Positions 1-64,000 of a stretch of 64,000 bases of DNA are shown here, one piece after another (the stretch's first letter is position 1; each line of letters opens with the position of its first letter). Origin of the DNA: Bacteroidales bacterium. GTDB taxonomy: Bacteria > Bacteroidota > Bacteroidia > Bacteroidales > UBA932. Location: positions 22,777 to 86,776 of the forward strand of contig JAKSKN010000010.1 of the NCBI GenBank assembly GCA_024401695.1, given 5' to 3'. The notes under the pieces were generated by a model. That model had not been told where the DNA came from and ran no database searches. It saw nothing but the letters and a program-made list of their open reading frames with translations. The position numbers and the translations under genes were made by a program.

Positions 1-651
1 GAGACTTACGAGGAAGCGGACTGCACGTGCGCTGCGGTCGGTAACCCTGTCAGCGTTGTTGTATGCCTCCATCTTGATGCCGCGGGCCTTGAGGACGGCG
101 CCGGCAGAAACGCGGCTTGTGAGGGTCTCGACCTCCTTGGTGAGGACTTCGTTGATCTGCTTGTGCTCTTCAGCCTCCTGACGGGCCTCTGCAGCCTCCT
201 GTGCAAGACGGTGGTTGAGCGTATTAAGAGAGTCGATCTGCTGAATATAGCTGCGCATAATGGTACGGAGGGTGCCGAGTTCCTTCTCATACTGACGGAT
301 CTTGGCACGGTCGGTAGCCTCAGTGCGCTTTACGCGGTCCACGAGCTGAGCGATTTCGGCACGCGAAGAATCAAGCTGGGCATTGATGCTATCGTAATTG
401 GAAGACAGGTTTTCGTAGTCGCTCTGGAGAGCCTGGATCTGCTCCGTGAGTTCTACCTTCTCCGTGTTGAGATCGTTTACAAGTTTGTTCTTTGAGGACA
501 GAACCAAGAAGAGTGCCGCCGCCAGGGCCACAGCCAATACAGCAAGCACGACGAGGAAAATCTTGGAGAGAGCGTTACCGCTGTTGTTCTTCTTTTCCTC
601 TTCCTTTCTCTCGAGCTTTACGAGAGGATCTTCATTGAGATAATTTTCCAT
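1..651 (-). CDS. Coiled-coil inner-membrane protein (5' part; runs off the window)
   Basis: Reading the minus strand from the ATG at 651 gives 217 codons open to the window edge, so the C-terminus is missing. The N-terminus (MENYLNEDPLVKLERKEE) is charged. It is followed by one membrane segment rich in V, A and L at about residues 30-52 and then a long alpha-helical region rich in Q, E, K and L, with heptad character, reaching the edge. This is a single-pass protein with a periplasmic coiled coil. I do not recognise a named family; such proteins are common conserved hypotheticals in Bacteroidales. A TAATTTTG -7 box lies about 30 nt upstream, supporting this start. Confidence 0.75.
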   Translation of the reverse strand, partial: MENYLNEDPLVKLERKEEEKKNNSGNALSKIFLVVLAVLAVALAAALFLVLSSKNKLVNDLNTEKVELTEQIQALQSDYENLSSNYDSINAQLDSSRAEIAQLVDRVKRTEATDRAKIRQYEKELGTLRTIMRSYIQQIDSLNTLNHRLAQEAAEARQEAEEHKQINEVLTKEVETLTSRVSAGAVLKARGIKMEAYNNADRVTDRSARAVRFLVSL

Positions 652-679
652 ATCAGAATCAATTTATTCAATCAAAGGG

Positions 680-708
680 CAAAATTAGTAAAAAATGCCG
701 TATTTTTG
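680..708. promoter_or_regulatory. Divergent pair of Bacteroidetes -7 boxes
   Basis: On the minus strand TAATTTTG occupies 687-680 and serves the coiled-coil gene. On the plus strand TATTTTTG occupies 701-708 and serves the gene starting at 714. Both match the TAnnTTTG sigma-70 (RpoD/ABfr type) consensus of Bacteroidetes. The plus box ends only 5 nt before the ATG. Confidence 0.6.
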
Positions 709-713
709 TGTTT

Positions 714-1178
714 ATGAAATATTTAGTTCGTTCCATCAAATACTTTTTCTACCTGCTGGTCATTCTTGCGCTGGTGATTTTCGCGCTGGTGACCTTCAAG
801 GTCGTTGACGGAGACATTTCAACGATGTTTGTCAACGGTTATGATTCATTGTGGCAGATTGCCTGCATAGCGTTTGTATTCTCTCTCTGCTACCCGCGAT
901 TCGGCTTCACCACACGCAGAGCATACATAAAAGGTGCCACGGACGAAATAGCACCTGCCGTAAAATCAGTGATGGAAGACCGCGGATATGAACTTGAGAC
1001 TGCCGAAGGCGAAGATATGACATTCCGCAAGCGTTCACCCGCAGCCCGTATGCTCAAGATGTGGGAAGACCGTGTGACATTCACGCGCACCGCCACAGGC
1101 TACAATGTCGAGGGGCTTACGAGGGAACTCGCCAGACTTGTCTCCGCAATCGAAGGAAGGTTCGACAGCATCGGATAA
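714..1178 (+). CDS. Small membrane protein of unknown function
   Basis: The protein has 154 residues and begins MKYLVRSIKYFFYLLV. A GTG two codons earlier is possible, but the ATG at 714 is the better start. Two hydrophobic segments at about residues 7-30 and 43-62 are followed by a soluble C-terminal domain of about 90 residues ending FDSIG. No catalytic motif is visible. It converges directly on the DUF3109 gene, whose stop codon begins at the next base. The promoter box is so close that the transcript should have almost no leader. I do not recognise the family; it looks like a conserved Bacteroidales hypothetical. Confidence 0.65.
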   Translation: MKYLVRSIKYFFYLLVILALVIFALVTFKVVDGDISTMFVNGYDSLWQIACIAFVFSLCYPRFGFTTRRAYIKGATDEIAPAVKSVMEDRGYELETAEGEDMTFRKRSPAARMLKMWEDRVTFTRTATGYNVEGLTRELARLVSAIEGRFDSIG

Positions 1179-1760
1179 TCATTTGAGCATATGGTCCGCC
1201 GCCGCGCAGAGGGCATCGTAGAATTCGGTGCCGAACGCGGCCGTGAGCGGTCCTTTCAGAAATTGATAGACGCGGACACCTTCACGCTCACCCTTCTCGA
1301 ACGCCGGCTTGCAGATATCCCAGTGATGGACGTTCAGTGCCTGACCTCCACCTGTGAGTTTTGTCACGCGTATCGGATACAGGCTGCAGGAGACCGGTTT
1401 CACGCGCCCTGTTTTCTCAATTGCACACAGGCATTCCCCTGATGGGCCGAAGTGACAGAACGCACATTCGCAAGAACCGTCAACGAGCGGGGTGACAATG
1501 TCGCCTTCACGGTCTATCTCAAAGAAGCCCTTTGCCTTGACGGCATCGCGGCCTTTCTGGGTCATCTCTCCGCAGAAAGCGGGATAGTCCCTCTCCAGGC
1601 CCTCCAGCTCACGCTCCTCCAGCGGCGCACCACTGTCGCCCACGATGCAGCAGGCACCGCGGCAGGTTTCGTAATCACAGCAGAACCAATTGTCTATCAC
1701 ATCCTCCGAAACAAGGATGTCACCTATCTGGATTATTGTTCCGAAATCTCTATTACTCAT
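1179..1760 (-). CDS. DUF3109 family cysteine-rich protein
   Basis: The protein has 193 residues. Its conserved cysteines are arranged as WFCCDYETCRGACCIVGDSG near residues 26-45, CECAFC near 97-102, a further C in GECLCAIE, and KPVSCSLYPIR near 123-133. This layout is typical of DUF3109, a relative of the YkgJ putative Zn/Fe-S-binding proteins. Its biochemical role is unknown. The ATG overlaps the stop of the upstream M16-like gene in an ATGA junction at 1757-1760, so the two are translationally coupled. Confidence 0.8.
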   Translation of the reverse strand: MSNRDFGTIIQIGDILVSEDVIDNWFCCDYETCRGACCIVGDSGAPLEERELEGLERDYPAFCGEMTQKGRDAVKAKGFFEIDREGDIVTPLVDGSCECAFCHFGPSGECLCAIEKTGRVKPVSCSLYPIRVTKLTGGGQALNVHHWDICKPAFEKGEREGVRVYQFLKGPLTAAFGTEFYDALCAAADHMLK

Positions 1761-4324
1761 TGGATTATGTATTCCGTCCAGGAACCCGAAGCGAGCGTCG
1801 CCAGAACCATTGCAACGCTCTCGGCGGTCACCGCCCCGACGGCAGACCTGGCGGGACTCACAAGATCCTTGCTTTCAGAATATCTTATTGCAATCCTGGA
1901 GGCCAGGGATTCCGGTTTCTTCAAGTCCGCTTCCACATTTGCCAGCAGCCTCGACTTATACGCCTGCAGCTGCTCTTTCCCGATTTCGATTGAGGCCATA
2001 TCCGCCATCACGCGGCGAAGCTGGGCCATGACCTCAATCTGGTCTGCGGGATACACGCCATATGGCAGTCCGTCCCCGTTGCAAGGATGGCATTGCACAT
2101 ATATCTTCAGTTTTTCCCGAGGGAATGTCTCCTCAACCCCTTCGACGGAAACGCTTGCGCCAAGCGGCATCATCGCCGGCACGAGGCGGGCCTGAAGAAA
2201 ATCACAGGCAACCCGGAAAGACATATATGTCGCCAGATTGAACGGCACCAGTGCGGCAATCTCCATATAGGTACCGGTCTCGGCCCCGCCAACGGTTCCG
2301 GCAGATGAATTCCTTATTGCCGTCGTCTTTCCCGCAATCATCTGGAAATCAACATTAGGCCGCGGCGAAGTGGTTTTCTGAACCGGGAAATCACCCAATA
2401 TCTTTGGAAGCTCCTTTTTCTGGACTTCAGGGTCGATATCTCCGATAAAGGTCAGTATGCCGTCGTCAAATTTCGAGAACTGACGTGAGAAGTACTGTTC
2501 GGCCTTGACCGGGAGGTCATCATTCAGACTCGAAGCCGATCTTATATCCAAGAAAGGATATTTCGGACTCAGCGCGCTATCCATCATCGCCTTCACATTT
2601 CGCGGAGAGAGGGCGAGCATATCCTCACGCAGGCGCTCGCAATCACGGAAATAATCATATTCCCTGCTGTTCACCTCCCTTTCCCGGGCAATGGTGAGCA
2701 GGGCGCTCAGGACATCCGGCACCTTTGCTGAAGGGGCGTCACCCGAGATGACCATCCGCGTCGGCGTGACCTCCGTCTTCATCGTAATGCCCCCGGCAAG
2801 AAGCGCATTCCTGAAATCCGCGCCACGGACTCCACCGATATCACAGAGGTCCAGCATATCGCCGATAAAAGCATTCTCCCCCGGCCTGATTCCCTTGATT
2901 GAAGCGAAACCGCCGTTGAGCATCAGCGAATAGTGCACCCTGCCCTTGGCAGCGCTTTGCTTGACAACCACCTTCAAGCCATTGGCAAATGTCAGAAGAC
3001 TGCCGTCGGAGAGCGGTTCGACTGACTCGGAGCGAAGTTTCACCCTTGCCGCCGGCACGCTGAACCGAGGCGTGGGTTCTTCCTTCAACGTTTCTGCAGA
3101 AGAGCGGGCCCAGCCGACTGCAAACGAACTGACGGGGACCCCCTGGTAGCACTTCACTCCCGGCACCTGGCAGCGGATTGCCAGATTTCTGGTGGAATCG
3201 ATGAGGGCGCGTGCAAAACTGTTGAAAAGCTCAAGCTCGCGCTCGTCGTCAAGAGTGCGTCCGGCGTTGAAGTTGTCTATCGTCTCCGTGGAAGCAAGGC
3301 TCGCACCATACAGATAAGAAGAGATGCACCTGTCAATGTTAAAGGCGTTTTTCAGTCGGTCCGGGACAGCCGCCGACGGAGAGGAGGCGACCTCACGGGC
3401 TCTGACGAATTCGGGAAGGCCCGCGCCTGTCTTGTCGAAATTGCCGAGAGTGCGGCCGACAAGGGCCAGCGACAGATCTATTTTGTCGGCCGGGACGAAG
3501 ACCGACAGGGTGTACCTCTCATCAAGGGCATCCTCCGAACTGTCCTTGTATCTGAAGCGGACGTCCGCAAGAGGGATGTCTGCAAGACGGAATGCTTCAC
3601 GAATGCGGCCGGAGAGGATTTCGCCAAGTTCCACAGAATATTTCCTGGTGACAAGAGGCAGGACGGTGGAGATATTGTCCTTCCCTACACGCCGGGCACT
3701 ATAGATGAAATCAAGTACTGCAACGTTTTTCGTGCCATTCATCAGGACCTTCGAACGGAGTTCGTCGCTGGCGGTCCACTCTTTTTCCGCGGCAGGTGTG
3801 TTCGGGTCCAACTGAGGGACGATCATTGAGAACAGCTCGACGCGCTCACGGATTTTCGGGACATCGACGTCTCCGCTGATGAATATCGCCTGCGGCGAAC
3901 GGGACTGCGCCATTATGTCGGAAAGCAGCAGAAGCGTCGAATCCTGGATTTCCTTCCTGTAGACCGGGATGTCCGAGAAGCGGAGAACCGTGGCTCCGCC
4001 GCGCTGTGAAATGAATCCGTCACGGCCATAGCCGACGGCATTGTCGGCAAGGAATCCGTATGGCTTCCGGCCAGCGAAATGAGGCAAGCTGACAAGCGCC
4101 CTACGGAACTCCTCCACTGCCGGTTCACCCTTGCGTACAAGGGCGAAATCCGCGAAGCCCTTCGACGCCTGATCCTTTACAATATAATATGAGACACCGT
4201 TCGGCAAAGACCCGACCGTGATTTCCGCCGCCTTCGGAAGGGACGGAAGTTCCTGAGATTGCATCTTATCGATGGAAATCAAACTCAGGATGATGCTCAG
4301 GAATAACTTGACCGGTTGCCTCAT
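1757..4324 (-). CDS. Secreted M16-family (insulinase-like) protein, apparently non-catalytic
   Basis: The protein has 855 residues. A signal peptide ends near residue 24 (SIDKMQSQE). The body has the multi-domain M16 layout: SVGSLPNGVSYYIV-type N-terminus near 35-50, a paired domain from about 460 (DGSLLTFANGLKVVVKQS) and a C-terminal inactive-type domain. The zinc motif HxxEH expected about 45 residues into the first domain is replaced by a stretch reading FRRALVSLPHF, with no metal-binding pair, so I infer a structural or chaperone-like role. The second domain has no HxxEH either. A TACTTTTG box at 4352-4345 drives it. Confidence 0.75.
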   Translation of the reverse strand: MRQPVKLFLSIILSLISIDKMQSQELPSLPKAAEITVGSLPNGVSYYIVKDQASKGFADFALVRKGEPAVEEFRRALVSLPHFAGRKPYGFLADNAVGYGRDGFISQRGGATVLRFSDIPVYRKEIQDSTLLLLSDIMAQSRSPQAIFISGDVDVPKIRERVELFSMIVPQLDPNTPAAEKEWTASDELRSKVLMNGTKNVAVLDFIYSARRVGKDNISTVLPLVTRKYSVELGEILSGRIREAFRLADIPLADVRFRYKDSSEDALDERYTLSVFVPADKIDLSLALVGRTLGNFDKTGAGLPEFVRAREVASSPSAAVPDRLKNAFNIDRCISSYLYGASLASTETIDNFNAGRTLDDERELELFNSFARALIDSTRNLAIRCQVPGVKCYQGVPVSSFAVGWARSSAETLKEEPTPRFSVPAARVKLRSESVEPLSDGSLLTFANGLKVVVKQSAAKGRVHYSLMLNGGFASIKGIRPGENAFIGDMLDLCDIGGVRGADFRNALLAGGITMKTEVTPTRMVISGDAPSAKVPDVLSALLTIAREREVNSREYDYFRDCERLREDMLALSPRNVKAMMDSALSPKYPFLDIRSASSLNDDLPVKAEQYFSRQFSKFDDGILTFIGDIDPEVQKKELPKILGDFPVQKTTSPRPNVDFQMIAGKTTAIRNSSAGTVGGAETGTYMEIAALVPFNLATYMSFRVACDFLQARLVPAMMPLGASVSVEGVEETFPREKLKIYVQCHPCNGDGLPYGVYPADQIEVMAQLRRVMADMASIEIGKEQLQAYKSRLLANVEADLKKPESLASRIAIRYSESKDLVSPARSAVGAVTAESVAMVLATLASGSWTEYIIQ

Positions 4325-4344
4325 TGGTATATGTTTGATTCATA

Positions 4345-4372
4345 CAAAAGTAAGATAATTTTATTATCTTTG
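4345..4372. promoter_or_regulatory. Divergent -7 boxes between the M16-like and TPR genes
   Basis: Minus-strand TACTTTTG at 4352-4345 points to the M16-like gene. Plus-strand TATCTTTG at 4365-4372 points to the TPR gene. Both fit the TAnnTTTG consensus; no convincing -33 TTG is seen at 19-21 nt. Confidence 0.55.
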
Positions 4373-4405
4373 CTACCCGACTATATGGAAAACACAACTA
4401 ATATC

Positions 4406-5239
4406 ATGAAAAAGCTTTTTGTTACAATCGCAGTTATCGCTCTTTCAGCAGGTCTCTCCTTCGCTCAGGACCTCTCTGAAGTAACCGACCTTTTCAATAA
4501 CGCCGCCACCGCACTCAACGACGGCAACAAGACTGACGCTTTCGATCAGTTCAACAATGTCCTCGACCTTGCGACCGCACTCGGTGATGAAGGCAAGGAT
4601 ATCGTGGGCAAATGCCAGGAACTCATCCCGCAGCTCGCCGTTTCTCTCGGAAAGGACCTCATCAAGGCAGCCGACTATGACGGAGCTGTGGCAAAACTCA
4701 AGGAAGCCGTCGAGATTGCAAAGAAATTCAATGCCGAGGAAGCTCTCTCAGATGCAACCACCCTCATTCCACAGGTCCTCAACCTCAAGGGCGCTGACCT
4801 GATCAAGGATAAGAACTACGCTGCCGCAGCAGACGTGTTCAAGGAGATCCTCGCAGCGGATCCTGCTGACGGAAAGGCAGCTGTCCGTCTCGGCCAGGCT
4901 CTCAATGGAGCAGGCGACACCGATGGCGCTCTCGAGGCATTCAAGACCGCAGCCGCCAACGGCCAGGAAGCCACCGCCAACAAGCAGATTGCAAACATCT
5001 TCGTAAAGAAGGCTTCTACCGCCCTCAAGGCCAAGAACTATCAGGCCGCTCTTGATGCAGCAGCTGAAAGCCTCAACTACAACCCTTCAGCCAATGCATA
5101 CAAGGTTGCAGGTACTTCTGCAATGAACCTCAAGAAGAACGCCGAGGCTGTAAAGTATCTCAGCAAATATCTTGAAGTTTCCCCTTCAGCAGCAGACGCA
5201 GCCCAGATCAAGGCTGCAATCGAAGCCCTCAAGAAATAA
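4406..5239 (+). CDS. Periplasmic tetratricopeptide-repeat protein
   Basis: I start at 4406 because MKKLFVTIAVIALSAGLSFAQD is a clean signal peptide; an upstream ATG at 4385 is the alternative. The 277-residue product is alanine- and lysine-rich and consists of about six TPR-like helical pairs, for example AAADVFKEILAADPADGKAA and NAEAVKYLSKYLEVSPSA. It therefore likely scaffolds other envelope proteins. Its stop TAA shares one base with the ATG of the U32 gene, so the two are coupled. Confidence 0.8.
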   Translation: MKKLFVTIAVIALSAGLSFAQDLSEVTDLFNNAATALNDGNKTDAFDQFNNVLDLATALGDEGKDIVGKCQELIPQLAVSLGKDLIKAADYDGAVAKLKEAVEIAKKFNAEEALSDATTLIPQVLNLKGADLIKDKNYAAAADVFKEILAADPADGKAAVRLGQALNGAGDTDGALEAFKTAAANGQEATANKQIANIFVKKASTALKAKNYQAALDAAAESLNYNPSANAYKVAGTSAMNLKKNAEAVKYLSKYLEVSPSAADAAQIKAAIEALKK

Positions 5240-6981
5240 TGCAATATCTCGAGCTCCTAGCTCCAGCTAGAAATAAGGAGATCGGCATCGCAGCCATTGA
5301 CTGCGGTGCCGATGCCGTATATATCGCGGGCCCGGATTTCGGGGCACGCAAGGCGGCAGGGAACAGCGTTGAGGATATTGCGGCCCTCTGCGCTTATGCC
5401 CACCGGTTCGGAGCCAGGATCTTTGTGACCTTCAACACCCTTTTCAGGGATGACGAAGAGCAGGAGGTGCACCGCCAGATGCTCGACGCACAGGCGGCAG
5501 GTGCCGACGCCTTCATCATACGTGACGAAAGGATCACGGGATGGGATGACATAACCATCCCCCTCCACGCATCCACGCAGTGCGCAATACGCGATGCTGA
5601 GCGGGCGAATCACTTTGCGTCTTCAGGTTGCGCCCGGGTGATTCTCGAACGGGAGCTGTCCCTTGCACAGATCAGGGAGATATGCCGGTCCGTCGACTGT
5701 GAGGTGGAGTTTTTTGTCCACGGAGCCCTCTGTGTATGCTATAGCGGCGAATGCCGCCTTTCTGAATTCATCAACGGACGCAGCGCAGACAGGGGCGAAT
5801 GCATACAGGCCTGCCGGTCCCTGTATGACCTTGTTGACGGAGACGGGAAGGTTCTTGTCCGCAACAAGGCGCTGCTTTCCCTCAAGGACTACAATCTGAA
5901 ATCGCGTCTGGAAGATCTCGCTGACGCCGGCGTCAGTTCATTCAAGATTGAGGGAAGGCTCAAGAACGCTTCATACGTAAAGAACGTCGTCCGGGATTAT
6001 GACATAGCCCTGAACGAGCTTGTGGCGCGCCATCCGGACCGTTATCGCAGGGCTTCGTTCGGCAGGGTGAGCGGAGGATTTGCCCCTGATACCGAAAAGA
6101 CCTTCAACCGCGGCTACACCCAGCTGTGGCTGGATGGGAAGCGTGGCAAGTGGTCCTCTATGGATGCACCGAAGTCTATGGGCGAAGCCATAGGCACCGT
6201 CACCAGCCTGAGGCGGACGGACAGCCGTACGATGCGGTTCTCCGTCATCCCATCAAAGAAAGGGCTGGAACTGCATAATGGCGACGGTTTCAGCTTCGCC
6301 ACCGCCGATGGTGTGACAGGTTTCCGCGGAGACGTCTGCAACGGCTTGAGCGTCACGTGCAAGGACATACCCGACCTGCGTGAAGGCATGCCTTTGTTCC
6401 GCAACATCAATTCCGCCTTTGAGAAAGCACTGGAGACACAATCCTGCAGACGGGAGATACGCGCAAAGCTCCAGGTCAAGGTTCAGGACGGATTCACTCT
6501 TGCCGTCACGGCGGTCACCGAGGACGGAAGGACAATCGAGCGCAGGTTCCCTCTTGAAGCGGAATGTGCTGAAAACAAGGAGAGAGCCGCCGCGATGATT
6601 CGCGAACAGCTCTCAAAAAGAAGTGACATCTACAGTTTCACGGTCGAACGGCTGGAAATCGAGACAAAGGACGGCGGACTGCCGCTGCTCAGCGCCTCTG
6701 CAATAAACGGAATCCGCAGACAGATGGCGGAAGAAGCAAATGGGGCGGATATTCGTGCCATACGTCTCGCGACGGGGCACAGAGCAAGATTGATTTTGAA
6801 AGACTTGATTGAAAGAGAATTTTTGATGAGATCCAAATACTGCATCCGCTACGAACTGGGGATGTGTCCGGTCCATCAGGGGGCTGCGGCAACAGGCCCG
6901 CTGTTCATAGTCAACAATGGCCGCCGTTTCAAGCTGGGCTTTGACTGCAGGAACTGCGAGATGACCGTCACTTCAGATTAA
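5239..6981 (+). CDS. U32 family (RlhA/TrhP-like) RNA hydroxylation protein
   Basis: The protein has 580 residues. It begins with the U32 TIM-barrel signature (LELLAPARN, CGADAVYIAG) and carries the family hallmark FVHGALCVCYSGECRLS near residue 160 and GECIQACR near 193. Cysteines here and in the C-terminal CPVHQG and CRNCEM stretches could hold an iron-sulfur cluster. Family members hydroxylate tRNA U34 (TrhP) or 23S rRNA C2501 (RlhA) with prephenate; which of the two applies here is not decidable by eye. It converges on the lipoprotein gene with a 14-bp overlap of the 3' ends. Confidence 0.8.
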   Translation: MQYLELLAPARNKEIGIAAIDCGADAVYIAGPDFGARKAAGNSVEDIAALCAYAHRFGARIFVTFNTLFRDDEEQEVHRQMLDAQAAGADAFIIRDERITGWDDITIPLHASTQCAIRDAERANHFASSGCARVILERELSLAQIREICRSVDCEVEFFVHGALCVCYSGECRLSEFINGRSADRGECIQACRSLYDLVDGDGKVLVRNKALLSLKDYNLKSRLEDLADAGVSSFKIEGRLKNASYVKNVVRDYDIALNELVARHPDRYRRASFGRVSGGFAPDTEKTFNRGYTQLWLDGKRGKWSSMDAPKSMGEAIGTVTSLRRTDSRTMRFSVIPSKKGLELHNGDGFSFATADGVTGFRGDVCNGLSVTCKDIPDLREGMPLFRNINSAFEKALETQSCRREIRAKLQVKVQDGFTLAVTAVTEDGRTIERRFPLEAECAENKERAAAMIREQLSKRSDIYSFTVERLEIETKDGGLPLLSASAINGIRRQMAEEANGADIRAIRLATGHRARLILKDLIEREFLMRSKYCIRYELGMCPVHQGAAATGPLFIVNNGRRFKLGFDCRNCEMTVTSD

Positions 6982-8104
6982 AGGTCACGATTACATCCCC
7001 CAACCTGGCTTCCACCTCCTCATCATTGAAGAAACTTGACGCAAGCTGGCCTCTCCAGACTATGTCATCCTTGTCCTTGTACGGCAGGTTCAGGTCAAAA
7101 CCATAGGCTTTGGAATTGTATTTTACCGATGCAGAGCATTTCCAGTCCGTTGTCGTGCCTCCGTCATCCTCCGTTATCATAAGGGCGATCTTGTCGATCT
7201 GGGACGTGAAATCGCTGACAAGCATACAGTCGAAGGGGATCGTCACACCGACATCCTTCCTCTTCACCACAATCATGAAATCGGTTATTGAAGGATAATA
7301 TTTCTTCAGCTCTTCGTCGGTAGACGCCTTGAATCCGCTGGCTGAGCCACATTTGATAAAGAATTCGGAAGCCCCGGCAAACCAGGAATCATAATTTCGC
7401 AGCATTGTGAAATTCTTGAGCGTAAGCTGCCGGACAGGTTCCTTGGCGGATGCCGCCTTCGTCTCCTGTTCATAGAAGTCGAGTGGCGTGAAAGCCGAGT
7501 CCTCATTCTTGTTGATGACCCACACGGGACGTACCTTCGCAAGGTTTTCGTCGACATAAACCGAATCCACGACCCTCGCTCCGGAATTATCCAGCACGAT
7601 TTCATAACCATAGTTCGATTCTGCACCGTAGCCCGGATCAAAGGTTACGACAGGCAGCGTCCTCCCATCCCAATCCTCGCTGTACGGCCAGTATATCTGG
7701 GTCCCGGATTCCAGAAGAGAATTGATATAGGATTCAACCTCCGCCGCCCCGGCCTTTGTGTCGGAATATTTCTGGGACAGGTGGTCCACAAGCAGGTCCC
7801 TCAACGGTGTCTGGTATCTCACCGCCTTTGTTCCATCCGACTTTGCACCCACACCCCGTCCCGGTGAATTGATAAGGTCAGACATCATATACTCCTCGTC
7901 ATAACCATTTGCTGACGAAGCACATACAGCCTGATACACTTCGTTCATCTGATCCTGCCTGATGGGCAGCTCAGATATGGTCCTGGCCAGATCGGACAAT
8001 GACAGTTCGGTCACAGGCCCTGCGGGTGGCGCAGGAGTCTCATTGATATACTCCGTACAGGCAACCGCCGTAAAACACAAAAACAGAAAAACGTTCTTTT
8101 TCAT
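6968..8104 (-). CDS. Lipoprotein of unknown function
   Basis: Start chosen at 8104, giving MKKNVFLFLCFTAVACTEY with a lipobox ending at Cys16 and GAGGAGT just upstream as a possible ribosome binding site. The 378-residue product has a flexible proline-rich stretch after the lipid anchor and then a soluble domain without motifs I recognise. It is a surface or periplasmic lipoprotein of Bacteroidales type. The longer reading frame to 8140 adds residues before the signal peptide and is unlikely. Confidence 0.7.
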   Translation of the reverse strand: MKKNVFLFLCFTAVACTEYINETPAPPAGPVTELSLSDLARTISELPIRQDQMNEVYQAVCASSANGYDEEYMMSDLINSPGRGVGAKSDGTKAVRYQTPLRDLLVDHLSQKYSDTKAGAAEVESYINSLLESGTQIYWPYSEDWDGRTLPVVTFDPGYGAESNYGYEIVLDNSGARVVDSVYVDENLAKVRPVWVINKNEDSAFTPLDFYEQETKAASAKEPVRQLTLKNFTMLRNYDSWFAGASEFFIKCGSASGFKASTDEELKKYYPSITDFMIVVKRKDVGVTIPFDCMLVSDFTSQIDKIALMITEDDGGTTTDWKCSASVKYNSKAYGFDLNLPYKDKDDIVWRGQLASSFFNDEEVEARLGDVIVTFNLK

Positions 8105-8176
8105 ACTCCTCGATTCAGTTGTTTCTGCAAAGGGAGCCATATTTATCCGTTTTCCGGCCGTACTAATCGTTTATAT

Positions 8177-8204
8177 GAAAAATCCGCAGCAGACCGCCGC
8201 GGAT
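8177..8204 (-). terminator. Rho-independent terminator after prmC
   Basis: ATCCGC at 8182-8187 and GCGGAT at 8199-8204 form a stem. On the minus strand this is followed by a T run at 8182-8178, just past the prmC stop codon. Confidence 0.6.
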
Positions 8205-8207
8205 GCC

Positions 8208-9056
8208 CTATTCTGATATCTTAAGAAATCTGTCCCTGCCGAAAAAATCCTTGATGATTGAAGTATTTTTATATCCTGAATCCTCAAAGACCCGCGCAGT
8301 CTGCAGCCCCAACGACTCGTTTATCTCCACAAAGCCGATGCCCCCGGCCTTCAGGAAACGCTTCATCCAACCGGCCAGAGCCCTGTAGAAGACCAGCGGG
8401 TCATCATCGGGCACGAAAAGAGCAAGATGCGGCTCATAGTCCAATACATTCTTTCTCATCAAAGCTTTCTCCTTGTCCATCACATAAGGCGGATTGGACA
8501 CGATGACATCAAACAGGCCTTCATCGAATCCCTCCCCGCACTGCAGGACATCAGCCTTGAGAAATCTTACATCACCTTCTGCGAATTGCCCTCCTGCCAC
8601 CGACAGGGCAGCATCAGAAATGTCCACTCCAAGCACCTCCGCTTCAGGCACCTCCTTCGCCACAGTCCAGGCAATGCAGCCCGAACCGGTACACAGGTCC
8701 AGCACCCGAACCTTGCGGTCAAGCTCCAGGCAATGGCATACGACCTCCTTTACAAGCTGTTCTGTCTCCGGACGGGGCACAAGCACAGCCGGAGACACAT
8801 TGAAACGAAGCCCGTAAAACTCGGCGAAACCGAGCACATATTGAACCGGTTCGCCTTCTGAAAGCCGCCGCACATCATCTTCCAGCTCAGGCAAGAACCC
8901 CGGAGGCACCTCCGTCTCCGGCTCTATGACGTGAGTATAGCTCTTGACCCCGAGTTTCTCCTCACAGAGCATTAAAACCATACCCCTCGCCTCCGGCGAA
9001 GGGTATAGAGCTTCCAATGCCGCGGTGCTCCGACGTATGAAATCGGAGAGCAGCAC
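8208..9056 (-). CDS. prmC: Release factor glutamine methyltransferase PrmC (HemK)
   Basis: The protein has 282 residues. The N-terminal helical domain is followed by a Rossmann methyltransferase with VLDLCTGSGCIAW (SAM site, near residue 120) and the family-defining NPPY in VSNPPYVMD (near 189). PrmC methylates the GGQ glutamine of RF1/RF2. The start is a GTG at 9056 that overlaps the TAG stop of ddl by one base. It is the last gene of the PBP1A-ddl-prmC operon. Confidence 0.92.
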   Translation of the reverse strand: MLLSDFIRRSTAALEALYPSPEARGMVLMLCEEKLGVKSYTHVIEPETEVPPGFLPELEDDVRRLSEGEPVQYVLGFAEFYGLRFNVSPAVLVPRPETEQLVKEVVCHCLELDRKVRVLDLCTGSGCIAWTVAKEVPEAEVLGVDISDAALSVAGGQFAEGDVRFLKADVLQCGEGFDEGLFDVIVSNPPYVMDKEKALMRKNVLDYEPHLALFVPDDDPLVFYRALAGWMKRFLKAGGIGFVEINESLGLQTARVFEDSGYKNTSIIKDFFGRDRFLKISE

Positions 9057-10072
9057 TATGAGTTTTCGATGACTGTCGTAAGGAAATCGGTAATGTCAAG
9101 ACCCGCTGTCTTGACCATCTTCGGGATCAGAGAAGCACTGGTCATACCAGGGATGGTGTTCACCTCAAGGAAATAAAGGCCATCCTCGCACCAGATGAAG
9201 TCCATACGTACAACCCCCTTGCAGCCAAGGCTGGAGTAAAGCTCGCAAGTGGTCTTCTGGACAAGGTCGCGGACTTCATCAGGGACCTGTGCAGGGCATA
9301 TCTCCTGACTATGGCCGTTGTACTTCGCATCGTAGTCGAAGTACTCGTTTTCGGTCACGATCTCTATGATAGGAAGCGCCTTCGGGCCCTTGCCGTCAAA
9401 ATAGACACCGCAGGTGAGTTCACGCCCGCTGACGCCCTGCTCGACAAGTACGGTAGGGCACTCTGCATATGCATATTCGACAGCCTCTGCCAGATCTTCC
9501 TTTTTGGTGACACGGGTGACACCGAAGCTCGAACCGCCCTGGGTAGGCTTTACGAATACGGGGAATTGAAGATCTCTGCTGACCTTCTCAACGAAGGCAC
9601 CGACGTCCTCTCCCTGACGGATAAAGGCGTCCGGGGCACATTTGACTGCGTCACGACCCTTGATATAGCACTTACAGGCAAATTTGTCGAATGCTATGGT
9701 GCTCACATAGAAATTACAGGAACTGTACGGCACGTGCAGCATATCGAGGTAGCCCTGGAGCTGGCCATTCTCTCCCGGGATGCCGTGCTGGACGATATAT
9801 GCGAAGTCGAACTTGACTTTCTCTCCGAGAACGGCGACTGAAAAGTCAGATTTGTCGATTTCCGGACGAGCCTCCTCCGGGAAGGTGACTCTCATCGCAT
9901 TCTGCTTCTTGCAGGCAACGAGGGACCACTTGCCAAAACGTGCGAAAATTTCGTACACGTCGTACTGGTTGTCATCTATGCGCGACGCAACGAATTCGCC
10001 GCTGCGGCAGGACACCTCCCATTCTGAAGAGTCACTGCCATAAATGACCGCAATTTTCTTGTATTTGCCCAT
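9056..10072 (-). CDS. ddl: D-alanine--D-alanine ligase
   Basis: The protein has 338 residues with start at 10072 (MGKYKKIAVIYGSDSSEWEV). The ATP-grasp layout is clear: an N-terminal Rossmann half, FVKPTQGGSSFGVTRV for nucleotide and substrate binding near 165-180, MDFIWCEDGLYFLEVNTIPGMT with the Mg-binding E and N near the C-terminus, and SLIPKM after it. It makes the D-Ala-D-Ala dipeptide of peptidoglycan in the cytoplasm. One base separates it from the upstream PBP1A gene, a sensible functional pairing. Confidence 0.93.
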   Translation of the reverse strand: MGKYKKIAVIYGSDSSEWEVSCRSGEFVASRIDDNQYDVYEIFARFGKWSLVACKKQNAMRVTFPEEARPEIDKSDFSVAVLGEKVKFDFAYIVQHGIPGENGQLQGYLDMLHVPYSSCNFYVSTIAFDKFACKCYIKGRDAVKCAPDAFIRQGEDVGAFVEKVSRDLQFPVFVKPTQGGSSFGVTRVTKKEDLAEAVEYAYAECPTVLVEQGVSGRELTCGVYFDGKGPKALPIIEIVTENEYFDYDAKYNGHSQEICPAQVPDEVRDLVQKTTCELYSSLGCKGVVRMDFIWCEDGLYFLEVNTIPGMTSASLIPKMVKTAGLDITDFLTTVIENS

Positions 10073-10073
10073 A

Positions 10074-12461
10074 TCAATTGAAGTAATAGTCTTCTTCGTT
10101 TTCCTCTCCCGGATAATCACCGTCCACGTAGTCGTCTCCGTAACCGCCCAGGAACAGTCCGCTGTCATCGCAGTTCATACCGATGGTCCCGTCAGCCGGA
10201 ACGGCAAACGACTCCTCTTCGCTGAATCCTACCGTCGGATCCGCGAGGCACTTCTTCATCCAGATTCCCCATATAGGGAGTGCCATATTCGAACCACCGC
10301 CGAGCGCAAGCGAATTGAAGTGGACCTGACGGTCTTCACCGCCAACCCAGACACCCGCCGTGATAAACGGCGTATAGCCTATGAACCAGCCGTCGGAGTT
10401 GTCATTCGTAGTACCTGTCTTGCCGGCGATCTCTCCCTTAAGCTGGTAGACCGAGCGCAGGCGCGAACCGGTACCGTTGTTCACGACACCCTTCATCATT
10501 TCCACCATAGTTGAAGCCAGACGGAAAGAAATGGCCTCACGGCGCTGGGTCGAGAACTCTGCAAGCACCCGACCGTCGGCATCCTCGATACGGGAAACGT
10601 ACTGCGGATAGATGTACGTACCTCCTGAAGGGAAGGTGTTGTATGCCGATACCATATTATAGACCTCTACCTCGGCAGCGCCTACGCAGATCGAATACAC
10701 GGGATCGACGTGAGCCGTGACACCCATCTGATGCATCATATTGACCATACCTTCCGGGCCGAGTTCCTTCATAAGGAAGGCCGATATGTTGTTCGAGCTG
10801 TGTGCAAGGCCCCACTTGAGAGTCACGATGCGGCCGATGTCATCCTTCTTGTCGGTACTTCTAGGCGTCCAGGTGGATCCGTCGAACATAACGAAAGTCT
10901 GCGGGACGCATACGGCCTGGTCGCAAGGCGCAAGGCCCTCCTGAAGAGCGAAGGTGTAAAGGAACGGCTTGACCGTCGAGCCGACCTGGCGCTTGCCCTG
11001 ACGGCAGTTGTCATATTTGAAGTAGCGGTAGTTCGGACCGCCGACATACGCCTTGACATAACCGGTACCCGGCTCCATCGCGACAAAACCGGCACGGAGG
11101 ATACCTTTATAATAACGGATGGAGTCGTCCGGAGTCATAAGGGTATCGATGTAGCCCTGCCTGTTCCAGGAGAAGACACGCATCTTTTCCGGCTGCGAGA
11201 ACTGGGCCAGGATCTCCGACTCGCTCAGACCGGCCTTTTTCTTCATCCGATAGCGGTCGCTCCACCTGCGTGCCTGGTTCATAAGAAGGTTCACCGTCTT
11301 CTGGTCAACGTCATTTGCGAACGGCTTGTTGCGCTTCCACTGAAGCTCGTTGTTGAACGCCTTCTGAAGATTCTGGCCAAGATGTTCGGCAACCGCCTCC
11401 TCGGCATATTGCTGCATCTTATAATTGATGGTGGTATAGATGCGCAAGCCGTCGCTGTCCAGATTGTATGATGAGCCGTCTGATTTCTTGTTCTTGTTGA
11501 GCCAGCCATAGATCGGGTCATTCACCCAGCGGAGGGAATCCGCAGCATATTCTTCCGGATAGAGATAATCGGCACGCGAAGGCTTCCCGGCATTCATATC
11601 CCTTCTGAGCATGTCACGGAAATATGGGGCGCGTCCGGCATTGTGATCCTGCACCTGATATGTGAGCATTATCGGGATCTGCTGGATGGAGTCGCGTTCA
11701 GCATTGGTGATGAAGCCGTTCTTCGCCATCTGTCCGATGACGAAGTTGCGGCGCTCGAGGGAACGCTCCGGATTGAGTGCCGGATTGTAACGCGTAGGCT
11801 TGTTCACCATACCTATCAAGGTAGCCGCCTCTTCGACGGTCAGCTGGTCCGGATCCTTTGCGAAGAAAGTCTCCGCCGCCGCCTTGACACCGTAGGCGCT
11901 GCTTCCGAAGAAAATGGAGTTGAGGTACATATCCATTATCTCATCCTTGGTGTAGTCCCTCTCGAGCTTCACGGCAGTGATCCATTCCTTGAGCTTGATG
12001 CCGACCATAACCACTTTCGACCAGCCGGGGATCTTGCTCTTCACTTCGCGCCGCGGGTAAAGGGTCTTGGCCAGCTGCTGTGTAATGGTCGACCCGCCAC
12101 CCTGGCTTGAATCGTGGAGCAGCAGCGTCTTGAAGAACACGCGGGCCAGACCTTTCATATCAATGCCCGAATGCTTGTAGAAACGGGCATCCTCCGTTGC
12201 AACGGCAGCATTTACCAGATTCGGCGAAAGCTCGTCGTATGAAACATAGGTGCGGTTCTCGATATGGAACGTGGCAAGGACTTCTCCGCCATCAGCGATA
12301 ACCTGGGTCGCAAGCTTGCTTTCCGGATGCTCAAGCTCGTCGAATGAAGGAATCCTGGCAAAGATCCCGACCAGCAGAAGCAGCAGGAGCACAAGTGCGA
12401 ACGGCGCGATGAGAATGATCCAGAACCACTTGATTATTTTCTTTCTTGTTGTTTCTTTCAT
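10074..12461 (-). CDS. Class A penicillin-binding protein (PBP1A type)
   Basis: The protein has 795 residues with start at 12461 (MKETTRKKIIKWFWIIL), where AGGAG abuts the ATG. A GTG at 12509 is an alternative, but it falls in the predicted promoter. One membrane segment is followed by a GT51 glycosyltransferase domain (EDARFYKHSG near residue 92, GGGSTITQQLAK). The transpeptidase domain has GSTVKP near 495, SSNN and GKTGTTND near 680. It polymerises and cross-links peptidoglycan. The C-terminus is a D/E/Y/G-rich acidic tail. Confidence 0.92.
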   Translation of the reverse strand: MKETTRKKIIKWFWIILIAPFALVLLLLLLVGIFARIPSFDELEHPESKLATQVIADGGEVLATFHIENRTYVSYDELSPNLVNAAVATEDARFYKHSGIDMKGLARVFFKTLLLHDSSQGGGSTITQQLAKTLYPRREVKSKIPGWSKVVMVGIKLKEWITAVKLERDYTKDEIMDMYLNSIFFGSSAYGVKAAAETFFAKDPDQLTVEEAATLIGMVNKPTRYNPALNPERSLERRNFVIGQMAKNGFITNAERDSIQQIPIMLTYQVQDHNAGRAPYFRDMLRRDMNAGKPSRADYLYPEEYAADSLRWVNDPIYGWLNKNKKSDGSSYNLDSDGLRIYTTINYKMQQYAEEAVAEHLGQNLQKAFNNELQWKRNKPFANDVDQKTVNLLMNQARRWSDRYRMKKKAGLSESEILAQFSQPEKMRVFSWNRQGYIDTLMTPDDSIRYYKGILRAGFVAMEPGTGYVKAYVGGPNYRYFKYDNCRQGKRQVGSTVKPFLYTFALQEGLAPCDQAVCVPQTFVMFDGSTWTPRSTDKKDDIGRIVTLKWGLAHSSNNISAFLMKELGPEGMVNMMHQMGVTAHVDPVYSICVGAAEVEVYNMVSAYNTFPSGGTYIYPQYVSRIEDADGRVLAEFSTQRREAISFRLASTMVEMMKGVVNNGTGSRLRSVYQLKGEIAGKTGTTNDNSDGWFIGYTPFITAGVWVGGEDRQVHFNSLALGGGSNMALPIWGIWMKKCLADPTVGFSEEESFAVPADGTIGMNCDDSGLFLGGYGDDYVDGDYPGEENEEDYYFN

Positions 12462-12508
12462 CTCCTGAAAAATTGTCGTAATATAATTACGACTTAATAT
12501 ATGAGCCA

Positions 12509-12530
12509 CAAAATTAGCGATTTAATTTTG
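12509..12530. promoter_or_regulatory. Divergent -7 boxes between the PBP1A gene and topA
   Basis: Minus-strand TAATTTTG at 12516-12509 faces the PBP1A gene. Plus-strand TAATTTTG at 12523-12530 faces topA. The boxes are only 6 bp apart. Confidence 0.6.
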
Positions 12531-12580
12531 AAATTCTGCGAGTTTCTGCTTTTCTTTGCAACACGAAAATAATATAAGGA

Positions 12581-14896
12581 ATGAATATGGAGGGGAATCT
12601 TATTATCGTTGAGTCGCCTGCCAAGGCGAAAACCATTCAGAAATTCTTAGGCAAGGATTTCATCGTAAAATCCAGCTTCGGGCACATCCGCGACCTGCAG
12701 GACAAGAGTCTGAGCGTAGATATAGAAAACGGCTTCAAGCCGGAATATGTTGTCCCGGCAGACAAGAAACATCTCGTCGCCGACCTTAAGAAAGCAGCCG
12801 AAAGCGTAGGTACGGTCTGGCTCGCTTCCGATGAGGACCGCGAGGGAGAGGCCATCTCCTGGCACCTCACCGAAACGCTCGGCCTCGACCCAAGCCGCAC
12901 ACACAGAATCGTATTCCACGAAATCACCAGGGACGCCATCGTCAATGCCATCAAGAATCCGAGAAACATCGATATGGGTCTCGTCTATGCCCAGCAGGCA
13001 CGCCGCGTGATGGACCGCCTGGTAGGCTTCGAGCTTTCGCCTATTCTCTGGCGCAAGATCCAGCGCGGGCTGTCAGCAGGCCGCGTACAGTCTGTTGCAC
13101 TTCGGTTGATAGTGGATCGCGAACGCGAGATCCTGTCTTTCCAGAGTGAGCCTTATTACAAGGTCGATGCGGTTTTCAATGCCGGCGGCGTAAAGGTCAA
13201 GGGGTCTCTCGACACCAGGTTCAAGACCATCGAAGAAGCACGTGCCTTCCTGAACGACAGCATAGGCGCACAATATGAAGTCGCCTCTGTCGAGAAGAAG
13301 GAAGGTGTCCGCATCCCGGCGCCACCGTTCACCACTTCGACCCTCCAGCAGGAGGCATCACGCAAACTGCACTTCTCCGTCAGCAATACAATGAGGGTTG
13401 CCCAGAGTCTCTACGAACGCGGTCTCATCACCTATATGCGTACCGACTCCACCAACCTGTCGACGCTTGCGCTCGGCACCGCCAAGCAGTTCATCCTGGA
13501 TAATTTCGGCCCTGAGTACCAGCACACCCGCCAGTACAAGACGCACACCAAGGGAGCCCAGGAGGCGCACGAGGCCATACGTCCTACATACATCGCCAAC
13601 ACCGACATCGAAGGTACGGCAGATGAGAAGAAGCTTTACCAGCTTATCTGGAAACGCACACTCGCCTGCCAGATGTCAGAAGCCAGGGTGATGAGCACCA
13701 ACATCAAGGTCGCATCGGACAAACGTCCTGAAAAATACGCCATCCAGGCTTCAGAAATCCTGTTCGACGGCTTCCTGAAGATATATATGGAGGGCACCGA
13801 CGACGAGCAGGACATCGAAGACACTACTGTAATCCCTGAAGTTCACGAAGGCGACACCCTTCAGGAGAAGGGCATAACCGCAGAATGCAAGTTCACACTG
13901 CCGCCGTTCCGCTACTCGGAGGCCACTCTGGTCAAGAAACTCGAAGAACTCGGAATCGGCCGTCCGTCAACCTACGCACCTACAATCACCACGCTCACGA
14001 CAGGGCGCGGCTACATAGCGAAAGGCAACAAGGAAGGCAGCAAGGTCACGGTGACCAACCTTGCACTCAAGGGGGGCGTCATCAGCGAAAACGCGAAGAC
14101 GGAAACCGTAGGCGCAGAGAAGGGCAAGCTACTGCCTCAGGAAATCGGAATCATCGTCACCGACTTCCTTATGGACAACTTCGACGACATAATGGATTAT
14201 GATTTCACCGCCAACGTGGAGAAAACATTCGACAGCATCGCCGACGGCAACACTGTCTGGAACGATGTCATCTCCACATTCTACGGGCCATTCCACAAAA
14301 AAGTCGAAGCCACGCTCACAGACGGCCAGTTCAGCCACGTGGAGAGGGTGCTCGGCGTCGATCCGGCCGACGGGGAGCAGCTTGTCGCAAAATTCGGCCA
14401 GTACGGCCCATACGTACAGAAGGGAGATGGTGAGAAGAAACAATTCGCCAGCCTTGCAAAGGGCCAGCTCATTGAAAGCATCACCCTCGAGGATGCCATC
14501 AAGCTTTTCGACCTTCCACGCACCGTCGGTCAGCTTGACGGAACCGACATCGTCGTCCTCAAGGGCCGTTTCGGTCCATATATCAAGCACGGTGAGAGGA
14601 ATGTCGCACTTCCAAAAGGCTCTGACCCTCTGAAAATCGGTCTCGAGGCCTGCATAGCGCTGATACAGGATTCAGCGGCAGGTTCGGGGGCAAACGCCGT
14701 CATCAAGGAATTCAAGGAAAAGGATTTCTCGATCCTGAACGGCAGGTACGGCCCTTACATCAAGCACGCAGGCAGCAATTACAAGATCCCGAAAGGGACC
14801 AGGCCCGAGGACCTTACCGAAGAGGATTGTGAAAAGATAGTTGCTGAAAGCGCCCCGGCTGCACGAAAATTCACGAAGTTCAAGAAAAAGAAATAG
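12581..14896 (+). CDS. topA: DNA topoisomerase I (type IA)
   Basis: The protein has 771 residues; ATG at 12581 or 12587. The Toprim domain starts IIVESPAKAKTIQKFLG and contains SDEDREGEAISWH (DxDxE near residue 85). The catalytic tyrosine lies in GLITYMRTDSTN near residue 285. The C-terminus has three GPYV/GPYIKHG repeats of the topoisomerase C-terminal type rather than zinc fingers, which is usual for Bacteroidetes. It relaxes negative supercoils. It is probably co-transcribed with the Lrp gene 5 nt downstream. Confidence 0.95.
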   Translation: MNMEGNLIIVESPAKAKTIQKFLGKDFIVKSSFGHIRDLQDKSLSVDIENGFKPEYVVPADKKHLVADLKKAAESVGTVWLASDEDREGEAISWHLTETLGLDPSRTHRIVFHEITRDAIVNAIKNPRNIDMGLVYAQQARRVMDRLVGFELSPILWRKIQRGLSAGRVQSVALRLIVDREREILSFQSEPYYKVDAVFNAGGVKVKGSLDTRFKTIEEARAFLNDSIGAQYEVASVEKKEGVRIPAPPFTTSTLQQEASRKLHFSVSNTMRVAQSLYERGLITYMRTDSTNLSTLALGTAKQFILDNFGPEYQHTRQYKTHTKGAQEAHEAIRPTYIANTDIEGTADEKKLYQLIWKRTLACQMSEARVMSTNIKVASDKRPEKYAIQASEILFDGFLKIYMEGTDDEQDIEDTTVIPEVHEGDTLQEKGITAECKFTLPPFRYSEATLVKKLEELGIGRPSTYAPTITTLTTGRGYIAKGNKEGSKVTVTNLALKGGVISENAKTETVGAEKGKLLPQEIGIIVTDFLMDNFDDIMDYDFTANVEKTFDSIADGNTVWNDVISTFYGPFHKKVEATLTDGQFSHVERVLGVDPADGEQLVAKFGQYGPYVQKGDGEKKQFASLAKGQLIESITLEDAIKLFDLPRTVGQLDGTDIVVLKGRFGPYIKHGERNVALPKGSDPLKIGLEACIALIQDSAAGSGANAVIKEFKEKDFSILNGRYGPYIKHAGSNYKIPKGTRPEDLTEEDCEKIVAESAPAARKFTKFKKKK

Positions 14897-14901
14897 ACGT
14901 T

Positions 14902-15399
14902 ATGACCTCTTATCACATCGATGACGTTGACAGGAAAATCCTGTCGTTCCTTGTCAACAATGCAAGAATGCCTTTCCTCGAGATTGCACGCGAATGCGGA
15001 ATCTCGGGCGCAGCCGTTCACCAGAGGGTGCGCAAACTGGAAACCAACGGTGTAATCTCGGGCTCGAGGCTCATAGTGAAGCCAAGCACCCTCGGCCTCA
15101 ACGTCTGCGCTTTCATCAGCCTTTCGCTTTCCGAGGACAACAAATATCCCGAAGTGGTCGCCGCATTGAAACACGTTCCCGAAATCGTCGAATGTCATTT
15201 CGTCACAGGCAAAGCCGCACTGTTCCTCAAGGTATATTGCCTTGACAACGACCATCTTATGGAGATCCTCCTCAACACGATCCAGCGCATCCCTTACGTT
15301 CAGTCAACGGATACGATGATCTCGCTTGACGAAGCATTCGAACGCGAGGTCTGGGTCAAGGATTACAAGAATACAAGCTTCAGGGCTTTATCAAAGTAA
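14902..15399 (+). CDS. Lrp/AsnC family transcriptional regulator
   Basis: The protein has 165 residues. An N-terminal winged helix (HIDDVDRKILSFLVNNARMP, GISGAAVHQRVRKLETNGVI) is followed by a RAM/AsnC effector domain (VCAFISLSLS, VVAALKHVPEIVECHFVTGK). Family members sense amino acids and bind DNA as octamers. It follows topA closely and ends one base before the convergent ispD stop. Its ligand and targets cannot be read from the sequence. Confidence 0.9.
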   Translation: MTSYHIDDVDRKILSFLVNNARMPFLEIARECGISGAAVHQRVRKLETNGVISGSRLIVKPSTLGLNVCAFISLSLSEDNKYPEVVAALKHVPEIVECHFVTGKAALFLKVYCLDNDHLMEILLNTIQRIPYVQSTDTMISLDEAFEREVWVKDYKNTSFRALSK

Positions 15400-16068
15400 T
15401 CACAGGGTCAGGATATACTCCGCAAGTCCAAGATCTTCCGGAGTGGTGATCTTAAGATTATACCTCTCTCCGTCTATGAAGGAGAGGGGTATTCCGTTTG
15501 CAGCCGCCACGGAAGCGTCATCGGTGAAAAGTGTCGAATACGGCTGCCTGTAGGCGGCTTTCAAGTGCTCGGAAAGGAACATCTGAGGGGTCTGCACGGC
15601 GACGATCTTCGACCTGTCCGGGTCCGGCTCGGATGGATTTATGGAACGCAGCGTATCGGTGACGGGGACAACCGGAATGAGGGCCCGGCACTCCGACATC
15701 CTTCGCCGCATCTCACGGATAAGGGCGACGGACACAAGCGGACGGACACCGTCGTGGATTGCGACTATCGCACCGTCGGGCACTTTCTTCAAGGCGTTCT
15801 GAACCGAATGGAAACGGGTGATGCCACCTGTGACGATGGTCTGCGGCACATCCAGGGAGCCGAGTGAGCAGATCTCCTTCCAGGTATCAAGATTACGGGC
15901 CGGGAGGACGGTTATTACGTGCATATCCGGCGCGGCATCGAGGAATCTCTCTATCGTGCGCTGAAGTATCGGGACACCGGACAAGGGAATGAACTGCTTC
16001 GGCAGCTCAGACTTCATTCTGGTCCCGGACCCGCCGGCAACAAAAACGCAGTAAAATTTTCTTTCCAT
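15400..16068 (-). CDS. ispD: 2-C-methyl-D-erythritol 4-phosphate cytidylyltransferase
   Basis: The protein has 222 residues, the usual IspD length. It starts with the nucleotide-binding signature VFVAGGSGTRMKSELPKQF, and has IVAIHDGVRPLVS near 105, VQTPQMF near 153 and FTDDASVAAANG near 176. It catalyses the third step of the non-mevalonate isoprenoid pathway. A TATTTTTG box lies at 16093-16086. Divergent from mreB. Confidence 0.92.
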   Translation of the reverse strand: MERKFYCVFVAGGSGTRMKSELPKQFIPLSGVPILQRTIERFLDAAPDMHVITVLPARNLDTWKEICSLGSLDVPQTIVTGGITRFHSVQNALKKVPDGAIVAIHDGVRPLVSVALIREMRRRMSECRALIPVVPVTDTLRSINPSEPDPDRSKIVAVQTPQMFLSEHLKAAYRQPYSTLFTDDASVAAANGIPLSFIDGERYNLKITTPEDLGLAEYILTL

Positions 16069-16085
16069 TTCTCCGGTTTATTCGA

Positions 16086-16103
16086 CAAAAATAACTAATT
16101 TTG
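16086..16103. promoter_or_regulatory. Divergent -7 boxes between ispD and mreB
   Basis: Minus-strand TATTTTTG occupies 16093-16086 and plus-strand TAATTTTG occupies 16096-16103, separated by 2 bp. The two promoters should therefore compete or be co-regulated. Confidence 0.55.
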
Positions 16104-16127
16104 TTCACTTATCATTTACTCACCATC

Positions 16128-17156
16128 ATGGCGTTTTCTTTTTTGAATCAGGAACTGGCAATTGACCTCGGAACAGCCAACACTGTCATATACCAGAACG
16201 GGCAGATTGTGCTTGACGAGCCGAGTATCGTCGCCATCGACAACAATACAGGCAAATGCATCGCTCTTGGCCAGAGAGCCAAGCTGATGCACGAAAAGGT
16301 AAATCCGGGCGTGCGTACCATCCGCCCTCTCCGCGACGGCGTCATCGCAGACTTCAATGCCGCGGAAATGATGATCAGAGGGTTCATCAAGCAGGTCGGC
16401 AGCAAGCGCCACAGCCTTTTCACCCCTAACCTGAAAATGGTCATCGGCATCCCTTCCGGCTCGACTGAAGTTGAGATCCGCGCCGTGCGCGACTCTTCCG
16501 AACACGCCGGCGGCCGTGACGTATTCCTCCTTTACGAACCTATGGCATCCGCCCTCGGTATCGGCCTCGACGTGGAGGCGCCACAGGGCAATATGGTCGT
16601 CGACATAGGCGGCGGCACCACTGAAATCGCAGTCATATCCCTCGGCGGACTCGTCCAGCAGGACAGCATCCGCACTGCAGGCGACGTGTTCACCAGCGAC
16701 ATCCAGTATTATCTCCGCCAGCAGCACAACATCCGCGTCGGCGAGATCACGGCAGAAAAGATCAAGATCGCCGTCGGTGCCGTCATCCCTGAACTTCCTG
16801 AAGGAGAGGAACCGGAACCGTTCATCGTACGCGGTCCTAACCTTATGACAGCGCACCCTGTGGAGGCTACCATCACACATCAGGAGATAGCCCACTGCCT
16901 GGACAAGTCAATAGCAAAGATCGAGGCATCAATCCTTCACGTGCTCGAGAACACTCCGCCGGAACTCTATTCCGACATCGTAGTCAATGGTATCTGGCTC
17001 TCCGGAGGCGGGTCCCTCCTCCGCGGACTTGCAAAGAGACTCACAGACAAGGTGAATATTCCATTCCACGTTGCCGAAGACCCTCTTCACGCCGTCGGTC
17101 GCGGCACGTGCGAAGCACTCAAGCACACAGACCAGTATTCATTCCTGATGAGATAA
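16128..17156 (+). CDS. mreB: Rod shape-determining protein MreB
   Basis: The protein has 342 residues with start at 16128 (MAFSFLNQELAIDLGTANT). Actin-fold phosphate loops are visible as DLGTANTVIY, VVDIGGGTTEIAVISLGG near 160 and IWLSGGGSLLRGL near 295. It forms membrane-associated filaments that organise the elongasome. It is first in the mre operon and overlaps mreC by one base (TAATG). Confidence 0.95.
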   Translation: MAFSFLNQELAIDLGTANTVIYQNGQIVLDEPSIVAIDNNTGKCIALGQRAKLMHEKVNPGVRTIRPLRDGVIADFNAAEMMIRGFIKQVGSKRHSLFTPNLKMVIGIPSGSTEVEIRAVRDSSEHAGGRDVFLLYEPMASALGIGLDVEAPQGNMVVDIGGGTTEIAVISLGGLVQQDSIRTAGDVFTSDIQYYLRQQHNIRVGEITAEKIKIAVGAVIPELPEGEEPEPFIVRGPNLMTAHPVEATITHQEIAHCLDKSIAKIEASILHVLENTPPELYSDIVVNGIWLSGGGSLLRGLAKRLTDKVNIPFHVAEDPLHAVGRGTCEALKHTDQYSFLMR

Positions 17157-17986
17157 TGTCCACGGATTCTTCTGCCAGGAATATCCTGTTAAGCGCAGCA
17201 ATCTTCATCGCAATGGAGATTGCTGCGCTTGCTATCCTGAGCAAAAGTTCCTCTCTGGCAAACATCTGGATCACCCGCGCGTCACACAGGACGATGGCGG
17301 CCGTCTGGGGCGGTTTCGAAAACGTCCGGAACATCTTCAACCTTTCGGAACAGAACGAGGTGCTTCTGGAACAGAACATCAGGCTGACTGAAGAGCTCCA
17401 GAAATACAAGGCTGCCGAAGAGGCTGCTACAGAGGTCTCTTCATCGGCAGAAGCAAAGAGCAGCACCTTCCGTTACATTCCGGCAACAATCGTGAAGATC
17501 AGCACCAACACCGCCCACAACCACATCATCCTCAACAAAGGATCGGAAGACGGCGTCAAACCTGACTGCGGCATCATTTCCGCAGATGGTGTCATCGGAA
17601 TAATCAAGGCCGTCGGCAGGCACTACAGTTACGGACTGACATTGATGAACGCCAACGTCAGCATCGGCGGGCGCATCAAAGGCAAAGGATATCTTGCCCC
17701 CGTCGTCTGGGACGGACGCAGCACGAATGGAGCTTATATGAAAGATATGCCTCTCCACCACGTGGTCGCACCCGGTGACACAATAGTCACCAGCGGTTTC
17801 TCCACAATATTCCCGCCTGACGTCCCTGTCGGGGTCGCCGGTGAGAGCACTATGGTGGACGGTTCCGTCTACAACATCACAGTCACCCTTTTCCAGGACT
17901 TCTCGAGATTGAAGTATGTCTCAATCGTGGAGAATCTTGAAAAGGCTGAGATTCAGGCCCTGGAGGCCGGGGAGGAGGACAGATGA
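17156..17986 (+). CDS. mreC: Rod shape-determining protein MreC
   Basis: The protein has 276 residues. One N-terminal membrane segment is followed by a coiled coil (LSEQNEVLLEQNIRLTEELQ near 65-85) and the MreC beta-domain (IILNKGSEDGVKPDCGIISA, GDTIVTSGFSTIFPPDVPVG). It links MreB to PBP2 in the periplasm. The stop overlaps the mreD start by 4 bp. Confidence 0.92.
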   Translation: MSTDSSARNILLSAAIFIAMEIAALAILSKSSSLANIWITRASHRTMAAVWGGFENVRNIFNLSEQNEVLLEQNIRLTEELQKYKAAEEAATEVSSSAEAKSSTFRYIPATIVKISTNTAHNHIILNKGSEDGVKPDCGIISADGVIGIIKAVGRHYSYGLTLMNANVSIGGRIKGKGYLAPVVWDGRSTNGAYMKDMPLHHVVAPGDTIVTSGFSTIFPPDVPVGVAGESTMVDGSVYNITVTLFQDFSRLKYVSIVENLEKAEIQALEAGEEDR

Positions 17987-18492
17987 GAATCAAGGATTTC
18001 AGCGTGAAATACATCCTCTTCCTGGTGGCGCAGATCATAGTCTGGACCTACTTCAATTTCTCCCAGTTCGTTATGATCACCGTCCTTCCGGCGATGATTC
18101 TGGCGATTCCCGCCAGGCACGGAGCGATATTCTCGATGGCCGTTGCCTTCGTCACCGGTTTCATAGTGGACTTCCTTGCCGGCGGGATGCTCGGACTGAC
18201 TTCTCTCGCACTTGTCGCAACGGCATTCGTCCGCATCCCGATACTCAGATTCGCCTTCGGCAATGAACTTTTCTCCAGGGGCGGCAGCATCTCCACAAAA
18301 AGCTTCGGTCAGATGAAGATGTTCGTCGGCATCCTGTGCGCCACCCTGGTATTCGTCCTGATCTATGTCTGGGCCGATGGCGCCGGCACCAGGCCGTTCT
18401 GGTTCAATGCCGTCAAGGTCCTGGCTTCACTTCTTGCAAGCACCCTGATCTCCTTCCCTGTCGTTAACTTCCTTTCAGACAACAGCAAATGA
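17983..18492 (+). CDS. mreD: Rod shape-determining protein MreD
   Basis: The protein has 169 residues and is very hydrophobic, with about five membrane segments. No catalytic residues are expected in this family. It is identified mostly by position between mreC and the PBP2 gene, with 4-bp overlaps on both sides, and by size. Confidence 0.85.
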   Translation: MRIKDFSVKYILFLVAQIIVWTYFNFSQFVMITVLPAMILAIPARHGAIFSMAVAFVTGFIVDFLAGGMLGLTSLALVATAFVRIPILRFAFGNELFSRGGSISTKSFGQMKMFVGILCATLVFVLIYVWADGAGTRPFWFNAVKVLASLLASTLISFPVVNFLSDNSK

Positions 18493-20318
18493 ATCTGAAC
18501 CACCAGAATAAACTTATCATAGGTCTGGTGGCGGTCGCGGCCGTTCTCCTCGGGAAGCTGTTCTATATCCAGATCATCAACGATGACTACAAGAAGGACG
18601 CGAGCAACAATTCAATGGTGTACGAATACATCTACCCGCCACGCGGTGTCATCTACGACCGCAACGGCGAGGAGCTCGTGACCAACCTGCTTTCATACGA
18701 CATCCTGGTCACCCCCCGGGAAGTCCCGGCCTTTGACACGCTTGCCCTGGCCAACGCACTGGGGATCGATGTCGAAGTCATCCGCGAAAAGATGGCCTAC
18801 TACAGGAAATACCGCACCAGGATAGGCTATCAGACTCAGACGTTCCTGAAACGTGTGCCTCAGGAAGTCTATCTGCGCTTCGCAGAGGAAGAATACAAAT
18901 TTCCCGGGTTCCGCGCCTTGCGCCGCAACGTCCGCGAATATCCGTTCAATGCCGGAGGCAACCTCCTCGGCTATGTGTCGGAGGTGGACGGTGATTTCCT
19001 GAAGAAGCATCCCGACGAATACCGCGCGGGAGACTATGTCGGGAAAACAGGCATAGAGGCTGCACAGGAGAAGAATCTGCGCGGGGAGAAGGGCTACCAC
19101 ATCCGTCTTCGTGATTCGCGCAACCGCGTGATGACGTCCTACAACGACGGTCTTGATGACAAACCGGCCCTCCCGGGCAAAAATGTCTATACCACGATCG
19201 ATGCTCACCTGCAGCAGTACGGGCAGGAACTGATGGACGGGAAAGTCGGCAGTGTCGTCGCCCTGGAACCGTCCACGGGCGAAATACTCGCAATGGTCTC
19301 AAGTCCCGGCATCGACGTCGACATACTTGCCGACATCAGTTCGCATTGGGAGGAGCTTTCAAATGACCCGTACAAGCCGATGTTCAACCGTACCGTGATG
19401 GCTTCATATCCCCCCGGCTCGGTTTTCAAGCTCATAAACGGCCTTATCGGCCTGCAGGAAGGCACGCTCAAGGCTGAATACAGCTACCCCTGCTACTCGG
19501 GCTACTATTACAGTGGCAACCACAAGCTCGGATGCCACAGCCACGCCTCCCCGCTGCGTCTTCTTGACGCCATCGCCACTTCCTGCAACGGCTACTTCTG
19601 TTTCGTCCTCAAGTATATCCTTGAGAACAAGCGCTACGCCTCCACGGCCGAGGCGCTGGACGCCTGGCGTGAATATGTGCTCAGTTTCGGATTCGGCAGG
19701 AAACTCGGCAGCGACTTCCCGTCCGAACTGGGAGGCAACATCCCGACCTCGCAGTACTATGACCGCATCTACGGCGCAGGCCGCTGGTCATTCCCGACCA
19801 TAGTCTCCTTATCTATCGGACAGGGCGAAATAGGCGCTACGCCTCTCCAGATTGCAAATCTGGCCGCCATAATGGCCAACCGGGGCCATTACTATATCCC
19901 GCATCTGATAAAAGACTCCGAAGGCGTTGAGATAGACCCTGTCTACCACGAAAAACAGTACACGAAAGTGGATTCAATGCACTTCGTCACCTGCGTCGAG
20001 GGCATGAAGATGGCAGTCAACGGCCAGGGAATGGCCGGAGCCACAGCCCGCGCAGCAGCGATCCCGGGCATTGAAGTATGCGGCAAGACAGGTACCGCAC
20101 AGAACCCGCACGGAAAGGACAATTCCGTCTTCATCTGCTTTGCGCCTGCCGACAATCCACGGATCGCCATCGCCGCCTATGTCGAGAACGCCGGCTTCGG
20201 TGCCACCTGGGCACTTCCTGTGGCCTCACTGATGGTGGAGAAGTACCTCACGGGGACCATCAGCCCGGAGCGCAAATATCTCGAAGACAGAATCCTTAAC
20301 ACCAGATTCATCCAATGA
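18489..20318 (+). CDS. mrdA: Penicillin-binding protein 2 (elongation-specific transpeptidase)
   Basis: The protein has 609 residues. One N-terminal membrane anchor precedes the pedestal domain (YIYPPRGVIYDRNGEELVTN). The transpeptidase domain has YPPGSVFKLING (catalytic Ser-x-x-Lys near 311), ATSCNGYF (SxN near 365) and CGKTGTAQNPHG (KTG near 533). It cross-links peptidoglycan in the elongasome. Overlaps both neighbours by 4 bp. Confidence 0.94.
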   Translation: MNLNHQNKLIIGLVAVAAVLLGKLFYIQIINDDYKKDASNNSMVYEYIYPPRGVIYDRNGEELVTNLLSYDILVTPREVPAFDTLALANALGIDVEVIREKMAYYRKYRTRIGYQTQTFLKRVPQEVYLRFAEEEYKFPGFRALRRNVREYPFNAGGNLLGYVSEVDGDFLKKHPDEYRAGDYVGKTGIEAAQEKNLRGEKGYHIRLRDSRNRVMTSYNDGLDDKPALPGKNVYTTIDAHLQQYGQELMDGKVGSVVALEPSTGEILAMVSSPGIDVDILADISSHWEELSNDPYKPMFNRTVMASYPPGSVFKLINGLIGLQEGTLKAEYSYPCYSGYYYSGNHKLGCHSHASPLRLLDAIATSCNGYFCFVLKYILENKRYASTAEALDAWREYVLSFGFGRKLGSDFPSELGGNIPTSQYYDRIYGAGRWSFPTIVSLSIGQGEIGATPLQIANLAAIMANRGHYYIPHLIKDSEGVEIDPVYHEKQYTKVDSMHFVTCVEGMKMAVNGQGMAGATARAAAIPGIEVCGKTGTAQNPHGKDNSVFICFAPADNPRIAIAAYVENAGFGATWALPVASLMVEKYLTGTISPERKYLEDRILNTRFIQ

Positions 20319-21616
20319 AGGAGATAGGAGGAAATACCCGCAGCCTGCGAGATTCTGTTGACTGGAAGCTGGTCATCTGCTATCTCGTGCTCGTGCTCAT
20401 CGGCTGGGTGAACATCTATGCGGCGGTGCATTCATCCGAGCCGTCATCGATCTTCGACTGGTCCTGCCGCAGCGGCAAACAGGCGGTATGGATCCTTACC
20501 GCGTTCCTGCTCGACTTCCTGATCCTGTTCGTCATCAACCCCCGGATGTGGGAGGTCATCTCCACACCTGCATATCTTGCCGTCGTCCTGCTGCTGATTG
20601 CGGTGATCTTCCTCGGAATCGAAGTAAAAGGCTCCCGCTCCTGGTTCGCACTGGGGCCGGTCAGGTTCCAGCCTGCCGAGATATCGAAGATCACCACGGC
20701 GCTTCTGCTGTCGATGGTGATGAGCAAGTCAACATTCAGAATGTACGACAGATCCGCCTTCCTGACCGTCGCAGCCATCATCGGCATCCCTATGCTGACC
20801 ATACTTTGCGAAAGCGAGACGGGGTCGGCTCTCGTGTATGTCGGATTCATCTTCGCCCTGTACCGGGAAGGCCTGTCGGGCTGGTACATAGTTTTCGGCC
20901 TCATCGCCGTCGTCCTGTTCGTACTCACATTGGTGACCAACTGGTGGATTTCCCTGATCCTGCTGGGGCTGCTGTGCCTCGGATGGATGGTCAACATACT
21001 GCGGAGCACATACAAGGAAGAACGCGCAGTGCGGCGTTCTGCCCTATGGCGCACGATTCTGGCCTTTCTGGCCGGCGTCGCAATGATCTTTGCAACGAAC
21101 TTCATTTTCAACAACGTCCTCCAGGACCATCAGCGCAAGCGCATCGAAGTCCTTCTTGGGATGAAGGAAGACCCGGCAGGCGTGGGATATAACGTACGCC
21201 AGTCGATGATAGCCATCGGCTCAGGCGGCTTTGCGGGAAAGGGATTCCTGCACGGGACCCAGACCACCTACGGCTTCGTGCCCGAGCAGAGCACCGATTT
21301 CATATTCTGCACCATAGGTGAGGAGTGGGGGTTCATCGGATGCTTCACCGTAATCATCCTGTACGTGCTGATGATAATCTGGATTATCAATGACGCAGAA
21401 AAAAGCAGGGAGAATTTCACGAGGATATACGGCTACTGCCTGGCGTCCTGCCTCTTCATGCACCTGTTCATCAATATCGGAATGACCATAGGACTGATGC
21501 CCGTAATCGGCATCCCGCTGCCTCTTCTATCCTACGGAGGGTCTTCACTTTGGGCTTTCTCCGTGATGATTTTCATTTTTATAGCCCTTGACCATCAGGA
21601 GAAAAAATATTTCTAG
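20315..21616 (+). CDS. rodA: SEDS glycosyltransferase RodA
   Basis: The protein has 433 residues with about ten membrane segments. SEDS hallmarks are KGSRSWFALGPVRFQPAEISK near residues 108-128 and the C-terminal GIPLPLLSYGGSS near 400. It polymerises lipid II together with PBP2. Last gene of the mre operon. Confidence 0.93.
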   Translation: MKEIGGNTRSLRDSVDWKLVICYLVLVLIGWVNIYAAVHSSEPSSIFDWSCRSGKQAVWILTAFLLDFLILFVINPRMWEVISTPAYLAVVLLLIAVIFLGIEVKGSRSWFALGPVRFQPAEISKITTALLLSMVMSKSTFRMYDRSAFLTVAAIIGIPMLTILCESETGSALVYVGFIFALYREGLSGWYIVFGLIAVVLFVLTLVTNWWISLILLGLLCLGWMVNILRSTYKEERAVRRSALWRTILAFLAGVAMIFATNFIFNNVLQDHQRKRIEVLLGMKEDPAGVGYNVRQSMIAIGSGGFAGKGFLHGTQTTYGFVPEQSTDFIFCTIGEEWGFIGCFTVIILYVLMIIWIINDAEKSRENFTRIYGYCLASCLFMHLFINIGMTIGLMPVIGIPLPLLSYGGSSLWAFSVMIFIFIALDHQEKKYF

Positions 21617-21617
21617 T

Positions 21618-21625
21618 TATTTTTG
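21618..21625 (+). promoter_or_regulatory. -7 box for the M24 aminopeptidase gene
   Basis: TATTTTTG immediately follows the rodA stop codon and lies 18 nt before the ATG at 21644. The downstream genes can thus be transcribed apart from the mre operon. Confidence 0.5.
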
Positions 21626-21643
21626 TAAAAATACATATTGCCA

Positions 21644-23050
21644 ATGTTCGCAAAGGAAGTCTACATAAATCGGCGCAAAGCCCTTGTCGAGAAGATGAAG
21701 GGAGAAAACGGCATCATCCTTTTCCTCGGGAATGTCGAATCTCCGGCGCAGTACCGCGACAACTGCTACAAATGGCGTCAGGACAGCAACTGGCTGTATT
21801 TCTTCGGCATTGATGCGCCTCGCTTTGCCGCAACGATAGACCTCGAGTCCGGTGTCGAAACCATCTATGCCGACGATTTCGACCTTGATGACATCATCTG
21901 GACGGGGCCTATGCCTTCCGTCAGGGAACAGGCTGAAAGTGTCGGTGTGGGCAGATCGGCCGGCTACGGTGACATCGCTGCAGCCATCAAGGGGCGCAAG
22001 GTGCATTTCCTGCCGGCCAGCCGTGAATACAATGCCATCAAACTTGCGGGGCTGCTCGGCTTCGACTGGCAGGAAGCGTTCAGCGCCGGCAAGAAAGGCT
22101 GCGCCAGGGCATCTGAGCCGCTCGTGCGCGCCGTCATCTCACTGCGCCTCGTCAAAGAGGATATTGAGATTGCGGAAATAGACCACGCCTGTGAATTGGG
22201 ATACGAGATGCATACCGTTGCGCGCAAGGGCATAAGGACCGGCCGCATCGAGCAGACTATCGTAGGCGAAATGGAAAGTGTCTCGCTTGGCAGGGGATGG
22301 GGCGTAAGCTTCCCGACAATCCTGACGCAGCACGGGGAGATTTTCCATTGCCACAGCCACGAATGCCTGATTGAACCGGGAAAACTTATGGTTATCGATG
22401 CGGGTGTGGAGAACAATGACCACTATGCATCCGACTTCACCCGCACCTACCCGACAGCTGGCAGGTTCACACAGATGCAGAGGGATATTTACCAGACCGT
22501 ATACGAGTGCAACGAACTGGCCTTTGCGATGGTCAGGCCGGGGGTGGCCTACCGCGACTGCCATCTTGCGGCTGCAAGGCATATGCTTGACAATCTCGGC
22601 CAGCTTGGGCTCGTGAAAGGCGACCTTGACGAAATGGTCGCCGACGGCGTGGCAGGCCTGTTCATGCCGCACGGACTCGGCCACAACATGGGCCTGGACG
22701 TGCACGATATGGAAGACCTTGGCGAGGACCTTGTGGGATATGACGCCGACCAGAGCCGCAGCCCGCAGCTCGGACTCGGCAGCCTCCGTATGGCACGCAG
22801 GCTGCAACCCGGCAATGTCATCACCGACGAACCGGGCATCTATTTCATCCCGGCTCTCATTGAGCAATGGAAAAAGGACGGCACCGACAAGGGCCGCATC
22901 AACTATAACAAACTCGAAACTTATTACTCATTCGGCGGCATCAGGCTTGAAGATGACGTGCTCGTGACTGCCGGCGGTGCACGCCGCCTCGGCTCAAGAC
23001 GTCTTCCAATCTCACCGGACGAAGTCGAAGCTGCTATGGAAACAGACTAA
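21644..23050 (+). CDS. Xaa-Pro aminopeptidase-like protein (M24B)
   Basis: The protein has 468 residues; the ATG at 21644 is preferred over a TTG at 21638. An N-terminal creatinase-like domain precedes the pita-bread metallopeptidase domain. The five metal ligands are visible: D in VIDAGVENND and SDFTRTYP, H in MPHGLGHNMGLDVHD, E in ITDEPGIYF and E in GIRLEDDVLV. It removes N-terminal residues preceding proline. It is followed 2 nt later by fabG. Confidence 0.9.
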   Translation: MFAKEVYINRRKALVEKMKGENGIILFLGNVESPAQYRDNCYKWRQDSNWLYFFGIDAPRFAATIDLESGVETIYADDFDLDDIIWTGPMPSVREQAESVGVGRSAGYGDIAAAIKGRKVHFLPASREYNAIKLAGLLGFDWQEAFSAGKKGCARASEPLVRAVISLRLVKEDIEIAEIDHACELGYEMHTVARKGIRTGRIEQTIVGEMESVSLGRGWGVSFPTILTQHGEIFHCHSHECLIEPGKLMVIDAGVENNDHYASDFTRTYPTAGRFTQMQRDIYQTVYECNELAFAMVRPGVAYRDCHLAAARHMLDNLGQLGLVKGDLDEMVADGVAGLFMPHGLGHNMGLDVHDMEDLGEDLVGYDADQSRSPQLGLGSLRMARRLQPGNVITDEPGIYFIPALIEQWKKDGTDKGRINYNKLETYYSFGGIRLEDDVLVTAGGARRLGSRRLPISPDEVEAAMETD

Positions 23051-23052
23051 TT

Positions 23053-23790
23053 ATGGGACTTTTATCAGGAAAAGTTGCGCTCATCACTGGCGCATCAAGA
23101 GGAATAGGCAAAGCTATTGCGCTCAAGTTTGCTTCTGAAGGCGCAGACATAGCTTTCACGGATCTCGTCATCAATCAGGACACGGTAAAGGAGATTGAGG
23201 CCACAGGCGTCAAAGTGCGCGCATACGAATCCAACGCAGCCGACTATGACAGTGCACACGCAGTCGTAGAGCAGATTGCGGCCGATTTCGGCAGGATAGA
23301 CATCCTTGTGAACAATGCCGGAATCACACGGGACGGACTGATGCTGCGGATGGATGAGAAGCAGTGGGATTCCGTCATCACGGTAAACCTCAAATCGGCG
23401 TTCAACTTCACGCACGCCCTCACCCCGATAATGGCCCGCCAGCGCGGAGGCAGCATCATCAATATGAGTTCCGTGGTCGGAGAACACGGCAACGCCGGAC
23501 AGTGCAACTATTCCGCATCGAAGGCCGGCCTCATAGGCCTGGCCAAATCCATTGCGAAAGAGATGGGCCCCCGCGGCATACGCGCCAACTGCATCGCACC
23601 GGGATTCATCATTTCGGATATGACAGCCGCACTGCCTGAAGAAGTGCGTGCCGAATGGATCAAGACCATTCCGCTGCGACGCGGAGGAACGGTGGAGGAT
23701 GTGGCGAACGTGGCCCTGTTCCTCGCCAGCGACCTTTCATCATACGTCAGCGGGCAGGTGATCAACTGCTGCGGCGCAATGAGCTGCTAA
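23053..23790 (+). CDS. fabG: 3-oxoacyl-[ACP] reductase
   Basis: The protein has 245 residues, a classical SDR. It shows the cofactor loop TGASRGIGKAIA, NNAGITRDGL, the catalytic Ser in NMSSVVGEHGN and YSASKAG (Tyr-x-x-x-Lys near 152). The closing SDRs DYVSGQ-type stretch (SSYVSGQVINCCGAMSC) fits FabG. It reduces beta-ketoacyl-ACP in fatty acid synthesis. Confidence 0.9.
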   Translation: MGLLSGKVALITGASRGIGKAIALKFASEGADIAFTDLVINQDTVKEIEATGVKVRAYESNAADYDSAHAVVEQIAADFGRIDILVNNAGITRDGLMLRMDEKQWDSVITVNLKSAFNFTHALTPIMARQRGGSIINMSSVVGEHGNAGQCNYSASKAGLIGLAKSIAKEMGPRGIRANCIAPGFIISDMTAALPEEVRAEWIKTIPLRRGGTVEDVANVALFLASDLSSYVSGQVINCCGAMSC

Positions 23791-23802
23791 GGAAAATTCA
23801 TC

Positions 23803-24564
23803 ATGGACGGGAGATTGAGGCGGTTGGACATAAAAACAGCACTCTCGGCAATTGCAGATCTTGCACTGCCGAGAGTTTGCATTGTCTGCGGGGAGGTCCT
23901 TATCCCCCAGGAGAAGCATCTGTGCACAGGCTGCATGCTGGATCTTCCGGAAACCCATTTCTCTTCTTTCAGCCACAACCCTATGGCAGACAGGCTGAAC
24001 GACAAGATCCAGCGGGACAGGGACCGTGCGGGAGTGACGGCCTTCGAGGGATACTCGTATGCCTCCGCGCTGTACTTCTATTCCACTTCCGTGGATTACA
24101 AGAACATCTCGCGTGCGCTGAAATACCACAGGAATTTCGCGGCCGGAGCTTATTTTGCCGGGATGCTCGGGGAACGCCTGGCCGCATCTCCACTTTATGC
24201 CGACGTTGACCTCGTAGTGCCCGTGCCGCTGCATTGGACCCGAAAGTGGAAACGAGGGTACAACCAGGCTGAGATAATCGGACGGCAGGTCGCAAAGAAG
24301 CTTGGGGCCGGGCTCGACGCGGATGCACTTTGCCGCAACCGCCGTACAAGATCGCAGGCGAAGCTGTCCGCCGGAGCAAAGGCAGACAACGTGGCAGGAG
24401 CGTTCTCCGCCAGGAAGGATATCCGCGCAAGTCACATCCTTCTGATTGACGACGTGTTCACGACAGGGGCGACACTGTCGGCCTGCCACCTGGCATTGAG
24501 GCGGGCGCTGGGGGCGGAAGTGAGGATTTCGGTAGCCACACTGGCTTACGCCGGGCCTAGATAG
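23803..24564 (+). CDS. comF: ComF family phosphoribosyltransferase-like protein
   Basis: The protein has 253 residues. An N-terminal zinc-ribbon (CIVCGEVL and LCTGCMLDLP near 28-50) is followed by a type I phosphoribosyltransferase domain ending in the PRPP loop LLIDDVFTTGATLSAC near 215-230. ComF proteins act in DNA uptake or nucleotide metabolism; the substrate is unknown. It follows fabG by 12 nt and converges on ybaK with an 8-bp overlap. Confidence 0.88.
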   Translation: MDGRLRRLDIKTALSAIADLALPRVCIVCGEVLIPQEKHLCTGCMLDLPETHFSSFSHNPMADRLNDKIQRDRDRAGVTAFEGYSYASALYFYSTSVDYKNISRALKYHRNFAAGAYFAGMLGERLAASPLYADVDLVVPVPLHWTRKWKRGYNQAEIIGRQVAKKLGAGLDADALCRNRRTRSQAKLSAGAKADNVAGAFSARKDIRASHILLIDDVFTTGATLSACHLALRRALGAEVRISVATLAYAGPR

Positions 24565-25033
24565 GGTATATCTCCGCACCCACGTAGGAAATCAGGTCGT
24601 TGGGATTGATCTTTATCTGCATTCCGCGCACGCCTGCGCTGATGTAGATATAATCATAGAGAAGGGCGCTTTCGTGGATGTATGTCGGGAACGGTTTCTT
24701 CATCCCTATGGGAGAGCAGCCTCCGCGGATGTAGCCGGTCGTGGGCAGGAGTTCTTTCACGTGAAGCATCTCGCAGTTCTTGTTGCCGGAAATCCTGGCG
24801 GCCACTTTCAGGTCCACCTCGAAGTCGCCGGGTATCACACAGACGAAGAATCCGGTCTTGTCCCCTCTGAGGACGAGTGTCTTGAAGACCTGCTCTATCG
24901 GCTCGCCGAGTTCGGCGGCGACGTGCTGGGCACTGAGGTCGTCTTCGGTATATTCGTAAGGAATCTGTTCGAAGCCGATTCCCGCCGTCTCAAGCAGGCG
25001 CACGGCGTTGGTCTTCTGTACTGCCGCCTTCAT
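24557..25033 (-). CDS. ybaK: Cys-tRNA(Pro)/Cys-tRNA(Cys) deacylase YbaK
   Basis: The protein has 158 residues; ATG at 25033 is preferred over a GTG at 25036. It shows YbaK/EbsC features: FKTLVLRGDKTGFFVCVIPG near 50-70 with the conserved Lys, and TGYIRGGCSPIGMKKPFPTY near 98-117. It clears mischarged Cys-tRNA(Pro). Its ATG touches the TGA of the upstream HAD gene (TGATG). Confidence 0.9.
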   Translation of the reverse strand: MKAAVQKTNAVRLLETAGIGFEQIPYEYTEDDLSAQHVAAELGEPIEQVFKTLVLRGDKTGFFVCVIPGDFEVDLKVAARISGNKNCEMLHVKELLPTTGYIRGGCSPIGMKKPFPTYIHESALLYDYIYISAGVRGMQIKINPNDLISYVGAEIYPI

Positions 25034-25644
25034 CACTTGTTCAACGCAGCGGAAACATCAGCGCCAGGGGTATAGAGAAGCGTTTTGATGCCCACTTCCT
25101 CTGCAGCTGCGCAGTTGGCCGGGGAATCATCCACAAAAAGGATTTCCTCCGGTCTGCAGCCTATGCCTTCGACGGTCTTTTCAAAGATCTCACGGCAAGG
25201 CTTCTGGAGCTTCATCTCGTAGGAATAGAACTGGTGGGTGAAAATGTCATCGGAGCGGATGCCCTCTTCCTTAAGGACCATCTCGTCGAAAGCTCGGCGT
25301 GACAGAGGGTTGTTATTGGTCAGGAGATAAAGCCTGTAATCCTTTCGGAGCCGTTTCAGCATTTCCATCAAAGGCTTGTTGAGGCCGACAAGGAGGCTTA
25401 TGAAGCACTCGTAGGCAACCTGCTTGCTCGTGCCGGGGGCACAATGCCTGAGGCATTCCTCGTAAAATTCCTCTTCGCTTATGACTCCGCCTTCAAGGTC
25501 GCCGATGAACCCTTTCTGATGATAGGTATCGAGATAGCCGGCTATATCCATAAATCCGGCCCTCTCTTGAAATTCCTTTATGCACTTGTCGAAGTCCAGG
25601 TTCAGGAGCACGCCTCCCATATCAAACACTACTGCTTTTATCAT
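25033..25644 (-). CDS. HAD superfamily (subfamily IA) phosphatase
   Basis: The protein has 203 residues. Motif I is VVFDMGGVLLNLD (the second Asp is replaced by Gly, unusual for a phosphatase but common in the haloacid dehalogenase-like IA-v3 group). Motif II is LLTNNNPLS, motif III is the Lys in KLQKPCREIF and motif IV is LFVDDSPANCAAAEEVGI. The substrate is unknown. Middle gene of DUF456-HAD-ybaK. Confidence 0.85.
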   Translation of the reverse strand: MIKAVVFDMGGVLLNLDFDKCIKEFQERAGFMDIAGYLDTYHQKGFIGDLEGGVISEEEFYEECLRHCAPGTSKQVAYECFISLLVGLNKPLMEMLKRLRKDYRLYLLTNNNPLSRRAFDEMVLKEEGIRSDDIFTHQFYSYEMKLQKPCREIFEKTVEGIGCRPEEILFVDDSPANCAAAEEVGIKTLLYTPGADVSAALNK

Positions 25645-25647
25645 ATG

Positions 25648-26133
25648 TCAGAAGAAAATGATTTTTACGATCAGATAACACATTATTCCGGAGGTGATGA
25701 GCTTGAGGCCCGTGCCGAAGATAAAGCCCGCAAATGCTCCCAGGCCGGCCTTGAACGCAGCGAACACGCCCTTGTCCGTCACCATAAGCTCACCTATGAA
25801 CGCACCGAGCAGAGCACCGGCGATCATCCCTATCGGAGTGAGGAATATCCCGGCCAGAAGGCCGATGAGCGCGCCTGTGGATGCTGCCTTGTGGCCTCCC
25901 GCAGCACGCGTCGTCCACGCAGGTACGACATAATCGAGGATTGACACGACAACCGTTATCACCAGCCACACGATCAGGACCGTAAGGGCCATAGGATTGT
26001 CCGTCCCCTTTTCAGCGAAAAACACAAGCAGCATCCCCACCCAGCTTACAGGAGGGCCGGGAAGACCGGGCATAATGCTGCCTACTATGCCGAACACCGC
26101 AGCAACCAGCGCAAGGATTTCCAAAACGTTCAT
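25648..26133 (-). CDS. DUF456 family membrane protein
   Basis: The protein has 161 residues with start at 26133 (MNVLEILALVAAVFGIVGS). It is a small hydrophobic protein with about four membrane segments and the glycine-rich motif MPGLPGPPVSWVGMLL near 20-37, typical of DUF456. Function unknown. A TATCTTTG box ends 5 nt before the ATG, so the mRNA is predicted to be leaderless. Confidence 0.82.
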   Translation of the reverse strand: MNVLEILALVAAVFGIVGSIMPGLPGPPVSWVGMLLVFFAEKGTDNPMALTVLIVWLVITVVVSILDYVVPAWTTRAAGGHKAASTGALIGLLAGIFLTPIGMIAGALLGAFIGELMVTDKGVFAAFKAGLGAFAGFIFGTGLKLITSGIMCYLIVKIIFF

Positions 26134-26137
26134 ACGG

Positions 26138-26187
26138 CAAAGATACAAAAATGCCGCAACGAATTTGCGACAAAATAATTATCTTTG
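26138..26187. promoter_or_regulatory. Divergent -7 boxes for the DUF456 operon and tRNA-Leu
   Basis: Minus-strand TATCTTTG at 26145-26138 faces the DUF456 operon. Plus-strand TATCTTTG at 26180-26187 faces the tRNA gene, which starts 12 nt further on. Confidence 0.6.
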
Positions 26188-26198
26188 CACCCACACCC

Positions 26199-26532
26199 GC
26201 CTTGGTGGTGAAATGGTAGACACGAGGGACTTAGGCCAGCTCTTTATAATAATTATCGAGAAAGAGCAACATTGAGTGCTCTCTCTGAAAAGAGAGAAGT
26301 AGAACGCCGTAAATTCAAGGAAACCCTAACAGGTAATGCTGAAGGCAATCTTGAGCCAAGCTTCAGAAATGAGGAAGGTGCAGAGACTAGACACGGCGCA
26401 CCTAATGAATGATTTCTAAGGTGAAGGAATAGTCCGGACTACGAACGGCAATTAGCCGGTGGTGAAAACCATAGCAGTGCGAAAATCCCTTGGACAGAAA
26501 TGTCCGTGCGGGTTCGATTCCCGCCCGAGGCA
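26199..26532 (+). tRNA. tRNA-Leu(UAA), split by a group I intron
   Basis: The 5' exon (26199-26232) begins GCCTTGG and ends in GGGACTT. The 3' exon (26482-26532) begins AAAATCCC and ends CCGAGGC plus the discriminator A. Joining them gives a seven-base anticodon loop CTTAAAA, so the anticodon is UAA. The acceptor stem GCCTTGG/CCGAGGC pairs with one G-U. A long variable arm (GGACAGAAATGTCC) marks a class II leucine tRNA, and the T arm GCGGGTTCGATTCCCGC is perfect. CCA is not encoded. Its 3' end is also one copy of a direct repeat (see the element at 26517-28818). Confidence 0.93.
26233..26481 (+). ncRNA. Self-splicing group I intron (cyanobacterial tRNA-Leu type, IC3-like) in the anticodon loop
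   Basis: The 249-nt insertion sits after U34, the first anticodon base, exactly where cyanobacterial and plastid tRNA-Leu(UAA) introns sit. The upstream exon ends in U and the intron ends in G (26481), as group I splicing requires. The conserved core is present in order: P/Q-like GGCAATCTTGAGCCAAGC at 26345-26362, R-like AAGGTGCAGAGACTAGAC near 26376, and S-like AAGGTGAAGGAATAGTCC near 26418. There is no open reading frame for a homing endonuclease. Exact helices were not modelled. Confidence 0.9.
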
Positions 26533-26533
26533 C
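26517..26533 (+). repeat. Attachment-like direct repeat, tRNA copy
   Basis: ATTCCCGCCCGAGGCAC spans the T-arm 3' side, the acceptor strand, the discriminator base and one base beyond. It is identical to 28802-28818. Confidence 0.7.
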
Positions 26534-26538
26534 TTTTT

Positions 26539-26577
26539 AAAATCGCAAGTGTTTGATTTTTAAACACTTGCGATTTT
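26539..26577 (+). terminator. Strong terminator of tRNA-Leu
   Basis: A 16-bp stem (26539-26554 with 26562-26577) closes a 7-nt loop and is followed by further T residues. The core GCAAGTGTTT/AAACACTTGC is echoed in the hairpin after the second repeat copy. Confidence 0.85.
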
Positions 26578-26783
26578 TCTTTTTGTCCAACTCCACAAAT
26601 TTGGACACATTTGGACACAAAATGATGGTGACTTCAAAAATGAGGACTGAAATGACCGTCTGGAACTTATGCTGAAACAGCCGCAATACGAGAAAGTTTG
26701 AAAATAGTGACGCAGTGATTTGAAGATATTATGGTTATATAGATAGAATAGAAATTATATGTATATTTAGCTCTGATATTTAT

Positions 26784-27815
26784 ATGATTATGAAAAATCA
26801 CAGATTCTTGATGCCGCTGCTCGTTGTTCTTGTGACGGCCTGCGGCACGCCTGTCACTCCTGATAACCCGGATAATCCCGCCAACAAGATCAGCATCGAA
26901 GGCTTGACATTGGATAATTTCCCTTTTATGGACTGTTCCACCAGCACCAGCCCTTTGCGGAATATGATAATGTTCACGCTCCTTGACATACCGTTTCAAT
27001 GGGGACTGGATATTGTCAGCGGGTCGCAATATAATATATACTGGAGCTTGCCGAAGGGGATGAAGCAAGGCAGTCCTGAGCACATAGCTTTGGCAGATAA
27101 ACTGAATATGGAGCTGCTCAAGAGCAACGGTTCGCACGATGCGTACGCCAATCTGATTGATGGCGAGACCAGTGTAATCATCGATTCCCGCGACATCTCG
27201 CGGAATGAGTTGAAATACAGTGAAGAGAAAAATGTCAAGATAGAAACCAAGCCTATCGCTTTGGATGCGATGGCTTTCATCGTGCATCCGTCCAATATCG
27301 TCAATTCCCTGACCATCGAGCAGATCCAGAAGATATATACAGGTGAGATCACCAACTGGAAAGAAGTAGGCGGCGAAGACTTGGAGATCCATCCATATAT
27401 GCGCGATGCGGACTCAGGCAGCCAGGAAAAGATGGAGACCCTGATAATGAAGGGGCTCAAGATGCTGGACTGGCCTGAAATGTATTTGACATCAATGATA
27501 TCACCTTTCGTTTCTGTTGAAATGGATCCGAAAGGAATTGCATATTCTCCATATTACTTCTGCTCCAGAATGGTAGATGACCTTCGAGACGTCAAGGTTA
27601 TCGGCATCAACGGCGTTTATCCGGAGAAAGAAAGCATTCTGGCCGGAAACGCAGGCAAAACAACCGGCGCATACCCGTTCTCTTCCTACATCTATGCCGC
27701 TATCCGGGCAGATGAGCCAGCAACATCCTTCTCACACCAGATTTACGACTTGCTCCTTAACGATACAAAAGCCAAGAACATCATCGACGAAAGCGGATAC
27801 ATCGCCATCCGATAA
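26784..27815 (+). CDS. PstS-like substrate-binding lipoprotein
   Basis: The protein has 343 residues; ATG at 26784 or 26790. The lipobox is LVTACGTP with Cys near residue 20, followed by a Pro/Asn/Asp linker. The body matches periplasmic phosphate-binding-like proteins: LTIEQIQKIYTGEITNWKEV near 172-191 is the classical PstS signature, followed by YMRDADSGSQEKMETLI. No pst transporter genes are nearby, so transport is not assured; a binding or sensing role is possible. It lies inside the tRNA-bounded element. Confidence 0.75.
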   Translation: MIMKNHRFLMPLLVVLVTACGTPVTPDNPDNPANKISIEGLTLDNFPFMDCSTSTSPLRNMIMFTLLDIPFQWGLDIVSGSQYNIYWSLPKGMKQGSPEHIALADKLNMELLKSNGSHDAYANLIDGETSVIIDSRDISRNELKYSEEKNVKIETKPIALDAMAFIVHPSNIVNSLTIEQIQKIYTGEITNWKEVGGEDLEIHPYMRDADSGSQEKMETLIMKGLKMLDWPEMYLTSMISPFVSVEMDPKGIAYSPYYFCSRMVDDLRDVKVIGINGVYPEKESILAGNAGKTTGAYPFSSYIYAAIRADEPATSFSHQIYDLLLNDTKAKNIIDESGYIAIR

Positions 27816-27837
27816 TCCTGCGAACTGTATCACAAAC

Positions 27838-27903
27838 TTATTCTATATTCGCCGCCCAAAGTTGCTGAATCCATTCCAGTTCTCTGCTTTCTTTCAATAT
27901 CAT
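27838..27903 (-). pseudogene. Truncated partner ORF (probable 5' remnant of an AbiEii-like toxin)
   Basis: A 21-codon reading frame begins MILKESRELEWIQQLW and stops at 27838. Its ATG overlaps the TGA of the upstream AbiEi-like gene as ATGA (27900-27903), the junction expected of a translationally coupled second gene. The sequence fits the N-terminus of AbiEii-type nucleotidyltransferases, which commonly start with a short ES..(K/E)WI stretch. This identification is an inference from a few residues and the gene order. Confidence 0.4.
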
Positions 27904-28637
27904 GGCTCACAGGTTTTTACAATATTTTCAACTTGACTTCTTCGGGTTCGCCGGTCTGCATACCGGTATAGAGACTTAAAGTTAACAGCAAAGGACGACA
28001 AAAGATTTCCAAAGATCGTATAAAGTTCTGCTCCCTGAGCGAAGGAAAACTCCACATCGCCGGTAATATCAACCATCACCTTCTCCAGGCTGGGCATATT
28101 GATTCCACCGAAATTGATTAGTGGCGATTGAGAAACCAGAGGCTTAACAATGATGCTGGGGAAGCCGGAGACATAACGGGCATAATCTTCAGAAGAGGGA
28201 TTGAATATCACTCTCCGGTCGCTAACCTTTTCCTGCAGAAGATTGAACGCAGGTTCCATGCCGATCCTCTCAATCTCAACAATCAGCAGATTAAGGTTCG
28301 GAATGTGCTGCATGAAAGGGACAATGATCTGAGGATCCCAGACGCAAAGATCAGTGTATGGGAACTCATCTTTCAATAACTGATTTATTCCCCTGATTTC
28401 CTTGCTTGGGACTGGAATAAAATGGCGTTTCTTTTGTATGGGTAAAAGATAGGTGCCCCAAGATTCCTTGATAAGCTCGCCGTTTTTCACCATCAAACTT
28501 AAGGAAAGAGTGATAGCTGCTTCTGAGCCATCACGGAACAATCCGACCTCCCGCATCCAAGATAGAAGATCTTTTCGCGAGAATCTCTGCTCAGGCTGCA
28601 AACTAGCATAGCACCGTATGATCTCTTTCGTTGTCAT
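27900..28637 (-). CDS. AbiEi/DUF6577-like protein (possible orphan antitoxin)
   Basis: The protein has 245 residues. An N-terminal winged-helix region (RFSRKDLLSWMREVGLF, LMVKNGELIKESWGTYLL) is followed by a mixed domain with YTDLCVWDPQIIVPFMQHIP and LLIVEIERIGMEPAFNLLQE. This resembles the DUF6577 proteins of Bacteroidetes that accompany AbiEii-type toxins. The coupled downstream gene is only a stub, so an intact toxin is absent. A TAGTTTTG box at 28652-28645 drives it. Confidence 0.55.
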   Translation of the reverse strand: MTTKEIIRCYASLQPEQRFSRKDLLSWMREVGLFRDGSEAAITLSLSLMVKNGELIKESWGTYLLPIQKKRHFIPVPSKEIRGINQLLKDEFPYTDLCVWDPQIIVPFMQHIPNLNLLIVEIERIGMEPAFNLLQEKVSDRRVIFNPSSEDYARYVSGFPSIIVKPLVSQSPLINFGGINMPSLEKVMVDITGDVEFSFAQGAELYTIFGNLLSSFAVNFKSLYRYADRRTRRSQVENIVKTCEP

Positions 28638-28644
28638 TTCGGCA

Positions 28645-28652
28645 CAAAACTA
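28645..28652 (-). promoter_or_regulatory. -7 box for the AbiEi-like gene
   Basis: TAGTTTTG on the minus strand fits TAnnTTTG. It ends 7 nt before the start codon at 28637. Confidence 0.45.
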
Positions 28653-28801
28653 TATATTTTCTGTCAATAATTCAAATAATTGACAAGATTTATAACATTT
28701 TTGCTATTTCTTTGCTGATGTAGCGATGATATCTGTTTCTGTAAATGTAAATGTAACCGTAAACAAAAACAGATAATCACCTGATTCACAATGGCATATC
28801 T

Positions 28802-28818
28802 ATTCCCGCCCGAGGCAC
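28802..28818 (+). repeat. Attachment-like direct repeat, distal copy
   Basis: An exact 17-bp copy of the tRNA-Leu 3' end (26517-26533). The bases upstream do not resemble the rest of the tRNA, so this is only the tRNA tail. Confidence 0.7.
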
Positions 28819-28825
28819 ATCAAGA

Positions 28826-28861
28826 TTTGCAAGTGGTTGATTTTCAATTACTTGCATTTTT
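28826..28861 (+). terminator. Terminator-like hairpin after the distal repeat
   Basis: TGCAAGT at 28828-28834 pairs with ACTTGCA at 28850-28856, extended by G-U and A-T pairs, and is followed by TTTTT. It is a diverged copy of the terminator at 26539-26577 and probably the ancestral terminator of the tRNA gene. It overlaps the 3' end of the convergent LytTR gene. Confidence 0.6.
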
Positions 28862-29756
28862 CTTGTCTATCAAGCACTCTCTCTCTAAAATCCGGCACAT
28901 TTGCTTTCGAGACAGGAAGTACCTTCTCCGATCCGAATAGCTGGAGCTTATACCCAGCGGCATTACCTGAAACTTGAGTAATGAAGTTCAGATTTACAAG
29001 GAAAGCACGATGGATATGAAAGATGAAGGAATAGGGCGACAGCATATTTTCGATGTCATGCAACGAACACCGCAGGCGTTTCTGTAAGAGATCCTGTCCG
29101 GAGAAAAACACAATGTTCACATAGTTGGATACCGATTCTATATAGAGAATATCCGAAGGATTGAGGATGATAGTCTCCCGGCTTTCGCCTTGCAGCCTCA
29201 CCTTCTCCGGCAACGTGGGATCCTGCTTTGTCTGGCACTCTGCTTCGAACTGGCTGTTGAGTGACTGAAGTTCCTCAATTTGGTATCGATGAACACGATA
29301 ATAGGTGACGAAGAGATGGTAGGCGATAATAAAAGCTCCGACAGAGGCGGCTTCTTTCAAGTCGTGGAAGAACCACTGGAGCGTCAAGCTGCCATCATAA
29401 TCACGCCATAGATAATCCCAATGCTCCCACCCCCAGCGGATGATGACGAAGAACTCTCCATCGAACACCGTATTGATCAGCATACAAGGGATGGCAAGAT
29501 GGACCATTCTCCTGACTTGATATTCCATAGGTTGAGAATAGTCAGCCGGTAAATGGCAGAGAAAGGAAGTAACCAGTTCGCATAACATCAGAATGAGGAA
29601 GAAGCAGATGGCTTCTATCACATAATAATTGTATGGATGCGCGTTTGCCTTGATGAAGTCTCTTGTTCCGAATGGTTCAAGCAACACGATGAAGAGGAAA
29701 AATCCGACACTATAACAGAAGTATTCGATGAGTACGACACGAGGTATATGTTTCAT
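28848..29756 (-). CDS. Membrane-anchored LytTR family DNA-binding regulator
   Basis: The protein has 302 residues with start at 29756 (MKHIPRVVLIEYFCYSVG); a longer frame to 29927 lacks sense upstream of the first membrane segment. Four membrane segments occupy about residues 8-170. A LytTR domain follows (ETIILNPSDILYIESVSNYV near 210, LLQKRLRCSLHDIE, FIFHIHRAFLVNL). Such proteins bind direct repeats upstream of target genes. It is divergent from the outer-membrane barrel gene at 29975, its most likely target. Confidence 0.85.
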   Translation of the reverse strand: MKHIPRVVLIEYFCYSVGFFLFIVLLEPFGTRDFIKANAHPYNYYVIEAICFFLILMLCELVTSFLCHLPADYSQPMEYQVRRMVHLAIPCMLINTVFDGEFFVIIRWGWEHWDYLWRDYDGSLTLQWFFHDLKEAASVGAFIIAYHLFVTYYRVHRYQIEELQSLNSQFEAECQTKQDPTLPEKVRLQGESRETIILNPSDILYIESVSNYVNIVFFSGQDLLQKRLRCSLHDIENMLSPYSFIFHIHRAFLVNLNFITQVSGNAAGYKLQLFGSEKVLPVSKANVPDFRERVLDRQEKCK

Positions 29757-29974
29757 AGTGCAATGATACGTCATATCGCATAAAAGAGAAAATAAAGGTT
29801 TGAAGCGAACGCGGATTGGGATATTTGGAAAGGAAACGGACGTGTTTGGAAAAGAGTTGTGTGTACCACATTCTTGGCATCTGTCCCTAAGATTTGGAGG
29901 TTGATGCGGAAGTCCTTCTCTTTGCACAATGACATCATTAACATTCCCTTGTGGAGTTCGTCAGTATAGCAGTT

Positions 29975-32344
29975 ATGAAGAAAACATTTTTTATGGCGGC
30001 ATTCCTGCTGGTGGCAGGCACCGCGGTGTGTTTCGGGCAGAACGAGTCCGTCATCAAAGGGCGAATCATTGAAAAGAAATCAGGTGAACCGATTGGATTT
30101 GCCACAGTTGCTGTGCTAAGTGCAGACAGTACAGTGGTAGCCGGGGCAATGGCCGAAGAGGATGGTGGCTTTGAACTGAAAGCGACGAAAGGCCCTGCAA
30201 TCTTGAAAGTGGCTTTAGTAGGTTATAAGGACATTGATAAAGACATTACTGTTTCAGGCCAGACCTTGAATGTCGGTGATCTGGCTTTGGAAGAGGATAT
30301 GCTGACTTTGGAAGGAGCGGTTGTCCAAGCGCAACTGCCACGCACTGAACTTAAAGGGGATGCCGTAGTGACAAATATTACCGGATCTGTGCTTGAGCAT
30401 GCGGGAAATGCACAGGACCTGATGGCCAAAGTGCCTGGAATGATCAGGCATGACGGAAAAAACGAAGTGATAGGAAGAGGAGAGCCGGTGTACTATATCA
30501 ACGGACGCAGGGTGCTTGACCAGGACGAGCTCCGCAGCCTGATGTCGGAAGAGGTGCGCTCAATCGAGGTCGTGAGTAATCCCGGGGCGGCATACGGAGG
30601 TGAAATCAAGTCCGTAGTCCGCATCAGGACTGTCAGGCGTCAGGGTGAAGGCTTCAGTTTCGCGCTTACCAGCCAGGCAAAGAAGTATCTGACCACAAAG
30701 GATTTCGACCCTTCGTGGACAGTCCTTGACCTGAACTACAGGAAGGGCAGCGTTGATTTTATAGGCAAGCTGACATACTGGGAGAATCACGGCTATCAGT
30801 ATTCTGACATATGGGAGGGTGCTTATGTTCCCGGCAAATACTACGAACAAATAGGAACCGCTGGCGTCAGACAGCACGTAGGAGGCACCCAGGCCCTGTT
30901 CGGAATGAATTGGCAGATAAATGAGAACCATTCCGTAGGCTTCCAGGTTCAGAACAAGGCACTGCTGTTCGGCAATTATAAGGAAACCGTCGAAGAAGAT
31001 GTCTTTATGAATACCATTTCAACCGACCACCTTACATCTGTCAATGACTGTGATATGCTGAAAAGCGGCGGCTGGCTGGGCAATGTGTACTATAGCGGTA
31101 AGGTGGATAAGCTTGAGATTGAATTCAATACAGATTTTCAAACGAATGACGAATCGAACAGAACTGCCATCAAGGAATCCAGTTGGCTCGAGGCGCGCAA
31201 TATAAAGAGTGATGTGGACAATTCCTCAGCTATGATAGCCGGCAAACTTGTGTTCAAATATCCATTAGGGAAAGGGCAAATCCAGGCAGGTATGGAAGAA
31301 ACCTATGCAAAGACCTGGCAGCGGCACAACATCGACTTTGCTGAAATCGCATTCTCCGAATCTGAAATCAAGGAGAATACGATAGCCGGCTTTGCCGAAT
31401 ACTCGCTGCCTCTCAAATTCGGACAGCTCAGTGCCGGTGTGCGGTATGAGCACGTCGATTTTATCTACAACGATATCGCCGGAACGAATGACCTGAGCCG
31501 CAAACAGGACAACTGGTTCCCCTCCGCGTCGTTCTCTACCAAAATAGGTAAGGTCGGAATTTCGGCAAGCGTATCCGGCAAGACCATGCGTCCCGGATTC
31601 TGGAAACTGTCCAATGAGGTGCAGTACCACAGCCGTTTCACCTATCAGACAGGTGACCCTACATTGAAGAATGAAAAGTACATCGATGCAGGCCTTAACG
31701 TCAACTGGACCTGGCTCACATTCAGCGCTACTTATGAGAACATCAAGGATGCCATAGAGCAGGTGGGCTATCCCTACAACGATGAAGGCGTGACAATGCT
31801 CAAATACAGCAATCTGAACTGTCCCATCAACATCTTCAGTGCATATCTTGTAGCCGCTCCCACCATAGGTTGCTGGAGCCCGCAGTATACCGTGGGCTTA
31901 AGGAAGCAGTACCTGGACCTGGAAGTCAACGACATCAGAGAACCTTCAGGTGTCAGGACCGTAGGATACAACAAGCCGATGTTCGTTGTTCATTTGAATA
32001 ACTCCTTCCGTTTCAAGAAGAGCTGGCAACTATCTGCTGACTACCAGTTCCAGAGCAGGATGAGTTACGGTGCAGCTGAGGTCCGAGCCAATATGAATCT
32101 GCTTGAATTCAGCGTCCAGAAATCATTCTTGAAGGATGATGCGCTGACGGTCAAACTGTCAGCATATGATGTACTGAACAGTACCATTGACGACGTGTTC
32201 GTGGATTACGGTCAGTTCAGCATCACCCAAACAAGTGATCATAAGAACCCGGCCATCATTCTGCGAGTGTCATATCACTTCAATACGGCAAACAACAAGT
32301 ACAAAGGCACAGGTGCTGGAGACTCCGTCAAGAACAGGTTCTGA
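29975..32344 (+). CDS. Outer-membrane beta-barrel protein with N-terminal carboxypeptidase-like domain (TonB-receptor related)
   Basis: The protein has 789 residues with start at 29975 (MKKTFFMAAFLLVAGTAVCFGQ signal peptide). A CarboxypepD-regulatory domain (IKGRIIEKKSGEPIGFATVA near 28-47) is followed by a plug-like region (DLMAKVPGMIRHDG, VYYINGRRVLDQDELRSLMS, SIEVVSNPGAAYGGE) and a C-terminal barrel of alternating strands to the end. This is the OMP_b-brl_3 type of TonB-dependent receptor relatives. The ligand is unknown. The 218 bp upstream to the LytTR gene hold no other gene. Confidence 0.85.
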   Translation: MKKTFFMAAFLLVAGTAVCFGQNESVIKGRIIEKKSGEPIGFATVAVLSADSTVVAGAMAEEDGGFELKATKGPAILKVALVGYKDIDKDITVSGQTLNVGDLALEEDMLTLEGAVVQAQLPRTELKGDAVVTNITGSVLEHAGNAQDLMAKVPGMIRHDGKNEVIGRGEPVYYINGRRVLDQDELRSLMSEEVRSIEVVSNPGAAYGGEIKSVVRIRTVRRQGEGFSFALTSQAKKYLTTKDFDPSWTVLDLNYRKGSVDFIGKLTYWENHGYQYSDIWEGAYVPGKYYEQIGTAGVRQHVGGTQALFGMNWQINENHSVGFQVQNKALLFGNYKETVEEDVFMNTISTDHLTSVNDCDMLKSGGWLGNVYYSGKVDKLEIEFNTDFQTNDESNRTAIKESSWLEARNIKSDVDNSSAMIAGKLVFKYPLGKGQIQAGMEETYAKTWQRHNIDFAEIAFSESEIKENTIAGFAEYSLPLKFGQLSAGVRYEHVDFIYNDIAGTNDLSRKQDNWFPSASFSTKIGKVGISASVSGKTMRPGFWKLSNEVQYHSRFTYQTGDPTLKNEKYIDAGLNVNWTWLTFSATYENIKDAIEQVGYPYNDEGVTMLKYSNLNCPINIFSAYLVAAPTIGCWSPQYTVGLRKQYLDLEVNDIREPSGVRTVGYNKPMFVVHLNNSFRFKKSWQLSADYQFQSRMSYGAAEVRANMNLLEFSVQKSFLKDDALTVKLSAYDVLNSTIDDVFVDYGQFSITQTSDHKNPAIILRVSYHFNTANNKYKGTGAGDSVKNRF

Positions 32345-32482
32345 CAGCCGCTTGGACGAAGCAGGCGTTTGTGGACCCTTTCCAGGACAAAACGGATATA
32401 TGGCTCTGCAGGCAGCACCTTTTCAATGGCGGCGGCTGCGATTGGGAACACAGAACTGACAGTTCTGAAATCAAAATGAAAA

Positions 32483-32511
32483 ATCCCGGCATCCTTTCGG
32501 ACTACCGGGAT
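32483..32511 (-). terminator. Terminator of the small lipoprotein gene
   Basis: ATCCCGG at 32483-32489 and CCGGGAT at 32505-32511 form a perfect 7-bp stem. On the minus strand it is followed by TTTTCATTTT. Confidence 0.65.
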
Positions 32512-32519
32512 ATGTCGAA

Positions 32520-32954
32520 TCAATGCATCGGCGGTTTCATATAAACAGTATCCTCAGTGGGTAACTTGATTTTAATTTCAAAGTCTTCTTGAATCGCAAA
32601 TGCTTTTTCCGAAGCTATGATAACATTTCCGCATGAGCATGTCCATTTGCAATATCCCTCCATCAAGTCCCCTTCCTTGTATGTAGTGAAGGGATAAGCT
32701 TCGCCATTGAGAGTCAGCGTCCACATCGGAGACTGTCCGGAAGGATATTCCTTGAATGAAGGGGCTGCCTCTGCATTCCGACTTACTTCCAGCAGGTTTT
32801 CCATTTGATATTCCAAATGATAAATTGCCTCGCATATACAGGTAATATCAATAGCTGGATGATCTAGTATCGGTTCCTGCGGCTCATCATGATTTCCGCA
32901 TCCGGCAAACAATATCACCCCTCCCACTGTCAATAATAATAAAATCTTTTTCAT
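32520..32954 (-). CDS. Small lipoprotein of unknown function
   Basis: Start at 32954 gives MKKILLLLTVGGVILFAGCG with a lipobox Cys near residue 19. The 144-residue product has cysteines in CICEAIYH, CKWTCSCGN, compatible with disulfides. I do not recognise the family. It has its own promoter box (TAACTTTG at 32983-32976) and terminator, so it is a single-gene unit. The 175 bp between it and the barrel gene hold nothing else that I see. Confidence 0.7.
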   Translation of the reverse strand: MKKILLLLTVGGVILFAGCGNHDEPQEPILDHPAIDITCICEAIYHLEYQMENLLEVSRNAEAAPSFKEYPSGQSPMWTLTLNGEAYPFTTYKEGDLMEGYCKWTCSCGNVIIASEKAFAIQEDFEIKIKLPTEDTVYMKPPMH

Positions 32955-32975
32955 TGCTTTTTTGTCTAACTTTCT

Positions 32976-32983
32976 CAAAGTTA
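32976..32983 (-). promoter_or_regulatory. -7 box for the small lipoprotein gene
   Basis: TAACTTTG on the minus strand, 21 nt before the ATG at 32954. Confidence 0.45.
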
Positions 32984-33070
32984 ATATTTTCCCGACTATT
33001 TACAATGTAAAAAGCAAATTTATGTGTTAAACGAAATCTTTTGCATCCAAATATCAAACTCGGTTTTTCC

Positions 33071-33326
33071 TTAGCCTACCAGCCATTTGTGCTTCACAAC
33101 ACTGTAAATAGGAACAAGCGGAATAATGATGGGCACTTTGCGGACATACTCCTGATATTCCGGACGGTTGCCGTAATTCTTTTTCTGCCGCAATTCGAGC
33201 CTCCTGGCACCGCTGAACATTACCCAAAGAATCAGCGCATATCCCCAGTCTCAACCCATATACCGTAAGCAATATGCAAATAGCTTTCATCCAGGTATCC
33301 ATTCCTCCCCAGAACAGCACCCTCAT
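33071..33326 (-). pseudogene. Remnant of a DUF1295-like (steroid 5-alpha reductase fold) membrane protein
   Basis: On the minus strand the frame from 33250 to the TAA at 33071 encodes WGYALILWVMFSGARRLEL and then YGNRPEYQEYVRKVPIIIP and YSVVKHKWLVG, a typical C-terminus of DUF1295-type proteins. A different frame just upstream (33326-33255) encodes WMKAICILLTVYGLRLG, which fits an earlier part of the same family. The two pieces are joined out of frame, and no start or N-terminus precedes them. I read this as a gene decayed by internal deletion, frameshift and 5' loss. Confidence 0.5.
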
Positions 33327-33363
33327 CCGTTCTGAGCAAGTTGCTATAACTCAATAAAATAAA

Positions 33364-33400
33364 CGAAATGACCCCCACGAAATTCAGAGGGGTCATTTCG
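33364..33400. repeat. Perfect 12-bp inverted repeat
   Basis: CGAAATGACCCC at 33364-33375 is the exact reverse complement of 33389-33400, with a 13-nt loop. No T run follows on either side, so it is either a weak bidirectional terminator or a remnant of a mobile-element end. Confidence 0.6.
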
Positions 33401-33439
33401 CGTAATTATTGTTATATCAGTTACTTCCACAGAACACCT

Positions 33440-33482
33440 TATCTTTGACTCCCTCGGAGGCGAGCAGCCTCGCCGTGGAGTC
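33440..33482 (+). promoter_or_regulatory. Promoter box and structured leader before a secreted-protein fragment
   Basis: TATCTTTG at 33440-33447 is a good -7 box. It runs into a nested hairpin, GACTCC/GGAGTC (33447-33452 with 33477-33482) enclosing GGCGAG/CTCGCC (33459-33464 with 33469-33474). Confidence 0.4.
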
Positions 33483-33527
33483 GCAGCCATCTACGAAGAA
33501 GGCGACCAATAATCACTTATTAGTAAT

Positions 33528-33689
33528 ATGAAACCGCAAACGGAAATAGATAAACATCAAAAACGTAAAGATTATCAATGAGATCGCTGAATAGATATCT
33601 GACAGCCCTGCTGATGTGTCTTGTATTCTGCCAGGGGCTGATGGGAGCAGAGAAGAGAGAGATGACCGGCAGGATGATGGTGCCGATGA
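33528..33689 (+). pseudogene. 5' fragment of a secreted protein gene with an upstream leader ORF
   Basis: An 17-codon leader ORF starts at 33528. Its TGA overlaps the ATG at 33578 of a frame encoding MRSLNRYLTALLMCLVFCQG, a convincing signal peptide, followed by EKREMTGRMM. After a frame change GADDHRE follows, reminiscent of the start of a carboxypeptidase-regulatory domain. The frame then runs into the 3' end of the oppositely oriented HD gene, so the body of the gene is missing. Confidence 0.4.
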
Positions 33690-34325
33690 TCACAGGGAGT
33701 GACTCTCCTCTTCGAAGATGCTTTCGAAAACGGAGCGGAGGGCGGATTTGTCGCGTATAATCCGTCGGAGCTCCTCAAGATTGGCGGAATTCCGGGATTC
33801 CGGTATCCACAGCTTGAGATAACCGCCGTCACCGTATTTTTCTTCGAGATGCCCCACGGTCCTGTTCCAATGGCCTTCCTTTGAAAGTTCGGGGTAGTTC
33901 TTGAATCCGAACTGAACCGTTCTGCGAATCACAACCTCAGGGATTATCTGACGGTCGGCTTCAGCGATTATCCTGCCATAGATGCTGCGTGGCGGCTCTT
34001 TCGCCGACGCCCGGTGATCCTCCGCCGCCTGCGCCATCGTCTCAATCTGCCCGGCGGAGAACCATCTGCGGAGTTCCGGAAGGGTCCTTATGATCCTGCC
34101 GGATTCAAGATGATGGTTCTGCCTTCCGGCGGACAGACCGAGGTCGTGGCAGGCAGCTGCGACGGCAACCATATCGGTATCAACGTCATAGTATCGGGAC
34201 AGCTCAAGCGAAGTATCGATGACATATCTCGCGTGGTCCCGCCGGTGCGCTTTGTCAAAGGCATCGTAGCGGGGAAAGATGCTATGCTCTATCCACTCGA
34301 ATATTTCCGCGGTACAATCGGACAT
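33690..34325 (-). CDS. HD-domain metal-dependent phosphohydrolase-like protein
   Basis: The protein has 211 residues. HD-superfamily metal ligands are visible: H in HRRDHARYVI near 28-32, the HD pair in AAACHDLGLS near 59-60, H in NHHLESGRII near 70, H in AEDHRAS near 103 and D in AEADRQI. The substrate is unknown. It begins 3 nt after the acyl carrier protein gene, so it belongs to that operon. Confidence 0.8.
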   Translation of the reverse strand: MSDCTAEIFEWIEHSIFPRYDAFDKAHRRDHARYVIDTSLELSRYYDVDTDMVAVAAACHDLGLSAGRQNHHLESGRIIRTLPELRRWFSAGQIETMAQAAEDHRASAKEPPRSIYGRIIAEADRQIIPEVVIRRTVQFGFKNYPELSKEGHWNRTVGHLEEKYGDGGYLKLWIPESRNSANLEELRRIIRDKSALRSVFESIFEEESHSL

Positions 34326-34328
34326 TGT

Positions 34329-34559
34329 TCAACGATGACAGTCAACGTAGGAGATTATGTCGTCAAGCTTTGTCATTCCGATGAAAGCGTCGTTCGGGAT
34401 GCTGATTCCGAAATGGTCCTCGACGGCACCGACGAATGACAGAAGGGCGAAAGAATCCAGTCCGGCTGAAAACTTGAAACCGGCCGCAGTGTCGATCTGG
34501 TCTGCAGGGGTCTCAACGTAGTCGCCGAGAATTTCAAGTACTTCTTCTTTTGTGCTCAT
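34329..34559 (-). CDS. Stand-alone acyl/peptidyl carrier protein
   Basis: The protein has 76 residues. The phosphopantetheine site is GLDSFALLSF with Ser36. Unlike FabACP (DSL), the residue after Ser is Phe, which suggests a secondary-metabolism carrier. It lies between the condensation-domain gene (4 nt upstream) and the HD gene (3 nt downstream). Confidence 0.88.
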   Translation of the reverse strand: MSTKEEVLEILGDYVETPADQIDTAAGFKFSAGLDSFALLSFVGAVEDHFGISIPNDAFIGMTKLDDIISYVDCHR

Positions 34560-34563
34560 AGGT

Positions 34564-35913
34564 TTAGAATAGTTTGTTCAAGGCCGTCCCGGACGAAGCG
34601 AGAACGGTTTCAATCACGTGCACGTATGTATTCTGGAAATCGGCAAGCTGGGCGCCGGTCACCATAATCTTCTGGATATCATAGATGACATCGACTTCAT
34701 CACTTCCAGGTCCGGCCATCAGGGCAATGTAGGTTACAAGCGCGCCCTTGCCGTTGCTGTGAATCTGGAACTTGATGCCCTCTGGCGTTTCGAACGGGAT
34801 GAACGAGAACGCATAGTTGGTGATCTGACCGGCCAAAGAATAGTTCCAGAGCTTGTGCTGCAATGCCTCCACTTCAAGGTAGGACAGCCTGGTATGCTTA
34901 TACAGTTCATTCTGTTCCTCGAAAGCTTCTTTGACATATTCAAGGAAACTCTTCGAGTAATCGATATAGGTGTACACGCTGATGGATTGTACTTTCGTAC
35001 CGCCGGCCCTGCGCTCGGCCATAGTGCCGCGGCAGTCAAGCAGCATCAGAGGGGCCTGCCTTTCGAGTTTCCCGTTCACGACGGATGCCGCGATATTGCA
35101 AGTGTAGAAATAAAATGCGGAAAGCGGGATCTGGTTTTCGGCGCACCACTGCTTGACATTTGCTCCGACAGCTGCCGGAATGGTGAACTTGTAGCCTTCG
35201 GTATCGCACCTTACAAAATTGTACGGTAGCGAGAACTTGCCTTTCCTTTTCTGCTTGAGCCAGAGGTCAGAAGCGTCTCCGTTTATGCCGCAGTAAGTCG
35301 GATGCTCGGGATGACGGACTTCATAATAGTCCTTGAAGAAAGCTTCGTCCTTCGCTTTCAGCTCCGTGTTGGCCTTGTATGACAGGTCCTTCTGAAGCAC
35401 GTCCTCGAAACTGCCGGGGGCCTCAGGCAGGTCTGTCTTGTTCTTCAGTGCAGAATATACCTTGAAAAGGTCGGACACAATGACGCCAATGGCATAGGTG
35501 TCGGCTACGTAATGACTTATCTTGAAATATACGGTCTGGCCACCGTCAACTTCCGTGGCGTAGGCAACCTTCAGCACCTCTCCCTTGAAAACCTTGAGGG
35601 CGTGCCTTCTGAAGGACTTCAGGAACTTCTCTTTCTCTCCATTGGAATTGAAATGCACTTCCGGGATATCGGAGATACTCCTGGCATCCTCAAAATACTG
35701 AAAGATCTCCTTACCTTTCTTTACAAAAGTCAACCTCAAGCAGTCGTTCCTCTCTATTACACGGTTGATGGCTTCGGTCATCAGCGACTTGTCAAAGCCA
35801 TCTGCCAGCTCAGTCGAGAAAACGATATTGGCAACGCAGCCGTAGAGTGAATACTTGGTCTGAAGGTGAATTACATCCTGAGATGAATTGAATCCATATA
35901 ACGTCTTTTCCAT
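34564..35913 (-). CDS. Stand-alone condensation-domain acyltransferase (NRPS C-domain family)
   Basis: The protein has 449 residues, the size of a single condensation domain. The active-site motif HHxxxDG appears as SHYVADT (residues 133-139): the catalytic second His and the structural Asp remain, while the first His and the Gly are changed. Other C-domain-like stretches are DKSLMTEAINRVIERNDCLR near 41-60 and the late PLMLLDCRGTM. With the adjacent carrier protein it likely makes or transfers an acyl-amide or ester. The TAAATTTG box ends 5 nt before the ATG. Confidence 0.78.
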   Translation of the reverse strand: MEKTLYGFNSSQDVIHLQTKYSLYGCVANIVFSTELADGFDKSLMTEAINRVIERNDCLRLTFVKKGKEIFQYFEDARSISDIPEVHFNSNGEKEKFLKSFRRHALKVFKGEVLKVAYATEVDGGQTVYFKISHYVADTYAIGVIVSDLFKVYSALKNKTDLPEAPGSFEDVLQKDLSYKANTELKAKDEAFFKDYYEVRHPEHPTYCGINGDASDLWLKQKRKGKFSLPYNFVRCDTEGYKFTIPAAVGANVKQWCAENQIPLSAFYFYTCNIAASVVNGKLERQAPLMLLDCRGTMAERRAGGTKVQSISVYTYIDYSKSFLEYVKEAFEEQNELYKHTRLSYLEVEALQHKLWNYSLAGQITNYAFSFIPFETPEGIKFQIHSNGKGALVTYIALMAGPGSDEVDVIYDIQKIMVTGAQLADFQNTYVHVIETVLASSGTALNKLF

Positions 35914-35917
35914 ATCG

Positions 35918-36043
35918 CAAATTTAGCCCAAAACATCATTCGCCGTCCAAATTGGGACAAGAGAAGGCTGCTATCCACTAAAACGGCAATTCAGGGATAA
36001 AATTACGCATTCTGTGACGAATCCGACAAAATAACTATATTTG
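35918..36043. promoter_or_regulatory. Divergent promoters between the condensation operon and the LytTR gene
   Basis: TAAATTTG lies on the minus strand at 35925-35918 and TATATTTG on the plus strand at 36036-36043. The sequence TGTGACGAA occurs twice, at 36013-36021 and 36056-36064, on both sides of the plus promoter and could be a regulator site. Confidence 0.5.
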
Positions 36044-36066
36044 TCACACGATTTTTGTGACGAAAT

Positions 36067-36864
36067 ATGAAAAAGCTGCCTGAAATATTCGGAACGTTGG
36101 GGGCAAACATCGCATATGTGCTGTCCCTTTCGCTGTTCTTCTTCTTCTTTGCACCAGTATTCCGGCCCTTCGAAATGGCCGAAGACCTGGATATGGGCAG
36201 AGGGTTGTTCTTCTTCAACGTAACCATAATGATGTGCATAATAATAGGGACGCTGCTGATAACCCGCACATTGTTCTTCCTGCTTTTCAAGCACCTGGGC
36301 AAAAGCTGGTGGGGTTACGTCGGGATATGCCTTTTCGAACTGACTGCCATCAATTATCTCGAAGCACTTTACCTGACCCTGATGCGAGGAGGTGAGGAGG
36401 CTTATTTCACGCAGGTCGCAATCTGCCTGCAGTATTCGTTCCTCATACTGCTGATTCCGATTACAATAGAGACTTTCGTCCTCCTGACCATCGGCAAGGC
36501 GGACAAGCCCATTCCGCAAAGTCCATCCGTCGTCAGGTTCCTCGACAACAAGAAGCAGGTCAAGTTCGCCATTTCGCGCGACGCTGTCCTGTACATCAGC
36601 GCTGAGGAAAACTATATACGCATACACTACTTCGACGAATCCGGAGTCAAGGACTATCTCCTGCGCTCGTCTATGACAGCCATTGCACCGCTGGCCCAAA
36701 AACACGGATTCTGCCGCTGTCACCGCTCATACTACGTCAACCCGAGCCACATCAAGGCCCTCATAAAAGACAGGTCCGACCAGATTTCGGTCGAGATAGG
36801 CACATCGGGAATCAAGATCCCTGTCTCAAGGGTCTATTATCAGGAAATCTCCAGGCAGATATAA
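36067..36864 (+). CDS. Membrane-anchored LytTR family DNA-binding regulator
   Basis: The protein has 265 residues with four membrane segments (about residues 10-145) and a C-terminal LytTR domain (VKFAISRDAVLYISAEENYI near 160, YLLRSSMTAIAPLAQKHGF, CRCHRSYYVNPSHIKAL). It has the same architecture as the gene at 28848-29756. It is divergent from the condensation operon and is the obvious candidate regulator. Confidence 0.88.
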   Translation: MKKLPEIFGTLGANIAYVLSLSLFFFFFAPVFRPFEMAEDLDMGRGLFFFNVTIMMCIIIGTLLITRTLFFLLFKHLGKSWWGYVGICLFELTAINYLEALYLTLMRGGEEAYFTQVAICLQYSFLILLIPITIETFVLLTIGKADKPIPQSPSVVRFLDNKKQVKFAISRDAVLYISAEENYIRIHYFDESGVKDYLLRSSMTAIAPLAQKHGFCRCHRSYYVNPSHIKALIKDRSDQISVEIGTSGIKIPVSRVYYQEISRQI

Positions 36865-36867
36865 AAA

Positions 36868-36898
36868 CGGCCGTCCCACAGGGGACAGCCGCTATTTA
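36868..36898. terminator. Terminator between convergent LytTR and leucine dehydrogenase genes
   Basis: CGGCCGTCCC at 36868-36877 pairs imperfectly with GGGACAGCCG at 36882-36891. A-rich and T-rich flanks on the two sides would let it work in both directions. Confidence 0.6.
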
Positions 36899-36915
36899 TT
36901 TATCCAAGCCCGAAA

Positions 36916-37959
36916 TTACTTGAGGCCGTTCTTGATGCGGTTCTCAGCAAATTCGCGTGCGACGATGCCTTCTGGAATTCCCTTTGCCTTTGACTCGTCA
37001 ACAATCCAGCTGATGGTGTTGTATATGTTCTCAACCTGCTTGAGGACGTTCTCCTTATTATATACGGTGAACGCTTCCTGCGCAGCGTTGATGACACCGC
37101 CGCCGTTGATGATGAAATCAGGAGCATAAAGGATACCCTTCTTGAAGAGGATCTGTCCGCATTCGTCGTCAAGGAGCTGGTTGTTGGCAGCACCGGCTAC
37201 CGCACGGCACTTGAGTTTCGGAAGTGTATCGTAGTTGATGGTTGCACCGAGTGCATTAGGAGAGAGGATGTCGCACTCTACACCGTAGAGTTCCTCGTCG
37301 GTAACTTCCTTTGCGCCCCACTGCTCAACGGCAACAGCCATATTCTTGCGGTTGGAATGAGTGGCGACAACGAGCTCGGCACCTGCTTCATAAAGTCTGT
37401 GGCAAAGGTCGAAACCTACGTGGCCAAGGCCCTGGAGAGCGACCTTCACACCGTGGAGGTCGTCAGTTCCGTTGAGTTTGTTGGCAATGGCCTTGATTCC
37501 GCAGAATGCACCGTATGCCGTGAATGGAGAAGGGTCACCGGAAACGTTCTCGCGGCCGACAACATACTTTGTCTTGTGGAGAACCTGGTTCATATCCTCA
37601 ACTGTGGTGTTGACGTCTTCAGCAGTATAATAGCAGCCGCCGAGGCTCTCGACAGCCTCACCGAAGGCCTCGAAGAGAGCTTCGCTCTTCTGGGCAGGAG
37701 AAGCCATTATGACACCCTTCGCGCCGCCGCAAGGAAGTCCTGCAGCTGCATTCTTGTGGCTCATACCACGAGAGAGACGGAGCACGTCGAAAAGTGCGCT
37801 GTCAATATTTTCGTAAGGATAGAGACGACAACCGCCGATAGCCGGTCCCAAGTTGGTGTTGTGGACTGCGATAATGGCGTGGAGACCAGCCTTATCGTTG
37901 TTTACGAACAATACTTTTTCGTGATTCCACTCACTGATGAGTTTTAAAGAGGTACACAT
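36916..37959 (-). CDS. Leucine (branched-chain amino acid) dehydrogenase
   Basis: The protein has 347 residues. Glu/Leu/Phe/Val dehydrogenase features: GGCRLYPYEN near 43, the catalytic lysine in LPCGGAKGVIMA near 75-87, TAEDVNTTVEDM and the NAD loop VALQGLGHVGFDLCHRL near 178. The length and GPAIGG motif favour leucine dehydrogenase over glutamate dehydrogenase. It reversibly deaminates branched-chain amino acids. Confidence 0.88.
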   Translation of the reverse strand: MCTSLKLISEWNHEKVLFVNNDKAGLHAIIAVHNTNLGPAIGGCRLYPYENIDSALFDVLRLSRGMSHKNAAAGLPCGGAKGVIMASPAQKSEALFEAFGEAVESLGGCYYTAEDVNTTVEDMNQVLHKTKYVVGRENVSGDPSPFTAYGAFCGIKAIANKLNGTDDLHGVKVALQGLGHVGFDLCHRLYEAGAELVVATHSNRKNMAVAVEQWGAKEVTDEELYGVECDILSPNALGATINYDTLPKLKCRAVAGAANNQLLDDECGQILFKKGILYAPDFIINGGGVINAAQEAFTVYNKENVLKQVENIYNTISWIVDESKAKGIPEGIVAREFAENRIKNGLK

Positions 37960-37974
37960 AACTAAATAACTGTT

Positions 37975-38000
37975 TTTCTAACCGAACGGAAAGTTAGAAA
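37975..38000. promoter_or_regulatory. 8-bp inverted repeat upstream of leucine dehydrogenase
   Basis: TTTCTAAC at 37975-37982 and GTTAGAAA at 37993-38000 are perfect inverted repeats with a 10-nt spacer, 16 nt upstream of the start codon. It is a possible operator; no standard -7 box is seen here. Confidence 0.4.
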
Positions 38001-38051
38001 GTTTGGGGAGAAAATCCAAAAAAATCTTGAAAAAGTTGCGATATACCTCCC

Positions 38052-39671
38052 TTACAACGAGATTATCTGGTCGCAGATGGCGCTTACGGACTCCCTGTGC
38101 GAAATGAACAGCACCGTCTTTACACCGTGGCAGCAGCTGCGGATATTTTCCAGAAGGACTGACTCCGTGGCGGGGTCAAGAGCAGATGTAGCCTCATCAA
38201 GAACCAGCACGCTGCCCTTGCAGAGCAGAGCGCGCGCGACAGCTATGCGCTGCGACTGCCCCTCACTCAAGCCGGAACCGTCTTCGCCACAACGGGCGTC
38301 AAGACCGTCGGCAAGTTCGGCCACAAAGTCCGCCGCCGCAAAGTGCAATGCTTCCATCATCCTCTCTTCGGAAGCATCCGGGTCCGCCAGCAGGAGGTTT
38401 TCACGTATTGTACCGCTCATCAGGCTGTTTCCCTGCGGGACATACATAAAATTACCCCGCGTGGCGGGACTGACGGACTGTCCGCCGATCGTTATTGTGC
38501 CGGCCTCAGGTTTCAGCAGCGCAAGGACCAGGCGGATGAGAGTGCTCTTGCCTATGCCCGTAGGGCCGGATATCTCCGAGATGGAGCCTGCCGGGAAGAC
38601 ACAGGAGAATCCGTCAAATACCGGCTTCTTCTGGCCCTCATAGGCAAAATGGACATTGTCGATGCGTATCTCAGGAGCCTCGGTGAATATCTTCTCCTCC
38701 CCACTCTCTTCAAGCGGCAGGTCAGACAGTTCGCCTATACGCTCAATGGACGTAAGAGCGTGGATGAAAGCCGGCACGTGACGCGCAAGGTCGGCGATCG
38801 GGCGCTGTACCTGACCCACAAGCTGCAGGAATGCCGTCATCATACCGAACGTCACCGTCCCGTTCTTGATTCCCAGGACACCCCACAGCAGGGCTGCTGC
38901 ATATCCGAACCTGAAGCCGAAGCTCATGAAACCGCGGGCGACGGCATTGTAGTTCAGACGGAGGACGGTATTGTCCTGAATGTCCTTCTGGATTGCACCG
39001 AGTTTGGTCAGGACGCGTTCCGCACCTATCAGAGTCAGCACAAGCACGCGGTTCTGCAGGTTCTCCTGCATATGCTGCTGAGCCTTGCTGTCGCTCTCGC
39101 GAATCGCCTGCGTCAAGCGGCGCAGCGTCCTGAAAAACATCCTGCTGCCAACGATTGCGACCACCATCAGACCCAGCAGCAGCCATAGGAGGTCAGGTGC
39201 CAGGACGAACAGATATATCGATGAGGCCAACAACTGGAAAATGGTGACAATGATATCGGGGAAGCGCACGCAGATCAGGTCCACTACCACCCGCACATCC
39301 TCTTCCAGACGGTTGACAAGGTCTCCGCTGTGATGAGGCTCTCGCCCTGTCCACGTACTGCGGAGCATATGGCCGAAAATGTCGTGACGCATCCCGTTCT
39401 GCGTTTTCACGACGATGAGATTCTCCCAATAATTGGCGCCCAGGAAGCAAAGGATCTGGACGAGTATCAAGGCCAGCATTATTATGATATGCGGAGTCAG
39501 AGGCTTGTCGACGGCACCGGTGGCAATGTCCACAAGCAATTTGCATATCCATACGAAGGCAAGGGACGTGGCGATGCCGGCAAGTCCTATCAGTACGCTG
39601 ACAAGAACTTTCCCACGCACGGGGCGGTACATCCCCCGCAATTCCTTGATGCAAACCTTAAAATTTTTCAT
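38052..39671 (-). CDS. ABC transporter, fused permease and ATPase (exporter type)
   Basis: The protein has 539 residues. About six membrane segments lie in the first 300 residues. The ATPase follows with Walker A ISGPTGIGKSTLIRLV near 362, the signature GSGLSEGQSQRIAVARALL near 465 and Walker B SVLVLDEATSALD near 489. It has no C39 peptidase domain. Its start overlaps the S26 peptidase gene by 4 bp, so it likely exports the product of the kinase-peptidase cassette. Confidence 0.88.
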   Translation of the reverse strand: MKNFKVCIKELRGMYRPVRGKVLVSVLIGLAGIATSLAFVWICKLLVDIATGAVDKPLTPHIIIMLALILVQILCFLGANYWENLIVVKTQNGMRHDIFGHMLRSTWTGREPHHSGDLVNRLEEDVRVVVDLICVRFPDIIVTIFQLLASSIYLFVLAPDLLWLLLGLMVVAIVGSRMFFRTLRRLTQAIRESDSKAQQHMQENLQNRVLVLTLIGAERVLTKLGAIQKDIQDNTVLRLNYNAVARGFMSFGFRFGYAAALLWGVLGIKNGTVTFGMMTAFLQLVGQVQRPIADLARHVPAFIHALTSIERIGELSDLPLEESGEEKIFTEAPEIRIDNVHFAYEGQKKPVFDGFSCVFPAGSISEISGPTGIGKSTLIRLVLALLKPEAGTITIGGQSVSPATRGNFMYVPQGNSLMSGTIRENLLLADPDASEERMMEALHFAAADFVAELADGLDARCGEDGSGLSEGQSQRIAVARALLCKGSVLVLDEATSALDPATESVLLENIRSCCHGVKTVLFISHRESVSAICDQIISL

Positions 39672-40099
39672 ATTACTCTTCTGATCACCGCCAGCAATGT
39701 GCGGCGGATTGGTTTGAGTGCCTTCCAGAGCCTGCCCTTCGCAGGCTTGCGGACCCTGTTGTCACGCCCTACAATCTCGAACACCGTACCCTTGATGTCA
39801 CCGATACGGCATTTTTCGCAACCGCGGAGATTGCCGTCCCCCATCAGGGTGACCTCCTCCCCAACGATTGAAACCACACGGTGCAGCACATACACCCCCT
39901 GACGGATTTCAGCAAGGACGATGTCACCGGGAGCGACCGCTTCCATCCTGCGCATCCTGACGCTGTCGCGGTCACCCACGATGAACGGCAGCATACTGGA
40001 GCCTCTGGCCATCAGCTGCACGTCCTTCCCTTGGGAGAGAATTTGGGAGATCTCCCCGAGAAGCAGGTCGTTCGGCAGATATTTAATTTCCGGTTCCAT
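39668..40099 (-). CDS. S24/S26 family serine peptidase
   Basis: The protein has 143 residues with start at 40099 (MEPEIKYLPNDLLLGEI). The nucleophile motif GSSMLPFIVGD has Ser35. Where bacterial signal peptidases carry a Lys, this protein has His73 in YVLHRVVSIVG, followed by LMGDGN; a Ser-His dyad as in archaeal/ER-type signal peptidases is therefore likely. No clear membrane segment is seen. It overlaps the kinase gene by 17 bp and the ABC gene by 4 bp. Confidence 0.8.
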   Translation of the reverse strand: MEPEIKYLPNDLLLGEISQILSQGKDVQLMARGSSMLPFIVGDRDSVRMRRMEAVAPGDIVLAEIRQGVYVLHRVVSIVGEEVTLMGDGNLRGCEKCRIGDIKGTVFEIVGRDNRVRKPAKGRLWKALKPIRRTLLAVIRRVI

Positions 40100-40958
40100 C
40101 AAGGCAAACTTTTGCTGCTTCAGCATCAGGCAGGCATTCCAGGACAAAGCCGGGGACTGAGGTCACCAGCGCCTCTATGGTGGAATGGATGCCGTCGGCC
40201 ATCTTTACATCGGCACGGAAGCCGGAGCAGGACGAGTAGATGCTTGAATACGCTTCGATCAGGTCCTGGCGGGATATCTTGTTGTAAGGTGCCTTCTTGA
40301 TGCTGACAAAGGCGGAGAGAGGTGCGTCTTCGTTTCTGTAACAAGGTGTCTTGCCGCTCCACGGCGAGCCATAGATGCGCACGGAGCCGTCAGGGAGGAC
40401 GCGTACGATCGGATTGTCGTCATTCAGCAGCTCGCTGCCCGGAAGATTTTCAATCCACATACGCGAATGCGTGCTTTTCCCTGCACCGCTGACCCCCAGG
40501 AACATTCTGGCGAGGCCGTCACGGACGACAACCGAGGCGTGGAGCTCCAGCGTATGCAGCACCGATGTGCGGAAAGCGTACATCAGCATAAGCGCATTGT
40601 CTATGGCGAAACGGCTTGCACTGTCCAGGATCTCAAGCATTCCGGACGAATAGTCTTCGTTCAGCGCGAGCCTGCCGCATACGGGCGCCGACTGAGTCGG
40701 TGACATATCGATACGATAACCGGAATCCGAGCGGAAAATCGTCAACCTCGGCATACCCGGATCCTCGGAGTCACCGGCAAGGAGCATTGTCAGGCTCTCT
40801 TCCGGAAGGCGTTCGACAACCCGAAGAGAAAAAAGCGGTTCACACCCGCAGGTCGTCAAGAACGGCAGGTAATTTGCAAGGAGATCCCACCTGGGGTCAT
40901 CGTCATTCATACAAAGCTCGAAGACGTGACCCGCGGCTATATATTTCTGATCCTTCAT
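40083..40958 (-). CDS. HPr-kinase-like P-loop protein
   Basis: The protein has 291 residues with start at 40958 (MKDQKYIAAGHVFELC); the longer frame crosses the promoter. The second half is kinase-like: LELHASVVV near 138-145, the P-loop GVSGAGKST near 155-163 and LLNDDNPIV. Such proteins occur beside S24/S26 peptidases, PqqD-type proteins and ABC exporters in peptide-modification (RiPP) gene sets. No precursor peptide, PqqD or asparagine synthetase is found here. The TATTTTTG box ends 6 nt before the ATG. Confidence 0.72.
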   Translation of the reverse strand: MKDQKYIAAGHVFELCMNDDDPRWDLLANYLPFLTTCGCEPLFSLRVVERLPEESLTMLLAGDSEDPGMPRLTIFRSDSGYRIDMSPTQSAPVCGRLALNEDYSSGMLEILDSASRFAIDNALMLMYAFRTSVLHTLELHASVVVRDGLARMFLGVSGAGKSTHSRMWIENLPGSELLNDDNPIVRVLPDGSVRIYGSPWSGKTPCYRNEDAPLSAFVSIKKAPYNKISRQDLIEAYSSIYSSCSGFRADVKMADGIHSTIEALVTSVPGFVLECLPDAEAAKVCLDGTGN

Positions 40959-40963
40959 CAGCA

Positions 40964-41002
40964 CAAAAATAGTAGGAAATCCGCAATTAATAAGTACCTT
41001 TG
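40964..41002. promoter_or_regulatory. Divergent -7 boxes between the kinase cassette and the GH9 gene
   Basis: TATTTTTG lies on the minus strand at 40971-40964 and TACCTTTG on the plus strand at 40995-41002, 21 nt before the GH9 start. Confidence 0.55.
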
Positions 41003-41022
41003 ACAAACTAATAACAATTCTC

Positions 41023-43641
41023 ATGAAAAAAACCGCATTCTTTTACCTGACCCTCGTCGCGTCAGCGTTTGCCTTCAGCGCCAACGCCCAGACCATGAAG
41101 CTGAATGACCTCGATTATTTCGAGGCGAGGGGTACAAATGTTCTCGTGTACAGCAACATCTATAACGGCGGATTCTACGATGAAAAGTTCGCCGGAATTG
41201 AAATCATCCAGAGAGGTGAGCGCATCAGCACCGGTGGCGGCATACGCCTTATGAACACCCCGGAGCAGTGGGACATCTTCGGCAAGATGACTTCAAGGAC
41301 CGTGAACCACGAAGACAACAGCATCGAAGTCGTCCTGGACTACAATGATGTTGACTATGATTTCATCTCAAAGATCAAGGTCTCCCCGAAGGACAATGGA
41401 TGCCTCATCCAGGTCATTCTTGACAAACCTGTCCCTGCAGAGCTTGTAGGCAAGGCCGGTATGAACCTTGAGTTCTTCCCTGCATCCTATTTTGGCAAGA
41501 ACTACCTCGTCGACGGCCTCGGCAGGATCCTTCCTAAATACCCTATGCACGATACCGAGGTGCATCCGATAGTGGAAAAGATCCCGCAGTACTTCGGCGA
41601 ATCCACTTTTGACGACCGCGGCCGCGGCGATTTCCTCGTTGCACGCCCGCTTGCTACCGGCAAGCAGATCGTCCTTGCACCGGAAGACGACAACCTCCGC
41701 GTAGGCATCAGCTCCGACATCGACATCAACCTCTATGACGGACGTCACCTCGCCCAGAACGGAACATTCGTTCTCCGTTCATTCCTCCCTGCCGACAAGA
41801 CCGGAACCGTTCTCGAATGGTACCTTGAGCCAAGCGTGTCGAAAGACTGGGTACGTAAGGCCAATATCGGTTTCTCACAGGTAGGCTACACTCCTGCCCA
41901 GAAGAAAGTCGCCGTCGTCGAGCTCGACAAGAACGACACCCCTGCAATCTTCGGAAAGATCCTCCGCATCAATCCTGACGGCAGCAAATCCGTTGCAAAG
42001 GAGGTTCCCGCAAAGGTATGGGGCGAATTCTACCACCGCTACAACTATGTCCAGCTTGATTTCTCCGACATAAAGGAACCGGGCCTCTACGCCATCCAGT
42101 ATCAGGGCGTCGAGACCAACGCATTCCCTATCGACGTTGACGTTTATGCCGACAAGTGGCATCCTTCAATGGACATCTCCCTCGTGGTCAATATGGACCA
42201 TATGGAGGTGAACGAGGCTTACCGCATCTGGCACGGACGCGCCAATATGGACGATGCCCTCCAGGCTCCTGCAAACGTAACCCTCCACGACGGTTACCAT
42301 CAGGACAACGAGACCAATGACAAATATCAGCCTCTCGAGCACATCCCGGGTCTCGCAATCGGCGGATGGTATGACGCAGGCGACTTCGATATCCAGGCGA
42401 ACTCCGTTCTCAACACGACCGAGGACCTCGCGGCCATCTGGCGTACCTTCAAGCCTCTCCGCGACCAGACCCTCATCGATGAGAAGACCCAGTATGCCGA
42501 CATCCACGTTCCTGACGGAATTCCTGACAACGTACAGCTCATCTATCACGGCACCCTCAACATCAACGCACAGGTTGAGAACATCGGCTTCGTAGCCCAG
42601 GTCATCGGCCAGCCGGATATGCACCACTACCATCACCTCGGCGATGCAATGACCCTCACCGACGGCCTCATCTACGATCCAACCCTCGCAAGATACGAGC
42701 GCAAGGGCGACCGCTCAGGCACACCTGACGACCGCTTCGTATTCACCAGCCGCTTCAGCCCTGCAGGCGTAATGCAGGACATCGTATCCCTCGCGGCTGC
42801 ATACCCGGCTCTCAAGGACTACTATCCGGAAGAAGCCGAGCGCTCCCTCAAGAACGCCATCATGCTTTGGGACAAGTGGTTCGACGCAGCCGACCCTAAG
42901 AAGAATCCGGCTACCGGCCGCGGCGGATACCGTATGGGCGGCGACCCTAGGATCAATGCGGCGATCGAGCTCTGGTACGCCACCGGCGAGAAGAAATACA
43001 AGGACTTCTTCCTCCCTCTCGTACTTGAGCAGCTCGCTCCGAAACCGGCTCCTCAGAACACGCCTAACTATGGCGGCGACGGCGGCAACTTTGTTGCAAT
43101 GATGCAGTTCGCAGGCCTCAACGCAGGTCTCAGACTCTATCCTGATATGGACAAGAAGTTCCAGGAAAAGGTCAAGGCAGTCATCCCGGCATACGTCGAG
43201 AGACTTACCAAATCCGGCAGGGACAACCCTTACGGCGTGGCCATCACCGGTGCAGGCTGGGCCGGCAACTCACAGGTAATCTCAAGCGCCTACAACTGCT
43301 ACAAGGTTTGGAAGCTCTTCCCTGATATGATCGATCCTGAGTTCGTCTTTGCAGGACTCAACTTCCTCCTCGGATGCCACCCGTACAGCAACGTTTCATT
43401 CGTCACCACCGTGGGCGTCAACACCAAGAAGGTTGCATACAGCAACAACCGCGCAGACTACACGGTCATCCCTGGCGGCATAGTCCCGGGCCTTGTGGTC
43501 AAGAACCCTGACTTCTTCGAGAACAAGGACGACTATCCGTTCCACTGGGGCGAGAACGAGTGCTGCATCAACACCGCACCTAACTACGTTCTCCTCTGCC
43601 TTGCAGCAGACGAGGTTGCAAAGGCAATCAACAGCAAGTAA
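41023..43641 (+). CDS. Secreted GH9 endoglucanase
   Basis: The protein has 872 residues with a signal peptide ending SANAQ (residue 23). An N-terminal region of about 280 residues precedes a cellulase Ig-like domain (ANIGFSQVGYTPAQKKVAVV near 285-305) and the (alpha/alpha)6 catalytic domain. GGWYDAGDFDIQ near 448-459 holds the catalytic aspartate. FLLGCHPYSNVSFVTTVG near 780 and HWGENECCINTAPNY near 840 match the GH9 C-terminal signatures. It degrades beta-1,4- or mixed-linkage glucans. The M15 peptidase gene starts at the next base after its stop. Confidence 0.92.
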   Translation: MKKTAFFYLTLVASAFAFSANAQTMKLNDLDYFEARGTNVLVYSNIYNGGFYDEKFAGIEIIQRGERISTGGGIRLMNTPEQWDIFGKMTSRTVNHEDNSIEVVLDYNDVDYDFISKIKVSPKDNGCLIQVILDKPVPAELVGKAGMNLEFFPASYFGKNYLVDGLGRILPKYPMHDTEVHPIVEKIPQYFGESTFDDRGRGDFLVARPLATGKQIVLAPEDDNLRVGISSDIDINLYDGRHLAQNGTFVLRSFLPADKTGTVLEWYLEPSVSKDWVRKANIGFSQVGYTPAQKKVAVVELDKNDTPAIFGKILRINPDGSKSVAKEVPAKVWGEFYHRYNYVQLDFSDIKEPGLYAIQYQGVETNAFPIDVDVYADKWHPSMDISLVVNMDHMEVNEAYRIWHGRANMDDALQAPANVTLHDGYHQDNETNDKYQPLEHIPGLAIGGWYDAGDFDIQANSVLNTTEDLAAIWRTFKPLRDQTLIDEKTQYADIHVPDGIPDNVQLIYHGTLNINAQVENIGFVAQVIGQPDMHHYHHLGDAMTLTDGLIYDPTLARYERKGDRSGTPDDRFVFTSRFSPAGVMQDIVSLAAAYPALKDYYPEEAERSLKNAIMLWDKWFDAADPKKNPATGRGGYRMGGDPRINAAIELWYATGEKKYKDFFLPLVLEQLAPKPAPQNTPNYGGDGGNFVAMMQFAGLNAGLRLYPDMDKKFQEKVKAVIPAYVERLTKSGRDNPYGVAITGAGWAGNSQVISSAYNCYKVWKLFPDMIDPEFVFAGLNFLLGCHPYSNVSFVTTVGVNTKKVAYSNNRADYTVIPGGIVPGLVVKNPDFFENKDDYPFHWGENECCINTAPNYVLLCLAADEVAKAINSK

Positions 43642-44337
43642 ATGATTGCTTCGCTTCTGATATTGACAATACTGGCCGGCCCGATGATGCCGGCCAGTAT
43701 TTCATTATTCGGACCGGGCGATGTCGTCCCCGAGGCTGTCATCGAGTCGCAGGGAGCAGAAGCCTTCTTCACCATACAGGAGATTTCAGACGAACTCTTC
43801 GAGTACATCTATGGCAAGTCATATAAGGAAGACTGCACCCTGCCAAGAAGCGAGTTGAGATACCTTACCGTCCTTCACCGCAATGCGGAAGGGCAGGCCA
43901 TAGTCGGCGAAATGATGGTCAACAGAAGCATTGCAGACGACATTCTCGAGATACTGCGTGAACTGTACGACAATTCATACCCCATCGAGAGGATGCTGCT
44001 CATCGACCGCTACAACGCCTCCGACGAAGCATCGATGAACGACAACAACTCAAGCGCCTTCAACTTCAGGATGATCGCCCACACGGCAAAGCCTTCAAAG
44101 CACGGTCTCGGTATGGCGGTGGATATCAATCCGCTTTACAATCCATATCACAAGATCTACCCATCCGGCAAGGAAGTCATAGAGCCGGAATCAGGGACGG
44201 CCTATCTTGACCGCTCAAAAAAATTTACTTACAAAATAGAACGCGGAGACCTATGCTGGCGCCTTTTCATCGCCCACGGGTTCAAGTGGGGCGGCGGCTG
44301 GGCCAGCAGCAAGGATTATCAGCACTTTGAGAAATAA
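43642..44337 (+). CDS. M15 family D-Ala-D-Ala carboxypeptidase-like metallopeptidase
   Basis: The protein has 231 residues. A hydrophobic N-terminus suggests export. Zinc ligands are visible as SKHGLGMAVDIN (His154 and Asp161) and DYQHFEK (His near 228), the M15 pattern. It should trim peptidoglycan stem peptides. Its link to the GH9 enzyme is only positional. Confidence 0.85.
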   Translation: MIASLLILTILAGPMMPASISLFGPGDVVPEAVIESQGAEAFFTIQEISDELFEYIYGKSYKEDCTLPRSELRYLTVLHRNAEGQAIVGEMMVNRSIADDILEILRELYDNSYPIERMLLIDRYNASDEASMNDNNSSAFNFRMIAHTAKPSKHGLGMAVDINPLYNPYHKIYPSGKEVIEPESGTAYLDRSKKFTYKIERGDLCWRLFIAHGFKWGGGWASSKDYQHFEK

Positions 44338-44343
44338 ACCCTG

Positions 44344-45033
44344 CTAATAGAAATAGGTGAGGGTGTAAGAAAGCTCGGGAACCGACGGATATTCCACTTT
44401 CTTTGAAATCAGGCGGCCATAGTCGTCGTAGACATACGACTCTGCAAACAGGGTTGCCCATTTCTGGCTGTCTTCCTTGAAAACATATCTGGTGCAGGCG
44501 GCAATGATGCCGTTGGTGTACGCATACTCATCCATACTTTCCGGAACGGTACCATCGTGTGCAACAAGGTCATAATTCACCGTGCTGGATACGAGGTTGT
44601 TGCCGAATTCATAGAAAAACTCACGGCGCTGCGTGTCAACCCACTCGCCGTCAACTTCTTCGGAAACAGTGCAGGTTTCCGGCCTGTTCCCCATATAGGA
44701 ATATTCGTACCTGGACTTGGACACACCCGTCAGCCTGTCGGAAGTATCATAGTAGGACGTCGTTATCTGTGCAGCATTGCCGTATGAATCGAAAGTCCTT
44801 TCAGAGACGACCTTTCGCGTGAACTCCCAGTTACCGTCGACTTTGTTATATTCCTTGATGGTTTCCTTGAGGTTTGTAACCTCGACGAACTCCGTCTTGA
44901 CGGTTTCCTTGCCGTCCGTGTCGGTCAATACACAATATTTGGAATTGTAATTTATATCAACGTCAGGCTGGGTGTTGAGGTTGCAGCCCGCAATCGCAAG
45001 GGCTGACAACAATAATGCGATATTCTTTTTCAT
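44344..45033 (-). CDS. Lipoprotein of unknown function
   Basis: The protein has 229 residues and begins MKKNIALLLSALAIAGCNLN, with lipobox Cys17. The rest is rich in Y, E and T and contains repeating strands such as RYEYSYMG, REFFYEFGN, ESYVYDDYGRLI, a YD/RHS-like beta-repeat pattern common in Bacteroidetes surface lipoproteins. Function unknown. Confidence 0.7.
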   Translation of the reverse strand: MKKNIALLLSALAIAGCNLNTQPDVDINYNSKYCVLTDTDGKETVKTEFVEVTNLKETIKEYNKVDGNWEFTRKVVSERTFDSYGNAAQITTSYYDTSDRLTGVSKSRYEYSYMGNRPETCTVSEEVDGEWVDTQRREFFYEFGNNLVSSTVNYDLVAHDGTVPESMDEYAYTNGIIAACTRYVFKEDSQKWATLFAESYVYDDYGRLISKKVEYPSVPELSYTLTYFY

Positions 45034-45092
45034 GGTGTGAATTTCGATAACTTATTTGAAAATTGCAAATCTCCTTGAAAACGGCAGGGCTG

Positions 45093-45974
45093 TCACTTCC
45101 AGAGCCTCTGCATGAACTGATTGCAGAATTCCTCCCAATTGTACCACTCGTGCCCGCCCGGAACCAGCTGGAATTCGTGCGGATAACCCTTGCGGCCGAG
45201 GTCGCGGTCCCACTCGATGATGCTGTTCTCGAAGAAGTCAGTATCGCCTATCATAACAAGATAGAGTCTCGGAGGATCCTGGAACTGGGTTGCAAGCCTG
45301 CCATTCAATTTCCTGTAAAAACCATTGTCAGGCCCCGCCTTCATAAAGGAGCTGACCATAGGCGAGAACACACCGACATAGTCAAACACATCGGGGTGAT
45401 TGGAAGAAATGTGAATGGTCTGCATTGCGCCGATGGACATCCCGGCCAGGGCCCGATGTCCCTTGTCGGCAATCGTGCGGAACAGGCTGTCAGTCGAAGC
45501 CACGACATCCTTCACGAACCTGGACTCCACCGTACCGTCCACTTCGAAGAATGACTCAAGGGCATTCTTGAGTCTCGCGTTGCCATAATCCTCGGCGTCA
45601 TCGTACTGGTTGGCATTCGGCAGCACGACAATGGTCGGAAACATCGCCCCGGTTGCGCACAGGCTGTCGATGTTGTGCAAGAGGTTTCCCTTCTCAATCC
45701 AGGAGCATTCGTTGCCCCTCGCGCCGTGAAGAAGATAGAAGACAGGATATCTTTCCTGGCTGTCATAATAGCCCTTCGGGAGATAGACGAATGCTCTCCT
45801 TGCCACCATCCCCGGCTCCGAAGACGGAAAGAATACTTCCTCCAGGATGCCCTGGGGAGTACCCTTGATATGAGGCTGCGGGTATTGGTCGTGAACCGCA
45901 TATTTTCCAGCAGCACAAGCCTGCAGAAGCAGCACGGCTACAAGAAATATGACTATGCGGAGGCTTTTTTTCAT
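45093..45974 (-). CDS. Esterase lipoprotein (CE1/feruloyl-esterase-like)
   Basis: The protein has 293 residues. The lipobox is LLQACAAG with Cys near 20. The alpha/beta-hydrolase core shows RYPVFYLLHGARGNECSW near 77-94, nucleophile elbow AGMSIGAMQ (Ser near 180) and C-terminal His in VPGGHEWYNWEEF. Such enzymes de-esterify plant polysaccharides, which fits the nearby GH9 cellulase. It overlaps the glycosyltransferase gene by 4 bp. Confidence 0.85.
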   Translation of the reverse strand: MKKSLRIVIFLVAVLLLQACAAGKYAVHDQYPQPHIKGTPQGILEEVFFPSSEPGMVARRAFVYLPKGYYDSQERYPVFYLLHGARGNECSWIEKGNLLHNIDSLCATGAMFPTIVVLPNANQYDDAEDYGNARLKNALESFFEVDGTVESRFVKDVVASTDSLFRTIADKGHRALAGMSIGAMQTIHISSNHPDVFDYVGVFSPMVSSFMKAGPDNGFYRKLNGRLATQFQDPPRLYLVMIGDTDFFENSIIEWDRDLGRKGYPHEFQLVPGGHEWYNWEEFCNQFMQRLWK

Positions 45975-47113
45975 TTGACAAGAGCCTTGTTATACATCCC
46001 GATCATAGACTGCGTGCTGAGATCGATGTCATATTTCTTCACTGACTCAGCATAGGCGTCACCCATCTTCTCTCTCTCTTCAGGATGTTCTATCCACCAG
46101 TCGATTCGCTCGGCGAGCGCCTTTGCATCCCTGATCGGGAAAATGCTGCGCTCGTCAAGCGCGAACTGCGAGGTTGCGGTCACCCTGCCCTTGGCGATGA
46201 CCGGAACGGCGCCTTCGCGGAGCGCCTCCACACAGGACAGGCCTTCAACCTCCACGGTAGCACAATGTATGTAGAGATATGCCTTGCGGCAAATACCTGA
46301 CAGGGTCTTGCTGTCGTAGAAATCTATTATCGGCTCATATTTCAGGACGCCGTCCTTCATCAGCCGGGCCACCATCTTGCGGTATTTCTTTTCCTTCGGG
46401 CCCTTGCCGGCAAACGAAAGCTGGATCTCCCTGCTGTGACGGGAATAGCGCATCGCGTCAAGCAGTGTACCCTGTGATTTTTCGTTAGAAAAACGTCCTG
46501 TGCAAAGAATCAGATACGGGTCGGCCTGAGGCTTGTCGGAGGAAGTTCTGTCTGTCGCGGTTGTGATACCGTTGGAGAACACCATCTTTTCAGACTTGAA
46601 CCCGTAACCATCCAGATAGTCCCGGACCATATAGGTAGGGCAATGGATGATTCTGCATTTGTCATAAACCAGCTTGCGCCAGAAAAAAGTGACCAGCCGG
46701 TTGAAGACGGCATCGTTCTGCATCTCAAGATTGGCCATTATATTCTCTGTCAGGAGATGGTAGGAGCCGACGCAGACTTTTCCCGCCCTGGCTGCCAGAT
46801 TTGCCGCGATGGCCTCGATAGGGAACCCCTCTTCCAAATGGATGACATCGGCCCACTCGACGGCCTCACGCATCATCTTCCTGTCCGCAGCGGCATACCT
46901 GAAGCCGCTGGAATATATGATATTCTCGAAAAATGGGATCTTGAAATGCTTGAGAGGATATTCCGGCTGTTGCCCGCCCTCTTCCGGATTGGCACAGGCC
47001 ATTATTCTCGCCTCTATTCCCGAAGCGTTGAGCTCCTTGTGCAGGGTCTGCACAGCGGTGCACAAACCATTGCCGCGATAAAATGCATTATTGCAAACAA
47101 TAAGAACCTTCAT
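45971..47113 (-). CDS. GT4-family glycosyltransferase
   Basis: The protein has 380 residues with a GT-B fold: MKVLIVCNNAFYRGNGLCT at the N-terminus, YLILCTGRFSNEKSQGTLLDA near 200-220 at the start of the nucleotide-sugar domain, and EVEGLSCVEALREGAVPVIA near 290 with the ExxxxxxxE motif. The acceptor is unknown, possibly a glycolipid or capsule. First gene of a two-gene unit with the esterase. Confidence 0.85.
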   Translation of the reverse strand: MKVLIVCNNAFYRGNGLCTAVQTLHKELNASGIEARIMACANPEEGGQQPEYPLKHFKIPFFENIIYSSGFRYAAADRKMMREAVEWADVIHLEEGFPIEAIAANLAARAGKVCVGSYHLLTENIMANLEMQNDAVFNRLVTFFWRKLVYDKCRIIHCPTYMVRDYLDGYGFKSEKMVFSNGITTATDRTSSDKPQADPYLILCTGRFSNEKSQGTLLDAMRYSRHSREIQLSFAGKGPKEKKYRKMVARLMKDGVLKYEPIIDFYDSKTLSGICRKAYLYIHCATVEVEGLSCVEALREGAVPVIAKGRVTATSQFALDERSIFPIRDAKALAERIDWWIEHPEEREKMGDAYAESVKKYDIDLSTQSMIGMYNKALVK

Positions 47114-47195
47114 TTCAGTTTAGGAATGATGAAAAAATAAGTTGGTAAAGATTTATGAGGGATTGTTTATGTATTTTGGATATGGAATGAAGGAG

Positions 47196-47210
47196 CGTAG
47201 CCGTGCTACG
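47196..47210. repeat. Hairpin in a 250-bp gene-free stretch
   Basis: CGTAGC and GCTACG form a 6-bp stem with a 3-nt loop inside the stretch between the glycosyltransferase and MarR genes (47114-47361). No reading frame here resembles a protein. It may be a mobile-element remnant. Confidence 0.35.
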
Positions 47211-47361
47211 TGACTGAATGACATGTTCAAAAGACAAAACAAGAACCATAAAGATTACCAAGTTATTTTTTAAGAATGACTTAAGATTGGCATATTTGTG
47301 CAAAGATAGCCAAAAGACACGATAACCCGGCATTTAATTGGGAAATCCGGACAAAATGGTA

Positions 47362-47369
47362 TAACTTTG
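47362..47369 (+). promoter_or_regulatory. -7 box for the MarR gene
   Basis: TAACTTTG lies 29 nt before the ATG at 47399. It fits TAnnTTTG. Confidence 0.5.
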
Positions 47370-47398
47370 TGAAAGTACGATACTATTACTATCCCGGA

Positions 47399-47857
47399 AT
47401 GCTACTGACAAAAGAAATCGCCGTTTATCTCAATCTCGTGGCCTGCAGGTTCAAGCAGTACACCGCAAATCTGCTCAAGAAGAACAACATCGGACTCACG
47501 CCGGAGCAGTTTCTCACCATAGACATCCTCTGGAATCAGGGGCCTATGCCGCAGTTCCGCATAGCGGAGGCAATGCAGAAAGACAAGAACTCGGTGACCA
47601 ACCTTGTGGACGCCCTTGAAAAGAAGCAGCTCGTGGAACGCATCCGTGACAAGAATGACAGACGGTCCAACCTGGTCACGCTCACGCCGAGGGCTGAAGC
47701 AATGAAGAACGGGACAAAGCAGTTCGGCATCTCAATGCTTGACGACCTTCTCAAGGGAATAGACGAAAAAGAGCTGCAATCTTTCCTTGCAACTCTTAAA
47801 AAGATCGATCAGGCGATGGCCGACGGCAGGCTGTCAGAAGAGAGCTCTGACCTTTGA
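47399..47857 (+). CDS. MarR family transcriptional regulator
   Basis: The protein has 152 residues with start at 47399 (MLLTKEIAVYLNLVACRF); a GTG at 47369 lies inside the promoter box. The winged helix is FRIAEAMQKDKNSVTNLVDALEKKQLVERIRDKNDRRSNLVTL split over about residues 50-95, with the DxRs wing motif DKNDRRS. It converges on, and overlaps by 24 bp, the last gene of the sulfonolipid operon. Palindromes at that operon's promoter are of MarR type, so it is a candidate regulator. Confidence 0.85.
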   Translation: MLLTKEIAVYLNLVACRFKQYTANLLKKNNIGLTPEQFLTIDILWNQGPMPQFRIAEAMQKDKNSVTNLVDALEKKQLVERIRDKNDRRSNLVTLTPRAEAMKNGTKQFGISMLDDLLKGIDEKELQSFLATLKKIDQAMADGRLSEESSDL

Positions 47858-49117
47858 TATGACCTCACCGGCCGGCAGGTCCGGGCTCAATTCCAGGTCA
47901 CTTCCCTTGAAGACATAACCTTTGCTCATCGCAGCCAGCGTCCCGCCTCCCGTACAGTTGAGCATTATCATATCCTCCTTCCCTACCTTGCCTTCCTCCA
48001 CGGCCTTTGCAAGGGATGCGACGGCAACGCAGGCGGCTGGAAGCAGTTCGTAACCTTCGAGATTGCGGAACTGCATCATCCAATACATTATGTCGTTGTT
48101 GTCGGCGAGGAACACGTCTCCGCCGCTTGCCTTCAGCACATCATACAGACCTCCGGCAATGCTATAAGGCGGTTTCCTGTTTGAAAGGACTTTGGCCAGG
48201 ATGATTTCCGCCTGGCGGCGTCCGGCATCCGGGTCAAGCGGCAGCAATTCCCTTGAATCCGCCTTCCAGGAATCATACATCAGAGTGAACGGAGCGTTCT
48301 GCCCGACGAAAACCTTCATCCTGTTCGCGCCGAAGCGTCCATCCTCGGCAAGCCTGCAGGCATTCTCCCAGGCCGCGATCGCACCTGTGCCCGAACCGAC
48401 CGCCTGGAAGTATGCATCGGGAATCACACCCGTCTTCTCAACGAAGCTCAGGAGAGTAGTGCCCATACCGTCCCTGCGGGCGATATTCTTGGCACCGCCC
48501 TCAAGAATGAACCCCGGATCCTCGGCAAGCTTCTCGCCTATGCTGATGGCATCATAATAGTCGCATCCGTGCGGCACGGTCACGAGCTTGACGCATTTGT
48601 CAAGCTTCCTTCTGAACCAGAGGTCGTGCAGGTTGTCGTTCGGCACGCAGATGACCACAGGTATCTTGTTGTCCGAACATACCTGGGCAAAGGCCCTGGC
48701 CGTGTTTCCGGCAGACTGGACCACAAGTATCCTTTTCTCGTCGGCATCAAGCCTGGCAAGGACTGAATAGGCCTCGGTTTCCTTGAAGGAACAGGTCCTG
48801 AACTTTGCACCTATCCTGGGATTCCAGCCGGAGAATGTGATGTACAGGTTGTCGAGTCCGAGGAATTTCCCCATTCCCTTTGCCTTGTAGGTCACAGGAG
48901 CGCAGGACTTCTTCAGAAGCCTTTTGACCGGCATCCACTCGGCGTATCTGTATATGCCGTCATATTCCGGATGCGGAGTGAAGGCCCTGTTCTCATAAAC
49001 GGCCCTGACAAGGGACGGCGACTTGCTCTCGGGATCGGCAAGCGTCCAGCCTCTGTCCTCGAATTCGTGACCATCGCAGACATTCTGCAGATGGTATTTT
49101 GTCTTGATGAATCTCAT
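47834..49117 (-). CDS. Cysteate synthase (PLP-dependent, threonine-synthase fold; SulA-like)
   Basis: The protein has 427 residues. PLP fold-type II features: a Lys-containing stretch near GAKFRTCSFKETEA, AGNTARAFAQVC near 141, and glycine loops VGSGTGAIAAWENA near 244 and NCTGGGTLAAMSKG near 393. The overall pattern (CDGHEFEDRGW start, WNPRIGAKFRTC) matches cysteate synthase, which turns O-phosphoserine and sulfite into cysteate. Cysteate is the head group of capnine sulfonolipids. The acyltransferase and reductase of the same pathway lie in this operon. Threonine synthase is the main alternative. Confidence 0.82.
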   Translation of the reverse strand: MRFIKTKYHLQNVCDGHEFEDRGWTLADPESKSPSLVRAVYENRAFTPHPEYDGIYRYAEWMPVKRLLKKSCAPVTYKAKGMGKFLGLDNLYITFSGWNPRIGAKFRTCSFKETEAYSVLARLDADEKRILVVQSAGNTARAFAQVCSDNKIPVVICVPNDNLHDLWFRRKLDKCVKLVTVPHGCDYYDAISIGEKLAEDPGFILEGGAKNIARRDGMGTTLLSFVEKTGVIPDAYFQAVGSGTGAIAAWENACRLAEDGRFGANRMKVFVGQNAPFTLMYDSWKADSRELLPLDPDAGRRQAEIILAKVLSNRKPPYSIAGGLYDVLKASGGDVFLADNNDIMYWMMQFRNLEGYELLPAACVAVASLAKAVEEGKVGKEDMIMLNCTGGGTLAAMSKGYVFKGSDLELSPDLPAGEVISKVRALF

Positions 49118-49121
49118 ATTG

Positions 49122-50855
49122 CTACATTATTATCTGTTCGTCTATTATCTGTGCCAGGTCCTTGACCGGACGGTCTGCGTATCTGGCGAAAGTCGCAAGG
49201 CAGAGAGGGCAGGCCGTCGCAATCGCATCGGCCTTGCTCGCATACAGGTTCTCAAGCGATGCCCTGGTGATCTTCTCCCTGTGCTCGAAATCCAGCGACA
49301 GCGAACCGAGCGAACCGCCGCAGCACACGCTCTCCGCACGGTTCTTCGGAGCCTCCGCTATCGCGGCAGCCTTACCGATAAGTGCGCGCGGCGAATCGTA
49401 GATACCACACCCACGCCCCAGCTCACAAGGATCGTGATATACATAACAGGTATCTCCTTTCTCAAGCGTGAACAACCCCTTATCCATCATCTTGCGGAAA
49501 TATTCCGAGTAGAAAGCGACCTTGGTGCTGCCCAGGTCATAGCTTTCGGAAAATTCCCTGTAACAGATAGGGCAGCTGACAAGAAGGGTGTGCGCACCGC
49601 TTTTCCTGATGATTTCCTCGTTTTTCTTCCTGAGCGCGGCAGCTTCTTTCAGACGGCCTGCAGTGTGAAGCGGCCGGCCGCAGCAAAGGCCGCCGTCGCG
49701 GTCCATCCATTCGTACCTCACGCCGGATTTCCGGAGGATGGACTCCACGCTTCGCCCTATGTTGGGAGTAAGCTGGCTCATACATCCTGAGAAGTACAGA
49801 ATCTTCCCCGACGCCCAGTATGTGTCATATCCATCGGAGGATATCCGGGAGAAATCCGGGGTGATCCTGTATTTTCTGGCCGCCCTGGCCAGTATCCTCA
49901 GTTTAGGACCGTCAACTCCCACCTGGCATACCGACGTACATTTGCCGCACAGCATACATTTGTCGCTGATCTCCCTGACCCTCGGTTCATTGCCGCGGCG
50001 GAGCTGGCGGGTCAGGTACACGGTGCTGTTTTTCAGATTTGCCGTATCGGCGTTCATCGGGCAGGCATCTATGCAGACGCCGCAGTTCGGGCAGCTGTCC
50101 GCCTGAACGCGCGCCATCCCCTTGTGCGGTCGCGTTATCCCCACGCCGGCGTTGCGCATCGTGATGAGAAGCATCTCCGCAGGGATATGCAGATAGCGCG
50201 TAAACGGCAGCACGGCCATGAAGGTGCACAGGGCGATGGAATATGCCCACCACGGGGCGACGGTGAGGTTGCCCGCCCTGGCGCACTGCTCGGCAACAAG
50301 GCGCAGAGGGAAAATCGCCCAAAGGGAGTACAGGCCCAGGAGGTTGAACAGGGTCGGCCGCGCCGTGCGCTTCATTCCGAACAGGCGTGACCAGAAGCGC
50401 TTGACCACAGCCAGGGCGATTCCCGCGATGACGAGCAGCAGGAAGGCATCCATCGCCTTCGAGATGACGGTATGCTGCCCGCCTTCCACGAAGTAGTCAA
50501 AAAAGATCGGATAATAGAATGTAGCGAGCTTCCCGGGGAAATACACCAGAACCTCCAGATGGCCAAGAAGTATTATCATAAACCATCCGAAAGCGATGCT
50601 GGAATGCATTAATCCCAGGATACGGTTGCGCTTCCAGAGCTTGACGTGTATAAGGCAGTCGAGCACTATGTCCACCGCATTCTTGATTATCAGATTGGGA
50701 TGGATGAGCGACAGGAGCCATTTTTTCCGGTCGGCCTTGTCCAGCTGCCCCACGACGACCGCCGCCTTGACGGCACATACGGCAAGGACGAACGCCATCC
50801 CTGCGAGGAACGGCAGCACGAACGGGTGGAATCCTGTAGCAAATCTCTCAGTCAT
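49122..50855 (-). CDS. Membrane heterodisulfide-reductase-like protein (HdrE-HdrD fusion type)
   Basis: The protein has 577 residues. The first 240 contain about six membrane segments of NarI/HdrE cytochrome-b type. Two 4Fe-4S motifs follow (CPNCGVCIDACP near 265, CMLCGKCTSVCQ near 307). Two CCG domains come last (GCMSQLTPNIGRS with LCCGRPLHTAG, and DPCELGRGCGIYDSPR with SVCCGGSLGS). Family members pass electrons between quinones and a CCG-bound 4Fe-4S site that handles thiols or disulfides. It sits between the soluble Hdr-like genes and cysteate synthase, 4 nt from the latter. Confidence 0.85.
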   Translation of the reverse strand: MTERFATGFHPFVLPFLAGMAFVLAVCAVKAAVVVGQLDKADRKKWLLSLIHPNLIIKNAVDIVLDCLIHVKLWKRNRILGLMHSSIAFGWFMIILLGHLEVLVYFPGKLATFYYPIFFDYFVEGGQHTVISKAMDAFLLLVIAGIALAVVKRFWSRLFGMKRTARPTLFNLLGLYSLWAIFPLRLVAEQCARAGNLTVAPWWAYSIALCTFMAVLPFTRYLHIPAEMLLITMRNAGVGITRPHKGMARVQADSCPNCGVCIDACPMNADTANLKNSTVYLTRQLRRGNEPRVREISDKCMLCGKCTSVCQVGVDGPKLRILARAARKYRITPDFSRISSDGYDTYWASGKILYFSGCMSQLTPNIGRSVESILRKSGVRYEWMDRDGGLCCGRPLHTAGRLKEAAALRKKNEEIIRKSGAHTLLVSCPICYREFSESYDLGSTKVAFYSEYFRKMMDKGLFTLEKGDTCYVYHDPCELGRGCGIYDSPRALIGKAAAIAEAPKNRAESVCCGGSLGSLSLDFEHREKITRASLENLYASKADAIATACPLCLATFARYADRPVKDLAQIIDEQIIM

Positions 50856-51165
50856 ATATCTTGCAGATCGAAAGGATCAGGTTCCTTGTGTTGATGCCAC
50901 GCGGGCAGACCATTGTGCACTTGCCACAAAGCATACAGCACTGCAGCATCTCACCGGCACTCCGGCCGCGTTGCAATGCGAGAAGGACCTTGCGGACACT
51001 CATCCCCGACAGCCTCCCCGCCGGGCAGCTTGCACTGCAGCTGCCGCAACCTATGCATATCCCCGCACCCGGCTCAAGCCTGCACAGCTGCTCGAAGCGG
51101 AGGTCATCCACCTTTCCAAGGTCCATGGTGGAGCTTTTGCTCAATGAAAATCCGAAATCCATCAT
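50848..51165 (-). CDS. HdrC-like 4Fe-4S protein
   Basis: The protein has 105 residues and carries two clusters: CIGCGSCSASCPAGR near 37-51 and CCMLCGKCTMVCPRG near 76-90. It is an electron relay between the HdrA-like flavoprotein (4-bp overlap upstream) and the membrane subunit (8-bp overlap downstream). Confidence 0.85.
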   Translation of the reverse strand: MMDFGFSLSKSSTMDLGKVDDLRFEQLCRLEPGAGICIGCGSCSASCPAGRLSGMSVRKVLLALQRGRSAGEMLQCCMLCGKCTMVCPRGINTRNLILSICKIYD

Positions 51166-52175
51166 TCCCCGCTCAGATATGTGTGTATGGACAAGGCAGC
51201 GCTGCGAGCCTCCGCGATGGTCTCCGGGACGGTCTTCGGGCCTGTGCAGGAACCGGCGAAGAAGATTCCGGGGCGGTTGGATTCCACGACGGAATATTCA
51301 TTGTCAACGCTCCTGAGGAAGCCGTCGCTGTCCGTTTCAAGCCCTGCCATTTCAGACAGTTCCCGTATGCTGTCGTTCCGGACAATGCCGGACATCAGGA
51401 CCAGAAGGTCAAGCCTGACCTTGAGAGGCTTTCCGGACAGGGTGTCCTCGGCTTTTACCTGCAGACCCCCGTCAATGGTCTCGCCGACCTCCGACACACG
51501 TCCGCGTATGAACTGTATGCCGTAATCCCTCTGCGCATTGACATAGAAATCCTCATACTTCTTCCCGAAGAGGCGGAGGTCCATATAGAAGCAATAGACC
51601 TTTGCGTATGGGAAGCGTTCCTTGATCTCAATGGCCTGCTTGATCGCCGTGGCACAGCAGACCTTGGAGCACTGGCCGTTGCAGGCCTTGAGGTCCCTGG
51701 ACCCGACGCAGTGCACGAAACCCACCGTCCCGACATTCTCCGGCACACGGGGATCCTCCTTTCCCGAGAACCACGCCTCGAGGTCCGAGTTCGTGATGAC
51801 GTGGTCATACACGCCATAACCGTATTCTTCTTTCCTTGTGGCGTCGAACAGACGGAATCCCGTGGAGACCAGGACGGCCGAAGCATTCACCACGATGCCG
51901 TTGCTGAGCTTGAGGCTGTATCCGTCGGCAAGGCGGTTGAACGATATGACCTTGGTCCCGAGAAAGGCATTGGCTCCCCGCACATCCGCACGCAGCCTGT
52001 CTATGATATCCTTTGCCGAAGACATATCGGGAAAGAGCTTGTGCCACGATGCGACGTGCCCCCCCAGTTCCTTTGATGCCTCAACCAGGATCGGCGTGTG
52101 GCCTAGTGCGAGAAGCGCCTTCGCCGCCTCCATTCCGGCGATTCCGCCGCCTATTATTACGATATTCCCATTCAT
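51162..52175 (-). CDS. HdrA/QmoA-like FAD protein
   Basis: The protein has 337 residues, close to QmoA and much shorter than methanogen HdrA. The FAD loop is IVIIGGGIAGMEAAKALLA at the N-terminus. A cluster-binding CVGSRDLKACNGQCSKVCC stretch lies near 172-190, and GIFFAGSCTGPKTVPETIAE near 305-325 completes the flavin fold. It is the likely electron-bifurcating or electron-transfer hub of the complex. Confidence 0.88.
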   Translation of the reverse strand: MNGNIVIIGGGIAGMEAAKALLALGHTPILVEASKELGGHVASWHKLFPDMSSAKDIIDRLRADVRGANAFLGTKVISFNRLADGYSLKLSNGIVVNASAVLVSTGFRLFDATRKEEYGYGVYDHVITNSDLEAWFSGKEDPRVPENVGTVGFVHCVGSRDLKACNGQCSKVCCATAIKQAIEIKERFPYAKVYCFYMDLRLFGKKYEDFYVNAQRDYGIQFIRGRVSEVGETIDGGLQVKAEDTLSGKPLKVRLDLLVLMSGIVRNDSIRELSEMAGLETDSDGFLRSVDNEYSVVESNRPGIFFAGSCTGPKTVPETIAEARSAALSIHTYLSGE

Positions 52176-52176
52176 T

Positions 52177-53247
52177 CTAGAAACACTTTATTGAAGTCGG
52201 AAGTTCCGGCCGCATAATGTCTTCGCGGTTCAGTCCAAGGTATTTTGCCGCCGGGTCATATTCCACTCCCATCTTGTCCAGAAGGGGCTCCACGGCCACC
52301 TGATGCAGCTGCAGGCCAAGGTCCCAGGGGTCATAGCCAAGTACAAGCCCGGCGAGTTCCTCATATGTAAGGACCGGTATCCCGAAGCCGTTCCCGCCAT
52401 ACGTCCTTCCCGTCTGCTCCGCGATGACATACTGCCACCTGTCAAGGAAATACGGACATCCGGGACAGTTCGTTATGATTGCGTCAGGATGATATGGCTC
52501 CATCGACTCGAATTTCTTGTGTGTATTGGACAGGCTGTATCCGCGGTTCGCCTTGACGTGGTACTGGCGGAAACCGTATCCGCAGCAATGGCGGCGCTCA
52601 GGATAATCTATGACCTGCCCGCCCCAGCTTTCCACCATTCCGGCCAGCACGTACGGATATTCAGCACCGCCGACACCTTTCGAAGGGAACATCTTGGCAT
52701 AGTGGCAACCTATGTGCTCAACTATCTTCAGAGGCTCTCCGGTGACGGCATTGACGAGCTTGTGCTTCGCCCGTGCCGCTATTTCATTGCGCCAATGATA
52801 GATCAGGTCGCTTGAATGGGCCAGATATTTCGGCTTGTTGAACTCCCTGCGGCAGGCTTTCCAGAGATCCTCACGTATCCTTGCCTCAAGTTCCGGGAAC
52901 TCGCGCCAGGTCTCGAGGATCTCGGCGTAGTTGCCGAACGACGTTATGCAGCTCGGACAGTAATTCTCATATCCCGCCTCGGTCATAAGCGCGAACTGCC
53001 GCGCCACGATGGTCATCACGGTCTCCTGGGGGATTGTGTCGCAGTGATATGCGATGCCACCGCAGGTGGTATGATGAGGAGTCTCGTAAATGTCTTTTCC
53101 GAGGACGTTCCGGGTTATCTCCGTAAACATCCGCTCGCTTGCCGGAAAGAAATTCTGCCTTATGCAGCTGCGTACATAGTACCAGTTGTCATCGGGAATA
53201 TCCTTCTGATATTCACTCCATATCCTTTGCTTTCCTTCGTAGATCAT
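52177..53247 (-). CDS. HdrB-like CCG-domain protein
   Basis: The protein has 356 residues. One CCG domain is intact (IGCHYAKMFPSKGVGG near 185, ERRHCCGYGFRQ near 225, TNCPGCPYFLDRW near 262). An N-terminal counterpart has HTTCGGIAYHC near 58-68 and YCPSCITSFG near 96. These cysteines hold the noncubane or 4Fe-4S site that cleaves disulfides in HdrB. It follows the HdrC-like gene after a 34-nt gap containing a palindrome. Confidence 0.85.
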   Translation of the reverse strand: MIYEGKQRIWSEYQKDIPDDNWYYVRSCIRQNFFPASERMFTEITRNVLGKDIYETPHHTTCGGIAYHCDTIPQETVMTIVARQFALMTEAGYENYCPSCITSFGNYAEILETWREFPELEARIREDLWKACRREFNKPKYLAHSSDLIYHWRNEIAARAKHKLVNAVTGEPLKIVEHIGCHYAKMFPSKGVGGAEYPYVLAGMVESWGGQVIDYPERRHCCGYGFRQYHVKANRGYSLSNTHKKFESMEPYHPDAIITNCPGCPYFLDRWQYVIAEQTGRTYGGNGFGIPVLTYEELAGLVLGYDPWDLGLQLHQVAVEPLLDKMGVEYDPAAKYLGLNREDIMRPELPTSIKCF

Positions 53248-53258
53248 ATTTTTCGTAC

Positions 53259-53279
53259 AGACGCGAGTGACTCGCGTCT
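53259..53279. promoter_or_regulatory. Perfect palindrome in the gap between hdrC-like and hdrB-like genes
   Basis: AGACGCGAGT at 53259-53268 is the exact reverse complement of 53270-53279, centred on a single G. It lies in the only gap longer than 4 nt within the nine-gene operon. It could be an mRNA processing or stability hairpin, or a protein-binding site. Confidence 0.55.
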
Positions 53280-53281
53280 AT

Positions 53282-53977
53282 TCAATTGAAATGTTTGTCG
53301 CTGCAGTACTCGAAGGCGTTCCTTTCGTATTCCTGCATCGACTGTCCCATCTCCCCGGCCTTCTTTTCAGAGTATTCCTCCACGAGGCGTATCCTTTCGG
53401 TGCCGCCCGTCACGTCAAAGATGGCCTTGAGCTCGTCGAGGGACTCCTGCGGAATCTTCCTGAGGACCCCGGGGCCTTCGCCCATATAGTTCGCCCCCTG
53501 GCGTTCAAGGCTCTTCTCAAGATGCTCGGTGTGCCATTTCCAGACCGGTCCCGATTCCTTGTGGTCCTCCCATCTGAACGTCTCGGGATGGATGCAGTAC
53601 CCGTATTTCAGGATATTACCCGTCATAATGCGGGTGAGAGGAAGCATCTGGCGGCCCTTTTCAGACTCCGTGAAATATCCGAGACGCACGCTGAGGTCGC
53701 GCAGGGCCATTATCACCAGCCCCGGACCATTCCTGCGGGGGCAGCGGGTGACGCAGCTCATACATTCGCCGCAGTACCATATGGTCTCGGACTTCAGCAG
53801 TTCCTCTATCTTGTCGTCGTCCCTGGTCTGGACGGTATCGACTATCTTTCTGGGGTCATACCTGTAGAACTCGGCTGCGGGACACACGGCGGTGCAGGTC
53901 CCGCAATTGATGCAATTGTGGAAGCCCTCCCTGAAACGGTAGTCCTTGTTCAATTCGTCAAACAGATTCTTCATCAC
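53282..53977 (-). CDS. HdrC-like dicluster 4Fe-4S protein
   Basis: The protein has 231 residues. Two 4Fe-4S motifs are CINCGTCTAVCPAAE near 22-36 and CGECMSCVTRCPRRNG near 74-89. The remaining C-terminal half is polar and helical and is unlike plain HdrC. Its start overlaps the SDR stop by 4 bp. With the CCG proteins it would form an Hdr-like soluble module. Confidence 0.85.
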   Translation of the reverse strand: MMKNLFDELNKDYRFREGFHNCINCGTCTAVCPAAEFYRYDPRKIVDTVQTRDDDKIEELLKSETIWYCGECMSCVTRCPRRNGPGLVIMALRDLSVRLGYFTESEKGRQMLPLTRIMTGNILKYGYCIHPETFRWEDHKESGPVWKWHTEHLEKSLERQGANYMGEGPGVLRKIPQESLDELKAIFDVTGGTERIRLVEEYSEKKAGEMGQSMQEYERNAFEYCSDKHFN

Positions 53978-54759
53978 ATCGGTTTTATCCTTCTGGCAAG
54001 CACGGCGCAGAGCGCAGGGAAGAATCTCTTGATGTAAACCATCAGCAGCTCGCCCCTTCCCACCAGAACCTCACTCTTCCTTTTTCTGATGGCACGCACT
54101 ATCTTCTTTGCCGCCTTGTCGGCGGAAATGCCGCCATCCTGCCCCGGATCCATCACACCGTGCCTCTCACCGCCCTTGTCGAGAGCGTTCAGCGAGATGT
54201 TGGTGCGGACCCGCCCCGGGCAGACAAGGGTGACGGACACCCCCTTGTCGTGATACTCGGCACGAAGCGTCTCGAAGAAACCGTACAGCGCGTGCTTGGA
54301 TGCACTGTAGGCGCATCTGAAAGGGAATCCGAAGCGTCCGGCGATGGATGTCGTGACGGCGATTCTGCCGCCTCCGTTCGACACCATCATCGGCAGCACG
54401 GCCTCCGCCAGCGCCACGGGGGCGAAAAAATTAACCTCCAGGATCTTCCTCACCATCGGCATCGGCGTATCCTCCACCGAAGTGCGCTGGCTTATGCCGG
54501 CGTTGCAGTAGAGGATGTCTATTCCGCCGAAGGCGCTCCACGCCTCCCTGGCGAGAAGCCTGATGCCGTCAGGCTCGCTGAAGTCATACGGGAGCACCCG
54601 CACGTCCTTTGCGCCTTTGCCGCGGCAGCGGTCCGCCACGCTTTCCAGCTTCTGCCTTGACGACGAAGTCAGGATGAGCCGGCAGCCTTCCGCGGCATAC
54701 CTGTACGCGCAGGCCTCGCCTATGCCTGAGGATGCACCTGTAATCCAGACGGTATGCAT
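53974..54759 (-). CDS. Short-chain dehydrogenase, probable 3-dehydrocapnine reductase (SulC-like)
   Basis: The protein has 261 residues. SDR signatures: VWITGASSGIGEACAYRYA at the N-terminus, CNAGISQRTS near 89, TTSIAG with the catalytic Ser, and YSASKHALYGF with Tyr and Lys near 152-156. The C-terminus is hydrophobic (MVYIKRFFPALCAVLARRI), suggesting membrane association and a lipid substrate. It lies 1 nt after the oxoamine synthase gene, so I infer it reduces that enzyme's keto-lipid product, as 3-ketosphinganine reductase does. Confidence 0.78.
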   Translation of the reverse strand: MHTVWITGASSGIGEACAYRYAAEGCRLILTSSSRQKLESVADRCRGKGAKDVRVLPYDFSEPDGIRLLAREAWSAFGGIDILYCNAGISQRTSVEDTPMPMVRKILEVNFFAPVALAEAVLPMMVSNGGGRIAVTTSIAGRFGFPFRCAYSASKHALYGFFETLRAEYHDKGVSVTLVCPGRVRTNISLNALDKGGERHGVMDPGQDGGISADKAAKKIVRAIRKRKSEVLVGRGELLMVYIKRFFPALCAVLARRIKPM

Positions 54760-54760
54760 A

Positions 54761-56026
54761 TTATTTTATGAGGGCCTTGTCGGCCATTTCATTGTCGTAC
54801 TCGCCCCTGTCGAGACGCTCCTTGATGTCCTTGAAGGCCGCAAGCGTCCTGTCAACGTCCTCTATGCTGTGGGCTGCCGTCGAAATGATGCGGAAGATGA
54901 GCATTCCCGGAGGGATGACGGGATAGGTGACGATGGAGCAGAAGATGTGGTAGTTCTCACGCAGGTCAACGGCAATGTTCGTGGCCTGGTTGATGCCGCA
55001 TTTCAGATGGACAGGGGTGACGCAGGCCTCCGCCGGTCCGATCTCATATCCGAGCTCGCGGAAACCGTTCTGCAGGCGGCGGGTAACCTCCCACAGGCGG
55101 GCCCTGCGTTCGTCTCCTTCCGGGCTGTCAATGATCTCAAGCCTCTTTATGCAGCCCTCCACTATAGGCATAGGAAGGCTCTTGGCATACATCTGGGAGC
55201 GCATATTGTAGCGCAGATATGTGATGATGTCCTTTTCCGAAGCGACGAAACCTCCGATCGTCGCCATTGATTTTGCGTACGCGCCGATGTAGAGGTCAAC
55301 GCCGTCCATCACGCCAAAGTGCTCCGAAGTACCCCTGCCGTGAGGGCCCATCACGCCGAATCCGTGGGCGTCGTCAATCATGAAGCGGAAGTTGTATTTC
55401 TTCTTGAGAGCCACGATCTGGTCGAGGATGCCAAGGGCTCCCGTCATTCCGAAGACACCTTCGGTGATGACCAGGATGCCGCCGCCGCTCTGATTCGCCA
55501 CCTCGGTGGCCTTTGCAAGCACGCGGTCGCAGTCTTCTGCGTTGTTGTGCTTGAACTTGTATTTCTCGCCTATGTGCAGACGTATGCCGTCAAGAAGGCA
55601 GGCGTGGCACTCGGCATCATAGACGATCACGTCGTGGCGGGACACGAGGGAGTCGATCGTGGAGAGGATGCCCTGATAGCCGAAATTGAAAAGGAAGGCG
55701 GCCTCCTTCTTCTCAAAGGCTGCGAGCTGGCGCTCAAGCTTTTCGTGGAGGGCGGTCTGGCCTGTCATCATACGGCTTCCCATAGGGTAAGCCATTCCCC
55801 ACCGGGCTGCAGCTTCCGCGTCAACCTTCCTGATCTCGGGATGGTTTGCAAGTCCGAGGTAGTTGTTCAGGCTCCAGCAGAGAACGTCCTGCCCGTTGAA
55901 TCTCATATATGGGCCGAGCTCTCCCTCAAGTTTCGGGAATGCGAAATAGCCGTCGGCCTTTTCCCTGTACTGGCCGATCGGACCGCCTGAAGATTCGCGT
56001 ATCTTCTGAAAAATGTCCTTTTGCAT
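54761..56026 (-). CDS. Alpha-oxoamine synthase; probable cysteate C-fatty acyltransferase (SulB-like)
   Basis: The protein has 421 residues. It has the 2-amino-3-ketobutyrate/SPT/8-amino-7-oxononanoate synthase layout: NNYLGLANHPEI near 54, GSRMMTGQTALHEKLER near 83-99, MIDDAHGFGVMGPHGRGT near 215 and the PLP lysine in GAYAKSMATIGGF near 249. These enzymes condense acyl-CoA or acyl-ACP with an amino acid. The operon also encodes cysteate synthase, so cysteate is the expected partner, giving 3-ketocapnine. Serine palmitoyltransferase is the alternative. Confidence 0.82.
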   Translation of the reverse strand: MQKDIFQKIRESSGGPIGQYREKADGYFAFPKLEGELGPYMRFNGQDVLCWSLNNYLGLANHPEIRKVDAEAAARWGMAYPMGSRMMTGQTALHEKLERQLAAFEKKEAAFLFNFGYQGILSTIDSLVSRHDVIVYDAECHACLLDGIRLHIGEKYKFKHNNAEDCDRVLAKATEVANQSGGGILVITEGVFGMTGALGILDQIVALKKKYNFRFMIDDAHGFGVMGPHGRGTSEHFGVMDGVDLYIGAYAKSMATIGGFVASEKDIITYLRYNMRSQMYAKSLPMPIVEGCIKRLEIIDSPEGDERRARLWEVTRRLQNGFRELGYEIGPAEACVTPVHLKCGINQATNIAVDLRENYHIFCSIVTYPVIPPGMLIFRIISTAAHSIEDVDRTLAAFKDIKERLDRGEYDNEMADKALIK

Positions 56027-56030
56027 ATCG

Positions 56031-57098
56031 TTATTTTTGTCTTGATACCAGTCCCATCATTCTGAAGAGGAATTTCGGGAGCTGTTTGAGTTTGTCTCTC
56101 CTGTTCATATCTATGTAGAGTCCGAGCTTCCCTACGACGGGAACCTTGTGAGTCTCCACGAATTCTATCAGGGATCCGTCGGGGTCTTCTATGTACGTGA
56201 ATCGTCCTGACGCCTCCCCCATATCGAACTGCTCCCCGTTGGGGCAGCTGTCGACGGTGAACGGGCATCCCTTCGATGCACAGAACTCCCCGAGGGCATC
56301 CATCCCCGTCACGTCATAGCATATCTGGATGAATCCCGGGTCGCCCCAATAGCGCCCTTCGAATATCTTGCGCGGCTTGTGTTCCAAAGCCTGCACAAGC
56401 TCGATGACGTTGGTTCCCAGAAGGCCGGAGAAGGCACCCGCAGGGCTCCCGCTTCTTCCCAGAAGGACGCGGCGGTATTTTTCTTCAGAGCCCGGGAGGA
56501 TGGACCAGTCTCCGAAGTTGCCGGTCTCGTCGTAAATCACCCTGTCGTACCCGAGGACTTCCTGATAGAACTTCAGCGAAGCTTCCATATCGCTTACACC
56601 GACCATCGCCCCGGCGATTCCCCCGCAATATTTATGGTCATCGATGAATACGTCCTTCCTTTCGATGATCTGGAAAATGTTCCCGAAGAGGTCTTCAACA
56701 TAGAAGCACGGCACGCCGGACGGATCCTTCGAAACCGGCGAGCATTTGCCCCATCTGGCAGACAGCTCCCTGTGGAACGCTGCGACGTCGCGGCATTTCA
56801 CCTTGGCGGCGAAGACGCCGGTGTCGCCTGCCGATACCTTGAAAGAAGCGGGCTGGGGTGCCCTTTGCGAATATTGCCAGATCTCGAGTCCGCCGCCGCC
56901 CTGCAGGTTGACGGCGATGCACGCGTGACGTTTCTGCGCCTTGCCGCCCGTATAAGGGAGCATACGCTCTGCAACGGTGTCATCTTCAAGGATCTTGATG
57001 TCGAATCCGAACATCTTTATGTACCAGTCCCAGGATTGTCTGAAATCGACCGTCCCGACGCCGATCTGCTGGATGGCAGAGATAGTATATGCCTTCAT
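56031..57098 (-). CDS. Two-domain VOC (glyoxalase/4-hydroxyphenylpyruvate dioxygenase-like) protein
   Basis: The protein has 355 residues. Repeated beta-alpha-beta-beta-beta modules are visible at IQQIGVGTVDFRQSWDWYI, AGAMVGVSDMEASLKFYQEV and FIQICYDVTGMDALGEF, ending DPDGSLIEFVETHKV. Glutamates in GGLEIWQY, NVIELVQ and SLIEFVE and glutamines at the usual first-ligand position could bind a metal. It is the first gene of the sulfonolipid operon, 4 nt before the oxoamine synthase. Its reaction is unknown; oxidation or isomerisation of a lipid or sulfonate intermediate is possible. Confidence 0.78.
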   Translation of the reverse strand: MKAYTISAIQQIGVGTVDFRQSWDWYIKMFGFDIKILEDDTVAERMLPYTGGKAQKRHACIAVNLQGGGGLEIWQYSQRAPQPASFKVSAGDTGVFAAKVKCRDVAAFHRELSARWGKCSPVSKDPSGVPCFYVEDLFGNIFQIIERKDVFIDDHKYCGGIAGAMVGVSDMEASLKFYQEVLGYDRVIYDETGNFGDWSILPGSEEKYRRVLLGRSGSPAGAFSGLLGTNVIELVQALEHKPRKIFEGRYWGDPGFIQICYDVTGMDALGEFCASKGCPFTVDSCPNGEQFDMGEASGRFTYIEDPDGSLIEFVETHKVPVVGKLGLYIDMNRRDKLKQLPKFLFRMMGLVSRQK

Positions 57099-57150
57099 AG
57101 TATATGCTTTTACTAATTAGTAAGCGCAAATATAGTATAAGCTTTTACTA
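57098..57150 (-). promoter_or_regulatory. Operon promoter bracketed by two 18-bp palindromic operators
   Basis: TAGTATATGCTTTTACTA (57098-57115) and TAGTATAAGCTTTTACTA (57133-57150) are near-identical palindromes 35 bp apart; 7 and 8 of 9 base pairs match. Between them lies a third, perfect 14-bp palindrome, TTACTAATTAGTAA (57110-57123), and the -7 box TATATTTG on the minus strand at 57134-57127. A dimeric repressor of MarR type at the outer sites would block both RNA polymerase and the start codon. Confidence 0.7.
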
Positions 57151-57181
57151 AAACAAAATTTTCAAGTATTGGATAATGGGT

Positions 57182-57189
57182 TATCTTTG
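57182..57189 (+). promoter_or_regulatory. -7 box for the nuclease gene
   Basis: TATCTTTG lies 23 nt before the ATG at 57213. Confidence 0.5.
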
Positions 57190-57212
57190 TATCATACTAT
57201 CGCAATCCGAAG

Positions 57213-58034
57213 ATGAAGAAGAATAAAATATCTGCCCTGCTGCTCACCCTCCCGCTGTTTGCCTGCAGCGTCCCCGGAGGTCAGGCCGACGGCAGGCTGG
57301 AATTGCCGGCTATCCGGGCCGGAGAGAAAATCATTGAGTACTCAGGATACACCGACATCGCCTACAGCAGCTCATCGTCAAAGCAGGCCGACCCCGACAA
57401 GGTCGCGTTCACGGTCTCATTTGACGAAGTCCACCGGCAGCCGAAATGGGTTGCATACAGCCTGTCAAGGCAGGAGCTGGGAGGCTATGCGAAACGTGGC
57501 GAGAAGCAGTTCCACAAGGACCCCGACGCCAACGTAAGGCAGGCCGACCGCTCCGACTACAGACGCTCCGGCTGGACCAACGGCCATATGGCCCCTGCGG
57601 GCGATTTCACCTGGAGCGACAGGGCGATGAACGACACCTTCAACTACACGAACATCTGCCCTCAGGACGAATACAACAACGGCAAGGCCTGGAACAATCT
57701 CGAAAAACGAGTCAGGGACTGGGCAAGGCAGTTCGGCGAGGTTTACATCGTGAGCGGGCCGATAATAGGCGAAGCGGAGAACGGAACCATCGGCTCCGCC
57801 CGCGTCACGGTCCCGGACGCATTTTTCAAGGCGGTGCTGGCCCGCGACGGATCTTCATACCAGGCGGTGGCATTCATTATGTCCAACGACTCCACCCCAC
57901 AGCCGTACAACGACTGCGTCGTGACGGTCAACGAACTCGAATCCATCATCGGTACAGACCTTTTCTGCGCCCTTGACGACTCGGTGGAAGAAGGCGTCGA
58001 GGGTTCTGTCAACAAACATTTCTGGGGAATGTAA
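57213..58034 (+). CDS. Secreted DNA/RNA non-specific endonuclease (NucA/EndA type), lipoprotein
   Basis: The protein has 273 residues with lipobox LFACSVPG (Cys near 18). The beta-beta-alpha-metal core is TNGHMAPAGDF near 122-132, with the catalytic His and the later NYTNICPQDEYNN giving the metal Asn. The canonical DRGH is replaced by TNGH, so the Asp and Arg of the motif are missing. VYIVSGPI near 175 fits the family. It degrades nucleic acids outside the inner membrane. Confidence 0.82.
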   Translation: MKKNKISALLLTLPLFACSVPGGQADGRLELPAIRAGEKIIEYSGYTDIAYSSSSSKQADPDKVAFTVSFDEVHRQPKWVAYSLSRQELGGYAKRGEKQFHKDPDANVRQADRSDYRRSGWTNGHMAPAGDFTWSDRAMNDTFNYTNICPQDEYNNGKAWNNLEKRVRDWARQFGEVYIVSGPIIGEAENGTIGSARVTVPDAFFKAVLARDGSSYQAVAFIMSNDSTPQPYNDCVVTVNELESIIGTDLFCALDDSVEEGVEGSVNKHFWGM

Positions 58035-58050
58035 AAGACACTATATGTTG

Positions 58051-58058
58051 TATTTTTG
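58051..58058 (+). promoter_or_regulatory. -7 box for the PCMD gene
   Basis: TATTTTTG lies 11 nt before the ATG at 58070, following the nuclease gene. Confidence 0.5.
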
Positions 58059-58069
58059 TCTTGTCAACT

Positions 58070-58975
58070 ATGAAAAAAACGCTGCTGATTACCCTGGCTT
58101 TAGCTCTCCCGCTGACAGCCTCCTACGGACAGAAAATTGAAAAGGTGCCGTTCGGCGATTTCGAGAACTGGACCGTCAGATACATCAAGGAATCCTCGAT
58201 CATCGGAGGTGAGACAAAAGTCAATTACGTCATCGCCCCCACGGACACAATACGCCAGAATGCTCCATACAATTACTCCAAGACAATCTGGGGCAGTTCC
58301 AACGCCTACGCCGTCGTTATGGGCGTCACGAAGGTGACCTGCTCGGTCACTCCCGACAAAGGACCGACCGGGCGCTGCGCAAAACTGGAGAACACTATGG
58401 TGTCGGTGAAAGCCGCCGGAATGATAAGCGTGAACGTTCTGGCCACCGGGGCCATCTACTGGGGAAAAATGCTGGAGCCAATCACAAGCACAAACAATCC
58501 TATGACGTTTTTGGATTGGGGCATACCTTTTACGAAAAGGCCTGTCGCAGTCATCGTCGATTTCAAGGCATATCTCCCGAACACCGGGAAGATAAAAAAA
58601 GGCAATAAGGATATTGACGGCTATGACCCGGAGCAGATTATGTTCATACTTCAGAACAGGAGCAAGGATGCGGGCGGCAAAACGCACGTGACAAGGGTCG
58701 GCACAGCCGTGCACAGAATTGAAAAAAGCACCGACGGCTGGGTAAGGAATTTCAGGATTCCTGTCATCTATGGCGACGCGACCAAAGACAAGGCATACAA
58801 GAGCTATATGAATCTGATGCCAAAGAATACGGCGCCTATGCCTGAAGAAGCCTGGGGCAACCCGGACACCCCAGTCACACACGCATACTTTTCCTGCTCC
58901 TCCGGCACCCAGTCCGATCTGTCCGGTGCCGTGGGCAACATCCTCTGGATTGACAACGTCCGGCTGGAATATTGA
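58070..58975 (+). CDS. PCMD-domain secreted protein
   Basis: The protein has 301 residues with start at 58070, giving a signal peptide MKKTLLITLALALPLTASYG. GDFENWTVRY near 28-37 opens the putative carbohydrate metabolism (PCMD) domain, and NILWIDNVRLEY closes it with the typical final strand. It probably binds glycan at the cell surface or in the periplasm. No partner genes for polysaccharide use are adjacent. Confidence 0.75.
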   Translation: MKKTLLITLALALPLTASYGQKIEKVPFGDFENWTVRYIKESSIIGGETKVNYVIAPTDTIRQNAPYNYSKTIWGSSNAYAVVMGVTKVTCSVTPDKGPTGRCAKLENTMVSVKAAGMISVNVLATGAIYWGKMLEPITSTNNPMTFLDWGIPFTKRPVAVIVDFKAYLPNTGKIKKGNKDIDGYDPEQIMFILQNRSKDAGGKTHVTRVGTAVHRIEKSTDGWVRNFRIPVIYGDATKDKAYKSYMNLMPKNTAPMPEEAWGNPDTPVTHAYFSCSSGTQSDLSGAVGNILWIDNVRLEY

Positions 58976-58987
58976 CGGTCCGGCTGG

Positions 58988-60403
58988 CTACTTTTCCATC
59001 AGGCGAAGCAGCGGCAGTATCTTTTTCCCATCATACGGGTGTTCACGAAGAGAAAGGTTGAAACGGGTGCTTCCCTTCAGGACCGTCGATGCGTGAGTGA
59101 ATTCGCGGAACCCCCACTCACCGTGATAGGCTCCCATCCCCGAGTGGCCTACTCCCCCGAACGGCACGCCTTTCACCATCAAATGCACGCATACCTCATT
59201 GATGCAGCCACCGCCGTACTGAAGTGAACCCATAGTGCGCTCAGCCCATCTTATGTCCTTGGTGAACAAGTACAAGGACAGAGGGTGCTCCCGGCTTTCG
59301 ATGACATCAAGAACGGCATCGATGTCTTTGTCCTCGAACGGAACAACGGGGAGCAGCGGGCAGAACAGCTCTTTCTGTACTATGGCATCGTTGGCGTCAA
59401 CGGGATAGATGACCGTTGGAGCGTAGCGCAGCGCATCGACGTTGCCTTTGCCTCCGAAAATGATGCGGTCGCGGTATTCATCGGCAAGAGAAGCGCATTT
59501 GTCATATGCCTGGCGGGTGATAAGCTTTGGATATTCCGCGTTGTCCTGTGCATCTTCGCCTATCTGTCTGACGAATTCGCTCTTTAGAGCCTCAAGGAAC
59601 TCATCCGCTATTTCCTGTGCGACGGCGACCTGATTGATGTTGATGCAAATCTGCCCCGCGTTGCACAGCTTGAAGAAAGCAATCTTGCGGGCGGCATCCC
59701 TGATATCGGCATCCTTGCGCACGATGCACCAGTTGCCCGTCTCTCCTCCCAGCTCAAGCGCAACAGGTGTCAGGTTCTCGGCGGCCTTTGCCAGGACGTG
59801 CTTGCCCACCTTCGGCGAACCGGTATAGAAAATCTTGTCCCACCGCTGTTCAAGGCACATATCGGCGACATCGTGACCGCCGTCTATCAGGGTCACGTAC
59901 TCCGGAGGGAAGACCTCCGCGATGAACTTCTTAAGAGCTTCCGTGCAGTTGCCCGACTTGGCGCTGGACTTTATCACAACCGTATTTCCGCCGCAAAGGC
60001 TGGCAGCAACCACGCCAAGCGTCAGAAGTATCGGGAAATTGAACGGGCTTATCACCAGCGTGACGCCGTAAGGCATTTTATAGACTTTCGTAATCAGGCT
60101 TGGGAAGCACATCAATCCGCTGAAATGCCTTTCCGGCCTGGCCCATCGGCGAAGGCCGCGGAGCATTTCGTTGATCTCAACCACAATGGGGCCTATGTCG
60201 CAAAGGTAGGCCTCCGTTGCGCTCCGCCCCAGATCCTTGTGCAACGCGTCCTCGAACTCCTTTTCGTGAGCGATGACGGCGTCGCGGAGCTTGCGCAACT
60301 GGCGCAGGCGCCATTTCACGTCCAGCGTGGTTCCGGTGCGGAAGAATGTCCTCTGTGCATCGACGATGCTCTTTATTTCGGAAACGGTGTATGGCATAAT
60401 CAT
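58988..60403 (-). CDS. Aldehyde dehydrogenase
   Basis: The protein has 471 residues with start at 60403, where the ATGA overlaps the stop of the alcohol dehydrogenase. NAD site VISPFNFPILLTLG near 115, Glu in LELGGETGN near 215, catalytic Cys in CNAGQICININQV near 250 and KELFCPLLPVVPF near 348 are all present. Length and C-terminal hydrophobic tail resemble fatty-aldehyde dehydrogenases. It probably oxidises the aldehyde made by its operon partner. Confidence 0.88.
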   Translation of the reverse strand: MIMPYTVSEIKSIVDAQRTFFRTGTTLDVKWRLRQLRKLRDAVIAHEKEFEDALHKDLGRSATEAYLCDIGPIVVEINEMLRGLRRWARPERHFSGLMCFPSLITKVYKMPYGVTLVISPFNFPILLTLGVVAASLCGGNTVVIKSSAKSGNCTEALKKFIAEVFPPEYVTLIDGGHDVADMCLEQRWDKIFYTGSPKVGKHVLAKAAENLTPVALELGGETGNWCIVRKDADIRDAARKIAFFKLCNAGQICININQVAVAQEIADEFLEALKSEFVRQIGEDAQDNAEYPKLITRQAYDKCASLADEYRDRIIFGGKGNVDALRYAPTVIYPVDANDAIVQKELFCPLLPVVPFEDKDIDAVLDVIESREHPLSLYLFTKDIRWAERTMGSLQYGGGCINEVCVHLMVKGVPFGGVGHSGMGAYHGEWGFREFTHASTVLKGSTRFNLSLREHPYDGKKILPLLRLMEK

Positions 60404-61587
60404 TTGATTTTGTTGATTTCTGAAAGGATGCCGATGATCTGGGCGTGGGTGAATGTCATCGGGGCCGAATAATTGATGGAGTCTTTTGAAATAGCGACGG
60501 AAAGGTCTTTGAAGTCTTCCGGCTTGATGACGGAGCCGTCCAGGGCCAGACCGCAACGGGCGATAAGCGATTCCAAAGAATCGAGCAGGGCGTCCGCACT
60601 GTCAAAACCGCAAAAGTGCGCAAGTTCCAGCAGGCGGCCGGCACAGGACTCCATCTGAGAATGCATTACCGGCATCAGGCACATAGCGATGGCCTCACCG
60701 TGGGGGATTTTGTATTTCGCTCCTATCGAATGAGCAAACGCGTGGACATAACCGGCCAGCTGCCTGTTGATAGCATTGCCTCCATAGTTGGCGGCAAGAC
60801 ACATCGCGCCCCTGGCCTCGACGTCTTCTGGATGCTCTTTCAGCTTTGGCAGGTTCTCCAGGACAAGCCGCACACACTGCCTGCTCTTTTCCAAATCCGC
60901 TTCAGTACTTCGAACATCGGCGATGGCACCTTCAAGCCCGTGACTCAAAGCGTCAATCCCGCAAGCGGCAGTAATCCTCCACGGAGCCCTGACAGTCAAT
61001 TCGCTGTCGAGGAATACCGTATGGACGTCAAGTCCCACTATCACAGATGCGAACTTCCCCCCACCACTCTTTGTCACGACTGCGCCCACCGTCATTTCGG
61101 CACCCGTTCCGGCTGTACTCGGAATGGCAATGACAGGCAGGGTTTTTTCCGGTACGAAGAGGAATTTCTGAAGGAGCAGATCCGTGGGAATATGTTTCAG
61201 ACGGCATCCGGCAGCTATCATCTTGCCGGTGTCCAGAACGGACCCGCCTCCAAGGGAGACAATGCATCCGGCACCGGATTCCAGGGCGATTTCGCGGCCC
61301 TTTTCAATGTACTCAAGCCGGGGTTCCGTAGTCACTCCGTCAAAAACTTCGTAACGGATGCCTTCGGCGTCAAGCGATTTCAGGACGGAATCGAGATACC
61401 CGAGATTGCAAAGAGTCCGGTCGGTCAGGACAAGTACATCGGCAAATCCCGACTCCTTGCATATCCGGCCTATCTGTCCGCGGCACCCGAATCCTTCTAT
61501 GATTTCGGGTTCCGGCATAGGAATCGTTTTCATAATGTTTCCCGGCAACTTCCTGATTGCTTTCCGAGTAAGATACATATTCTCCAT
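60400..61587 (-). CDS. Iron-containing alcohol dehydrogenase
   Basis: The protein has 395 residues. NAD-binding SLGGGSVLDTGKMIA near 110, the signature ITAACGIDALSHGLEG near 205 with metal-binding Asp and His, and HAFAHSIGAKYKIPHGEA near 285-302 with the other two His. It interconverts alcohols and aldehydes. A TAAATTTG box ends 4 nt before the ATG. It forms a two-gene operon with the aldehyde dehydrogenase. Confidence 0.9.
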   Translation of the reverse strand: MENMYLTRKAIRKLPGNIMKTIPMPEPEIIEGFGCRGQIGRICKESGFADVLVLTDRTLCNLGYLDSVLKSLDAEGIRYEVFDGVTTEPRLEYIEKGREIALESGAGCIVSLGGGSVLDTGKMIAAGCRLKHIPTDLLLQKFLFVPEKTLPVIAIPSTAGTGAEMTVGAVVTKSGGGKFASVIVGLDVHTVFLDSELTVRAPWRITAACGIDALSHGLEGAIADVRSTEADLEKSRQCVRLVLENLPKLKEHPEDVEARGAMCLAANYGGNAINRQLAGYVHAFAHSIGAKYKIPHGEAIAMCLMPVMHSQMESCAGRLLELAHFCGFDSADALLDSLESLIARCGLALDGSVIKPEDFKDLSVAISKDSINYSAPMTFTHAQIIGILSEINKIK

Positions 61588-61591
61588 AGCG

Positions 61592-61599
61592 CAAATTTA
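61592..61599 (-). promoter_or_regulatory. -7 box for the alcohol/aldehyde dehydrogenase operon
   Basis: TAAATTTG on the minus strand, 4 nt from the ATG at 61587, predicting a leaderless transcript. Confidence 0.5.
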
Positions 61600-61731
61600 A
61601 AGAAATTATCGTCAATATTATCTGTCCATCAGGATGATCTTTTGGAGCGCCGCCAGTTGACAAGGGGTGTGTCCCTCCGATAATGGACAACCCAATCAAA
61701 CAATGTTGGTGTGTGGGGAACACCCCCTATT

Positions 61732-61979
61732 TTATGGATGTTGGTCTTTATAGGTCTTCTTCACTCTCTGGATGGTGTAGGTGGAGACCCCTGTTATCTT
61801 GGCTGTGTTCCTGATGGACTGCCCAGCCTTGAGGTTCCTGATTACGGACCTGTACTCTGTCTCCAGCTGTTCCTTGGTCTTGACACCTGACCCCTTGGGC
61901 TTCCCCAGCTTCCCTCCATCCCTGATATACTTCTCCCTCCCCCGGCCTGCACAACAGCCATTCTTCCTAAAGCCCAATC
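61732..61979 (-). pseudogene. C-terminal fragment of a serine recombinase/DNA invertase
   Basis: The frame encodes GRGREKYIRDGGKLGKPKG followed by an EQLETEYRSVIRNLKAGQSI stretch and TGVSTYTIQRVKKTYKD. This is the linker and helix-turn-helix tail of Bacteroidetes resolvase/invertase proteins. The catalytic serine domain is absent: the frame ends upstream in repeat copy A at 61980, which probably replaced it. Confidence 0.6.
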
Positions 61980-62105
61980 CAGTTGACAAGCATCCCAGCT
62001 ACGATATGTTACAACGGTGCTCCCCGTCAACTGAGGCTCTCCACAACACCTCAGTTGACAATAACATACTATACACGACCTTGCAAAGCATATTCCTGTC
62101 AACTG
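61980..62105 (+). repeat. 126-bp REPIN-like repeat, copy A
   Basis: Four GTTGAC/GTCAAC motifs at fixed spacing: CAGTTGACAAG at 61980, GTCAACTGAGG at 62026, CCTCAGTTGAC at 62049 and CTGTCAACTG at 62096. The two middle motifs form an 11-bp stem with a 12-nt loop. It has the same length, orientation and motif spacing as copy B and aligns over its whole length at roughly two thirds identity by eye. Confidence 0.75.
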
Positions 62106-62136
62106 GTATCTTCTCACGGGCCAGGATTGCCTAGGA

Positions 62137-63033
62137 TTATTTGATGTATTCACGTATTTCTGCCTCGGGAAGCTTCGTGAGAACGGATATCTGACGCATG
62201 GATAATGAATAACGCCTGCGCAGTTCTCTAGCAAGGATGATTCTCTGCTGAGGCGTAATGTGCCGTGTCCCTTTCCTGCCAAACAATTCCAAAGTTATGG
62301 TTTCGCTGAGCTGCCTGGCTTCCAGATCGTCAATCATTACCCCACGTACCGATGCCATCTTATCCTGCACCACACTGTACTTGTCTTTCCCGGATGACAT
62401 GAATACCCGGAAACAGTTGTGAGTCCTGTATATATCTTCAAAGCGTTCAATATCTACATAGTTTGAAGGAAGAATATAGCCATTACAAACCAGCCAGACT
62501 TCAGGAATGCGTGAAGTAGACCCACAGACTATCTGCTTCTGCCTCTCGTTCAGTTCCCCGAATCTTACAGGCTTGCACACTTTGCCTTCGTCATCCAGCA
62601 ACCATGGAAGAACGGATTTCTCCGAGCGGAAATACAAGGGACCACTGCCATAAAGATAATCGTATGGCATTACCGGTTTACCATCCTTGGTCGGTTGAAT
62701 GATAGTGTACATCGCCACCGTGCGGAGATAAGATGGATCTGATACTTCATAAAGCTCACAATGGAACTTTACGCCATCGAGCGAGCCACGACGTCGAGCG
62801 ATACATCTTACTGAAATATCCACATAATATGACTCAAACCTCATACAATCCTGATACTCGCCCCATAGAAGAATATGAGGATGTGACTCCTCAACAGAAA
62901 AAGCAACCACAACGGCTCCGGTCAATGAACTGCAAAGGCCGACACGGTTGAATGCGGCTTTCATCTCCTCCTTATTTGTAATGAAATTGCGAGCGTCAGC
63001 CCCGTTCGCAAACAGATGGTAGTACTTCTCCAT
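62137..63033 (-). CDS. REP-associated tyrosine transposase (RAYT, Y1 HUH superfamily)
   Basis: The protein has 298 residues. The N-terminal YYHLFANGADARNF matches the RAYT start. The HUH motif is SHPHILLWG with His51 and His53, and the catalytic Tyr is probably Y109 in RTVAMYTIIQPTKDGKP, followed by PYDYLYGSGPLYF, the counterpart of the family YI..NP and Y.WSS motifs. A C-terminal helix-turn-helix (ITPQQRIILARELRRRYSLS) lies near 255-275. RAYTs cut at REP hairpins; here it sits between two 126-bp repeats. Confidence 0.78.
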   Translation of the reverse strand: MEKYYHLFANGADARNFITNKEEMKAAFNRVGLCSSLTGAVVVAFSVEESHPHILLWGEYQDCMRFESYYVDISVRCIARRRGSLDGVKFHCELYEVSDPSYLRTVAMYTIIQPTKDGKPVMPYDYLYGSGPLYFRSEKSVLPWLLDDEGKVCKPVRFGELNERQKQIVCGSTSRIPEVWLVCNGYILPSNYVDIERFEDIYRTHNCFRVFMSSGKDKYSVVQDKMASVRGVMIDDLEARQLSETITLELFGRKGTRHITPQQRIILARELRRRYSLSMRQISVLTKLPEAEIREYIK

Positions 63034-63174
63034 AACCCCTCCCCTCTAATCTCTCTAAGGTTAATACTATATTCATGCACCAAGAACCAAAGGCCCCATG
63101 GATTACTGACAAATGTAATGGAATTGTTCGGATTCACAAAGACCTTACCGACAATTTGCAGAGTAAATTCTTTT

Positions 63175-63300
63175 CAGTTGACAAGCAACCCTGCCACTAT
63201 AAGTCACAACGTCACCACGTGTCAACTGAGGCTCTCCGCAGCGCCTCAGTTGACAATGACAGGCCATGCAATGTAGTACAAAGCCTCCCCTTGTCAACTG
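63175..63300 (+). repeat. 126-bp REPIN-like repeat, copy B
   Basis: Motifs at 63175 (CAGTTGACAAG), 63221 (GTCAACTGAGG), 63244 (CCTCAGTTGAC) and 63291 (TTGTCAACTG), with the same 46-, 23- and 47-nt steps as copy A. Its right end is the junction with the truncated DUF5041 gene. Confidence 0.75.
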
Positions 63301-63306
63301 CCATAT

Positions 63307-63873
63307 TTGCTTCTTGGCTATGTATTCTGCCAAGCTCAGGAAATCAAGCCACAGCAGGTTACGGCTGATGACTACATCCGGATTTTTGAAGATATGGGAT
63401 ACAAGGTTTTCTCATTTGATATTTCTGAATTTGAGGGAATCAGCTCATATCAGCCGGTGATAATGCACTACAAGCAGGGTGATAAAAAAGGAGAAAACGC
63501 GCTTCCTTTCGGCTGGGAGGTAGCAAATGAAAGCATCAAGAATGTGAAGATTACCCTTGCGCCCGCCGAGAGAGGTAAAACATTAGGCATCTATTTCAAT
63601 GAAACCAATGGAATAAACAGTCTTCTGACATTTCAAGAGCAGACTTCTCCTACCGGAGAGATCAATGAATCCTATGGATATAGGCGGTTCAAACTTGACG
63701 GTTCAAAAATAGAAGACTTTTACCCGCTGGTCCTTCTGGGGTCATACTGGTATGATCCGGATGCAGATATGTTCCGTTTCTGCGGCGAGAACGATCTGTC
63801 AAGCGACCTGACCGAAGACTTCATAGACAATATCCCAGAATACTATATCATAGGAATAAGACTGGTGAGGTGA
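63307..63873 (+). CDS. DUF5041-like exported protein, 5'-truncated
   Basis: About 188 residues remain, starting with LLGYVFCQAQEI, which is the second half of a signal peptide. The first half and its ATG are missing because repeat copy B ends 6 bp upstream; only a TTG remains. The body (TADDYIRIFEDMGYKVFSFD near 20-40, DADMFRFCGENDLSS) resembles DUF5041 proteins of Bacteroides, whose function is unknown. Expression is doubtful. Confidence 0.55.
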   Translation: MLLGYVFCQAQEIKPQQVTADDYIRIFEDMGYKVFSFDISEFEGISSYQPVIMHYKQGDKKGENALPFGWEVANESIKNVKITLAPAERGKTLGIYFNETNGINSLLTFQEQTSPTGEINESYGYRRFKLDGSKIEDFYPLVLLGSYWYDPDADMFRFCGENDLSSDLTEDFIDNIPEYYIIGIRLVR

Positions 63874-63897
63874 AAAAGGAAAGGAATACACAATGCG

Positions 63898-63925
63898 AAA
63901 ACCCGCCGGAAAGGCGGGCTTTTCT
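63898..63925. terminator. Rho-independent terminator
   Basis: CCCGCC at 63902-63907 pairs with GGCGGG at 63913-63918, flanked by AAAA before and a T-rich tract after. It lies between the DUF5041-like gene and the convergent tRNA and can serve both. Confidence 0.75.
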
Positions 63926-63933
63926 TTGCGTTG

Positions 63934-64000
63934 TGGTCCCAGCAGGGCATGATCCTGCGACTCCCTGATTATGAGTCAGGTGCTCTAACCAACTGAGCTA
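63934..64000 (-). tRNA. tRNA with CAU anticodon (tRNA-Met or tRNA-Ile2), cut by the window end
   Basis: On the minus strand the D arm TAGCTCAGTTGGTTAGAGCA, anticodon arm CCTGACTCATAATCAGG (anticodon CAU) and T arm GCAGGATCATGCCCTGC are complete. The acceptor 3' strand TGGGACC plus the discriminator A ends at 63934; the 5' acceptor strand lies outside the window. CCA is not encoded. Elongator Met and lysidine-modified Ile cannot be separated without the rest. Confidence 0.85.

Follow-up and report, generated by a model that had tools for sequence, protein, structure and literature searches.

Capnine-type sulfonolipids are made in Alistipes and Chryseobacterium by a pathway that includes a cysteate synthase (Cys), a cysteate acyltransferase (CFAT, SulA) and a 3-ketocapnine reductase (KCR). 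Among the sHdr complexes, type I has the arrangement C1B1AHC2B2 and type II the arrangement C1B1AHB3 together with EtfAB, while EtfD, an Hdr-related membrane reductase, is the membrane partner of Etf. The kcr genes are described, in excerpts of PMC11211663, as not clustering with cfat and Cys. A search of the literature found no paper joining sulfonolipid with heterodisulfide reductase, nor any joining sulfonolipid, sulfite and cysteate.

Sulfonolipid and Hdr-like genes of the operon

The window, the 64,000-nucleotide stretch of DNA analysed here, carries orthologues of the cysteate synthase and CFAT together with a short-chain dehydrogenase (SDR), as in the Alistipes and Chryseobacterium pathway, but here all three stand in one operon with hdr genes. 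The open reading frame list gives nine genes on the minus strand from 57098 to 47834, with junctions of 4, 1, -4, 34, 1, -4, -8 and 4 nt in the order of transcription. These genes, their coordinates and their spacing (from an 8-bp overlap to 4 nt, with one 34-nt gap) had been given in a preliminary description and were all confirmed. The features are as follows.

56031..57098, minus: gene 1, VOC protein of 355 aa (profile matches)
54761..56026, minus: CFAT/SulA (AOS), with PLP Lys252 and SulA-diagnostic Lys282
53974..54759, minus: SDR, candidate 3-ketocapnine reductase (TGxxxGIG, YxxxK; function inferred)
53282..53977, minus: HdrC1-like, two 4Fe-4S motifs (profile, alignment)
52177..53247, minus: HdrB1-like, one complete CCG motif (profile, alignment)
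51162..52175, minus: HdrA, sHdrA-type short form (flavoprotein core, Cys156/169/173/174)
50848..51165, minus: small HdrC2-like ferredoxin, two 4Fe-4S motifs (profile, alignment)
49122..50855, minus: HdrED, membrane region, Fer4 pair and two CCG domains (best match EtfD)
47834..49117, minus: cysteate synthase (CysS), last gene (TIGR03844)
47369..47857, plus: MarR regulator, convergent with CysS

The identical nine-gene order was found in 19 of 80 named loci, the best 80 of at least 575 HdrB-matching loci, and also in 2 of 60 loci picked by place in other genomes of the window's family. As this order recurs across loci, the arrangement is not due to chance. The VOC gene also adjoins lipid or hdr genes in L140, L141, L192, L285 and L288, and a MarR homologue is present in 22 of the family's 62 hdr loci as well as in 10 of the 80 named ones.

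CysS scored 420 bits against the cysteate synthase model TIGR03844, passing the curated cut-off of 324.9, and 54 bits against the best threonine-synthase model, which rules out a threonine synthase. AOS scored 560 and 539 bits against SulA/CFAT proteins and 220 against serine palmitoyltransferase. Its Lys282, 30 residues past the PLP-binding Lys252, is the counterpart of Lys281, one of the SulA-diagnostic features given in excerpts of PMC9304779, and is kept in 11 of 11 aligned AOS sequences, that of the window included. The scores and this lysine rule out a serine palmitoyltransferase, and AOS is, judged by its sequence, a SulA/CFAT-type cysteate acyltransferase. Thus the first assignments of the last gene and of the oxoamine synthase both held. 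The SDR has the TGxxxGIG and YxxxK motifs and is a candidate 3-ketocapnine reductase, a role that sequence alone cannot assign; indeed, excerpts of PMC11211663 report that, of 12 tested Chryseobacterium kcr candidates whose active sites are conserved, only 3 showed activity.

Among the Hdr-like proteins, the HdrC1-like subunit has its eight motif cysteines invariant in 30 of 30 aligned sequences. The first CCG motif of the HdrB1-like subunit has three cysteines, T/S-C replacing C-C in 31 of 31 sequences, and the second is complete; the same first motif is found in an Acidithiobacillus HdrB-related protein encoded near a GcvH-type gene. HdrA (337 aa) consists of the sHdrA-type core only, and aligns end to end with the sHdrA of a sulfur oxidiser (6TJR) but only partly with methanogen HdrA. 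Scores against the NCBIfam methanogen models were below the cut-offs (237 of 1100 bits for HdrA, 126 of 450 for HdrB); together with the short HdrA and the T/S-C of HdrB they rule out a methanogen-type HdrABC. HdrED has a hydrophobic N-terminal region with invariant His70, His84 and His223, followed by a Fer4 pair and two complete CCG motifs. EtfD (9OJN) ranks first among its matches both in sequence and in Foldseek E-value, and shares with it the membrane domain, the 4Fe-4S pair and the CCG domains; unlike EtfD, HdrED is part of a five-subunit Hdr set in an operon without an Etf partner, and the superposition over the whole length is poor (TM 0.36, from a structure model of medium confidence, pLDDT 66.9 and pTM 0.43).

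With sHdr the locus shares the C1-B1-A order (from which the order in G081 departs), the short HdrA, the first HdrB motif and an HdrC2/HdrB2-like output module. It differs in that this module is fused to a membrane domain and sits with a sulfite-consuming anabolic enzyme, and in that the operon has no EtfAB, no LbpA and no sHdrH, the HdrA and small HdrC genes, between which sHdrH was looked for, overlapping by 4 nt. In seven hdr-positive genomes LbpA was absent: each encodes one full GCV_H protein, cysteine-free in all seven, and two further weak GCV_H matches (L306, L307) were read as biotin-type carriers. TusA occurred in one of the seven and a DrsE_2 protein, from the DsrE3 search, in two, the window genome being in neither case among them. 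Since LbpA is missing and TusA and DsrE3 mostly so in these seven genomes, the system is not a canonical sHdr. A plasmid hdr cluster of Picosynechococcus PCC 7003 (L314) is similar in having C1-B1-A-C2-B2 and no LbpA annotated in the stretch, with 49, 41 and 48% identity in C1, B1 and A, but there an SQR-like FAD oxidoreductase (83 bits, below the cut-off) replaces the membrane HdrED and no lipid genes are annotated nearby.

Linkage and co-occurrence of hdr with lipid genes

Of the 70 named loci that could be evaluated, 64 have CysS immediately downstream of HdrED, and so do 39 of another 60 loci from the family, a set in which 7 allowed no judgement; AOS lies upstream of hdr in 23 of 69 named loci. 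Linkage of hdr to lipid genes was found in five families (f1, f27, f41, f81 and f108) with differing gene orders. All nine functions are clustered in G041 (f41) and G081 (f81), in other orders and with CysS2 as the synthase, the G041 cluster including the SDR and VOC genes too; G108 (f108) has an AOS-CysS2-hdr cluster, G141 (f27) has hdr-AOS, and the G001 locus has HdrB and HdrA only. No lipid gene stands beside hdr in 10 of 14 hdr loci from other families, and hdr adjoins CysS in just 2 of 80 CysS loci sampled from the order, both of the window's family. AOS lies within 10 kb of hdr in at least 6 of 86 cases in the order, and in at least 5 of 85 without the window (p=2.8e-4). Around AOS in G221, G086 and G074, hdr-positive CFAT genomes without either synthase type, no CysS or CysS2 match was present (8.5, 7.5 and 4.2 kb).

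Co-occurrence was scored in samples drawn from the larger order (295 genomes) and family (199 genomes), and the tests were not corrected on a tree. For HdrB, 110 genomes of the order matched at E<=0.001 and 92 were kept, the lowest as a 126.7-bit fragment; in the family 93 matched and 91 were kept, two weak ones being dropped. CFAT was counted in 209 genomes of the order (E<=1e-100) and 119 of the family (>=450 bits). In the order, CysS was above the cut-off in 80 genomes, with 2 further fragments, and CysS2, which is cysteate-synthase-like, was assigned to 55 genomes by an arbitrary band of best matches (84-145 bits).

The association of hdr with sulfonolipid genes is strong. CFAT was present in 86 of 92 hdr-positive and 123 of 203 hdr-negative genomes of the order, in 37 of 38 against 51 of 81 families (p=2.8e-5), and in 87 of 91 against 32 of 108 genomes of the window's family; many CFAT genomes have no hdr. 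Within CFAT-positive genomes, hdr had no specificity for those with the TIGR03844 cysteate synthase (p=0.77), which rules out a strict dependence of hdr on CysS; 41 hdr-positive CFAT genomes have neither synthase type, and hdr is absent from 27 of 105 CysS-positive genomes of the family. The earlier proposal that the Hdr-like complex serves the sulfonolipid pathway is backed by the CFAT co-occurrence and the varied linkage, but weakened by the synthase distribution and by the rarity of CysS-hdr adjacency across the order. Outside the family hdr usually lies away from lipid genes, yet nearly always in CFAT-positive genomes, so that the refuting observation named in the preliminary description, an Hdr set usually found elsewhere, is half borne out.

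Sulfate activation was scored by CysD alone; 188 genomes were above the cut-off and 3 were partial or just below. Among genomes with CFAT and CysS or CysS2, hdr was present in 24 of 38 without CysD against 21 of 87 with it (p=4.5e-5; p=0.002 with one genome per family, and p=0.14 in the latter test when only the TIGR03844 synthase was counted). CysD also occurs in 21 of the 45 hdr-positive genomes of this set, and 14 CFAT- and synthase-positive genomes have neither hdr nor CysD. In the full sample of 295 genomes there was no association of hdr with CysD (58/92 against 133/203, p=0.69), and CysS-positive genomes of the window's family gave no telling contrast (CysD in 4 of 78 with hdr, 3 of 27 without). 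CysD had no match in the window's genome, itself 97% complete, and this bacterium seems unable to use sulfate.

Possible role of the Hdr-like complex

The complex is best read as membrane-anchored, LbpA-free and sHdr-like, producing, as we infer, sulfite for cysteate. It is a tentative proposal, held at somewhat less than even confidence, that the operon makes cysteate and from it a capnine-type sulfonolipid, the five Hdr-like proteins supplying the sulfite. Sulfane sulfur bound to a protein or thiol, probably from cysteine, would be bound by the HdrB1-like subunit and turned into sulfite in successive oxidations. The electrons would pass from HdrC1 to the HdrA flavin, then to the small HdrC, on to the Fe-S/CCG portion of HdrED and through its membrane domain to menaquinone, while cysteate synthase would use the sulfite at once with O-phosphoserine. 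Reaction direction, sulfur carrier, quinone link and sulfite as product are all putative. An sHdr-like sulfite supply, as first suggested, gains from the type of HdrA, from the first motif of HdrB and from the higher frequency of hdr where a synthase is present and CysD is not. Against it speak the missing or rare LbpA, TusA and DsrE3 of the seven genomes, the lack of an hdr-CysD association in the full sample, the hdr-positive genomes that have CysD and those with CFAT but neither synthase type.

The complex might instead work reductively, splitting thiosulfate or S-sulfonates such as S-sulfocysteine into thiol or sulfide and sulfite for CysS. CCG sites are the reductase sites of methanogen Hdr, HdrED has two complete CCG motifs, and this route would do without LbpA, TusA and DsrE3; the thiosulfate couple, however, is very negative and hard for menaquinol to reduce, and HdrA and HdrB most resemble oxidative sHdr proteins, which makes this unlikely. 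Little probability is likewise given to detoxification, in which surplus sulfide or sulfane sulfur would be oxidised for redox balance with the sulfonolipid as a sulfite sink. Excerpts of PMC11129491 describe an Hdr system in bacteria that tolerate sulfide, Ancylomarina, Labilibaculum and Lutibacter among them, and propose detoxification as a possible role for it, but they also state that sulfide oxidation was not seen in culture, and the tie of hdr to CFAT would be superfluous for such a system.

Electron exchange with the fatty-acyl or capnine moiety rather than with sulfur, in the manner of EtfD, would suit the closeness of HdrED to that protein and the tracking of CFAT, not CysS, by hdr across the order. 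It is quite improbable, as the operon has neither EtfAB nor an acyl-CoA dehydrogenase, and as CysS is attached to hdr in 64/70 evaluable named loci of the family against 23/69 with AOS upstream. Equally improbable is that these anaerobes use the complex for electron transfer in general and that history alone has given it an operon and a lineage distribution in common with CFAT: the 10 of 14 loci without an adjoining lipid gene and the statistics uncorrected for phylogeny would allow it, but lipid-gene linkage in five families with differing gene orders and CFAT in 37 of 38 hdr-positive families argue against it.

Returning to sulfite supply by an sHdr-like complex, it is conceivable, if rather doubtful, that these loci represent a third, anabolic class, LbpA-independent, menaquinone-linked and widespread in Bacteroidales, which would turn cysteine-derived sulfur into sulfite for cysteate and sulfonolipid in cells that lack sulfate assimilation. 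In gut Bacteroidota sulfonolipids are prominent, and the literature searched does not say where anaerobes lacking sulfate activation obtain the sulfite for them; the operon may offer such a route to a cell seemingly unable to use sulfate. If this is true, an enzyme family known from sulfur oxidation would gain an anabolic branch, and the substrate of the complex would be open to simple labelling.

Lipid enzymes of the nine-gene operon

Nine head-to-tail genes lie on the minus strand of the window, with junctions, in the order of transcription, of 4, 1, -4, 34, 1, -4, -8 and 4 nt. Families were assigned with Pfam and NCBIfam, and the membrane part of HdrED from hydrophobicity; the operon and junctions of the preliminary description were recovered from these models and the open reading frames.

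57098-47834, minus strand: VOC, alpha-oxoamine synthase (AOS), SDR, HdrC-like, HdrB-like, HdrA-like, small HdrC-like (HdrCs), HdrED, cysteate synthase (CysS)

CysS scored 420 bits against TIGR03844 (cut-off 324.9) and 54 bits against the best threonine-synthase model, which confirms the proposed cysteate synthase. AOS gave 560 bits to Alistipes finegoldii SulA (7U7H, identified by us with the structure of PMC9304779, the entry carrying a different molecule name), 539 to a CFAT (28EH) and 220 to serine palmitoyltransferase. In the part of PMC9304779 consulted, Lys281 separates SulA from serine palmitoyltransferase and the PLP lysine is at 251; the equivalent pair, Lys252/Lys282, was conserved in all 11 aligned sequences, in agreement with the suggested cysteate acyltransferase. 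From the CysS score, the AOS scores and the lysine pair, both diagnostic enzymes of capnine synthesis are, judged by sequence, encoded in the operon. The SDR displays no more than the motifs typical of its family; ketocapnine reductases reported so far lie dispersed across the genome, distant from cfat and Cys (PMC11211663, in part).

The nearest named relatives among the matches listed were Bacteroidales metagenome assemblies, including Candidatus Cacconaster and Cryptobacteroides, many of them from faeces or rumen according to record titles. A MarR regulator (window 47369-47857) is convergent with CysS, and a MarR cluster occurs in 18/62 family loci carrying the five Hdr-like genes (hdr), mostly immediately upstream of HdrC1.

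A divergent enzyme, CysS2, lies next to CFAT in four fetched loci:

L288:10950-12170
L287:7412-8641
L192:8622-9941
L285:2351-3559

By its scores CysS2, a fold-II PLP enzyme, stands between threonine synthase (149-184 bits, cut-off 303) and cysteate synthase (108-120 bits). It is alike among the four genomes (419-571 bits where compared) and is a candidate second class of cysteate synthase by sequence. CapA is assumed here to be cysteate synthase; if so, the CapA homologue of only 32% identity in Labilibaculum euxinus, with capnine lipids at 24–33%, fits a divergent synthase (PMC12927429, in part). Neither CysS nor CysS2 (an arbitrary band of 84-145 bits) was found in 84 of the 209 CFAT-positive Bacteroidales genomes, 41 with hdr and 43 without.

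Hdr subunits and their likeness to sHdr

HdrA (337 aa) aligned nearly end to end (residues 5-330, 194 bits) with Hyphomicrobium sHdrA (6TJR); methanogen HdrA gave a similar score, aligned mainly over about 230 residues. All 31 aligned HdrB-like sequences carry a single complete CCG motif (Cys181/221/222/261/264); their first motif holds three cysteines (Cys28/62/100), with T or S ahead of Cys62, a T/S-C also found in B1 of Picosynechococcus and in an HdrB-related protein of Acidithiobacillus. Three histidines of HdrED (His70, His84 and His223), its pair of 4Fe-4S motifs and both of its complete CCG motifs are invariant in 29/29 sequences. Mycobacterium smegmatis EtfD was the top match of HdrED by sequence, in the CCG region only, and by Foldseek, with poor whole-length superposition (TM 0.36) of a model of medium confidence. 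The HdrB match contains one in-frame stop in three family genomes (G440:C34, G462:C31, G304:C60), which may reflect decay, an error of assembly or a shorter end.

The published sHdr types, in the parts of the sources consulted, are C1B1AHC2B2 and C1B1AHB3 with EtfAB (PMC11582611), and LbpA is reported as inevitably associated with sHdr (PMC6067878). The window operon has no sHdrH or LbpA gene, and LbpA, TusA and DsrE3 were not found in the window genome, where the GCV_H gene is flanked by genes resembling gcvT and gcvP. LbpA was not found in the seven hdr-positive genomes checked, their sole full GCV_H protein being without cysteine; TusA occurred in one of the seven and a DrsE_2 protein in two. 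True sHdr membership was rejected on these grounds: of the proposed sHdr-type complex the resemblance of HdrA and HdrB stands but the partners are mostly missing in the seven genomes, and the complex is best described as sHdr-like, yet no sHdr member. A Picosynechococcus PCC 7003 plasmid (L314:13242-18982) carries hdrC1B1A-C2-B2 and an SQR-like oxidoreductase, with no LbpA annotated in that stretch.

Association of hdr with the lipid genes

Among 295 genomes of the order, CFAT was present in 86/92 hdr-positive versus 123/203 hdr-negative genomes (p=9e-10) and, with one genome per family, in 37/38 versus 51/81 (p=2.8e-5); all co-occurrence p values in this work ignore tree kinship. Four of the six hdr-positive exceptions are only 76-82% complete, and incompleteness does not explain G022 and G227. 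In the window's family the counts were 87/91 and 32/108. Within CFAT-positive genomes hdr was not associated with CysS (p=0.77), and over the order the anticipated co-occurrence holds for CFAT but not for CysS.

Sixty family loci, chosen by place, were taken from the 91 hdr-positive genomes. All five hdr genes were found in 56; of the remainder, three are on short contigs and in L199 no HdrED is seen. In 39 loci CysS comes immediately after HdrED, in 2 it is 3.5-3.7 kb away, in 12 it is absent, and 7 could not be judged. VOC-AOS-SDR is upstream of hdr in L140 and L141, and AOS-CysS2-SDR-VOC in L192. Among the best 80 of at least 575 named loci, 64 of the 70 with a long enough contig have CysS right behind HdrED, AOS is upstream in 23/69 evaluable loci, and the full nine-gene order occurs in 19/80. 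Among 80 CysS loci sampled from the order, hdr adjoins CysS in only two, and each of these comes from another genome of the window's family.

Thirteen of 14 loci from other families have all five hdr genes; L297 (G001) has HdrB and HdrA homologues only, without the other three alongside. The adjacency to lipid genes recurs in four of these 14 genomes:

G041: AOS-CysS2-HdrC-HdrB-HdrA-HdrCs-HdrED-SDR-VOC
G081: AOS-CysS2-SDR-VOC-HdrC-HdrCs-HdrED-HdrB-HdrA
G108: AOS-CysS2-hdr
G141: hdr-AOS

No lipid genes were found in the 9.4-10.5 kb examined at the other ten; the expected neighbourhood was upheld in part. AOS and hdr are no more than 10 kb apart in at least 6/86 hdr-positive, CFAT-positive genomes, or at least 5/85 with the window excluded (p=2.8e-4 versus random placement). 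Behind the G108 hdr block lies directly an OsmC-family gene (L287:1847-2269). In G024 (L291:303-2134 and 8474-9655) the gene after hdrED resembles, by its first residues, cystathionine or methionine gamma-lyase, and HdrA-like and HdrC-like pieces occur upstream.

Proposed sulfite supply

Cysteate synthase requires sulfite, as known from the methanogen enzyme. CysD, the sulfate activation marker, was not found in the window genome, so the usual sulfite route, as judged by CysD, was not seen there. If the complex makes sulfite, it should be found more often in genomes that lack sulfate activation. Across the whole set of 295 order genomes hdr showed no trend with CysD (p=0.69). In CFAT-positive genomes CysD occurred in 53/86 with hdr versus 98/123 without (p=0.005; one per family p=0.012), and in those with CFAT plus either synthase (CysS or CysS2), hdr occurred in 24/38 without CysD versus 21/87 with it (p=4.5e-5; one per family 11/16 versus 8/36, p=0.002). 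With the TIGR03844 enzyme only, the p values were 0.015 for all genomes and 0.14 for one per family; the window's family gave no support, CysD being rare throughout (15/199 over cut-off). Other sulfite sources exist, since 14 genomes with CFAT and a synthase have neither hdr nor CysD.

Among the papers searched, none joined sulfonolipid with heterodisulfide reductase, sulfonolipid with sulfite and cysteate, or Cryptobacteroides with sulfonolipid. For marine isolates, capnine-lipid makers among them, one paper reports a heterodisulfide reductase system and interprets it as possible sulfide detoxification, with no link to lipids in the parts consulted (PMC11129491).

Reductive release of sulfite from S-sulfonates is a possible alternative to oxidation of reduced sulfur. 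With menaquinone as acceptor, oxidation of sulfide or sulfane sulfur to sulfite is roughly thermoneutral under standard conditions. The sHdr-type HdrA and HdrB, the EtfD-like output and the adjacency to a sulfite-using enzyme are consistent with oxidation, by which the Hdr complex would produce sulfite from reduced sulfur beside the cysteate synthase that uses it.
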